A DNA stretch of 39,044 nucleotides from Bacteroidota bacterium (GTDB lineage: Bacteria; Bacteroidota; Bacteroidia; M30B66). The stretch lies in contig CANHIS010000026.1 of the NCBI GenBank assembly GCA_947460255.1, positions 1 to 39,044 of the forward strand, in the 5' to 3' direction. The translations under genes and the position numbers were made by a program. Below the pieces are notes generated by a model, which worked only from the letters and a program-made list of their open reading frames with translations, did no database searches and was not told the DNA's origin. Shown one piece after another: positions 1 through 39,044 of this stretch. Numbering within the stretch: position 1 is the stretch's first letter; the number at the start of each line of letters is the position of its first letter.

Positions 1-1020
1 CTTTTTAATTCTAGAAATTTTCTCGCTTGCAGAATTTGAATTCGGATTAATTAATTCCTGAATTCTTGATTGAATCGTATCCTCCGAAACGGTGTGTCGA
101 AAATCCATATACAATGAATAAATTTCATCACGATAATCTTGCAGATAGCTCAATTGAATGCCTTCTGGATGGTTCAGAAAGAAACGATACAAGGTATTTT
201 CAAGTGGATTTAATCCGAAGCTAAAATCTCCAATATCATTCACGCCAATATCTAATCCGTTTTTAGAAATCCAAATGCCTGGCGATTGCTGTGTAATTCC
301 AAATCGTTCCTTGAATAAAATGGCCGATCGAATGCCATCCATGATACGCAAGGTTTGCACTGTGAGTAAATTCGGTACTTCACGTTCTAAAATTAATTCC
401 TGACAAGCTGGACAAATATCTGCAGTGCGCATTTTGATGCTCACATCTTTTTTCCGCTGACAAAAATCCAACATGCATCCAATAGGTCGCATGTGTCGCG
501 CTTGTTCGTATTCCGCGAAATTCCTAAACATGTAGCTTTTCAAAACCAATGTTGCCAATTGGTAAGCCACAGGATACAATTTATCCGATTGCGTGTAATA
601 TTCCCACTCATCCATTTGGATGAAGTAATTCCGTTTATTGGTCTTCACATCAGGTGCTGCAAACCAATTGAGGTTGTTGCGCTTCGAAGTGAGCAGGAAA
701 ATATGTTCATCAGCGGGAATGTTTTCTTGGTTTCGAAATGCATCACAAGCTTCAAAGAAATCAGGAAATGATTGACCTTCTTTTGACGCCCAATTCTTCT
801 CATTGATTGGCTGAAAAAACACCGACTTTGTGCTTCTGTCAATCTTTTGAGACATGGCATCCGACATGACTTGCAGTTCCTCATTTCTGCCAAGTTGCAC
901 CGAGAAATCATGCGCAACAAATTGCATGATTCCCGGATAACTTGAAAGATAATCGACAACGCGCTGAAGATTGTCCTTAGGAACATCAGCACTTCGAAAT
1001 ATGTGAACTTGAATATTCAT
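1..1020 (-). CDS. Hypothetical protein with four-Cys zinc-like site (partial, 3' end outside window)
   Basis: The reading frame starts with ATG at 1020 and runs 340 codons to the window edge without a stop, so the C-terminus is missing. I do not recognise a named family. Residues C182, C187, C203 and C206 form a C-x4-C-x15-C-P-x-C pattern typical of a zinc-binding knuckle. The layout resembles the structural zinc site of archaemetzincin proteases, but the HExxH catalytic motif expected just before it is not there, so peptidase activity is not supported. A segment after about residue 265 looks like a separate helical domain. No signal peptide or membrane segment is visible, so it is probably cytoplasmic. 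Its start lies 9 bases after the stop of the vWA gene, so the two are probably co-transcribed. The existence of the gene is well supported; its function is unknown. Confidence 0.8.
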   Translation of the reverse strand, partial: MNIQVHIFRSADVPKDNLQRVVDYLSSYPGIMQFVAHDFSVQLGRNEELQVMSDAMSQKIDRSTKSVFFQPINEKNWASKEGQSFPDFFEACDAFRNQENIPADEHIFLLTSKRNNLNWFAAPDVKTNKRNYFIQMDEWEYYTQSDKLYPVAYQLATLVLKSYMFRNFAEYEQARHMRPIGCMLDFCQRKKDVSIKMRTADICPACQELILEREVPNLLTVQTLRIMDGIRSAILFKERFGITQQSPGIWISKNGLDIGVNDIGDFSFGLNPLENTLYRFFLNHPEGIQLSYLQDYRDEIYSLYMDFRHTVSEDTIQSRIQELINPNSNSASEKISRIKK

Positions 1021-1029
1021 CTTTTAAAT

Positions 1030-1662
1030 TCAGAATAAATCTCCGAATAAAAACGCGTCTTTCGTGGACTCGCCTTTACTTTTTTTCTCGAAGAAATTGG
1101 TCATTTTCACATTCACTTCATCGAAGGCTTCTTTTGTTTGGGATTTCTTAAACATAAAAACTTGCTCACGACGCATTTTCAGTTTCGATCCGATGGCTTC
1201 AAATGCATCTACATCGGCGCCAAGCAAAGTGAAAGTCCATTTGCCGGTGGCAGTAAGTTGTTCCATAAATTCTGAAATCTGGCGGAAGGAATACACATTC
1301 GAAGAATTCTCTTCTCCATCAGTGAGCATAATCACAATGGCATCATCTTGAGGCTTCATGCGCATTTGCAGCTGGTGAATGCTGATTCCGATCGCGTCCA
1401 TCAATGCGGTTCCACCAGCTGGATGCCCAAAGCGAAAAGGTTGCTGCGTAAGCACCGTTCCATCGATATCCCAAAATGCCCGTTGCGACCGCACATTGAA
1501 ATACACCAAGGAAGCTCTCACAGGTTGTTCGGGGTGTTTTAAACAGTGTTGTTCAATTAAATTGTATTGGTGACTCAATGCATCAAGCGTTTCGCTCCAG
1601 CAATTGGCCATGCTTCCACTCTTGTCGAGAATGAAGAGGTAATGTGTGGTGGATGTTTCCAT
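1030..1662 (-). CDS. vWA-domain protein
   Basis: A 210-residue single-domain von Willebrand factor A protein. The MIDAS metal site is complete: DKSGS at residues 13-17, the Thr of GGTAL near residue 85, and LTDGEEN with Asp near 115. An upstream in-frame start at 1731 would add 23 residues. I chose 1662 because the first beta strand of the vWA fold (HYLFILDKSGS) follows directly and the added residues look non-conserved. There is no signal peptide or transmembrane helix, which suggests a cytoplasmic role in metal-dependent protein-protein interaction. It is followed at 9 bases by the four-cysteine protein, so the pair is probably an operon. vWA proteins of this kind often act as adaptors in multi-protein systems, but the partner here is not known. 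Confidence 0.9.
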   Translation of the reverse strand: METSTTHYLFILDKSGSMANCWSETLDALSHQYNLIEQHCLKHPEQPVRASLVYFNVRSQRAFWDIDGTVLTQQPFRFGHPAGGTALMDAIGISIHQLQMRMKPQDDAIVIMLTDGEENSSNVYSFRQISEFMEQLTATGKWTFTLLGADVDAFEAIGSKLKMRREQVFMFKKSQTKEAFDEVNVKMTNFFEKKSKGESTKDAFLFGDLF

Positions 1663-1843
1663 AGGTTGAAGAATTTTGTTTGGCAAAAATGCTTCCCCTG
1701 GTGATAATGCCCTAGCAAAACAAGCTTGCAACGGAATATCAGAACTGGCTATTTAGATGATTTTCAGCACAGTGCACTATCCAACGTTAGTTGCAAAAAA
1801 GGAAGAATCAAATTACAATAAGCAAGATTGCTTTAATGATGCC

Positions 1844-3088
1844 TCAATTTTTGAGTTTATCTATTCTCCAAGCATTGTCGATATACAATTTGTATTTTGA
1901 GTTTTCAGGACCATCGATTTCCATTACGGCTTCGCGTTCGACACCACAATAAGAGATGATTTGCTCCTGCAATTCGCCTTTTGCATCGTAAACGATTTCA
2001 TAAAATGCCGAACACGATGATTTGTATGTAACTCCGAATGCATGCCAATTTCCATTCTTCAACACCAAATAGTCTGGCCAGTCGAATTTTGAAAGTTGCC
2101 GAGCGTCGCGCCAGAGTTCCTTGAAAGTAGAATCATAACAGACCACTAAATGCATTGGATTTTTTTTGGTTTCGCTTGCTGGGTTGAACCGTGTGTAAAG
2201 AATACAAAACTCAGAACCGTTTGATGCTGTAAATCTTGCTTCTGCATTGGGTTCGGCGGAGAATAGAACAGACGTTTCTTTGGTTTTCATGTTGAACTTC
2301 ATGAGATAACCTGCTTTTTTCGCGTAGTCTTCATCCAAGGTATCGTGCGTAAATGCAGATTGCCCAGTAAAAACCAAATCTTCACCCAGAACTATAACAC
2401 TGTTCATCCACATCATGCACAATTTGCTTCCATTAACATCTGCAACTACCTTCGAAGTACTGTCGATGCATTCTAGTTTGCTGTTGAATTCAAAAATGGC
2501 AGTTCTGTAGCGCGACAATTCTCTTTCTTCGTAGTACTGTCGGGAAATCAGATACCAACCATTGGGCGAATCGAAGGCCGCCATTTTTCCTATATCGCTC
2601 ACCGGTAGATCCATGTAAGTGGTATCCTGAAGAATATCCAGATTCTCGTTCAACTCAACAATCCATAGTTTCCTTTTGTAAATCGGGAAAGTTTTGTACC
2701 CAAATGCAAAAATCCGATTGTCGAGGGTTTTAAAGATTTGCACCAACCGATCTTCATACAAATAATAGGATTCGTTTTTCTGCTTAAAGTCGCCCTTGTA
2801 GCGACCTGTGCGGCCTATGTGCTTTACCACAATCATTTCGCCCGAAGGGGAAATCTTTGCCAAAGAGGAAGCCGCGTTGATGGAATCTCTTTCGGTAAAA
2901 TGTTGTCCAACAATGAGGAGCGTTCCTTTTTCATCAACCATTACGGCTCCTTTTATTCGGGCATTGTTGTTTGGGAACCATTTTTTGCTCCATTCAACAT
3001 TCGCCGGAAGCTTAGGATTTTGTGCACTTACAAAACTTGTAAATATTGAAAGGAAGAAAGCCAATATAACAGACCAAATCCGGAGCAT
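1844..3088 (-). CDS. Secreted hypothetical protein, possible beta-propeller
   Basis: A 414-residue protein starting at the ATG at 3088. A TTG seven codons upstream is also in frame, but the ATG start gives a clean signal peptide: Met-Leu-Arg-Ile, a hydrophobic core, and a probable cleavage before Gln in VSAQ near residue 23. The mature part is rich in aromatic and beta-strand-like segments with recurring phrases such as LVFTGQS and WYLISRQYY, as in Bacteroidota secreted propeller-like proteins. I see no clear T9SS sorting domain at its C-terminus, no catalytic motif and no lipobox. The function is unknown and the location is probably periplasmic or extracellular. It lies alone between the vWA gene and the DUF2795-type gene, all on the same strand but separated by more than 100 bases and a terminator. 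Confidence 0.75.
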   Translation of the reverse strand: MLRIWSVILAFFLSIFTSFVSAQNPKLPANVEWSKKWFPNNNARIKGAVMVDEKGTLLIVGQHFTERDSINAASSLAKISPSGEMIVVKHIGRTGRYKGDFKQKNESYYLYEDRLVQIFKTLDNRIFAFGYKTFPIYKRKLWIVELNENLDILQDTTYMDLPVSDIGKMAAFDSPNGWYLISRQYYEERELSRYRTAIFEFNSKLECIDSTSKVVADVNGSKLCMMWMNSVIVLGEDLVFTGQSAFTHDTLDEDYAKKAGYLMKFNMKTKETSVLFSAEPNAEARFTASNGSEFCILYTRFNPASETKKNPMHLVVCYDSTFKELWRDARQLSKFDWPDYLVLKNGNWHAFGVTYKSSCSAFYEIVYDAKGELQEQIISYCGVEREAVMEIDGPENSKYKLYIDNAWRIDKLKN

Positions 3089-3131
3089 GGACAATGTTTG
3101 GGAATTCAATTTTAAAGGGCTTATGATAGTG

Positions 3132-3166
3132 AAAACAAAAAACGCAGCCCTTGTGAGACTGCGTTG
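3132..3166 (-). terminator. Rho-independent terminator of the DUF2795-type gene
   Basis: On the minus strand a 7-bp stem (AACGCAG / CTGCGTT, arms 3159-3165 and 3141-3147) is followed by a T-rich tract. It lies 24 bases past the stop of the DUF2795-type gene and just before the start of the next minus-strand gene, so the small gene looks monocistronic. Confidence 0.75.
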
Positions 3167-3189
3167 GAAAAGTTAAACCGAAAAATTGA

Positions 3190-3411
3190 TCAGTATTCGT
3201 CTTCGTTGAAGAAAAAGTCTTCTTTGGTTGGGTAGTCGGGCCAGATTTCGTCGATGCTTTCATACACTTCACCTTCATCTTCAATTTCTTGAAGATTTTC
3301 AATCACTTCCAACGGCGCGCCGGAGCGAATGGCAAAGTCGATCAGTTCGTCCTTGGTTGCTGGCCAAGGTGCATCTTCGAGATACGAGGCAAGTTCCAGT
3401 GTCCAGTACAT
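3190..3411 (-). CDS. Small acidic DUF2795-type protein
   Basis: A 73-residue acidic protein beginning MYWTLELASYLEDAPWPATK and ending in FFFNEDEY. From memory this sequence is strongly conserved across Bacteroidota and annotated as DUF2795; no biochemical role is known to me. The motif DAPWPATKDELIDFAIRSGAP suggests a small helical domain in which residues choose between helix starts at Pro-Ala-Thr. There is no signal peptide or membrane helix, so it is probably cytoplasmic. It has its own -7 box about 70 bases upstream and a terminator downstream, so it is likely expressed as a single-gene transcript. The length matches the family and there is no sign of truncation. Confidence 0.85.
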   Translation of the reverse strand: MYWTLELASYLEDAPWPATKDELIDFAIRSGAPLEVIENLQEIEDEGEVYESIDEIWPDYPTKEDFFFNEDEY

Positions 3412-3482
3412 AGCCTTAGTTTTTAATTTTATTTGTTAACGATGAATCTTGACTCTTTGTTGAGTACCCATTCATTTTTCCG

Positions 3483-3490
3483 CAAAAATA
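3483..3490 (-). promoter_or_regulatory. -7 promoter box for DUF2795-type gene
   Basis: The minus strand reads TATTTTTG, a match to the Bacteroidota -7 consensus TAnnTTTG, 71 bases before the ATG. No clear TTG -33 box is found at the usual 19-21 base spacing, so the call rests on one box. Confidence 0.45.
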
Positions 3491-3527
3491 GAAAAGCATC
3501 CATAGCTTTTACCACTTAACGATTATT

Positions 3528-4076
3528 TTACCTGCTTGGTTTCCAGGGGATTTCGGTTGCACCTACGTCTAAAGTAATTTTTCGAGACAGCACAAAGAGG
3601 AAATCCGACAGTCGGTTGAGATATTTCAGGATCAAAGGGTTAACTTCTGCCTCTTCTGAGAGGTGAACGGTGAGGCGCTCTGCACGGCGGCAAACACATC
3701 GCACCACGTGGCATGTCGACACTGCTGGATGCCCTCCAGGAAGCACGAAATTTCGCATCTCCGGAAGCACTTCATTCATCTGATCGATGGATTCTTCTAA
3801 GTAATCAACTTCCTCGGGATGCACTTCCGGCAATTTGATGTTATTCTTCCCCGGCTCGGTGGCCAAGTGAGAACCGATTGTAAAAAGTTGCTCCTGAATT
3901 CTGATAATCTGTTTTACTTGATCTTCATCTTTCAATTGATCGCGCAGCAAACCGAGGAAGGAATTCAACTCATCCACAGTGCCGTAAGTTTCTATTCTTA
4001 AATGGTGTTTCGGAACGCGCGATCCGCCCAACAGGGAGGTTTGTCCTTCGTCACCAGTCTTGGTGTAAATTTTCAT
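3528..4076 (-). CDS. PduO-type cob(I)alamin adenosyltransferase
   Basis: Transfers the adenosyl group of ATP to cob(I)alamin, making adenosylcobalamin (coenzyme B12), in the cytoplasm. The 182-residue length fits the PduO/MMAB family. The N-terminal ATP-binding stretch KIYTKTGDEGQTSLLGG and the helix motif VRCVCRRAERL (about residues 124-134) are hallmarks of the family. The protein ends in the family-typical LNRLSDFLFVLSRKI region. It starts 8 bases after the stop of the ABC ATPase gene, so both probably come from the promoter at 4824-4854. I see no cobalamin riboswitch in front of the pair and no B12-dependent enzyme in this window. The enzyme family is certain; the reason for pairing with the ABC protein is not. 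Confidence 0.95.
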   Translation of the reverse strand: MKIYTKTGDEGQTSLLGGSRVPKHHLRIETYGTVDELNSFLGLLRDQLKDEDQVKQIIRIQEQLFTIGSHLATEPGKNNIKLPEVHPEEVDYLEESIDQMNEVLPEMRNFVLPGGHPAVSTCHVVRCVCRRAERLTVHLSEEAEVNPLILKYLNRLSDFLFVLSRKITLDVGATEIPWKPSR

Positions 4077-4084
4077 GTAGCTGT

Positions 4085-4816
4085 TTATTCGGCCGTTTCG
4101 GCTTTGTGGTAAACACGGATGTTGGCATTTAGTTCATCCGATTCGATGATACCATCCCGCAAGCGGATAATTCGATGCGCATGTTGAGCAATATCTTCCT
4201 CGTGCGTTACAATGATGATCGTGTTTCCCTTCGAATGAATGTCGTGTAAAAGCCCCATAATCTCGATGGAAGTTTTCGTGTCGAGATTTCCAGTGGGCTC
4301 ATCAGCTAACAAGATAGATGGATTGTTCACCAAGGCACGGGCAATGGCAACACGCTGACGCTGACCTCCAGAAAGTTCGTTTGGTTTGTGCGTCATCCGA
4401 TCTGCCAAGCCAACTTGTCCAAGCGACTTTTTAGCCATTTCTTCACGTTCCTGCGATTTCTTCCCTGCATAAATCAAGGGAAGAATCACATTGTCGAGTG
4501 CCGTTGAACGTGGAAGCAAATTGAACGTTTGAAAGATAAATCCGATTTCCTTGTTGCGGATATCAGCAAGTTCATTGTCCGACAAACGAGCCACTTCAAG
4601 GTTGTTGAGATAATATTCGCCGCTGGTTGGGGTGTCGAGACAACCAAGGATGTTCATCAAGGTCGACTTTCCACTTCCCGAAGGGCCCATCAAGGCCACA
4701 TATTCACCACGTTTAATGGTTAGATCGATTGATTTTAGTACCTGAATGGTTTCAGATCCTAATTTAAAATTCCGCACCAATTTGCGGATGTCGATCACTA
4801 TTTGAGCTTCAGCCAT
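4085..4816 (-). CDS. ABC transporter ATP-binding protein, LolD/MacB type
   Basis: A 243-residue ATPase subunit of the class that works with FtsX-type permeases in lipoprotein release or MacB-like export. Walker [10 protein letters not shown] is at residues 44-52, the Q-loop Gln near 96, the signature LSGGQ at 148-152, Walker B ILLADEP at 168-174, and the switch His near 205. The [11 protein letters not shown] segment after the Q-loop is typical of the LolD/MacB group. No permease gene is adjacent, so the partner must be encoded elsewhere. The gene is first in a two-gene unit with the cobalamin adenosyltransferase. A full promoter with a 19-base spacer lies immediately upstream, its -33 box touching the 3' end of the methyltransferase gene. 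The substrate cannot be deduced from sequence. Confidence 0.93.
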
Positions 4817-4823
4817 AACGAAT

Positions 4824-4854
4824 CAAACGTACGCTAAAAACAAATGTTGTCAAA
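4824..4854 (-). promoter_or_regulatory. Bacteroidota-type promoter (TTTG-N19-TACGTTTG) for the ABC ATPase unit
   Basis: On the minus strand TTTG (4851-4854) is separated by exactly 19 bases from TACGTTTG (4824-4831). This is the canonical -33/-7 arrangement of the Bacteroidota primary sigma factor. The -7 box ends 7 bases before the ATG, so the transcript would have almost no leader. The -33 box overlaps the stop codon region of the upstream methyltransferase gene. Confidence 0.75.
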
Positions 4855-5641
4855 TGCCTGTGAAGCTCGATCGTAGAATAAAATGCTGCTTCACTTGTCC
4901 TTTGCGGAAAAAGACCATCCCAACGCGAAAGAAATCAATGGTTTGACGAACATCAGGATGTTGTTTGATCTCTTTCCAAGCGCGTTCCATGTCGGCACTC
5001 CAATGAATGTCATCGAATATCAAAAACGTATCATCATTCACATGCGGCAACAACCATTCGAAATAGCGCATGGTGGCTTCATAGGTATGGTTTCCATCAA
5101 CGATGATAAATTGAGGTGATGGATTTTTCTTCAAAACATCTGGCAAAGTTTCATCGAAAAGGCCTTCAACTAGTTCGATGTTTTGATGCTTCCGTTTTTC
5201 AAAATTTTCCCGTGCAACAGCGGCTATCGCCGGATCTCCTTCCAGTGTAACAACACGTGCACCTGGATGGGCTTCGGCTAGATACAAAGTGCACAATCCC
5301 ACGCCAGTGCCGATTTCAAGGATGGTTTCAAGTTTGAAATGAGCCACAAGCTTGAAATAAATCTCGCACCAGTTTTTGGTAGCTAAAGTTCTTCTGGCAA
5401 TTTCTCCCAAGGGAAGCGGAACGGACTTCTTCTGTGCACCGATGCCAACACGTTCAATGATCCGTTGATCGGAAAGCAATTGAGCACGAATTTCTTCCAG
5501 TTCTTCAAATGCATAAAAACGATCATTTGATCTGATCAAGTCTTCATACATCCTAAATACAAAAGGCGAATGCACGCGATGCAGCCCTTTAGATTTGAAC
5601 AAGAAACGGATGAAAGCCTGCGCCCGAAAAAGGAAATTCAT
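4850..5641 (-). CDS. Class I SAM-dependent methyltransferase
   Basis: A 263-residue protein with a Rossmann-type SAM-binding core. Motif I ILEIGTGVGLCTLYLAEA lies near residues 100-117, the acidic end of strand 2 is VVTLEGDP, and FIIVDGNHTYEAT near 175-187 resembles the metal/catalytic region of catechol-O-methyltransferase-like and macrocin-type enzymes. The late motif FLIFDDIHWSADMERAW also fits that group. The N-terminal 80 residues are helical and basic and may bind the substrate. The substrate is unknown. The gene starts from ATG at 5641, is not preceded by a convincing promoter, and is followed directly by the ABC ATPase unit, which has its own promoter. Confidence 0.85.
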   Translation of the reverse strand: MNFLFRAQAFIRFLFKSKGLHRVHSPFVFRMYEDLIRSNDRFYAFEELEEIRAQLLSDQRIIERVGIGAQKKSVPLPLGEIARRTLATKNWCEIYFKLVAHFKLETILEIGTGVGLCTLYLAEAHPGARVVTLEGDPAIAAVARENFEKRKHQNIELVEGLFDETLPDVLKKNPSPQFIIVDGNHTYEATMRYFEWLLPHVNDDTFLIFDDIHWSADMERAWKEIKQHPDVRQTIDFFRVGMVFFRKGQVKQHFILRSSFTGI

Positions 5642-5930
5642 GGCCGCAAGGTAAGGCGCTTACATTATTGTGAAAAGGTGAAAATCGCATAACGTCAGTT
5701 GCAATCGGCAATCCGCAACCTCGGACTTAAGTCGGAGGCTACGAGGCTACAAAACCATTTTTGGGGCAACAAACCAACACCGGAAGTGTAGGAATAAAAT
5801 CGAATTAACCCAACATTTACAAGCCATCAGAGCTTATTAATTTGCCTTGAGCGAGTAAGAAGTGAGTATTTCTATCCTTGTAGATCAATTAGCGCATTGC
5901 ATTTTTGTACTGTCAAAAAACTCAAGAACA
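5642..5930. other. Divergent intergenic region with a palindromic patch
   Basis: No gene is visible. From 5698 to 5750 there is a dense patch of symmetry. GTTGC (5698-5702) pairs with GCAAC (5715-5719). The perfect 10-base palindrome GACTTAAGTC (5724-5733) is flanked by CCTC and GAGG arms. The hexamer GGCTAC occurs twice, at 5737-5742 and 5745-5750. The right part carries the promoter of the following PKD gene. The patch is not needed by either promoter as I read them. Confidence 0.5.
5878..5907 (+). promoter_or_regulatory. Promoter (TTG-N19-CATTTTTG) of first PKD gene
   Basis: TTG at 5878-5880 is followed after 19 bases by CATTTTTG at 5900-5907, one base off the TAnnTTTG consensus with correct spacing. 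The ATG at 5931 lies 23 bases downstream. The paralogous next gene has the same arrangement. Confidence 0.5.
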
Positions 5931-8900
5931 ATGAAACGACTTATTTTCTTTCTCAGTTTGCTTCTTTGCGCAGTGGGAGCGCAAGCGCAAGTTAGCCCCA
6001 ACGATCTGATGATTGCTGGGTACGTTAACACCAACTCAAACAATCCAACGGCAGTGCCCAACTGGCCAGTATTTTATTCACAGGATAACGGTTTAACGTT
6101 TGCCGAATCCTACACCGATGTGAACGGATTCTTCAACATTGTTGTTCCAAATGGCAGTCAAACAGGCCCAAATTTGGAATTTATCGTTTACACGCTTTCG
6201 TGTGATTTATCGATACCTTATGCAGATACTGTATCCAACAATCAGGGGACTTTGGATTCGGCTTTTGTAGACTTCAACATCAACTGCGGGACAAACCAAA
6301 ACTGTTCTGCTCCGATCTATTCATTTGTAAGTGAGAGTGCTCAGTTTGAATTTTCAACTCTAGATGCTCCGGGGATAATTGCATCTTACAGTTGGACTAT
6401 CGACGCAATCGACCAAAATGGCAATTCAATTGGTTCTTTGCAAACATCTACACAACCAACTATTTCGTATAACACCAATCCATCTAACCCTCCAGCGTAT
6501 TTATTAACATGTTTATCGCTAACCTACACAGATGGATGTGTTGCAAACTTTTGTGATATTTTTTACTACTGCACTTCAAATTTCAATACTGAAGTCTTAC
6601 CAGGAAATCAAATTTCATTTACGGCATCATCTCCCAATCTTGCCACAAGTAATTTCAATTGGATCGTAAATGGAACTTCTGTTTCTGGAAATGGAAACAC
6701 TTTGCTTCTTCAAGGCCAACCCAATGAAAGCTATTTGGTTTGCTTAGAATTCATGAGTCTATACGGCTGTGGATCGACTTCATGCGATACCGTGAATACA
6801 TTCGGCACTCCACAAGACAGCTGTAATGCAGGGTTTACTTATAATGTGGATCCATTTATCCCTGGACTAGGTTATGCTGTTCAATTTAACACAGTTTACA
6901 ATGGTCTTGAACCAGGCGTTGAACATTATTGGGAACTCTCCAATGGATTCTCAAGCAATGCAGCCAATCTCTTTACTTCAATTCCAAATGGTGGTTCAAT
7001 TACGGTTTGTCATACAGTATTTAACGGCCTCACAAACTGTTCGAACACTTTTTGCGAAACATTGTACCTGCCCGACACTTCAGTGAATAACTGTAGTTTC
7101 CAAATTAACCAATTCATCGAACCCGACGGTTCACTTTCTTACCAGGCAACTTCAGCCGATACGATGATTCAATATTCATGGACTGCTAACGCATACGCAG
7201 TAAATGGCAACCCGCTTTTCATCGTTTCAAATGCATTTGCTCCTGGGATCTCACTTCCTCCAAACAGCGCATACTATTTCGTTGAAGTTTGTGCAACAAT
7301 CTCATTTGCGAATGGATGCCAAACTCAACTTTGTGAAACATATTATCACTCTGGCGATACCACCGGCAATGGATGCGATGCAACCTTCAATTATTACACA
7401 GATGGAAACATTGTTAGCCTAGTTCCCACTACACTAAATCAAGGACTCTTGAATTACCAGTGGTACATTAGCAATACTTTGGTTGATCAAATCGATCCAG
7501 TTGTTTTTCTTCCAGCTGGAACACACGACGTTTGTTTATACGTTTGGGATGGATTCGGCTGCCAGAATTATAGCTGCCAAACCATCACCATTAATGGAGA
7601 TTCTGCCAATGTTTACTGTGAGGCTTACTACAATTATCTCTTCACAAGCACACCAAGAACAGTTGAATTCCAAAACTGGAGCTTTAGCGGTGGAGATCCA
7701 AACACTGTGACCTTTAGCTGGGATTTTGGCGACAATACTGTTTCAACGGAAATTAATCCAATCCATACCTATCAAACTGATGGTTGGTACACTGTGAGCT
7801 TAACTATCAACCAAGGAACATGTTCTCACACGTATTCAAATTACATTTGGATTAGTAGCGTGAATTCAGAATGTAGCGCATCTTTCTACAACTACACCTT
7901 AAGCAATACTGCACCTTTCGTTATGCAGTTTGTATCGAATCAAACTGGCTTCAGTCAAGACTATAACCACATTTGGACGTTCTCCGATGGACAAGTTTCT
8001 TACGAAGCAAATCCTGTAATGATTTTCTCCAATACTGGGTATTACACCGCTTGTCATTCAGTAGAAAGAATTGATGGGTCTTGTGTTGATTCACTTTGTA
8101 CTACATTCTACCTTACAGGAATTGACTCACTCGGCTGTTCTGCATTCTTCACTTATTCAAATGAAGCTGCACAACCTGGCTACTACACCTTTGCTCCTTA
8201 TGTAGCAGATTCTTCATACACGTATGAGTGGCTAATTGGTGGACAGATCTTCAATGAGATCTTCCCAAGTTACACGTTCTCAAACGAAGGCTATCAGGAT
8301 GTTTGCCTTACCGTTTATGGACCAAATGGTTGCTTCGATACTTACTGCACAAGTGTTTACAATGGTGGCAATGGACTTGGATACACAAACATCTGGGGAA
8401 CAGTGTTCGCAGGAGCAAATCTGGCAGATGTAGGTGTTGCATATCTAGTGGCTGCTGATTCAACATCAGGCACCATGCAAACCTTGATGGAAACTCCAAT
8501 CACCAGTGGATCTTACTACTTTGCCAATGTTCCTGAAGGAATTTACTACATCCGTGCAGAACTTGGTGATGGTTCGGTGTACTACAACAATTACGTTCCA
8601 ACTTACTTCGGATCACAATACTACTGGGAACTTGCTGAGCCGATTTACCTAAACGCAGCAGCTGTTAGCCCTTACGGTTACACAATCGCTTTGATTTACG
8701 CTGGAAACAATGGTGGCCCAGGTGGAATTGGCGGAATGGTGGACGAAGGTCCAATTCGTTTGATGTCTCCAGAAGCATCAGGTTTGGCTGAAGGTCCAGT
8801 ATCTGGCGCGAACGTATTGGTTACCGACTTATTCGGCAATCCTCAGCGTTGGACCAAATCAAATGCTGAGGGTGGCTTCTCAATTGGGAACCTTGATTAC

Positions 8901-9302
8901 GGAACCTATCGCCTCATGGCGGATGTAGCAGGAATTCCTTGTGTTCCAGTTGAATTCACCATTGCTCCTGGCTTCGAAAACTTCGACATTATGCTCGTGC
9001 TTGGTGATGGTGTAACAAGTGTTGCTAACCCAATCGAATCTGAATTCATCTCCGAAGTATTCCCTAATCCTGCAAAAGATTTAGGAAGCATCCGATTGAA
9101 TAAACTTAGTGCAGGTGAAATCCAATTGGATATCATCAACCTCGCAGGTCAAACAATTGTGAGTCAAAAAGAAAATGTAAGTGCCGGTTTACAAACCCTT
9201 CAACTGCCTGTTTCAGGTCTAGCAAACGGATCATATTTAGTAAACATCACCGATGCGGCGGGCAACCGAATTGGTGTGAAAAGGTTCAGTATTGCTCATT
9301 AA
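5931..9302 (+). CDS. Large T9SS-exported protein with Cys-rich PKD-like repeats
   Basis: A 1123-residue secreted protein. I chose ATG 5931 over the longer frame from 5862 because it opens with a clear signal peptide (MKRLIFFLSLLLCAVGAQAQ). After an N-terminal Cna-B-like domain with the phrase DTVSNNQGT, about residues 110-810 hold roughly eight PKD-like repeats. Most end in a pattern C-x8-9-G-C-x4-C (for example VCLTVYGPNGCFDTYC). Two further Cna-B/SpaA-like domains follow from about residue 815, the second with ANVLVTDLFGNPQRW. The last 85 residues begin VFPNPAKD and form a type A T9SS sorting domain, so the protein should cross the outer membrane through the type IX system and become surface-attached or released. 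It is a paralogue of the next gene. PKD-repeat proteins usually serve adhesion or as spacers; the specific role is unknown. Confidence 0.88.
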   Translation: MKRLIFFLSLLLCAVGAQAQVSPNDLMIAGYVNTNSNNPTAVPNWPVFYSQDNGLTFAESYTDVNGFFNIVVPNGSQTGPNLEFIVYTLSCDLSIPYADTVSNNQGTLDSAFVDFNINCGTNQNCSAPIYSFVSESAQFEFSTLDAPGIIASYSWTIDAIDQNGNSIGSLQTSTQPTISYNTNPSNPPAYLLTCLSLTYTDGCVANFCDIFYYCTSNFNTEVLPGNQISFTASSPNLATSNFNWIVNGTSVSGNGNTLLLQGQPNESYLVCLEFMSLYGCGSTSCDTVNTFGTPQDSCNAGFTYNVDPFIPGLGYAVQFNTVYNGLEPGVEHYWELSNGFSSNAANLFTSIPNGGSITVCHTVFNGLTNCSNTFCETLYLPDTSVNNCSFQINQFIEPDGSLSYQATSADTMIQYSWTANAYAVNGNPLFIVSNAFAPGISLPPNSAYYFVEVCATISFANGCQTQLCETYYHSGDTTGNGCDATFNYYTDGNIVSLVPTTLNQGLLNYQWYISNTLVDQIDPVVFLPAGTHDVCLYVWDGFGCQNYSCQTITINGDSANVYCEAYYNYLFTSTPRTVEFQNWSFSGGDPNTVTFSWDFGDNTVSTEINPIHTYQTDGWYTVSLTINQGTCSHTYSNYIWISSVNSECSASFYNYTLSNTAPFVMQFVSNQTGFSQDYNHIWTFSDGQVSYEANPVMIFSNTGYYTACHSVERIDGSCVDSLCTTFYLTGIDSLGCSAFFTYSNEAAQPGYYTFAPYVADSSYTYEWLIGGQIFNEIFPSYTFSNEGYQDVCLTVYGPNGCFDTYCTSVYNGGNGLGYTNIWGTVFAGANLADVGVAYLVAADSTSGTMQTLMETPITSGSYYFANVPEGIYYIRAELGDGSVYYNNYVPTYFGSQYYWELAEPIYLNAAAVSPYGYTIALIYAGNNGGPGGIGGMVDEGPIRLMSPEASGLAEGPVSGANVLVTDLFGNPQRWTKSNAEGGFSIGNLDYGTYRLMADVAGIPCVPVEFTIAPGFENFDIMLVLGDGVTSVANPIESEFISEVFPNPAKDLGSIRLNKLSAGEIQLDIINLAGQTIVSQKENVSAGLQTLQLPVSGLANGSYLVNITDAAGNRIGVKRFSIAH

Positions 9303-9306
9303 TTAG

Positions 9307-9364
9307 GGCGCTTAACCAACAAGCGCCACCAGATTCCGGGCTTACTCTCTTCACCTAGGAATCT
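9307..9364 (+). other. Two 3'-end hairpins after first PKD gene
   Basis: GGCGCTT (9307-9313) pairs with AAGCGCC (9321-9327) around a 7-base loop, and AGATTCC (9331-9337) pairs with GGAATCT (9358-9364). Neither is followed by a strong T-run. Together with the terminator at 9392-9438 they would give the transcript a triple stem-loop 3' end. Confidence 0.5.
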
Positions 9365-9391
9365 GAATTTTGGTTGGTATAATTGGGGATC

Positions 9392-9438
9392 AATCCGGGG
9401 TCGGCTCCGTCAACAGGCTGGCTCCGGATTATTTTTTT
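9392..9438 (+). terminator. Rho-independent terminator after first PKD gene
   Basis: AATCCGG (9392-9398) pairs with CCGGATT (9424-9430). The stem extends inward by eight more pairs, several of them G-U, and a T-run follows at 9432-9438. It separates the two paralogous PKD genes into different transcripts. Confidence 0.8.
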
Positions 9439-9473
9439 AACTCCTCGATGTTCGGCTCTTCCCAAACTATTTA

Positions 9474-9504
9474 TTGGCAGCTTTAGGGATTTTATTCATA
9501 TTTG
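9474..9504 (+). promoter_or_regulatory. Promoter (TTG-N20-CATATTTG) of second PKD gene
   Basis: TTG at 9474-9476 and CATATTTG at 9497-9504 are 20 bases apart, the same CAnnTTTG variant seen before the paralogue. The ATG is 17 bases downstream at 9522. Confidence 0.5.
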
Positions 9505-9521
9505 TTGCACCAAATCAAACC

Positions 9522-11297
9522 ATGAAAAAACTTTTACTCTCTTTCTTCGTGGCGCTATTGACTGCCTTACAAGTCATCGCGTCTAATGACCTATTGATTA
9601 CTGGTCAAATTACTTCCATCACAAACGGAGTGAGCACTGCTGTAGGTGGACAAACAGTAAATTTCAGTTATACTGGAAATTCAGGCACAGAAACTTGGAC
9701 CGCCACTACAGGTATCAATGGTTTCTATGAAATTTCTTTGGTTGGTATGAGTGTAACTGGTCCAAACCGATTGGTGATTGTTTCTACACCAGGTTGTAAC
9801 GGCGCCATGATATCCGACACAGTTAGTAACAACCAAGGCACAATCGATCAAGCTGTGGTTAATTTTATTGCTTGCGAAACCACTTCGAACAACTGCGAAG
9901 CTTTCTTTAGCTACACAATTGCGGAGAACAATAATCAAATTATCATTTTCGAGAACGAAAGTTTTGGTGCGGCATTGAGTTCAGTTTGGAGCATCAATGG
10001 GGTAAATTTTTCCGATAACGAAAGTCCTGAACACCTTTTCGCGCCAGGAACCTACGAAGTTTGCTTGCATGTAGTTTCAGGTACTATGGATCCCATTGGT
10101 TGTGAAGACACATACTGTACGTCCATTGTAATCGAAGGAGAACCTGCTGGATGCGAAGCCTCTTTCAATGCAAACGTTTCTCAAGCGAACCCTTTACGCA
10201 TGTTGTATTTCAACACAAGCGCTACAAGTGCTTCTGGAACCACAACATATTCTTGGACGCTTGGAGATGGTTCTTTTGCTAACACCAACAACGTAGAACA
10301 CACATATGATCAAGCTGGCTACTATACAGTTTGCTTGATCATGCAAAACGACTTGTGCAGCGATACAATCTGCGAGCAAGTGTATGTGCCTGGTGTTGCA
10401 TCTGAAGGTTACTTGGTAGCTGGATCAATTGTATTCAATGGCATGACAGCAGATGATGCTAAAGTGAAACTCTATACAGTTGATGTTACTACTGGAGTAG
10501 CTGAACTTTATGCTCAAACTGAAGTGGATTCATTGGGCCGTTACACTTTCCTAAACGTACCAACAGGATCGTATTACATTAAAGCAAATCTTACCCAATT
10601 CTCGAACTACTTCGGACAATATGCACCAACCTACTACGGGAATGTGCTGTATTGGGAAAATGCCACTTTGGTTGAAGTTTCATCCAACGGAGACGGTTAC
10701 AACATTGCCCTATTGGCTGCAGAGAATAACGGCGGTCCAGGAACTGTTGGCGGCAATGTTGATGAAGGTCCGGGAAGATTAATGAACCCTGAGTTGTATT
10801 CATCCGCAAGCGGACCAGCTGCAAATGTGCATGTATTAGTGACTGATTTGACAGGAAACGCTCAACGTTGGGCGATCACCGACACTGAAGGGAACTTCAA
10901 CATCAGTAATTTGGATTATGGAACTTACTTGCTTTTTGCAGATGTGGCTGGCATTGTTTCTATCCCAGTTGAATTCACCATATCACCAGAAACACCTGAT
11001 GCAAACGTGATGTTCGTTTTAGGCGACATTGTGACTTCTGTTTCAGCAACTGTATCAAGCAATTTATTGATGTTCCCTAATCCTGCTAACAGTTCTGTTC
11101 AAATCAAATGGAATAATAGCAATGCACAAAAACTCAAATTGATCAGCGCTACAGGCAGTTTGATTCTTGAACAAAACCTGTCGGGCACACAAAGTCAACT
11201 TGATCTTTCTGCTGTTGCAGCAGGAGCTTATTTCTTGGTTTTAGAAAATGAACAAGGCTTACGCGTATTAACCAAGTTATTGAACGTGACGAAATAA
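9522..11297 (+). CDS. T9SS-exported protein with two PKD-like repeats, paralogue of the preceding gene
   Basis: A 591-residue secreted protein. ATG 9522 gives the signal peptide MKKLLLSFFVALLTALQVIA; the longer frame from 9474 adds 16 residues without good coding character. The architecture repeats that of the upstream gene: an N-terminal Cna-B-like domain with DTVSNNQGT, PKD-like repeats, two Cna-B/SpaA-like domains containing NNGGPG, VDEGPGRLM and HVLVTDLTGNAQRW, then a C-terminal T9SS sorting domain beginning LMFPNPANSS. Only two PKD-like repeats are present (each with the C...GC/LC...C triplet), against about eight upstream, which accounts for most of the length difference. It has its own promoter and terminator. 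Export through T9SS to the cell surface is expected; the binding partner or function is unknown. Confidence 0.88.
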   Translation: MKKLLLSFFVALLTALQVIASNDLLITGQITSITNGVSTAVGGQTVNFSYTGNSGTETWTATTGINGFYEISLVGMSVTGPNRLVIVSTPGCNGAMISDTVSNNQGTIDQAVVNFIACETTSNNCEAFFSYTIAENNNQIIIFENESFGAALSSVWSINGVNFSDNESPEHLFAPGTYEVCLHVVSGTMDPIGCEDTYCTSIVIEGEPAGCEASFNANVSQANPLRMLYFNTSATSASGTTTYSWTLGDGSFANTNNVEHTYDQAGYYTVCLIMQNDLCSDTICEQVYVPGVASEGYLVAGSIVFNGMTADDAKVKLYTVDVTTGVAELYAQTEVDSLGRYTFLNVPTGSYYIKANLTQFSNYFGQYAPTYYGNVLYWENATLVEVSSNGDGYNIALLAAENNGGPGTVGGNVDEGPGRLMNPELYSSASGPAANVHVLVTDLTGNAQRWAITDTEGNFNISNLDYGTYLLFADVAGIVSIPVEFTISPETPDANVMFVLGDIVTSVSATVSSNLLMFPNPANSSVQIKWNNSNAQKLKLISATGSLILEQNLSGTQSQLDLSAVAAGAYFLVLENEQGLRVLTKLLNVTK

Positions 11298-11319
11298 TTC
11301 AAAAACAATTTAATGCTAC

Positions 11320-11356
11320 ATCCCGGGTTAGAAGCAATTCTGATTCGGGATTTTTT
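11320..11356 (+). terminator. Rho-independent terminator after second PKD gene
   Basis: A 14-bp stem (11320-11333 with 11338-11351, three G-U pairs) closes a GCAA tetraloop and is followed by a T-run at 11351-11356. Confidence 0.85.
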
Positions 11357-11385
11357 ATGATAGCAATGGATTGAAGTCGACTTTT

Positions 11386-11393
11386 TACCTTTA
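11386..11393 (+). promoter_or_regulatory. Possible -7 box (TACCTTTA) for lnt
   Basis: TACCTTTA differs from TAnnTTTG only in the last base and ends 5 bases before the lnt ATG. No TTG is found at the right spacing. The same octamer occurs in front of ruvC. Confidence 0.35.
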
Positions 11394-11398
11394 GCCCA

Positions 11399-12994
11399 AT
11401 GAAACCCATCCGCTTACTTGGCCTATCGATCTTATCGGGCGCGCTGCTGGCTTATTCTTGGCCAGCGATTGGATTTTCTTACCTAATCTTCTTTGCTTGG
11501 ATTCCGCTGTTACTCATCGCTGAAACCTTTCTGATTAGTAGGAAAAGCTACACTTCACTGAAAGTTTATGGTTATGCTTATCTGTCGTTTTTGATTTGGA
11601 ATGTTGGCGCCACTTGGTGGGTTGTGAACGCTTCATTCGAAGGTGCCTTGATGGCCTTTTTAGCCAATTCTGCGCTGATGGCAGGTGTATTCACCTTGGT
11701 TTTTAACATGCGCAAACGCTTCCAAGTGAATCGTTCCATTTGGCTGTTGCTCCCTTTTTGGCTTGGTGCAGAATACCTTCACCACGACTGGGATTTAAGT
11801 TGGCCATGGCTCACTTTAGGGAATGTTTTTGCTGGAGATATCCAACTGATTCAATGGTACGAGTTTACAGGAACGGGCGGAGGTTCATTGTGGGTTTTAA
11901 CCATCAACATTTTACTGCTACAGCTTTATCGCCAGTGGACGCAAAATCAAGCCATTAAGCAAAGCATCCGCTCAATTGCCTTGGTATTGATGATCCCTGC
12001 ATTGGTTTCGTTAACGATGTATTTTACTTGGGAAGCGAAAGGAAAAACCATCCAAGTGGCAGTTGTTCAGCCCAATGTGGATCCGTACAATATGAAGTTC
12101 AATCAATCCACCTTAGGAACGCAATTAGACCAAATCCTGAGATTAGGAGCCTCTGTTTCGGATGCTTCTACGGCTTGGTTGATCGGTCCTGAAACAGCAC
12201 TTGCTCGATCAATTGATGAAAGTCAGCTTGAGGAAAGTCAGCGCATCCAAAAGATTCGAGAATTTCAATCGAAGTACCCGAAAATGAATGTGCTCATTGG
12301 AGCCGAAACGCACAAAGTTTATAACCCTGGTGATAAGGTGTCTTCAACTGCTCGAACATCCCCCGACGGGGAAATTAGATATGATGTTTACAACACAGCC
12401 TTGCACTTCCAAAGTCCGATGGAGATTTATCACAAATCGAAATTGGTTCCAGGTGTTGAACAAATGCCATTTCCTTGGCTTTTCAAGTACATTGAAGATT
12501 TTGCAATAGATCTTGGTGGAAGTTCTGGAACCCTCGGAAAACAAGACGAAAGAACTGTTTTCAAGGCGAAAGACGGACTATCGAACCTCGCTCCAGCAAT
12601 ATGTTATGAATCGGTTTTTGGAGATTTCATGACATCCTACGTGCGAAACGGAGCCGATTTTATTGCCATCATCACCAACGATGGCTGGTGGGGAAATACG
12701 CCCGGACACAAGCAACACTTGATGTATGCATCACTTCGAGCAATCGAAAACCGCCGCGATATTGCCAGATCTGCCAACACAGGAATCAGTTGCTTTGTGA
12801 ACCAACGTGGAGAAATTCTGCAAGCTCAACCTTATTGGCAAGAAGGTGCAATTAGAGGCAATGTACATCTCAACTCCGGAAAGACTTTGTTTACCATCAC
12901 CGGTGATTTAATTGGGAAGGCATCGGTTTTATTGGCGCTAATTATTTGGATTTGGGGAGCACAGAAGCGGTTTAGAAAGAAGAAAATCGCGTAA
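11399..12994 (+). CDS. lnt: Apolipoprotein N-acyltransferase
   Basis: Adds the third acyl chain, amide-linked, to the N-terminal cysteine of lipoproteins in the inner membrane, the last step of lipoprotein maturation. The 531-residue length is usual. The N-terminal third carries about six to seven hydrophobic helices, followed by a periplasmic nitrilase-fold domain and a final helix before the basic tail QKRFRKKK. The catalytic triad is present: Glu265 in GPETAL, Lys346 in YHKSKLVPG, and Cys402 in PAICYESVFG. Other family motifs are WPWLTLGN and NDGWWGNTPG. The gene follows the terminator of the PKD gene by only 42 bases and seems to start its own transcript. Lipoproteins such as the one at 18299-18736 would be substrates. 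Confidence 0.96.
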   Translation: MKPIRLLGLSILSGALLAYSWPAIGFSYLIFFAWIPLLLIAETFLISRKSYTSLKVYGYAYLSFLIWNVGATWWVVNASFEGALMAFLANSALMAGVFTLVFNMRKRFQVNRSIWLLLPFWLGAEYLHHDWDLSWPWLTLGNVFAGDIQLIQWYEFTGTGGGSLWVLTINILLLQLYRQWTQNQAIKQSIRSIALVLMIPALVSLTMYFTWEAKGKTIQVAVVQPNVDPYNMKFNQSTLGTQLDQILRLGASVSDASTAWLIGPETALARSIDESQLEESQRIQKIREFQSKYPKMNVLIGAETHKVYNPGDKVSSTARTSPDGEIRYDVYNTALHFQSPMEIYHKSKLVPGVEQMPFPWLFKYIEDFAIDLGGSSGTLGKQDERTVFKAKDGLSNLAPAICYESVFGDFMTSYVRNGADFIAIITNDGWWGNTPGHKQHLMYASLRAIENRRDIARSANTGISCFVNQRGEILQAQPYWQEGAIRGNVHLNSGKTLFTITGDLIGKASVLLALIIWIWGAQKRFRKKKIA

Positions 12995-13180
12995 AGAAAA
13001 ATGCAGATGTATTGAATTAAATTTTTTAGTCAAATTTGAAAATAGCCTTGTTTTTTCCTCTCCTTGAATCTCGCTCTGGTTACTAAACTTTTTGTAGCCT
13101 TCGATGATTAGTATAAAAACAAATAATACTTGAGTTTCAAACGCCTTTCTCCCATCCACCCCATTGATTCGATAATTTCA

Positions 13181-13188
13181 TAGGTTTG
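13181..13188 (+). promoter_or_regulatory. -7 promoter box (TAGGTTTG) for ribF
   Basis: A perfect TAnnTTTG match that ends 4 bases before the GTG start of ribF, which suggests a leaderless transcript. A TTG at 13164-13166 is closer than usual (14 bases), so the -33 box is uncertain. Confidence 0.55.
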
Positions 13189-13192
13189 CGAC

Positions 13193-14128
13193 GTGAAAAT
13201 TCATCACCAAAGCCTTTCGTTTCCACGGCCAAAGCAGCCAGTTGTTACCACCGGAACTTTCGATGGCGTGCATTTAGGGCACAAAACCATCATCGATCGG
13301 CTCATCGAATCAGCGAAACAAATGAATGGTGAATCGGTCGTTATCACCTTCGATCCACATCCCCGCCAGGTACTTTATCCTAACGATCAAAGCTTAAAAT
13401 TACTGCAATCAATCAACGACAAAGCGTCAAGATTAGAGGCTTTGGGAATTGATCATTTGTTAGTGTTAAAGTTCGACAAATCGTTTTCAGAACTCAGTTC
13501 AGAGGATTTCATTCGAAATATACTTGTAGATGCGGTTGGAACCAAAAAGTTGGTGGTTGGCTACGACCATCACTTCGGCAAAAACCGCGAAGGTTCCTTC
13601 GAAAGTCTCCGCAAGCAAGGGTTGATTCATGGTTTTTCTGTGGAAGAAATTCCAGCTCACGATATTGATCAAGTAGCAGTAAGTTCAACTGCCATTCGAA
13701 AAGCACTCTCTTTGGGCGAAATCAAAACCGCTAACAATTATTTAGGATACCAGTATGCCCTCACAGGCGAGGTTATTCAGGGTAATCAAATGGGGCGGCA
13801 ATTGGGTTTTCCTACGGCCAATTTAAGAATTTCACATGCTCTGAAATTAATTCCTGCATCAGGCGTTTACGCTGTAACTGTTCAGGTTCAAGGTCGTACA
13901 ATGCATGGCATGTTGAACATCGGTTATCGCCCAACACTCACCAACGACAATGAACTTACTTGTGAAGTGCACATCCTCGATTTTTCTTCCGACATTTATG
14001 GAGAAACCTTGCAGGTTCAATTTGTGGCACGCATCAGAGACGAAAAGCGATTTTCGAGCAAAGATGAACTTGTTAATCAACTTCAAGAAGATCAAAAATT
14101 GGTAGTCAAACTGCTCAGCAATCTATGA
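13193..14128 (+). CDS. ribF: Bifunctional riboflavin kinase / FAD synthetase
   Basis: Phosphorylates riboflavin to FMN and adenylates FMN to FAD in the cytoplasm. The 311-residue protein has the N-terminal nucleotidyltransferase domain with TGTFDGVHLGHKTII near residues 22-36 and FDPHPRQVL, and the C-terminal flavokinase domain with GNQMGRQLGFPTANL near 198-212 and ASGVYAV. The start is GTG at 13193, because this is the first start codon after the -7 box and the following KIHHQ stretch leads straight into the family's first strand. The stop overlaps the ATG of the leucine-rich-repeat gene (ATGA), so translation of the two is probably coupled. About 200 bases upstream hold no gene. Confidence 0.96.
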   Translation: MKIHHQSLSFPRPKQPVVTTGTFDGVHLGHKTIIDRLIESAKQMNGESVVITFDPHPRQVLYPNDQSLKLLQSINDKASRLEALGIDHLLVLKFDKSFSELSSEDFIRNILVDAVGTKKLVVGYDHHFGKNREGSFESLRKQGLIHGFSVEEIPAHDIDQVAVSSTAIRKALSLGEIKTANNYLGYQYALTGEVIQGNQMGRQLGFPTANLRISHALKLIPASGVYAVTVQVQGRTMHGMLNIGYRPTLTNDNELTCEVHILDFSSDIYGETLQVQFVARIRDEKRFSSKDELVNQLQEDQKLVVKLLSNL

Positions 14129-14718
14129 AATACACCTTCCTAGTAACCTTTTTCGTGCTGTTGTTTTGCCCTCCGGGGATAATGGCGCAGCCCGAATACC
14201 ATGTGGAAGGGAAGGTTTACACCAGCCTCGAGAAAGCATTAACCGAACCTGATTCCGTTGTTAGATTGAAGCTTCGCCGTAAGGGTTACGATTCATTTCC
14301 ACCTGAAATTTTCAAATTCAAAAATCTTAAGGAGCTAGACCTCGGAAACAACAAGATTTCTAGCATACCACCAAACATCGGTGAACTCGAAAACCTAGAA
14401 ATTCTAGTGCTTGAACGGAACAAATTCACTGCTGTGGGCAAAGAAATTGGCACACTGCGAAGAATTCGTTACCTCGATTTTGGCATGAACAATATTTTGG
14501 CCCTGCCGCACGAAATGGGCAAATTGATTAACCTAGAATTTCTTCAAATCTGGGGAAACGAAATTACAGCACTGCCCGCCAGCATGGAAAAACTCGAGAA
14601 TTTAAAATATCTCGACATGCGCACCATTATTCTCACCACATCCGAAAGAGAAAATCTGAAAGACATGTTTCCTCAAACGGAAATATTGGTTTCTCCAGAC
14701 TGCAATTGCGGCAAATAG
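14125..14718 (+). CDS. Secreted leucine-rich-repeat protein
   Basis: A 197-residue protein with a signal peptide (hydrophobic stretch to about residue 22, MAQ cleavage) and four to five leucine-rich repeats of about 23 residues between residues 60 and 170. Examples are LKELDLGNNKISSIPPNIGE and LEFLQIWGNEITALPASMEK, close to the plant-like/bacterial LxxLxLxxNxLxxLP consensus. The tail DCNCGK holds two cysteines. It starts within the ribF stop codon (4-base overlap), so expression is coupled to flavin synthesis, probably by gene order rather than function. It should be periplasmic or extracellular and serve protein binding. It ends 7 bases from the convergent clpX stop. Confidence 0.85.
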   Translation: MKYTFLVTFFVLLFCPPGIMAQPEYHVEGKVYTSLEKALTEPDSVVRLKLRRKGYDSFPPEIFKFKNLKELDLGNNKISSIPPNIGELENLEILVLERNKFTAVGKEIGTLRRIRYLDFGMNNILALPHEMGKLINLEFLQIWGNEITALPASMEKLENLKYLDMRTIILTTSERENLKDMFPQTEILVSPDCNCGK

Positions 14719-14725
14719 CTAACTG

Positions 14726-15964
14726 TTAAGCTACTTTTAAGTGTGTGAGTTTCAGTTTCTCGAATTTCTCACGGGCATATTCTTCCGAAACGGTGAAGGT
14801 TTTCATGTCTTCATTCGACGGAATTTCGAACATCAAATCGGTCAGGATTCCTTCCATGATCGAACGCAATCCGCGAGCGCCAAGCTTGTATTCAATGGCT
14901 TTTGAAACAATAAAATCAAGCACGCCTTCGCCCAGTTGAAGTCCAACGCCATCCATGGCAAACAATTTCATGTACTGCTTCACGAGTGCATTTTTCGGCA
15001 CTGTGAGAATTTGCTTGAGCGATTCTCCATCAAGTGGATCCAAATGACTAACCACAGGCAAGCGGCCAATCAATTCGGGAATCAATCCAAAGCTCTTCAA
15101 ATCTTGTGAATTCACATACCGAAGCAAGTTTTCCTTGTCGATGAATTCATTTTCCTTGCTTGAGGTGTAACCAATGGTTTGGCTTTGCATCCGTCGTGCA
15201 ATCTTTTTGTCGATGCCATCGAACGCGCCACCACAGATAAAAAGAATGTTGCGTGTATCGATCGAAACCATCTTTTGTTCTGGATGCTTTCTTCCTCCTT
15301 GAGGCGGAACATTAACAACAGCACCTTCGAGAAGTTTCAACAAACCTTGCTGAACGCCTTCACCAGACACATCACGGGTGATGGAAGGATTGTCGCTTTT
15401 TCGTGCAATTTTGTCTACTTCATCAATAAATACGATGCCTCGTTGTGCGGCTTCCACATTGTAATCGGCGGCTTGAAGCAACCTCGCAAGAATGCTTTCC
15501 ACATCTTCGCCTACATAACCAGCTTCGGTAAGCACGGTAGCATCGGCAATGCAGAATGGTACGTTGAGGATTCGAGAGATAGTCCGGGCCAGCAGTGTTT
15601 TGCCGGTCCCGGTTTCTCCAATAAGTATGATGTTCGATTTCTCGATTTCTGTGTCGTCGTCTTTTTTGAAATTCTTCTGGGTGAGACGTTTGTAGTGGTT
15701 GTATACTGCTACACAGAGCACTTTTTTCGCATCATCCTGACCGATCACGTACTCGTCGAGATGTTTTTTAATTTCAATAGGTTTGAGAAGGTTCACCTCT
15801 TGTTTCAAGGTGCTGCCGGTTCTTTCTGCCAATTCTTCAGAAACGATAGTATGTGCCTGATTTACACACATATCGCAGATGAATGCATCCAAACCTGCTA
15901 TCAAAATCGCGGTTTCCTTTTTACTTCTTCCGCAGAAGGAACACTTCTCTTTAATTTTTTCCAT
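14726..15964 (-). CDS. clpX: ClpX, ATP-dependent protease ATP-binding subunit
   Basis: AAA+ unfoldase that delivers substrates to ClpP. The 412-residue protein has the N-terminal zinc-binding domain (Cys8, Cys11, Cys30, Cys33), Walker A GETGTGKT at residues 116-123, the GYVGED pore loop, Walker [15 protein letters not shown], and the sensor/arginine region ELIGRLPVV. The ARGLRSIME motif lies in the C-terminal small domain. It follows clpP with a 14-base gap on the same strand, the usual clpP-clpX operon. A long open frame on the opposite strand (15179-16018) is a shadow of this gene. The stop codon lies 7 bases from the stop of the convergent leucine-rich-repeat gene, and I see no strong terminator in that gap. 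Confidence 0.98.
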
Positions 15965-15978
15965 GCTGAACGCCGGCC

Positions 15979-16653
15979 TTATTTCGTGCGGGTTAAGATT
16001 TCATCGATCATACCGTAATCACGTGCTTCTCCAGCTGTCATCCAGTAATCGCGATCAGAATCAGCTTCCACTTTTTCGTAAGTTTGACCAGAGTGCAAAG
16101 CTATGATATCATACAGTTCCTTTTTCAACTTTTGAATTTCTCTTGCTGTAATTTCAATATCTGAAGCTTGACCTTGGGCTCCACCCATTGGCTGGTGGAT
16201 CATCACACGGGCGTGTTTCAAGGCTGTGCGCTTCTTTGGAGCACCAGCGCAAAGCAATACTGCACCCATAGAAGCTGCCATTCCAGTACAAATTGTAGCC
16301 ACATCTGGCGCGATGTACTGCATGGTGTCATAGATTCCCAATCCTGCATAAACCGATCCTCCAGGAGAGTTCATATAGATTTGAATGTCTTTTTTTGCAT
16401 CAACACTTTCTAAGAATAGCAATTGCGCTTGCACGATATTGGCTACATAATCGTTGATTCCAACACCTAGAAAAATAATGCGATCCATCATCAAGCGCGA
16501 AAAAACGTCCATTTGAGCAACGTTTAATTGTCGTTCCTCAATGATCGTAGGTGAAATGTAATCGGCAGTGATAGAAGTGTAATTGTGTAAAGTGGCGGAG
16601 CTAATTCCTCTGTGCTTTACAGCGTATTTTAAAAATTCGTCCTGATTGAACAT
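15979..16653 (-). CDS. clpP: ClpP, ATP-dependent protease proteolytic subunit
   Basis: Serine protease subunit that forms the double heptameric chamber with ClpX. In the 224-residue protein the catalytic triad is Ser128 (GMAASMG), His153 (VMIHQPMGG) and Asp202 (DSDRDYWM). [15 protein letters not shown] marks the oxyanion region. The N-terminal about 30 residues before [12 protein letters not shown] act as a propeptide-like extension, as in many Bacteroidota ClpP proteins. The gene leads the clpP-clpX operon. The minus strand has AATCTTTG (16738-16745), one base from the -7 consensus, about 85 bases upstream; this is too weak to call as a promoter. No trigger-factor gene sits upstream. Confidence 0.97.
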
Positions 16654-16835
16654 ATTAAAATGGGCTTTTTAAATGGTTATGTGCTCGTTTTCAGCAATCA
16701 TGCCATCATAATTGAATGACAGATTGACTGAATTTGCCAAAGATTGGGGAAAGATTTGAATTCTCTACATGCTAGATCCACAGGGTTTCAGAAAGATTTC
16801 AACATAAATCTGGTGATTATTAGGGTGTAATAGCT

Positions 16836-16843
16836 TAACTTTG
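16836..16843 (+). promoter_or_regulatory. -7 promoter box (TAACTTTG) for ahcY
   Basis: A perfect TAnnTTTG match 22 bases before the ahcY ATG. A 6-bp inverted repeat (AGATTT 16794-16799, AAATCT 16806-16811) lies just upstream and could bind a regulator. I see no known SAM or SAH riboswitch fold in this region. Confidence 0.5.
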
Positions 16844-16865
16844 CCGCCCGAAACGAAATTCTAAT

Positions 16866-18188
16866 ATGGAAAATAACGTAGCTGTGGATAATTACATCCC
16901 GTTCAAAGTGAAAGACATCTCTCTAGCAGAGTGGGGTCGCAAAGAAATTAAATTGGCAGAGGCTGAAATGCCAGGTCTGATGGCTTTACGTCAGGAATAC
17001 GGTGCTAGCAAGCCTCTTGCTGGAGCGCGCGTTGCAGGTTGTCTACACATGACGATTCAAACTGCTGTGTTGATCGAAACGTTGGTGGAGTTGGGTGCAG
17101 AAGTTACTTGGTCGTCTTGTAATATTTTCTCTACACAAGATCACGCTGCGGCTGCAATTGCTGCTGCAGGAATTCCAGTTTATGCTTGGAAAGGTATGAC
17201 TGCAGAAGAATTCGATTGGTGTATTGAGCAAACTTTGTTCTTTGGAGCAGAGCGTAAGCCTTTGAATATGATTCTTGATGATGGTGGCGACTTAACCAAT
17301 ATGGTATTCGATAAATATCCTGAATTGGCAGAAGGTATCCGTGGTCTATCAGAAGAAACAACTACAGGTGTTCACCGTTTGTATGAGCGCATGAAGAATG
17401 GCACTTTGCTCGTTCCTGCGATCAATATCAACGATTCTGTTACAAAGTCAAAGTTCGATAACAAATACGGTTGCCGCGAATCTTTGGTTGATGCGATTCG
17501 TCGTGCTACCGATTTAATGCTTGCTGGTAAAGTGGCAGTTGTTGCTGGTTATGGTGATGTTGGAAAAGGTTCTGCACTTTCTTTGAGTTCTCAAGGTGTG
17601 CGTGTAATCGTTACCGAAATCGATCCAATCTGTGCGCTACAAGCTTGTATGGATGGTTACCAAGTAATGAAAATGGATCATGCTGTGAAACAAGCAGACA
17701 TCATCGTTACTGCTACTGGTAACAAGGATATCGTAACTGAGCGCCACTTCCGTGCAATGAAGCACAATGCTGTAGTTTGTAATATCGGTCACTTCGATAC
17801 AGAAATCGATATGGCATGGTTGAACAATAACTACGGAAGTTCAAAAGATGAGATCAAACCACAGGTTGATAAATACACCATCGATGGAAAAGACCTCATC
17901 GTATTGGCTGAAGGTCGCTTGGTGAATCTTGGATGTGCTACTGGTCACCCATCATTCGTAATGTCGAACTCTTTCACCAACCAAACTTTGGCTCAGCTAG
18001 AACTTTGGGGAAATACATCAGCATACGAAAGAAAAGTTTACGTATTGCCTAAGCATTTGGATGAAAAAGTGGCATTCCTTCACTTGGGTAAACTAGGTGC
18101 AGAATTGGACACGCTCGACAAAGAACAAGCTGATTATATCGGTGTAGATGTTAAAGGGCCATTCAAGCCAGAATATTACCGTTACTAA
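16866..18188 (+). CDS. ahcY: Adenosylhomocysteinase
   Basis: Hydrolyses S-adenosylhomocysteine to adenosine and homocysteine using tightly bound NAD, removing the product inhibitor of methyltransferases. The protein is 440 residues, usual for bacterial enzymes. Visible family signatures include the substrate region [15 protein letters not shown] (about residues 83-97), [20 protein letters not shown] (near 190-209), the Rossmann NAD motif [13 protein letters not shown] (near 222-234), and the C-terminal KPEYYRY with the Lys/Tyr residues that contact NAD across the dimer. ATG 16866 is the only sensible start. It is a single-gene transcript with its own -7 box and a strong terminator. Confidence 0.98.
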
Positions 18189-18210
18189 GATTTACTTAGT
18201 TTTTCATACA

Positions 18211-18243
18211 ATCCTCGGTTTCTCACGAAGCCGGGGATTTTTT
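18211..18243 (+). terminator. Rho-independent terminator of ahcY
   Basis: A 12-bp stem (18211-18222 with 18227-18238, two G-U pairs) closes a TCAC loop and runs into six T residues (18238-18243). It lies 22 bases after the ahcY stop. Confidence 0.88.
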
Positions 18244-18298
18244 GCTTTATGCCAGTTCCACTTTTAACAAACCAGCCCAACTAAAACGACTCCTAAAT

Positions 18299-18736
18299 TT
18301 ATTGATTATATATATGTAGTGTTCCTGGCGAACTGATTTGTGCATTGTACTGCAAGAGGCCATTAAAGGCAGGCCCATTGAGGACGGTGCCATCAACAAG
18401 AGAAAATTTAGATTCGCAACATACACAGTTTAAGATTACTGTAGTGTTTGTATCGTTAACTACTTGGCAATTGTCTTGAGTTTTCCATGTGCAGTGGCGA
18501 TCAAAAGCAACATACTCGTCAAATGCCCGGTGATACACTATAATTCCTTTCGATCCGCCGTCCAAATAAGCAAAGCCCCCAACTGCATTAAGTCCAATGA
18601 AATTTGGATCGCTCAAAAATATATAGCGTGACACATTTACGAATGGTATCCCGAGTTGGTCGTTAATTGAATCTTTTTTGCACGAGGGCAAAACCAGAAA
18701 TACGCCTAAAAGAGTGGACAATAAATACTTCATCAT
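18299..18736 (-). CDS. Rieske-like lipoprotein lacking the histidine ligands
   Basis: A 145-residue lipoprotein. The signal peptide ends in the lipobox LPSC with Cys19 as the lipidation site, so Lnt (encoded in this window) should mature it. The rest resembles a small Rieske fold: FDRHCTW (Cys82), DNC (Cys90) and CVCCESKFSLVDGTVLNGPA (Cys104, Cys106, Cys107). A canonical Rieske 2Fe-2S centre uses C-x-H and C-x2-H. Here the first His position is Trp84 and the second is Cys107, so a standard cluster cannot form. Either a different metal site or a disulfide-stabilised fold is possible. Similar Cys-rich lipoproteins occur in Bacteroidota as far as I recall. Two Met codons start the frame; either could be used. 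It is divergent from the small basic gene. Confidence 0.75.
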   Translation of the reverse strand: MMKYLLSTLLGVFLVLPSCKKDSINDQLGIPFVNVSRYIFLSDPNFIGLNAVGGFAYLDGGSKGIIVYHRAFDEYVAFDRHCTWKTQDNCQVVNDTNTTVILNCVCCESKFSLVDGTVLNGPAFNGLLQYNAQISSPGTLHIYNQ

Positions 18737-18754
18737 TTACAGCAACGTTGTGTT

Positions 18755-18762
18755 CAAAGTTA
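18755..18762 (-). promoter_or_regulatory. -7 promoter box (TAACTTTG) for the Rieske-like gene
   Basis: The minus strand carries a perfect TAnnTTTG match 18 bases before the start codon at 18736. No clear -33 TTG is present at the usual distance. Confidence 0.45.
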
Positions 18763-18797
18763 TCGTATCGAGCCATACGGTAAAAATAAATCTCTAA

Positions 18798-18805
18798 TAC
18801 CTTTG
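18798..18805 (+). promoter_or_regulatory. -7 promoter box (TACCTTTG) for the small basic gene
   Basis: A perfect TAnnTTTG match that ends 7 bases before the ATG at 18813. It is one of several boxes in this window placed so close to the start codon that the mRNA would have little or no leader. Confidence 0.5.
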
Positions 18806-18812
18806 CAAGATT

Positions 18813-19076
18813 ATGTTTAAGAAAATTCTGTCGCTACTTTTTCTGTTGATGTTTGTTTCCCTTCAAATGGATGCACAAGTAAAGCCGTTAAGCAAAGAGA
18901 AGCAAAAGAAGGAGCTTAGAAAGAAGAAAGAGAAGCAGATGGATAAGCAGCGAAAAGCTGAGGAAGGTCTGAAAAAGAGGCACTTAAACATCCAAGATAA
19001 GGCAACCAAAAAGCGAATTAAAGCTGCGAAAAAGAAATCCGATAAGTTAAATCGGAGTAAACGAAGGAAGCGATAG
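18813..19076 (+). CDS. Small hyperbasic secreted protein
   Basis: An 87-residue protein: a 22-residue signal peptide (MFKKILSLLFLLMFVSLQMD then AQ) and a mature part of about 65 residues with 23 Lys and 8 Arg against 8 acidic residues. The mature part is predicted to be one or two long charged helices without cysteines or aromatic residues. I do not recognise a family. The strong signal peptide and the -7 box just upstream argue that it is a real gene. After export it would be periplasmic or outside the cell; binding to lipopolysaccharide, nucleic acid or another polyanion is possible but is inference only. It is followed by a long non-coding stretch. Confidence 0.7.
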   Translation: MFKKILSLLFLLMFVSLQMDAQVKPLSKEKQKKELRKKKEKQMDKQRKAEEGLKKRHLNIQDKATKKRIKAAKKKSDKLNRSKRRKR

Positions 19077-19184
19077 TAAAATTAGTTCTTCTGTAAGTTG
19101 CTCATTTTTAGTGTAATTAGGCTGTTTTACACGCCGAATACCTAGGTCGGTTGAATTAATTTCACCGATAAGCACAATATTATG

Positions 19185-19218
19185 TTTTTGTAAAGCCTAC
19201 TAGGCTGAAGCATCTTTG
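19185..19218 (+). promoter_or_regulatory. Candidate promoter with palindrome in the spacer
   Basis: TTTTTG (19185-19190) and CATCTTTG (19211-19218) are 20 bases apart, as in the promoters of the two PKD genes. The spacer holds the palindrome AGCCTACTAGGCT (19194-19206), a plausible operator. No known gene follows within 300 bases. Confidence 0.4.
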
Positions 19219-19426
19219 TTAAATAAATAACAAGAATGATGTTTTTGCCAATCATTGATATAAAATCTGCTGCTACGGTAGAAGTTTGGAAAAAGTTTCC
19301 ACTTCTGCCATTTATGTCAGGTTTTTGTCATTTTTCATTGCGAATTCCTCAATTATCTGTTATTCAAATAATTAAAGGTCATTTTGAGCCTTATTTCAGG
19401 CATAGGGATTGGCCACCAGTCGGATG

Positions 19427-19475
19427 AGATAACTACTTAAATTAATTGAATGTTAGGTAGTTATCTATTTTTTAA
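19427..19475 (+). terminator. Terminator-like hairpin upstream of the receptor gene
   Basis: AGATAACTAC (19427-19436) pairs perfectly with GTAGTTATCT (19457-19466) around a 20-base AT-rich loop; ATTTTTTAAC follows. The stem is AT-rich, so it may be a weak terminator, an attenuator or a protein-binding site. Confidence 0.45.
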
Positions 19476-19485
19476 CAATTTTTAA

Positions 19486-19513
19486 TTGACAAGACATTCA
19501 ATTTCTATCTTAG
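19486..19513 (+). promoter_or_regulatory. Promoter-like pair before the receptor operon
   Basis: TTGAC (19486-19490) and TATCTTAG (19506-19513) lie 17 bases apart measured from the TTG. The -7 box has one mismatch to TAnnTTTG. The ATG of the receptor gene is 40 bases downstream. Confidence 0.45.
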
Positions 19514-19553
19514 CAACCTTGAAAAAATCGTGGACCCTTTAACCTTACAGTGT

Positions 19554-22500
19554 ATGGTAAGAAACTTTTACCTGACCCTTGTTGGAATCCTATCCTTTAC
19601 ATTATCAGCACTTGCCCAGTCAGGTGCAGGTACGCTTAAAGGAACTATTTCGGATTCCAAAACCGGAGAACCAATTCCGTTCGCCAACATTATTGTTGAG
19701 AATGGTGGAATTCAGGCCGGTGCTGGACAATCAAACATTAATGGTGAATACCAAATTAAGCCCATCAACCCGGGATCTTATGAGGTAAAAACTACTTATG
19801 TTGGTTACAAGCCAATTAAAACAACCGGAGTTGTAATCTCTGCTGGTAAAATTACCACTGTAGATGTGAAACTTGAATCTTCGGTAGTTGAAATCAAAAC
19901 CTTTGAAGTTGTTGAATACGACGTTCCGTTGATCGACGACTATCAAGGTAAAACAGTTACCAAAGAAGAAATTTACGCACTTCCTACCCGAAGCGTTCAG
20001 TCTGTTGCTGCAACCACTGCTGGGGTTACTCAAGCAGATGAGGGCGACGCGATCAACGTTCGTGGTTCACGTGATGATGCTACCTTTTACTTCGTTGACG
20101 GTATCAAAGTGCGTGGTTCTACCAACATTCCTCAACAAGGTATCGAGCAAATCCAAATCATTACTGGTGGTGTTCCCGCTATGTATGGAGATGCAACTGG
20201 TGGTGTAATCAGTATCACTACCAGAGGGCCATCACCACAGTTAAACGGTGGTTTAGAGATTGTTCGCTCAGTGGATGGTTTCGGTTACAACCTTTTAGGT
20301 GTTAACGTTACCGGACCAATCGCTTCCAAAAAACTAGCAGACGGCTCTAAAAAGCCATACATTGGTTTCTTCCTTTCAGGAGAGTTGAGCCGTGAAGCAG
20401 ACCGCGATCCATCAGCTGTTGGAATTACACGTGTAAAGCAAGAAAAACTCGACGAGCTTAGAGCAAATCCACTTCGCCCGGCACCACTAGGACAAGGTAA
20501 CGTGCAGAACTCTCAGTATGTGCGTGCGTCAGACTTAGAGAATGTTAGACGTCGTGAGAACTTCAACGCAGACCGTGTGAGTTTGGCAGGTAAAATCGAC
20601 TTTAAACTTTCAGAAAGTTCTAGTTTAACGATTGGTGGTACTTGGGATTATTTCGATAGAAATGAATTCATCTACACGTTCTCTATGTTCAACGCTGAGA
20701 ATAACCCTCGCCGAATTGATAATACCTACCGCGCATACGCTAAGTTTACTCAGCGCTTTGGAGGTAATTCAACAGAGCAAGAAAAGTCGGCTTCGAACTT
20801 CAAGAATTTCTACTACACCATCCAAGCCGATTACACCAGCAACGAAGTGCAACGATTTAATGATCGTCACAGAGATAACTTCTTCAACTACGGTTATGTA
20901 GGGAAGTTCCGTACTTACAAGGCTCCAATTTATGGTTTTGGTTTCGATACAGTAGGTACTTCTGCTTTAGGTGGATTTGTTCAAGTAGGTTTTGGAGATA
21001 CACTCTTCAATTACTACCAAACAGATCAAAATCCAAATACTTCTAATTACACTAGCCAGTACTATCGTCAAGCTAATGGTGTGCGTGAAAACAATTATGA
21101 AAATCTGTTTCAAGTTATTCAAGGAGGCGGATTGTTGAATGGAGATCAGCCAGATGCGGTGTATTCATTGTATCAGAATACTGGTTTCAATTGGGATGGA
21201 TGGCAGAAAGCCAACAACGAACAGTTTCGTGTTGTAGGTAGTGCTTCGGGAGACTTCAAAGGCCACGAGATTGCTTTTGGACTTGAGATTGAACAACGTA
21301 CAGACCGTAACTACTTTGTAGCTCCAAATCGTTTGTGGACAATCATGCGTCAGTTAACAAATCGCCACATCGATCAATTGGATCTAACCAATCCGATTCC
21401 TGTTTACAACTCAGAAGGTGTTTTCAATGACACGATTAACTATGGCAGATTCTACAACGGTGCTACTCAGTCTACTTTTGATATCAACCTTCGTAACAAG
21501 CTTGGTTTAGCAGTAAACGGAACTGATTGGATTGATGTCGATAATCTTGATCCTTGGACATTTTCTTTGAACATGTTCAGCCCCGATGAATTATTCAATG
21601 GTGGTGGAGGTGCATCTCTTGTAAGTTACAATGGATATGACGCATACGGCAATAAGATCCGTGGTCGTCGTTCATTGGATCAGTTCTTCAACGACAAATC
21701 TGAAGATGGTAGAGAATTCCTTCGTGAGATCGGTGCGTTTTCACCGCTTTACTATGCATTCTATCTACAAGATAAATTTGCATTCCGCGATTTGATTTTT
21801 AACGTTGGGGTTCGTGTTGACCGTTTCGATGCCAACCAGCCAGTTCCAAAAGATCTTTACTCACTTTACGAAACACGCAAAGCAGGAGAGTTTAACTACT
21901 CTGCTGATGCAGCGCGCCCATCAAATATCGGCGACGACTACGTTGTTTATGTTCGTGATATCAACAATACTAATCTAAATGATGTAGACAATATTGTTGG
22001 TTACCGTAATGGAGATCGCTGGTTCAATGCAACTGGTCAGGAAATTGCCGATCCAATTGTTATTGCCCAATCTTCTTCAACTGGTAGAGCAACACCTGCT
22101 TTATTGGATCCAGGTAACCAAGTTGTTCGTTCTGGTGCATTCGAAGATTACAGACCTCAATGGAATGTTATGCCACGTATTGCATTCCAATTCCCGATTT
22201 CAGATGTTGCTCAGTTCTTTGCTCACTATGACGTGCTTACTCAGCGTCCAACTGATGGAATTCGTTTCGATCCACTTGATTACTTGTTCATTGCCAACAA
22301 CATTGGTAACGTAATCAACAATCCGAGTCTTAAGCCACAGCGTACAATCGATTACGAAGTTGGATTTAAACAAGCATTAAATACAAGTTCCGCGTTAACC
22401 ATCAGTGCATTCTACCGTGAATTGCGTAACCTTATCCAGGTAATCCCTGTGAATTATGCTTACCCTGTAAATTACACTACATATGGTAACATCGACTTTG

Positions 22501-23231
22501 GAACGGTAAAAGGTTTGTCTTTGGCTTACGATCTTCGTCGTACTGGAAACATCCGCCTAACTGCCAACTATACCCTTCAGTTTGCTGATGGTACTGGCTC
22601 TAGTTCTTCAGCTGGTCTTAACCTTATTCAATCAGGACAGCCAAACTTGAGAACAACCATTCCATTGAGTTTCGATGTTCGTCACCAACTTCAATCAACA
22701 GTTGATTTCCGTTTCGGTGAAGGCAAAGAATACAATGGTCCACGTTGGTTTGGAAAAGACTTCCTTGAAAACTCTGGTATTAACTTTATTTTCTTGGCAA
22801 ACTCCGGAACACCTTACAGTCGCTCATCAATTTTCACCCAAGATGGAGCATTCGGAATTGCAAACCGTCCGCAATTGAAAGGCTCGTTAAACGGTTCTCG
22901 TCTACCTTTTCAATTCCGTGTGAATATGCGTATCGATAAGTCGTTCGCAGTGAAAGTGGGTAAGAAGGATGATGAAAATGGTCGTGTACTTGATATCCAA
23001 GTTTATTGCTTGGTTCAAAATCTACTTGATGCCAGAAACGTTGTTGGAGTGTATCGCGCAACTGGTAATCCAGATGACGATGGATTCCTTGCAGCTGCTA
23101 CGTCCCAGCAGATTATTGCTGGAACTGTAGACCCTATTTCCTTTGCAGACCTTTACACTGCTAAAATCAACGATCCGAACAACTTCGCCAGACCACGTAT
23201 CATCCGTATTGGTGCTATTGTTAATTTCTGA
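19554..23231 (+). CDS. TonB-dependent receptor with carboxypeptidase-regulatory-like domain
   Basis: An outer-membrane barrel of 1225 residues. I chose ATG 19554 over GTG 19530 because it opens a typical signal peptide (MVRNFYLTLVGILSFTLSAL, cleavage at AQS). Residues about 28-115 form the CarboxypepD_reg-like beta-sandwich (TLKGTISDSKTGEPIPFANI). The plug domain covers about 130-235 (LPTRSVQSVAATTAGV, NVRGSRDDATFYFVDGIKV, GGVPAMYGDATGGVISI). The rest is the beta barrel, ending in RIGAIVNF with the terminal Phe of outer-membrane barrels. No SusD partner gene follows; instead a T9SS cargo gene and a PorV-like gene lie 26 and 29 bases after one another. The substrate is unknown; such receptors import ligands with TonB energy or serve as envelope docking proteins. 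Confidence 0.93.
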   Translation: MVRNFYLTLVGILSFTLSALAQSGAGTLKGTISDSKTGEPIPFANIIVENGGIQAGAGQSNINGEYQIKPINPGSYEVKTTYVGYKPIKTTGVVISAGKITTVDVKLESSVVEIKTFEVVEYDVPLIDDYQGKTVTKEEIYALPTRSVQSVAATTAGVTQADEGDAINVRGSRDDATFYFVDGIKVRGSTNIPQQGIEQIQIITGGVPAMYGDATGGVISITTRGPSPQLNGGLEIVRSVDGFGYNLLGVNVTGPIASKKLADGSKKPYIGFFLSGELSREADRDPSAVGITRVKQEKLDELRANPLRPAPLGQGNVQNSQYVRASDLENVRRRENFNADRVSLAGKIDFKLSESSSLTIGGTWDYFDRNEFIYTFSMFNAENNPRRIDNTYRAYAKFTQRFGGNSTEQEKSASNFKNFYYTIQADYTSNEVQRFNDRHRDNFFNYGYVGKFRTYKAPIYGFGFDTVGTSALGGFVQVGFGDTLFNYYQTDQNPNTSNYTSQYYRQANGVRENNYENLFQVIQGGGLLNGDQPDAVYSLYQNTGFNWDGWQKANNEQFRVVGSASGDFKGHEIAFGLEIEQRTDRNYFVAPNRLWTIMRQLTNRHIDQLDLTNPIPVYNSEGVFNDTINYGRFYNGATQSTFDINLRNKLGLAVNGTDWIDVDNLDPWTFSLNMFSPDELFNGGGGASLVSYNGYDAYGNKIRGRRSLDQFFNDKSEDGREFLREIGAFSPLYYAFYLQDKFAFRDLIFNVGVRVDRFDANQPVPKDLYSLYETRKAGEFNYSADAARPSNIGDDYVVYVRDINNTNLNDVDNIVGYRNGDRWFNATGQEIADPIVIAQSSSTGRATPALLDPGNQVVRSGAFEDYRPQWNVMPRIAFQFPISDVAQFFAHYDVLTQRPTDGIRFDPLDYLFIANNIGNVINNPSLKPQRTIDYEVGFKQALNTSSALTISAFYRELRNLIQVIPVNYAYPVNYTTYGNIDFGTVKGLSLAYDLRRTGNIRLTANYTLQFADGTGSSSSAGLNLIQSGQPNLRTTIPLSFDVRHQLQSTVDFRFGEGKEYNGPRWFGKDFLENSGINFIFLANSGTPYSRSSIFTQDGAFGIANRPQLKGSLNGSRLPFQFRVNMRIDKSFAVKVGKKDDENGRVLDIQVYCLVQNLLDARNVVGVYRATGNPDDDGFLAAATSQQIIAGTVDPISFADLYTAKINDPNNFARPRIIRIGAIVNF

Positions 23232-23257
23232 TCTAGAACTTTCAAAATATAGAAATC

Positions 23258-26200
23258 ATGAAACTTCGCATTTATATATTCGCTTTGATCAGCCTGCTGA
23301 GTTTGCAGTTGATCTCACGAGAAAATCTCGGGCTGAATGGAGGCAGAATTGCTGCTCCCAAAGGACCTAAATCTGCAGCTGCTGCTTGTGCTCCTGGATC
23401 AGGGCGGACTGACTTAGATCTCAACAATGTTCGCGCACTCATTTTCACCGCTGGCGACATGTGGTGGGACTTGAATACAGCTGCAAAATATGAGGTACCT
23501 AAAGGTTCAAATAGACATTCCGCTTTTGCATCAGCCTTGTGGATTGGTGGTGTTGACAACGGTGGTAACCTGAAGGTTGCTGCGATGACCTATCGCCAAA
23601 CAGGTAATGACTTTTGGCCAGGACCTTTGAAATTAGAAGACGCATCTGTTACTTCAGATGTTTGTCTTGCATACGATAGACATTGGAAAATTACCAAGAA
23701 GGAAGTTGAAGAGTACGTTTTAGGAATTACGCCTGCACCAACCGAAGCTATAGAAACATGGCCAGGTAACGGTGATGCAGCAAATGGGTATCCTTTCCAA
23801 CTTGCGCCATTTATCGACTTGAATGGTGATGGTGAATATGACCCATCTTTCCGCGATACTGCTGGTATTCCAGAACACCCTGCTTACGATATTTCTGGTG
23901 ACCTTGGTTGTGAGGCTAAACTTTTTGGAGATCAAACCATCTGGTGGGTTTTCAATGATAAAGGAAATATCCACTCTGAGACTGGTGGATTTCCAATTGG
24001 TCTTGAAATCAGAGCACAAGCGTTCTCGTTTGCTACAAACAACGCTTTGAATAACATGACTTTTTATAGTTACGAAATCATTAACAGATCTACGTTCAGT
24101 GTGCTTCAAACTTATTTTGGACAATGGGTTGACTCTGACGTTGGAAATTACCAAGATGATTATGTTGGTTGCGATGTAGGTCGTGGTTTAGGTTATACTT
24201 ATAATGGAGATGCTGATGATGAAGGTGCATTTGGTTATGGGTTAAATCCTCCTGCCTTCGGACTTGATTTCTTCGAAGGTCCTTTCATGGATGCAGATTC
24301 ACTTGATGGAAATCCTGATCCTTGCGTTGAGCCTAAAGCAATTAATGGTCTTGGCTTTGGTGATGGCATAGTTGACAATGAGCGCATTGGTATGTCGAAG
24401 TTTGTATACTATGACAACAATTTCACAATTCTAGGTAACCCAGAAGATGCACAAGATATCTATAACTACCTGAGAGGTCGCTGGAAAGATGGTACTCAAA
24501 TGGTTTACAATGGCTCTAATGGTTACGGTGCCGGAACGCCTACCAATTTCATTTTCCCTGGAGATAGCGATCCGCTTGGTGTAGGTCAGATCGTTGATGG
24601 AGTTAGTACAAACTGCCTTCCTCAAGCACCTTGGGATGAAGCAACTGCTGGAAATGCTCCATTTGATAGACGTTTCCTTCAATCTGCAGGGCCTTTTTCG
24701 CTAGCCCCCGGAGCAGTTAACACCATAACGGTTGGTGCTGTTTGGGCAAGAGCATCAAATGGCGGTCCAGCGCAGTCGGTAGAACTACTTAGAGTGGTAG
24801 ATGACGATGCTCAAGCCTTGTTCGACAATTGCTTTGCAATCATCAATGGCCCAGATGCGCCTGCAACTAAGGTAGTAGAATTAGACAAAGAAATAATCCT
24901 CCTGTTTGGTAATCCAAATACAAGCACTGTAATTAATTACCGCGATACAACTGCAATTCCAGGATTTGGTGATGTGGCTTACGCCTTCCAGGGTTATCAA
25001 ATCTTTCAATTGAAGGATCTTACAGTTACAGTGAATGATTTGAAGGATCCAAACCGCGCTCGTCTTGTAGCTCAGTGCGACATCGAAGATTCAGTTTCTC
25101 AGGTAATCAATCGTAATTTTGATGTGAATTTGGAAGAGAACGTGCCCGTAGAAGAGGTGAACGGAGAGAATGAAGGCTTAAGAAATTCTTTCCGCATTAC
25201 TACTGATCAATTTGCTACTGGCGACAACCGTTTAGTTAACCATAAGACTTATTATTACTTAGTTTTATCTTATGCTGTTGCTGATAAGGATCCATCAACT
25301 TTCAACGAATCATATTTAGCTGGTCGTAGAACACAAGGTTCTTCAACGCTTCAGGTATACACTGCAATTCCGCACATCAATTCTCCTGAGTTTGGCGGTT
25401 CTGTAATACAAGCTTCTTATGGAAATCAGCCATCTCTCACGAGAATTGAGGGTAGAGGAAATGGTGGAAATACTGCTGATCTAACCGATGCGAGTATTGA
25501 AACTATTCATTCAGCTCCTTATTGGATGGCAAATCCTGTTTACAAGGTTAATGAAGCACCTGTAAACATTAAAGTAATTGATCCTATTAGCGTTCCAGAA
25601 GGCGACTTCGAATTCCGTTTGAATGGTATAACTGATTCTGATGGTTGGGCTTTAATCCACAAAGGAGACACAGTTAGTTCATTCTCTACTTTGGGCAGCC
25701 CAATTGAACAAGTGATTCAGGAGTGGGGGCTTTCACTTGAAGTGAAGCAAGTTGTACGCCCTGGTGAAGATGTGGTAAATGGAAATGGCTACATCACTGG
25801 GTCCAGTGAATTTTCCGACAACACAAAGCGTTGGTTAACATTCTTACAAGACGAGGAAGGCTGCGAAAATGCTGCTAACTGGATTCGTTCTGGTATTTCT
25901 ACAAACCCTGATGATGCAACTTGTGATGATGTTCTCGGATTAGACTCATTGCAGTTCTACGAGAAAGTTCTAGGTGGTACTTGGGCGCCTTTTGCCCTTG
26001 TTAATCGTAATCTTGATGGTCCTGCTTATTCTACATCATCTATCATCCAAACTTTAGCTACTCTTCGTAAAACACAGTCTGTAAACATCGTGATTACACC
26101 AGATAAGTCGAAGTGGTCTAGATGCCCTGTGTTTGAAACCAATGACGATGCTAATTTTTCAGAAGGTGGAGCTGAGAAGCTTGATCTAAGAGCAGCTCCT

Positions 26201-27073
26201 TCCGTTGATAAAAATGGTAATCCTGATGGAAGCGGTAACGGTATGGGTTGGTTCCCTGGTTACGCAATCAATGTTGAAACTGGAGAAAGATTAAACATTG
26301 CTTTTGGTGAATCATCTCGTTTGGCTCAAGATAACGGTAGAGATATGATTTTCAATCCTTCTCCACGATCAATCTTGTTCAACAACGGTATTCTTCAGAA
26401 CATCCTTGGTGGTAAACACTTTATTTATGTGTTTAACCACTCTGCAAATTCTGCTAATGATATGCCTCGTTACGATGAAGGAAACTTCATTAAAGGACAA
26501 ATTGAGGCAGCTACTTCTGCTGGTAAGCGTCGTGTCTTCCAAGATTGTATTTGGACCGGTGTGCCTATTGGTGTTGCAACACAAAGCTTACTCGCTACAG
26601 AGTTAAACATCAAATTGCGTGTTGGTCGTCCGTATGAAGCGAACTACAATGCCTCAGAATCTGCTGCTGCTCCAATCAACGATAACAATCCAGTTTATCG
26701 TTTTAACACAGCTGAGATTTTTGCAAGGAAGCAAAATCCTGATGCTGCTGTTAGTGCACTTGACCTAATCAACGTGGTTCCTAATCCTTACTACGCATAC
26801 TCAGGTTATGAAACTGGTCAGTTAGACAACCGTGTGAAAATTACCAACTTGCCGCAAGATTGTAAGATCTCTATCTATACAGCGAATGGAACTTTGGTGC
26901 GGGTTTTCGATAAAGGAGATCCTAAAACATCGCTTGATTGGGATCTTAAAAACCAAACTGGAATTACTATTTCCAGTGGAATTTATATCATCCATGTAAA
27001 TGTACCGGGTGTTGGTGAAAAGGTTGTGAAATGGTTCGGTGTTCTTCGTCCAATCGATCTAGATACTTTCTGA
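23258..27073 (+). CDS. Large T9SS-type surface protein of the receptor operon
   Basis: A 1271-residue protein with a signal peptide at the start (MKLRIYIFALISLLSLQLIS). I do not recognise its enzymatic or binding domains. The central part is rich in Asp/Gly/Asn turns, for example FIDLNGDGEYDPSFRDTAG and YVGCDVGRGLGYTYNGDADD, which look like calcium-binding or thrombospondin-type-3-like loops. The C-terminal about 100 residues begin INVVPNPYYAYSGYE and contain GIYIIHVNVPG-like strands of a T9SS sorting domain, although a tail RPIDLDTF follows. It lies between the receptor and the PorV-like gene with gaps of 26 and 29 bases, so all three are likely one transcript. Surface display or release via T9SS is inferred; its function is unknown. 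Confidence 0.85.
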   Translation: MKLRIYIFALISLLSLQLISRENLGLNGGRIAAPKGPKSAAAACAPGSGRTDLDLNNVRALIFTAGDMWWDLNTAAKYEVPKGSNRHSAFASALWIGGVDNGGNLKVAAMTYRQTGNDFWPGPLKLEDASVTSDVCLAYDRHWKITKKEVEEYVLGITPAPTEAIETWPGNGDAANGYPFQLAPFIDLNGDGEYDPSFRDTAGIPEHPAYDISGDLGCEAKLFGDQTIWWVFNDKGNIHSETGGFPIGLEIRAQAFSFATNNALNNMTFYSYEIINRSTFSVLQTYFGQWVDSDVGNYQDDYVGCDVGRGLGYTYNGDADDEGAFGYGLNPPAFGLDFFEGPFMDADSLDGNPDPCVEPKAINGLGFGDGIVDNERIGMSKFVYYDNNFTILGNPEDAQDIYNYLRGRWKDGTQMVYNGSNGYGAGTPTNFIFPGDSDPLGVGQIVDGVSTNCLPQAPWDEATAGNAPFDRRFLQSAGPFSLAPGAVNTITVGAVWARASNGGPAQSVELLRVVDDDAQALFDNCFAIINGPDAPATKVVELDKEIILLFGNPNTSTVINYRDTTAIPGFGDVAYAFQGYQIFQLKDLTVTVNDLKDPNRARLVAQCDIEDSVSQVINRNFDVNLEENVPVEEVNGENEGLRNSFRITTDQFATGDNRLVNHKTYYYLVLSYAVADKDPSTFNESYLAGRRTQGSSTLQVYTAIPHINSPEFGGSVIQASYGNQPSLTRIEGRGNGGNTADLTDASIETIHSAPYWMANPVYKVNEAPVNIKVIDPISVPEGDFEFRLNGITDSDGWALIHKGDTVSSFSTLGSPIEQVIQEWGLSLEVKQVVRPGEDVVNGNGYITGSSEFSDNTKRWLTFLQDEEGCENAANWIRSGISTNPDDATCDDVLGLDSLQFYEKVLGGTWAPFALVNRNLDGPAYSTSSIIQTLATLRKTQSVNIVITPDKSKWSRCPVFETNDDANFSEGGAEKLDLRAAPSVDKNGNPDGSGNGMGWFPGYAINVETGERLNIAFGESSRLAQDNGRDMIFNPSPRSILFNNGILQNILGGKHFIYVFNHSANSANDMPRYDEGNFIKGQIEAATSAGKRRVFQDCIWTGVPIGVATQSLLATELNIKLRVGRPYEANYNASESAAAPINDNNPVYRFNTAEIFARKQNPDAAVSALDLINVVPNPYYAYSGYETGQLDNRVKITNLPQDCKISIYTANGTLVRVFDKGDPKTSLDWDLKNQTGITISSGIYIIHVNVPGVGEKVVKWFGVLRPIDLDTF

Positions 27074-27102
27074 TGCTACACAGGTTTAACACACAAGGAA
27101 AA

Positions 27103-28182
27103 ATGAACAACCTATATAAATCCCTGCTCTGCTTATCTGCCGGTGTATTGATTTCATCAGCTAGCCTATTTGCAGGAAATGAAGACAGAATTGGTCAGTC
27201 TGGAGCAAACGACCTACTCATTAACCCATTTGCAAGAAGCTCAGGTTGGGCTGGGGCAAACACTTCCATGGCCAAAGGTTTAGAAGCTCAATTTCTAAAT
27301 GTTGCTGGAACTGCCTTCACCAAGAAAACTGAAGTGATGTTTGCTTACACCAGTTGGTTAGGTGGATCAGGCATCAATATCAATGCATTTGGTATTACAC
27401 AAGCAGTCGGCAAAGAGAAATCTGGAACAATCGGACTAAGCGTAATGTCGATGAATTTTGGTGAAATCGATGTAACTACTGTCGATATTCCAGAAGGTGG
27501 AATTGGAACTTTTTCTCCGAATTTCACCAACATTGGTCTTTCTTACGCCAAGGAATTTTCGAATTCTATTTATGGTGGAATCACACTTAGAACCATCACT
27601 CAATCTATCTCGGATTTAAGAGGTGCTGGAGTTTGTTTCGATGCTGGTGTTCAATACATCACTGGTAAAAAAGAAAATATCCGTTTTGGTATTTCCTTAA
27701 GAAATGTTGGGCCTCGTATGCGTTTTGGTGGTGATGGTCTCTCATTTAGAGGTACGGTTCCTGCAACAGGAGCGAGCATTACAGTTCAACAAAGAACAGA
27801 AGCATTTGAACTTCCTTCTTTATTGAATATCGGTGGTGCTTACATTTTCAAGCTTGCTGAGAAGCATGAACTTACCGCTGCTGCTAATTTCACATCAAAC
27901 TCGTTCTCTCGCGACCAAATCAATGTTGGTTTAGAGTACTCTTTCAACAAGATGTTCATGGTTCGCGGTGGTTACACGCATGAAATTACATCAAGCTCTA
28001 CAAATGCACTTGAAAATGCTGGAATTACTCGTTCATCAGCGTTAACTGGTCCAACGGCAGGTTTCACTTTCGAAACTCCTTTGAGCAAATCATCTAAGTC
28101 AACAGTTTCTGTTGATTACTCTTACAGAGCTACCAACCCTTTCAGCGGTGTTCACACCATAGGGGCGCGTATTAATCTCTGA
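27103..28182 (+). CDS. PorV/PorQ-family outer-membrane barrel protein
   Basis: A 359-residue protein. ATG 27103 gives the signal peptide (MNNLYKSLLCLSAGVLISSA, cleavage near FAGN); the frame extends upstream into the preceding gene but that part is not coding. The sequence FLNVAGTAFTKKTEVMFAYTSWLGG, the alternating strands and the terminal HTIGARINL fit the PorV/PorQ family of FadL-like barrels. PorV is the shuttle that carries T9SS cargo from the translocon to the attachment machinery. This copy is the last gene of the receptor/cargo/PorV-like operon, so it may be dedicated to the adjacent 1271-residue cargo; that is inference. A strong hairpin terminator follows. Confidence 0.85.
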   Translation: MNNLYKSLLCLSAGVLISSASLFAGNEDRIGQSGANDLLINPFARSSGWAGANTSMAKGLEAQFLNVAGTAFTKKTEVMFAYTSWLGGSGININAFGITQAVGKEKSGTIGLSVMSMNFGEIDVTTVDIPEGGIGTFSPNFTNIGLSYAKEFSNSIYGGITLRTITQSISDLRGAGVCFDAGVQYITGKKENIRFGISLRNVGPRMRFGGDGLSFRGTVPATGASITVQQRTEAFELPSLLNIGGAYIFKLAEKHELTAAANFTSNSFSRDQINVGLEYSFNKMFMVRGGYTHEITSSSTNALENAGITRSSALTGPTAGFTFETPLSKSSKSTVSVDYSYRATNPFSGVHTIGARINL

Positions 28183-28231
28183 TAAAATTCAACTTGTTAT
28201 TTTCCGGCAGCTTTCCTAATTTAGCTGTCAC

Positions 28232-28277
28232 AAACGGAAAGACCCTTCGCCTTGAAGGGTCTTTCCGTTTTATTGTC
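28232..28277 (+). terminator. Strong terminator between the receptor operon and greA
   Basis: A perfect 17-bp stem (28232-28248 with 28254-28270) closes a 5-base loop GCCTT and leads into TTTTATT. Its base is only 29 bases before the greA start codon, so it either ends the upstream operon or attenuates greA. Confidence 0.88.
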
Positions 28278-28299
28278 AAATACGATCAAACTTTTTATT

Positions 28300-28773
28300 A
28301 TGTCAAATATCACCTACCTCACCGAAGAAGGAATGAAGAGGCTCCACCAGGAACTCGACCACCTGAGAAGGGTTGAAAGACCTTCTATTTCGATGCAAAT
28401 TGCTGAAGCTCGCGACAAAGGAGACTTATCCGAAAATGCTGAATATGATGCTGCCAAAGAAGCGCAAGGTCTTCTCGAAATGAAGATCTCCAAAATGGAG
28501 GATCTTGTCGCTAACGCACGCCTTATAGATGAATCGAAGCTCGATAACTCCAAAGTGTTAATTCTGTCGAAAGTGAAAATTCGCAACACAATTAACAACG
28601 CCGAAATGTCGTACACGCTGGTTGCTGAAAATGAAGCAGATCTCCGCACCGGTAAAATCTCAATCAGCTCACCTATTGCTAAAGCACTGCTCGGCAAAAA
28701 GGTTGGAGATAAGGTGGAGGCTCAAGTGCCAAACGGAAAAGTAAATCTCGAAATTCTCGACATTAGCCGTTAA
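28300..28773 (+). CDS. greA: Transcription elongation factor GreA
   Basis: Rescues backtracked RNA polymerase by stimulating transcript cleavage. The 157-residue length is usual. ATG 28300 starts the family sequence SNITYLTEEGMKRLHQEL; an earlier in-frame ATG at 28252 falls inside the terminator hairpin and is rejected. The N-terminal coiled coil contains the conserved acidic tip DKGDLSENAEYDAAKEAQG (about residues 41-59), and the C-terminal FKBP-like domain contains ISISSPIAKALLGKKVGD. The HIT gene starts one base after the greA stop, so they form an operon. No canonical -7 box is visible between the terminator and the start codon. Confidence 0.96.
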   Translation: MSNITYLTEEGMKRLHQELDHLRRVERPSISMQIAEARDKGDLSENAEYDAAKEAQGLLEMKISKMEDLVANARLIDESKLDNSKVLILSKVKIRNTINNAEMSYTLVAENEADLRTGKISISSPIAKALLGKKVGDKVEAQVPNGKVNLEILDISR

Positions 28774-28774
28774 T

Positions 28775-29167
28775 ATGCCAAGTATTTTCAGCCGAATCAT
28801 AGCTGGAGAAATTCCAAGTTTTAAAATTGCCGAGAACGATCGTTTCTATGCATTTTTAGATGTTTTCCCTTTGTCGGAAGGCCATACCCTTGTAGTTCCA
28901 AAATTAGAAGTCGATAATCTCTTCGACCTCGAACCTGAACTGTACAAGGAGTTGTTTGCCTTTGCTCAATTGGTAGCCAAAGCAATTAAGCAAGCAGTTC
29001 CTTGCAAGAAGGTTGGTTTATCTGTTGTTGGTTTAGAAGTGCCTCATGCGCACATTCATCTTATTCCAATCAACCAAGTAAACGACATGAATTTTAGTCG
29101 CGAAAAGATTAAGGCAAACGAAGCAGCGCTCCTGGAAATCCAGCAAAAGATTGCTTCTTATCTATAA
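28775..29167 (+). CDS. HIT-family nucleotide hydrolase
   Basis: A 130-residue histidine-triad protein with the catalytic motif HAHIHLIP near residues 91-98. Family members (HINT-like) hydrolyse nucleoside phosphoramidates or dinucleoside polyphosphates in the cytoplasm. The opening MPSIFSRIIAGEIPSFKIAE and the strand LVVPK are characteristic. It follows greA with a one-base gap, so it should be co-transcribed. Its transcription terminator lies beyond the stop, inside the convergent ruvC gene. The exact substrate cannot be told from sequence. Confidence 0.95.
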   Translation: MPSIFSRIIAGEIPSFKIAENDRFYAFLDVFPLSEGHTLVVPKLEVDNLFDLEPELYKELFAFAQLVAKAIKQAVPCKKVGLSVVGLEVPHAHIHLIPINQVNDMNFSREKIKANEAALLEIQQKIASYL

Positions 29168-29170
29168 ATA

Positions 29171-29752
29171 TCAACTCTTTACTCTGTCGGGATGTTGGGC
29201 TGCAAAAGCTCCCCATCCCGACACTTTTTTTGCGCTCTTTACTGGCATTGATGGCTTTTCACCCGCGTCTTTCTGAAAGTAATGACACACTGCAGCCGCC
29301 AAGCCATCGGTTGCATCCATTTTTGCAGGCATATCTTCGTCGGATATCTTGAGAATTCTTTGCAACATCAGAGCAACTTGTTCTTTCGAAGCTGCACCTT
29401 TTCCAGTAATGCTCTGCTTGATTTTTCTAGGCGAATATTCTGAAACAGGAAGGTTTCTGTTCAAAGCAGCAGCCAAAGCAACTCCTTGCGCTCTACCTAG
29501 TTTAAGCATTGACTGCACATTTTTACCAAAGAATGGAGCCTCTGCTGCCACTTCATCAGGTTTCCATTTAACAATCAATTCATCGGTGAACCTAAAAATC
29601 ATGAGCAGCTTTTTGGCATGATCATCGATTTTTTCCATCCGCAGAATTCCCATTTCCAAGAGTTTAATCTGGCGGCCTTGTACAGCAATTAACCCAAAAC
29701 CCATTATGTTCGTTCCGGGATCGATACCTAAAATAATTCTGTCGGTTTGCAT
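29171..29752 (-). CDS. ruvC: Holliday junction resolvase RuvC
   Basis: Endonuclease that cuts Holliday junctions with RuvAB. In the 193-residue protein the active-site acids are the Asp of LGIDPGT (residue 11), the Glu of AAEAPFFGKN (near 70), and the Asp pair in KMDATDGLAAAVCHYF (near 143 and 146). The protein is about 20 residues longer than the Escherichia coli enzyme, with a basic tail ending GAFAAQHPDRVKS. That tail is encoded over the terminator hairpin of the convergent greA-HIT unit. The start ATG at 29752 lies 7 bases after TACCTTTA, a near match to the -7 box. Confidence 0.95.
   Translation of the reverse strand: MQTDRIILGIDPGTNIMGFGLIAVQGRQIKLLEMGILRMEKIDDHAKKLLMIFRFTDELIVKWKPDEVAAEAPFFGKNVQSMLKLGRAQGVALAAALNRNLPVSEYSPRKIKQSITGKGAASKEQVALMLQRILKISDEDMPAKMDATDGLAAAVCHYFQKDAGEKPSMPVKSAKKVSGWGAFAAQHPDRVKS
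29185..29231 (+). terminator. Terminator of the greA-HIT operon embedded in ruvC
   Basis: TGTCGGGATG (29185-29194) pairs perfectly with CATCCCGACA (29214-29223), with further pairing inside, followed by CTTTTTTT (29224-29231). It lies 18 bases after the HIT stop and within the last codons of ruvC on the other strand. Confidence 0.85.
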
Positions 29753-29759
29753 TCTGCGC

Positions 29760-29767
29760 TAAAGGTA
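29760..29767 (-). promoter_or_regulatory. Possible -7 box (TACCTTTA) for ruvC
   Basis: The minus strand reads TACCTTTA, one mismatch from TAnnTTTG, ending 7 bases before the ruvC ATG. It is identical to the box in front of lnt. Confidence 0.35.
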
Positions 29768-29793
29768 AACACGAAAAGCCTAATTTTCGGGCA

Positions 29794-30843
29794 ATGTCTT
29801 CTATTCTCTCTCTTCTACTCCTGTCATTCTCCGGTTTTTTCTTGGTGGTTGGCGGCTTTTTGCGGTTGAAGTTTAGAAAACAGCCCTGCCATTCTACTGA
29901 TAATGAATCGTTAACAGTTGTCTTACCCTTTCGCGATGAAACTGTTTTTCATCAAGCAATACTCCAGCGAATCAAAAGTACGACTCTCAACAATGATGAT
30001 CGATGGATGCTTGTAGACGACGGTTCTCAGGATATTTGGCAGCCTCAATTGCCGAAAAATGTTTCTTTAATCCGCTTAGAAACCCAAGCTGAAGGTTCAA
30101 AGAAACAAGCGCTCACAGCCGCTATCGCCCAAACTGATTCGCCACTTGTTTGCACCACTGATGCAGATGTTTCGAACCATTCACAATGGATTTTTACCAT
30201 GCGATCAGGGTTTAACCTTGAGTCTGATTTGGTTATCGGACCCGTTTTGATGACCAGTAACAGCACTGCCATCGTTTCAAAATTTGCTGCGTTAGAAAGC
30301 CTCGCCTTGCTTTCTGTAACCATGGGCTCTGCAGGAATCGGAATTCCGTTAATGTGCAGTGGCGCAAATTTGATGTTCCGAAGATCTGCTTGGGAAAATG
30401 TTGGAGGTTACATGAAACACATCAACCAAATTTCTGGCGACGATGTGTTGTTGATGCATGATATTTGGATGAATAATCGGCATTCAATCAGCGCCCAAGT
30501 TAATCCTAAAGCACTTGTTAAAACAGCTGCTCCAGAAAGTTGGTTAGCATTTTTCTCCCAACGAAAACGTTGGGCATCCAAGCGTGGTCACTTAAACCAT
30601 TTTAGTAAGATTTTTCTCACGCTTATCTTAGGCTGCTGGGTGGTTTCCCCTTGGTTTTTGTTACTTTTCTCATGGCCAACTTTCTTGGTGCTCATGGTGG
30701 CAGAGTTAGCATGGGTTTCTTGGCTCACAAAATTTTATAAAGTGCAGTTTAACTGGCTGTTGTGGTTGCCGTTCCGCTTGTTTTATCCGTTGCTTTTTTT
30801 GGTTTTACCTTTTTTCCCTCCGGGGAAGTGGAAGCCTGCATAA
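29794..30843 (+). CDS. Family 2 glycosyltransferase, membrane-bound
   Basis: A 349-residue enzyme with one N-terminal and about three C-terminal hydrophobic helices and a cytoplasmic GT-A domain between them. Motifs: LTVVLPFRDE at the first strand, LVDDGSQ, the metal-binding TTDADVSNH (about residues 120-128), GDDVLLMHDIW as the acceptor acid region, and SQRKRWASK as the QxxRW motif of processive or ceramide-glucosyltransferase-like enzymes. It probably transfers sugar to a lipid or polysaccharide at the inner membrane; the acceptor is unknown. It starts 41 bases from the divergent ruvC start. The end GKWKPA lacks a conserved motif. Confidence 0.88.
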   Translation: MSSILSLLLLSFSGFFLVVGGFLRLKFRKQPCHSTDNESLTVVLPFRDETVFHQAILQRIKSTTLNNDDRWMLVDDGSQDIWQPQLPKNVSLIRLETQAEGSKKQALTAAIAQTDSPLVCTTDADVSNHSQWIFTMRSGFNLESDLVIGPVLMTSNSTAIVSKFAALESLALLSVTMGSAGIGIPLMCSGANLMFRRSAWENVGGYMKHINQISGDDVLLMHDIWMNNRHSISAQVNPKALVKTAAPESWLAFFSQRKRWASKRGHLNHFSKIFLTLILGCWVVSPWFLLLFSWPTFLVLMVAELAWVSWLTKFYKVQFNWLLWLPFRLFYPLLFLVLPFFPPGKWKPA

Positions 30844-30862
30844 GGTGATCGCTACCAATCCC

Positions 30863-30870
30863 TATCTTTG
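30863..30870 (+). promoter_or_regulatory. -7 promoter box (TATCTTTG) for the aldehyde dehydrogenase gene
   Basis: A perfect TAnnTTTG match 22 bases before the ATG, in the 49-base gap after the glycosyltransferase gene. No clear -33 TTG is present at the usual distance. Confidence 0.5.
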
Positions 30871-30892
30871 ATTTTCGAAACCTGCAACATTC

Positions 30893-32380
30893 ATGGAGAC
30901 CTCGCAATTACCATCATCGCTACCCACAACAAATTTTGCGATCACTGAAATACTCAATTATATCGGTGATGGTTTGTATGCTCCACAAAGTGGTAAGTGG
31001 ATTTCTAACTTCCATCCTGCCTCTGGCGCAGTGTATGGAAAGATTGCTGAAAGTGGCGCAGATGATGTGCAAGCTGCATTTGAGTGTGCCACGAATGCCT
31101 TTCCGGCCTGGTCAACAAGCACGGCAAAATCTCGTTCAGATTTGATGTTACGTTTGGCGGATTTGATGGATCGAGATTTAGAAATTCTAGCAGCCATCGA
31201 ATCTTACGACAATGGAAAGCCGCTTACTGTTGCCCGAAATGTGGATATTCCGAGAGCCATTTCAAACATCCGTTTTTTTGCTACCGCCATTTTGCACAGC
31301 TCAACCGAAGCGCACGACATGGACGGTTTGGCACTCAATTATACCCTACGTCAGCCAATTGGAGTAGTGGCATGCATTTCTCCGTGGAATCTTCCATTGT
31401 ATCTTTTTACTTGGAAAATTGCACCTGCATTAGCAGCCGGAAATACCGTAATTGCGAAACCTTCGGAAATCACACCTGCATCGGCATTTTATTTTTCAAA
31501 ACTGTGCATTGAAGCGGGATTTCCTGCCGGTGTTCTAAATGTTTTACATGGAACAGGCCCATCTGTTGGCTCACCCTTAGTAAGTCATGCTGGAATTAAG
31601 GCAATTTCTTTCACCGGTGGAACCCAAACTGGTGCCGCCATAGCAGCTGTTGCCGCGCCTAAATTCAAGAAACTGTCGCTGGAATTGGGTGGTAAAAATG
31701 CAACACTTGTTTTTTCCGACTGTAACTTCGAAGAAACAGTTTCCGAAACAGCCCGTGCTGCCTTTTCGAACCAAGGGCAAATCTGTTTATGTGGTTCTAG
31801 AATCTTGATCCAAAGAAGCATTTACGATCAATTCAAACAAGCTTTCGTGGCTAAAGTGAAAGCCCTCAAAGTTGGTGATCCACAAGCTGTTGATTCGAAT
31901 ATTGGTGCAATCGTTTCCGAGCCGCATCTGCTGAAAGTGTTGTCTTACATTGAATTAGCAAAATCAGAAGGCGGAAAATTACTCAGCGGTGGAAACCGAA
32001 TTTATCCCGAAGGATTCGAAAACGGATATTACCTCGAACCTACCATTTTCGAAGGTTTAGATCCATTCTGCCGAACAAATCAGGAGGAGATTTTTGGTCC
32101 AGTAGTTACACTGATTCCATTCGATACGGAAGAGGAGGCGCTGCAATTTGCAAACTGTACACCTTATGGTTTGGCATCTTCTGTATGGACAAGTAACATT
32201 GGAACAGCTCAGCGTGTAGCTTCTAAATTGCAAACCGGCATTGTGTGGATCAACTGTTGGATGCTGCGCGATTTACGTACACCTTTTGGTGGCGTGAAGC
32301 AGAGTGGAGTAGGGCGTGAAGGCGGTTGGGAAGCTTTACGGTTCTTCACCGAAGCGAAAAATGTGTGCATCAAAAGTTGA
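30893..32380 (+). CDS. Aldehyde dehydrogenase, muconic-semialdehyde-dehydrogenase-like
   Basis: A 495-residue NAD(P)-dependent aldehyde dehydrogenase. Catalytic Glu264 lies in LELGGKNAT and catalytic Cys298 in GQICLCGSR; the cofactor region is CISPWNLPLYLFTWKIAPAL with GGTQTG. The C-terminal WMLRDLRTPFGGVKQSGVGR recalls 2-hydroxymuconic or 2-aminomuconic semialdehyde dehydrogenases (ALDH8-like), enzymes of aromatic-ring or kynurenine degradation. No other gene of such a pathway is nearby, so the substrate remains open. The enzyme is probably cytoplasmic and a tetramer. Its stop codon abuts the stop of the convergent recG with no base between. Confidence 0.93.
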   Translation: METSQLPSSLPTTNFAITEILNYIGDGLYAPQSGKWISNFHPASGAVYGKIAESGADDVQAAFECATNAFPAWSTSTAKSRSDLMLRLADLMDRDLEILAAIESYDNGKPLTVARNVDIPRAISNIRFFATAILHSSTEAHDMDGLALNYTLRQPIGVVACISPWNLPLYLFTWKIAPALAAGNTVIAKPSEITPASAFYFSKLCIEAGFPAGVLNVLHGTGPSVGSPLVSHAGIKAISFTGGTQTGAAIAAVAAPKFKKLSLELGGKNATLVFSDCNFEETVSETARAAFSNQGQICLCGSRILIQRSIYDQFKQAFVAKVKALKVGDPQAVDSNIGAIVSEPHLLKVLSYIELAKSEGGKLLSGGNRIYPEGFENGYYLEPTIFEGLDPFCRTNQEEIFGPVVTLIPFDTEEEALQFANCTPYGLASSVWTSNIGTAQRVASKLQTGIVWINCWMLRDLRTPFGGVKQSGVGREGGWEALRFFTEAKNVCIKS

Positions 32381-34480
32381 TCAAGAAATTCTTCCCCAAT
32401 TCATCTGCTTGCTTTGAAGCAAGAGCAATCTTTCTTTGATACAATGATTTTCTGCTGCTTCCAGATTTGGATCGCGTTCGAGCAAAGCCTGAGCCTGTTC
32501 GCGGCACCAAGAAATTAAGGCAGCATCTCGGCTTAAATCCGATAACTTTAAATCGAGGGTTCCACTTTGTTGTGTGCCTTGTAAATCTCCCGGACCGCGG
32601 AGGCGAAGATCCACTTCAGCGATCTTGAATCCATCGTTGGTTTCGGTCATGGTTTTGAGGCGGATTCGGGCATCAGAGCTTAACTTCACACCAGTAATCA
32701 TCATACAGTATGATTGATCGGCTCCGCGGCCAACACGACCGCGCAATTGGTGCAACTGTGACAATCCAAAACGCTCGGCACTTTCAATCACCATCACCGA
32801 AGCATTGGGCACATTTACGCCCACTTCAATTACGGTTGTTGCTACCATGATTTGGGTTTCCTTTTTCACAAATCGCTGCATTTCGAACTCTTTGTCTGCA
32901 GGCTTTAACTTCCCATGAACAATGCTTAAGTGGTATTGCGGAGCAGGAAACCACGACACCAAATGCTCGTAACCTTCAAACAGATTTCTGTAATCCAATT
33001 GTTCGCTTTCTTCAATGAGCGGATATACAAAATACACTTGGCGGCCTTTTGAAATCTCTTTTTTGAGGAATTCTAATACAACCGGCCGTTCACTATCGTA
33101 TCGGTGAACAGTTTGAATCGGCTTTCTGCCGGGAGGCAATTCATCAATCACCGAAACATCTAAATCGCCGTAAAGCGTCATGGCCAATGTGCGCGGAATT
33201 GGTGTCGCACTCATGATGAGAACATGCGGCGGAAGGTGATTTTTTGCCCACAATTTGGCGCGTTGAGCCACCCCAAAACGGTGTTGTTCGTCGATCACCA
33301 CGAAACCTAAATTGTGAAATTTTACTTTGTCTTCCAGCAAAGCATGTGTTCCTACAAGAATATGCAAGGTGCCTTCTTCGAGTGCTTGGTGAATTTCGCG
33401 CCGTTCTTTGGTTTTCGACGAGCCAGTGAGCAATCGAATGTTGACTCCAATGGCACGAGCCAATTCGCTCAGCGACAGGTAGTGCTGTTGAGCAAGAATT
33501 TCTGTGGGCGCCATCATGCATGCTTGGAATCCATTGTCGAGCGCCATGAGCATACTCATAAAGGCAACGATGGTTTTACCACTTCCAACGTCTCCTTGCA
33601 CGAGCCGATTCATTTGGATGGGGCGCGCCACATCGGATCTTACCTCTTTAATGACTCTTTTTTGGGCATTGGTGAGTTCGAAAGGCATGTGTTCTTTGTA
33701 GAACGTATTAAAGTATTTACCAATCGATTCGAATGCGAAACCTTTAATTTGGCGCTTGTTGACAAGGTTTTGTCGGATGAGTCTGATTTGCAAAAAGAAG
33801 AGCTCTTCGAATTTTAGACGTTTTTCAGCTTTTTTGAGTTCTTCTGGATTGCTTGGTTGATGAATCCACCGAAAGGCTTGCTCAAGGCCGATTAGATTGA
33901 GCTCATGGCGCATAGATTCGGGAACTGTTTCATCAATTTTTCCCTCCACAAACCGCAAGATATTTTGAATCATTGCCGACAGGCCTTTGCTTTCCAGAAA
34001 GGCGCGTTTCATGGCTTCCGAACTCGAATAAACAGGTTGAAGCTTCGATGCTTGTGCAGCTTTTTCGGCAGAGTACAATTCGATGTCAGGGTGCGGAATG
34101 TTCCAAGTGCCGTGAAAATTCGCAGGCTTTCCAAAAACAAGAAAATCCATGCCTGGGCGAATCTTGTCTTGTACGTATTTGATGCCTTGAAACCAAACCA
34201 ATTCAACAATTCCCGACGAATCTCGAAGCAAGGCGCTGAGTCGTTGTTTCTTTTGTTTTCCTACAAGTTTGATTTGTTCTAGGCGTCCAACAAGTTGGAT
34301 ATATGGCAACTCGTCGTTGATTTCGCGAACAGTGTAAACCTTCGTTCGATCAATGTATCGGAATGGATACCAAGTAAGTAGGTCTCCTACAGTTTCAATA
34401 CCACAATCCTTTCGAAGCAATGCCGCTTTTTTCGGAATTACGCCGGGAACTACATGTAAAGGTGTTTCGAGGATTTGCAC
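32381..34480 (-). CDS. recG: ATP-dependent DNA helicase RecG
   Basis: Remodels stalled replication forks and Holliday junctions. The 699-residue protein has the N-terminal wedge (OB) domain, Walker A GDVGSGKT, the DEQH box in VIDEQHRFG, the SATPIPRTLAMT motif, and the later helicase motifs MVATTVIEVGVNVPNA and QLRGRVGRG. The C-terminal RecG accessory helices are present. The start is GTG at 34480, the only start codon before the conserved opening QILETPLHVVPGV; a TAnnTTTG box sits 4 bases upstream. It converges with the aldehyde dehydrogenase gene. Confidence 0.97.
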   Translation of the reverse strand: MQILETPLHVVPGVIPKKAALLRKDCGIETVGDLLTWYPFRYIDRTKVYTVREINDELPYIQLVGRLEQIKLVGKQKKQRLSALLRDSSGIVELVWFQGIKYVQDKIRPGMDFLVFGKPANFHGTWNIPHPDIELYSAEKAAQASKLQPVYSSSEAMKRAFLESKGLSAMIQNILRFVEGKIDETVPESMRHELNLIGLEQAFRWIHQPSNPEELKKAEKRLKFEELFFLQIRLIRQNLVNKRQIKGFAFESIGKYFNTFYKEHMPFELTNAQKRVIKEVRSDVARPIQMNRLVQGDVGSGKTIVAFMSMLMALDNGFQACMMAPTEILAQQHYLSLSELARAIGVNIRLLTGSSKTKERREIHQALEEGTLHILVGTHALLEDKVKFHNLGFVVIDEQHRFGVAQRAKLWAKNHLPPHVLIMSATPIPRTLAMTLYGDLDVSVIDELPPGRKPIQTVHRYDSERPVVLEFLKKEISKGRQVYFVYPLIEESEQLDYRNLFEGYEHLVSWFPAPQYHLSIVHGKLKPADKEFEMQRFVKKETQIMVATTVIEVGVNVPNASVMVIESAERFGLSQLHQLRGRVGRGADQSYCMMITGVKLSSDARIRLKTMTETNDGFKIAEVDLRLRGPGDLQGTQQSGTLDLKLSDLSRDAALISWCREQAQALLERDPNLEAAENHCIKERLLLLQSKQMNWGRIS

Positions 34481-34484
34481 ACGT

Positions 34485-34492
34485 CAAAATTA
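34485..34492 (-). promoter_or_regulatory. -7 promoter box (TAATTTTG) for recG
   Basis: A perfect TAnnTTTG match on the minus strand, ending 4 bases before the GTG start, the same geometry as ribF. This implies a leaderless recG transcript. Confidence 0.5.
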
Positions 34493-34557
34493 CCTGAAAA
34501 GCCTCATGCAGCCACATGAAAAGGATCAACAATGATTGTGGAAAAGAACTGTAAGGC

Positions 34558-36180
34558 TTATTTGGCTTCGGTTACGCACGATTGACATTCAAGAGCGTCT
34601 TTGCCCATTTTCCAAACTTCCATTTCGAGTTCTTCTTCTTCAAAGTTCTGGATATTAGGCACATCGGTAAACATTTCGCTTGTTCCTGGATGAAATCTCA
34701 CAAATTTTCCTTCGGGGATCGATAGGGTGAAGTTTGCCTGCTGATTTCTCCATTTCAAGCCATTTTTTAGGGTGAAATATGGATTCATCCAAAGCACATT
34801 CTTCTCTTGTTTCACGTAAGTGTTGATACCGGAAGCACTGATGATGGCTGTTTTTTTAGTTTCACCTCTTGCTTGTTTGGTAACCTGAATTCGGATTTGG
34901 TCATTGTCGGACTTTCGAACCTCCAAACCAGCTTCACCTAGCATAAAAGGAGGCTCATCTTCTTCGAGGTAAAATTTCCAAGTGTCGAAGTCGACCTGGT
35001 TTTTTAACTGTGGTTTTGCGTCTTGCAGAATTTTGATTTCTAGCGTATCGCTGGGTGTAGGTTGAACAAAGCCAACAGGTTCGATGAGTTTACCTTTCGA
35101 TTTGAACTCGGTCAGCATGAGCGCTGCAGTAACGACCATTAGAATTAAACCAACAGTGAAAACGCTGCCGTTTACAGTTGATGGCCAGCCCGACAATAGG
35201 CCTTTTCGGGTAATTAATCGCAGTCCGAAAAGCAGTAGCGAAAGAATCGGTGTAATGGTGAAAAGGGCTAGGCCGATGAGGAAAATCTTGAGGTGATTTG
35301 GATTGGTAAAGAATGCACCAAGAAGCGTATTGATCGAAAAATTGCTCACCTCGTCGTTGGTGGAAATGTTGATTCCATAGCCACCACTAAGCACGATAGA
35401 CAACCAAATGAGCAGCAGAACTCCACCCAAACCAAGGAAGAAAATGCCCAAAGATTTTCCCATGAAAGCAACAAATTGGCGAATGAGGCGCAAGAGCGAT
35501 TCGAAAAATTCGTTGAGGAAATTGGTTGCAGTAGAGCCTGAAGTTCTAGCTTTTTGTGTGAATTCGTTTGTTTTGCCTTGAATGCGGTTTAGTTCGTCGC
35601 GGATGCTTTTTTCGATGTTAGAGATGTTGACTGGCTCACCGCGCATTTGTAGTTTTTCAGCAGTGCTTTCTGCTTTTGGCAGAACAATCCAGAGGATAAT
35701 GTAGATCAGAATACCGCCGCCGGCGAGGAAGAACGCTGCAAGGAATGCGATGCGCAACCAGACAGGATCGATGCCGAAATAATGACCAAGACCAACACAA
35801 ACTCCTCCGATCATTCCTTCGTCGGGTGCGCGAAACAAACGACGAGGACCAGCATATTCGTAGTTTGGTTGTGGCTCAGGTTGGGGATTTGCTTTGGTTT
35901 CGCTAGGTTCATTTTGTGTTTCTTCGCTGTAATCTTCGGGTTGGCCCATTAAGGTGATTACCTCTTCAACATCTTGTAGGAGAACTACTTGGCGGTTCTT
36001 GAGTTTTTCATGAAACAGTTCAGCAATTCGACTTTCGATGTCGCCTATAATTTCGTCGCGGCCTTCTGCATTTTTGAAGGAAGCTTTGATAGCCGATAAG
36101 TAATTACTGAGTTTATTGAATGCTTCTTCTTCGAGATTGAAGAGCATGCCGCTTAGGTTAATACTGATGGTCTTATTCAT
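34558..36180 (-). CDS. PspC-domain membrane protein
   Basis: A 540-residue protein. The N-terminal 85 residues (MNKTISINLSGMLFNLEEEA) form the helical domain usual before PspC in Bacteroidota. A proline-rich linker leads to the PspC domain at about residues 113-172 (RLFRAPDEGMIGGVCVGLGHYF, with one hydrophobic helix). Three more hydrophobic segments follow near 235-265, 290-320 and 335-360. The C-terminal part is a soluble beta-rich region resembling DUF4097-like domains, ending CQSC. PspC proteins are linked to membrane-stress responses. The gene starts 2 bases after the padR stop, so PadR probably controls it. Confidence 0.9.
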   Translation of the reverse strand: MNKTISINLSGMLFNLEEEAFNKLSNYLSAIKASFKNAEGRDEIIGDIESRIAELFHEKLKNRQVVLLQDVEEVITLMGQPEDYSEETQNEPSETKANPQPEPQPNYEYAGPRRLFRAPDEGMIGGVCVGLGHYFGIDPVWLRIAFLAAFFLAGGGILIYIILWIVLPKAESTAEKLQMRGEPVNISNIEKSIRDELNRIQGKTNEFTQKARTSGSTATNFLNEFFESLLRLIRQFVAFMGKSLGIFFLGLGGVLLLIWLSIVLSGGYGINISTNDEVSNFSINTLLGAFFTNPNHLKIFLIGLALFTITPILSLLLFGLRLITRKGLLSGWPSTVNGSVFTVGLILMVVTAALMLTEFKSKGKLIEPVGFVQPTPSDTLEIKILQDAKPQLKNQVDFDTWKFYLEEDEPPFMLGEAGLEVRKSDNDQIRIQVTKQARGETKKTAIISASGINTYVKQEKNVLWMNPYFTLKNGLKWRNQQANFTLSIPEGKFVRFHPGTSEMFTDVPNIQNFEEEELEMEVWKMGKDALECQSCVTEAK

Positions 36181-36182
36181 AA

Positions 36183-36521
36183 CTATCTTGCTACTTGAGG
36201 TTTGAGTGTTTGAGAAACAGATTCAACAAGGTCGTTCCAGGAACCTTTGAGCTCTTGGAGAAATTGTTGGCCTTCTTGTGTAAGGCCATAGTATTTTCGT
36301 GGTGGACCAGAAGTGCTTTCTTCCCATCGATACTGAAGCAGGCCTGCATTTTTTAGTCTAGTGAGCATTGGATAAAGCGTGCCTTCCACAACGATGAGTC
36401 GCGCCTCTTTGAGCTTATTGATTATGTCGGAAGTGTAGGCGTCTCCATTCGATAGAACCGATAGGATGCAGAACTCAAGCACGCCTTTCCGCATTTGCGC
36501 TTTGGTGTTTTCCAGATTCAT
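36183..36521 (-). CDS. PadR-family transcriptional regulator
   Basis: A 112-residue winged-helix DNA-binding protein. LEFCILSVLSNGDAYTSDII is the start of the PadR helix-turn-helix, EGTLYPMLTRLKNAGLL is the recognition helix and wing, and PPRKYYGLTQEGQQFLQEL the wing strand and dimer helix. It acts as a homodimer, usually a repressor whose ligand or stress signal releases DNA. It is the first gene of a padR-pspC operon. A candidate operator with matching half-sites lies 30 bases upstream, and a -7 box lies 4 bases before the ATG, so autoregulation is likely. Confidence 0.95.
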   Translation of the reverse strand: MNLENTKAQMRKGVLEFCILSVLSNGDAYTSDIINKLKEARLIVVEGTLYPMLTRLKNAGLLQYRWEESTSGPPRKYYGLTQEGQQFLQELKGSWNDLVESVSQTLKPQVAR

Positions 36522-36525
36522 GCTG

Positions 36526-36533
36526 CAAACATA
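36526..36533 (-). promoter_or_regulatory. -7 promoter box (TATGTTTG) for padR
   Basis: A perfect TAnnTTTG match on the minus strand, ending 4 bases before the padR ATG. The -33 region upstream coincides with the inverted-repeat operator. Confidence 0.55.
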
Positions 36534-36550
36534 GAACTAAATTAAACACG

Positions 36551-36571
36551 GTACTATGCAATGCAAGGTAC
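36551..36571. promoter_or_regulatory. Candidate PadR operator
   Basis: GTACTATGCA (36551-36560) and TGCAAGGTAC (36562-36571) form a 21-base inverted repeat with a central A and 8 of 10 matching positions. It overlaps the -33 region of the padR promoter, fitting autorepression by a dimeric PadR. Confidence 0.6.
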
Positions 36572-36820
36572 TAATGAGAGAATTTATTCAAAGTGCTTTT
36601 AGTTAGCGCTTTAAATTTTCTTCAAGAATGAAATTGATGAGATTATAATGAAATGTGAAGCGTTTTTGGATCTAGTCTTCCGTTGGTCGGGGAGGAGAAA
36701 GACCGCTGAAGATTTAAATGTTTCCGCGGAGAATGCGCCCACATGTAACATTGAGATTGTCGAAATTTGGATGGGAGGAAGTGGATGGGGTGATCGAAAT
36801 TCGGTCTTCCCCGGAGGGAA

Positions 36821-36853
36821 ATAAAAAAGCCGGCTGCAAGGAACCGGCTTTTC
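36821..36853 (-). terminator. Rho-independent terminator of the outer-membrane protein gene
   Basis: On the minus strand AAAAGCCGG (36844-36852) pairs with CCGGCTTTT (36825-36833), followed by a T-rich tract to 36821. It lies 22 bases past the stop at 36875. Confidence 0.85.
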
Positions 36854-36874
36854 GAAAATATCTTAAATAAAGAT

Positions 36875-37597
36875 TTAAAAGGTAATGTTGAATGCTACGT
36901 TGGGCTGTATGAGGTAACTAAATGCCGTTTCAGGACTTGTAGTTCCTGTCGTAATTGGATTGCCTGTGTTATCGAATATCTGGAAGGCAGAGAATGTGTA
37001 ATAAGATGAATAGGTTAAACCGGCACATAAACCAAGTTCGAGTGAAAGTTTAAATTTTTTCGAATCTTGGATTGGAATGTAGCCGCCATAACGTATGTAG
37101 AGGTCGGTGGAAGAGGTTTGGTAAGTTTTATCAGCGACTTTTTCTGTTCCAAAGCGGAAAAATCCGTCGTAGGAATAGTTTCGTCGAAGAAACCCTACGC
37201 CTGTAAAAAAGACATCGAAGCCGCTCGATTCGTCGGCATAATATCTTACTTCGGCACCGTAGCTGAGGCGCGGATTTGCGGATTGGATTTGTAGTCCTTC
37301 GTTAATGATACCGTCGTAAATAAGACCATCGAGATAATCTCTAGTTGAAGCCCCCACATTTAAGCGTGCAGATAAATGATCTGAAATGACTCTTTCGTAC
37401 CCGAGAAGAACAGTTCCGCGTGTCATCCATGCAGGATCAAGTGAAAGTTGATTGTCGAACCAAGTGCCTTCTTCTTTTGAATCATAACTGATTGGATCGT
37501 TGGTTCTTTCTCGGATTTGAATCTTTACTTTTTCAGGCTGCCCGAAAGCCTTAAGTGCGATCAAAAAAAATAGTGCGCAGGGAAGGAATGATTTCAT
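36875..37597 (-). CDS. Outer-membrane beta-barrel protein
   Basis: A 240-residue protein. ATG 37597 gives a signal peptide (MKSFLPCALFFLIALKAFGQ); the frame extends 25 codons further upstream across the divergent promoter region, which I reject. The mature sequence alternates hydrophobic and polar residues with many aromatics, for example GTVLLGYERVISDHLSARLN and GFDVFFTGVGFLRRNYSYD, and ends FNITF, the terminal Phe expected for BamA-inserted barrels. It fits a small 8-10 strand porin-like or OmpA-barrel fold; ligand and function are unknown. It is divergent from the gene at 37630, with only 32 bases between start codons. Confidence 0.8.
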   Translation of the reverse strand: MKSFLPCALFFLIALKAFGQPEKVKIQIRERTNDPISYDSKEEGTWFDNQLSLDPAWMTRGTVLLGYERVISDHLSARLNVGASTRDYLDGLIYDGIINEGLQIQSANPRLSYGAEVRYYADESSGFDVFFTGVGFLRRNYSYDGFFRFGTEKVADKTYQTSSTDLYIRYGGYIPIQDSKKFKLSLELGLCAGLTYSSYYTFSAFQIFDNTGNPITTGTTSPETAFSYLIQPNVAFNITF

Positions 37598-37615
37598 ATT
37601 ACTGATTATATTGGC

Positions 37616-37623
37616 CAAAAATA
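37616..37623 (-). promoter_or_regulatory. -7 promoter box (TATTTTTG) for the outer-membrane protein gene
   Basis: A perfect TAnnTTTG match on the minus strand 18 bases before the ATG. It overlaps the palindrome TTGGCCAA (37611-37618) and lies next to the divergent gene's start. Confidence 0.4.
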
Positions 37624-37629
37624 ACAAAA

Positions 37630-39044
37630 ATGAAACGTCTTGTATTTTATTCACTGTTTTTCTTGGCTTCATTAGCGTCTGCGCAAGTAAACATTAATTG
37701 GGGGGAATTTCAAAAAACGCCTGATGAAGGTGGTTTCATTCGAGGTGAACGTAATGGTGCACTCTTTACAGTATTGGTTGAGGATGGTATTCCTTATTTG
37801 GTGAATTATAATCCGGATGATCTTGCTCCAGAGTTTTATCGGGAATTGGAGTTAGGGCCTAAAGTGGAAGCAGGTGATAAATCGAAAGATTACACTTGGG
37901 AGACATTGAAAAAAAGAAAAGATAAAAGTAAAAACAAGAATTACAATTACGAAAAGACCCTGATTTTAAAAGATCGGATTGTAACCATTTACTACGTTAA
38001 AGATAAGCGCCTAAAAACATTTTATGGCCAAGCTTTCGATTTTTCTGGATCAGCATTAACGGGGCGCGTTCAAATTGAAAGTTTTGAGGAGAGATCGTAT
38101 TCTAATACGCATTACTACGATATATCTGAAGATTCTTCGATGGTTTATATGTTTCGACAGCCTAAATTAGACAAAGATGAGAAGGATAAATTTTTCCTTA
38201 AAATTTGGGGATCAAGTTTAGAAGAACTTCATAATTTAGAAATTGAATTGCCATATGCAAACAAGGAATTTTCGGTTAACGATTATTACTTAACATCCGA
38301 CAAACAATTGCTTATGCTGGCTCGGATCGATATTCCGAAAAAAGAAAGGCAAAAAGGCGATCCTTCGAATTATTTTAAATTAATTAATTTGAATGTTGCT
38401 GCAGGTGAAATGATCGACTTTGAATTAAAATTGAGAAACCGATTTATTCGTAATATAAATCTTCGCTTCGATGATAAAGAAAATGCATATTGTGTAGGTG
38501 TTTATGGCGACGATAAAGGCGGTTACGATTACGCAGGTACATTTTTCTATAAGTTAGATTATAAAACTGGTGAGATTACCTCTGAGAATCTTGAGGATTT
38601 TTCACCAGAATTAATCAAGGAAATGAACAACAGTGATTCAGATAGAAAAAACAACCAAGAATTGCGAGCAAATATTAATTTAAAGCAAGTAATTTCTAAG
38701 CCTGATGGTGGGAATTTTGTAATCTTCGAAGAAGAGTATATTCAAGTGAGTACATATACCAATTCGAATGGAAGTACTTCAACAACCTATTATTATCATA
38801 ACAATGATATTCTTGTTATGAATTTGGATAATGCAGGTGAGATTGTTTGGCAAGCTGTAATTCCAAAACAACAGATGTCGGTAAATGATAATGGGATGTT
38901 TAATTCATTTTTTGCAACTTTTTACAACAATAAATTACATTTTATTTTTAATGATCACATTGACAATGCTGAATCTACTGGCTTTGGAACAAGGACCGAC
39001 GTTGGAAATGCCGCTAAAATGAACCCAGTGCTTGTTTCTATGAC
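37630..39044 (+). CDS. Secreted hypothetical protein, partial (3' end outside window)
   Basis: The frame opens at ATG 37630 and stays open for 471 codons to the window edge, so the C-terminus is unseen. It begins with a signal peptide (MKRLVFYSLFFLASLASAQ). The mature part is rich in Tyr, Lys and Asp with repeated strand-turn units (for example NDILVMNLDNAGEIVWQAVI), as in beta-propeller-like secreted proteins of Bacteroidota. A T9SS sorting domain or other anchor might lie beyond the edge. I do not recognise the family. Base composition looks more AT-rich than in the neighbouring genes by eye. It is divergently transcribed from the outer-membrane protein gene. Confidence 0.8.
   Translation, partial: MKRLVFYSLFFLASLASAQVNINWGEFQKTPDEGGFIRGERNGALFTVLVEDGIPYLVNYNPDDLAPEFYRELELGPKVEAGDKSKDYTWETLKKRKDKSKNKNYNYEKTLILKDRIVTIYYVKDKRLKTFYGQAFDFSGSALTGRVQIESFEERSYSNTHYYDISEDSSMVYMFRQPKLDKDEKDKFFLKIWGSSLEELHNLEIELPYANKEFSVNDYYLTSDKQLLMLARIDIPKKERQKGDPSNYFKLINLNVAAGEMIDFELKLRNRFIRNINLRFDDKENAYCVGVYGDDKGGYDYAGTFFYKLDYKTGEITSENLEDFSPELIKEMNNSDSDRKNNQELRANINLKQVISKPDGGNFVIFEEEYIQVSTYTNSNGSTSTTYYYHNNDILVMNLDNAGEIVWQAVIPKQQMSVNDNGMFNSFFATFYNNKLHFIFNDHIDNAESTGFGTRTDVGNAAKMNPVLVSM

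Follow-up and report, generated by a model that had tools for sequence, protein, structure and literature searches.

Predicted leaderless and near-leaderless promoters with a TAnnTTTG -7 box in a genome of the Bacteroidota

Boxes and genes in the window

The window analyzed here, a stretch of 39,044 nucleotides, is one whole contig (C26) of the metagenome-assembled genome of an uncultured member of the Bacteroidota (4.13 Mb in 246 contigs). Exact or near-consensus copies of the motif TAnnTTTG stand shortly before the start codons of seven of its genes (Table 1). The original prediction had claimed seven such boxes 4 to 7 bases 5' of starts, and all seven were found where it had put them; for the small gene, both the box and its 7-nt gap proved right, but the start lies at 18813 and not at 18812 as given before. 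The protein encoded by this gene matched no Pfam family in a Pfam search and has relatives in 14 of 30 genomes. Orthologues of recG are present in 40 of 40 relatives.

The exact motif was found at 4 to 7 nt from 5 of the 27 starts in the window, whereas 2,000 trials with shuffled upstream sequences of the same starts averaged 0.06 such boxes and never gave more than 2. Adding TAnnTTTA raised the count to 7 boxes at 4 to 7 nt, with 0.16 expected. Over the whole window TAnnTTTG is not over-represented (25 observed, 37 expected), and what is non-random is therefore the position of the box. For ribF and recG the choice of start codon is unambiguous, since no second in-frame start occurs from the upstream stop to position +60, and orthologues within the family share these start positions.

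Table 1. Boxes, genes and the padR upstream element in the window
Feature	Position	Strand	Remarks
ribF -7 box, TAGGTTTG	13181-13188	+	4 nt to GTG 13193
ribF (FAD synthetase/riboflavin kinase)	13193-14128	+	GTG start; Pfam FAD_syn 5e-51, Flavokinase 3e-44; predicted leaderless
recG -7 box, TAATTTTG	34492-34485	-	4 nt to GTG 34480
recG (helicase)	32381-34480	-	GTG start; Pfam RecG domains; predicted leaderless
padR -7 box, TATGTTTG	36533-36526	-	4 nt to ATG 36521
padR (regulator)	36183-36521	-	ATG start; Pfam PadR 4e-19; predicted leaderless
Upstream element of padR, TTGCATAGTAC	36551-36561	-	conserved, at -33 region of padR promoter; sole exact copy in the genome
ABC ATPase -7 box, TACGTTTG	4831-4824	-	7 nt to ATG 4816
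ABC transporter ATPase gene	4085-4816	-	Pfam ABC_tran 5e-36; predicted leaderless or 2- to 3-nt leader
Small gene -7 box, TACCTTTG	18798-18805	+	7 nt to ATG 18813
Small gene	18813-19076	+	87-aa protein; signal-peptide-like N terminus
lnt near-consensus box, TACCTTTA	11386-11393	+	5 nt to ATG 11399
lnt (apolipoprotein N-acyltransferase)	11399-12994	+	Pfam LNT_N, CN_hydrolase; predicted leaderless or 1-nt leader
ruvC near-consensus box, TACCTTTA	29760-29767	-	7 nt to ATG 29752
ruvC	29171-29752	-	Pfam RuvC 2e-43; predicted leaderless or 2- to 3-nt leader

Distance to the start codon and promoter-like character of the boxes

Box-to-start distances were analyzed over 1.24 Mb of the window's genome (about 30%), in which 861 genes were called. 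Starts were called with a home-made dicodon gene finder that is blind to upstream sequence and are thus predictions themselves. The distance d was taken from each TAnnTTTG to the gene start, and the background, 0.6 per position, was taken 80 to 140 nt upstream. The resulting distribution was bimodal, with a sharp peak at d = 4, a smaller peak at d = 7, a trough at d = 11 to 14 (one gene per position) and a broad leadered mode at d = 15 to 26. Thirty genes were found at d = 4, i.e., about 50-fold more than the ~0.6 expected (Poisson P ~ 3e-40), followed by 2 at d = 5, 5 at d = 6, and 9 at d = 7 (about 15-fold enrichment, P ~ 1e-8). Reversed, complemented, rotated and respaced control motifs gave flat distributions over the 861 genes, and no peak was observed for the respaced forms TAnnnTTTG and TAnTTTG. 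A scan without gene calls revealed 35 instances of TAnnTTTG-N4-ATG 5' of open reading frames of at least 80 codons and 1 to 3 at d = 0 to 3; with the other start codons at d = 4, GTG was seen five times (a weak excess) and TTG never. The genome-wide enrichment of the box-to-start distance that had been predicted is thus strong in the 1.24 Mb scanned and takes the form of a one-position peak at 4 nt.

Boxes of the type TAnnTTTA are likewise in excess at d = 4 to 9 in this genome. An exact box at d = 3 to 8 precedes 50 of the 861 called genes (5.8%), a share that applies to exact boxes only because the search for them overlooks weaker promoters. The genes with d = 4 are genuine housekeeping genes, including those for UvrD, Tex, two class-I tRNA synthetases (W and Y), a CBS-domain PLP enzyme, peptide deformylase, dihydroorotate dehydrogenase and PurK, and most genes of this class are preceded by a long or divergent gap. 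From the sequence, the peak at d = 7 is read as a longer promoter spacing or a leader of 2 to 3 nt, and the window's cases with d = 5 to 7 (lnt, the ABC ATPase gene, the small gene and ruvC) may have leaders of 1 to 3 nt instead of none. An origin of the 3-nt periodicity (d = 4, 7, and 10) in missed non-ATG starts was ruled out, as genes with d = 7 do not have start-like codons at their d = 4 position.

For many start sites mapped in Flavobacterium johnsoniae, the gap to the -7 box is 4 or 5 nt (PMC6847099), and in F. psychrophilum the box is located at -12 to -5 (PMC9723704). Given a gap of 4 between box and start site, a transcript with d = 4 would begin exactly with its start codon. The 4-nt spacer of the d = 4 genes is C-rich and poor in A (20%, compared to 34% A in ordinary pre-start sequence; P = 0.003) and resembles the four bases that follow the leadered boxes of this genome (C fractions of 0.50, 0.28, 0.23, and 0.40), so that it looks like part of a promoter and not like a leader. 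Boxes at d = 3 to 8 precede 1.8% of the operon-internal genes versus 9.2% of the genes with a divergent neighbor (P = 0.0003), and leadered boxes follow the same trend (0.9% versus 19.2%). By this depletion within operons, the boxes behave as promoters.

Neither the leaderless boxes nor the leadered ones at d = 15 to 26 showed an enrichment of TTG 17 to 23 nt upstream, where a -33 element (TTG/TTTG) was sought. This element is also much less evident in RNA-seq data of F. johnsoniae (PMC6847099), and its absence is therefore not diagnostic. Leaderless starts are not followed by especially weak structure either, the mean folding energy being equal to that of leadered genes with d = 15 to 26. Promoters of F. 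johnsoniae follow TAHHTTTG and hardly ever have G as either of the middle bases (PMC6847099); in the genome studied here, G occurs there in 7 of the 30 boxes at d = 4 and in about 19% of the leadered boxes.

Conservation among relatives

The RecG protein of the window shares 93% identity with its counterpart in an uncultured member of the same genus (G001, labelled 'Chitinophaga pinensis' MiE-14oct19-96), about 70% with those of a small number of further uncultured genomes and less than 60% with the rest, mostly Flavobacteriaceae. For padR, the arrangement TATGTTTG-N4-ATG is present in seven genomes (G000, which is the window's own, G001, G003, G004, G005, G006, and G007). With TACATTTG-N4 in G002 and N5 in G009, the 4-base spacing is found in eight of the nine family genomes that have padR. 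For recG, an exact or TAnnTTTA box stands at d = 4 before GTG in G003, G004, G005, G007, and G008, and a degenerate box, still at d = 4, in G006; the box and the N4 spacing are thus kept even though the surrounding DNA has diverged. The contig of G001 stops 6 nt upstream of the gene and is hence uninformative. That the spacing before padR and recG is kept across genera implies selection on the arrangement.

The d = 7 of the ABC ATPase gene is shared by G001, G006, and G005, the box in the last being TAGGTTTG, and the sister genome G001 has TACTTTTG 7 nt before an in-frame ATG at the small gene. Upstream of lnt, G001 has the same box, G006 has TATATTTG at d = 5 and G007 has TATCTTTG at d = 7; upstream of ruvC, G001 again has the same box and G006 has TACATTTG at d = 4 before GTG. 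Shortened boxes near the start, e.g., TACCTTGC and TACTTTGC, occur in ruvC orthologues (L277, L278, L280, and L281) and resemble the F. psychrophilum motif SM5, TAnnTTGY.

A series of leader lengths is seen at ribF. The box TAGGTTTG is kept at d = 4 in the window's own species and in G001, at d = 5 in G002, and at d = 14 to 19, i.e., leadered, in the other genera G005, G006, G007, and G008; in G003 and G004 the box is TACGTTTG at d = 7. The promoter was kept, whereas the predicted leader length differs among family members. Since the other genera are leadered, the leader would have shrunk in the lineage of the window. The series offers a single promoter in both a leadered and a predicted leaderless state inside one family. 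Both middle bases of the conserved ribF box are G, which seems to be tolerated there in this family. The ribF boxes (loci L142, L143, L146, L147, L148, and L151) perhaps form a distinct, weaker promoter type.

The upstream element of padR, TTGCATAGTAC, is kept with small changes in family f1 and in two loci from other families (L246 and L253). It is a possible auto-operator of PadR.

Predicted leaderless expression and its frequency in Bacteroidia

Could the boxes be something other than promoters of leaderless genes? Chance, or miscalled start codons next to an AT-rich motif, might produce the proximity, and our start calling was ad hoc, with some starts in the window uncertain (e.g., 29794 or 30007). 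Such an artifact is extremely improbable given the roughly 50-fold enrichment at a single position, the flat control motifs, the concordant scan without gene calls, and the agreement of orthologues for ribF and recG, which have no other in-frame start nearby; for the d = 4 class as a whole it is already excluded. We also regard it as very unlikely that the start-proximal TAnnTTTG acts in translation, as a signal within a longer leader such as a U-rich S1-binding site, and not as a promoter. Bacteroidota do lack Shine-Dalgarno (SD) sites and use signals in the leader (PMC6847099), and a U-rich bias before starts has been ascribed to S1 (PMC5397173). Operon-internal genes, however, need such signals and no promoters, yet mostly have no box; boxes at d = 15 to 26 show the same bias to operon heads; the spacer does not have the A-rich composition of pre-start sequence; and the exact phasing at d = 4, with TA at a fixed distance, fits the known -7 box.

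A remaining alternative accepts the promoters as real but takes their transcripts to be minor ones, with distal promoters and ordinary leaders dominating, so that leaderless translation would carry little weight. In its favor, multiple start sites per gene are common in bacteria, no -33 element can be discerned, and the boxes of ribF and padR depart from TAHHTTTG. We nevertheless consider this explanation unlikely, in view of the selection implied by the conserved spacing of padR and recG and of the long or divergent gap ahead of most d = 4 genes. It is highly probable, in our estimation, that the boxes represent the -7 element of the housekeeping promoter and that leaderless and near-leaderless promoters form a regular, conserved class in this genome, serving housekeeping genes at operon heads. 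The observations behind this reading are where the boxes stand and how sharply they are spaced, their conservation and bias to operon heads, the promoter-like composition of the spacer, and their frequency relative to other genomes. From these we infer where transcripts start, how they are translated and why the class is frequent. TAnnTTTG would act as the -7 element of a promoter of the sigma-ABfr type of Bacteroidota, and RNA polymerase would initiate 4 (to 5) bases past it. Transcription would begin exactly at the start codon or within about 3 bases of it, giving an mRNA with no leader or a vestigial one, whose 5'-terminal AUG or GUG would be recognized by ribosomes carrying the initiator tRNA and not through the A-rich leader signals of other genes. 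Any of the genes may have further upstream promoters with longer leaders.

Within 60 nt of starts, short-spaced boxes (d = 3 to 8) make up 28% of the boxed promoters of this genome versus 7% in the comparison loci after background subtraction (raw counts, 50:149 and 10:117; P = 6e-5). The comparison is approximate, as its 73 loci, mostly from Flavobacteriaceae and processed with the same pipeline, represent one recG locus each with few genes per genome. About one in four recognizable main-type promoters should hence be leaderless or nearly so here, roughly four times the share in the Flavobacterium relatives. The frequent leaderless mode that had been suggested for this DNA is in this sense supported relative to the phylum, for exact-box genes only. 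Leaderless mRNAs account for 5.5% of mapped mRNAs in F. psychrophilum (PMC9723704); 13% of mapped leaders in F. johnsoniae are 10 nt or shorter (PMC6847099) and 3.7% of the 5' untranslated regions in Bacteroides thetaiotaomicron are shorter than 10 nt (PMC7366714). The 7% from our pipeline agrees with the published 5.5% and lies within the range of 3.7 to 13%, which makes it a useful calibration.

Leaderless mRNAs, described as rare, and the TAnnTTTG promoter are already known in the phylum. The three species named above share the -7 box with the genome studied here, and the mapped gap of 4 to 5 nt in F. johnsoniae matches the spacing found. What differs, as predicted from sequence, is the short-spaced share of about 28%, the dominance of d = 4 and the conserved leaderless genes (padR and recG). 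In the open-access papers searched, we found no description of a high family-specific share, of conserved leaderless genes or of a leader-length series. In Actinobacteria and Deinococcus-Thermus, many start codons likewise have a promoter box a short, constant distance ahead of them, which is a different sigma-factor box, of the Pribnow type; 19% and 39% of their genes, respectively, were predicted to be leaderless (Zheng et al. 2011, PMC3160421). The same study reported leaderless genes in 1 of 37 Bacteroidetes/Chlorobi genomes, where, by the authors' own account, their Pribnow-like search may underestimate them (PMC3160421). How SD-less ribosomes of Bacteroidota find starts has been studied mostly in Flavobacterium and Bacteroides, in which leaderless mRNAs are scarce. 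Gene finders that assume a leader may misplace starts in bacteria such as the one studied here, and the -7 box can help to fix their start codons, GTG included.

A survey of 247 genomes of the class counted the pattern TAnnTTTG-N4-ATG minus the matched TAnnTTTG-N2-ATG, a control that replaced the reversed pattern because the latter differs in composition. In the 15 families tabulated, which were picked as large or extreme-looking, the N4 excess per Mb was about 5 in f53, 18 in the window's family, 26 to 43 in several others, and 72 to 75 in f38 and f42. Family f53 is that of Flavobacterium, its genus g60 matching Flavobacterium at 86 to 87% RecG identity. The excess is fairly consistent inside families and spans a roughly 15-fold range between them; low-excess families include the AT-rich ones, where the background peaks. 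In 242 kb of a genome of f38 (G046, L332 to L351), 29 of 166 genes have a box at d = 3 to 8, mostly at 4 or 5, and 47 at d = 9 to 60. On balance, we lean towards the view that leaderless or near-leaderless genes make up 10 to 20% of all genes in f38 and f42, perhaps at least a third of the primary transcripts, and that leaderless translation is a major lineage-specific mode in Bacteroidia. If true, the notion that it is rare in this SD-less phylum would be valid for the model species only; the class-wide variation is the part likely to surprise specialists, and the lineage and families rich in leaderless genes would be natural systems for studying SD-less ribosomes on 5'-terminal start codons.

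The preferred spacing also varies: d = 4 is nearly exclusive in the window's genome (30 genes versus 2 at d = 5), whereas G046 splits about equally between 4 and 5 (11 and 10 genes). A genome of f42 (G086, L331) belongs to the group with an N4 excess of more than 70 per Mb.
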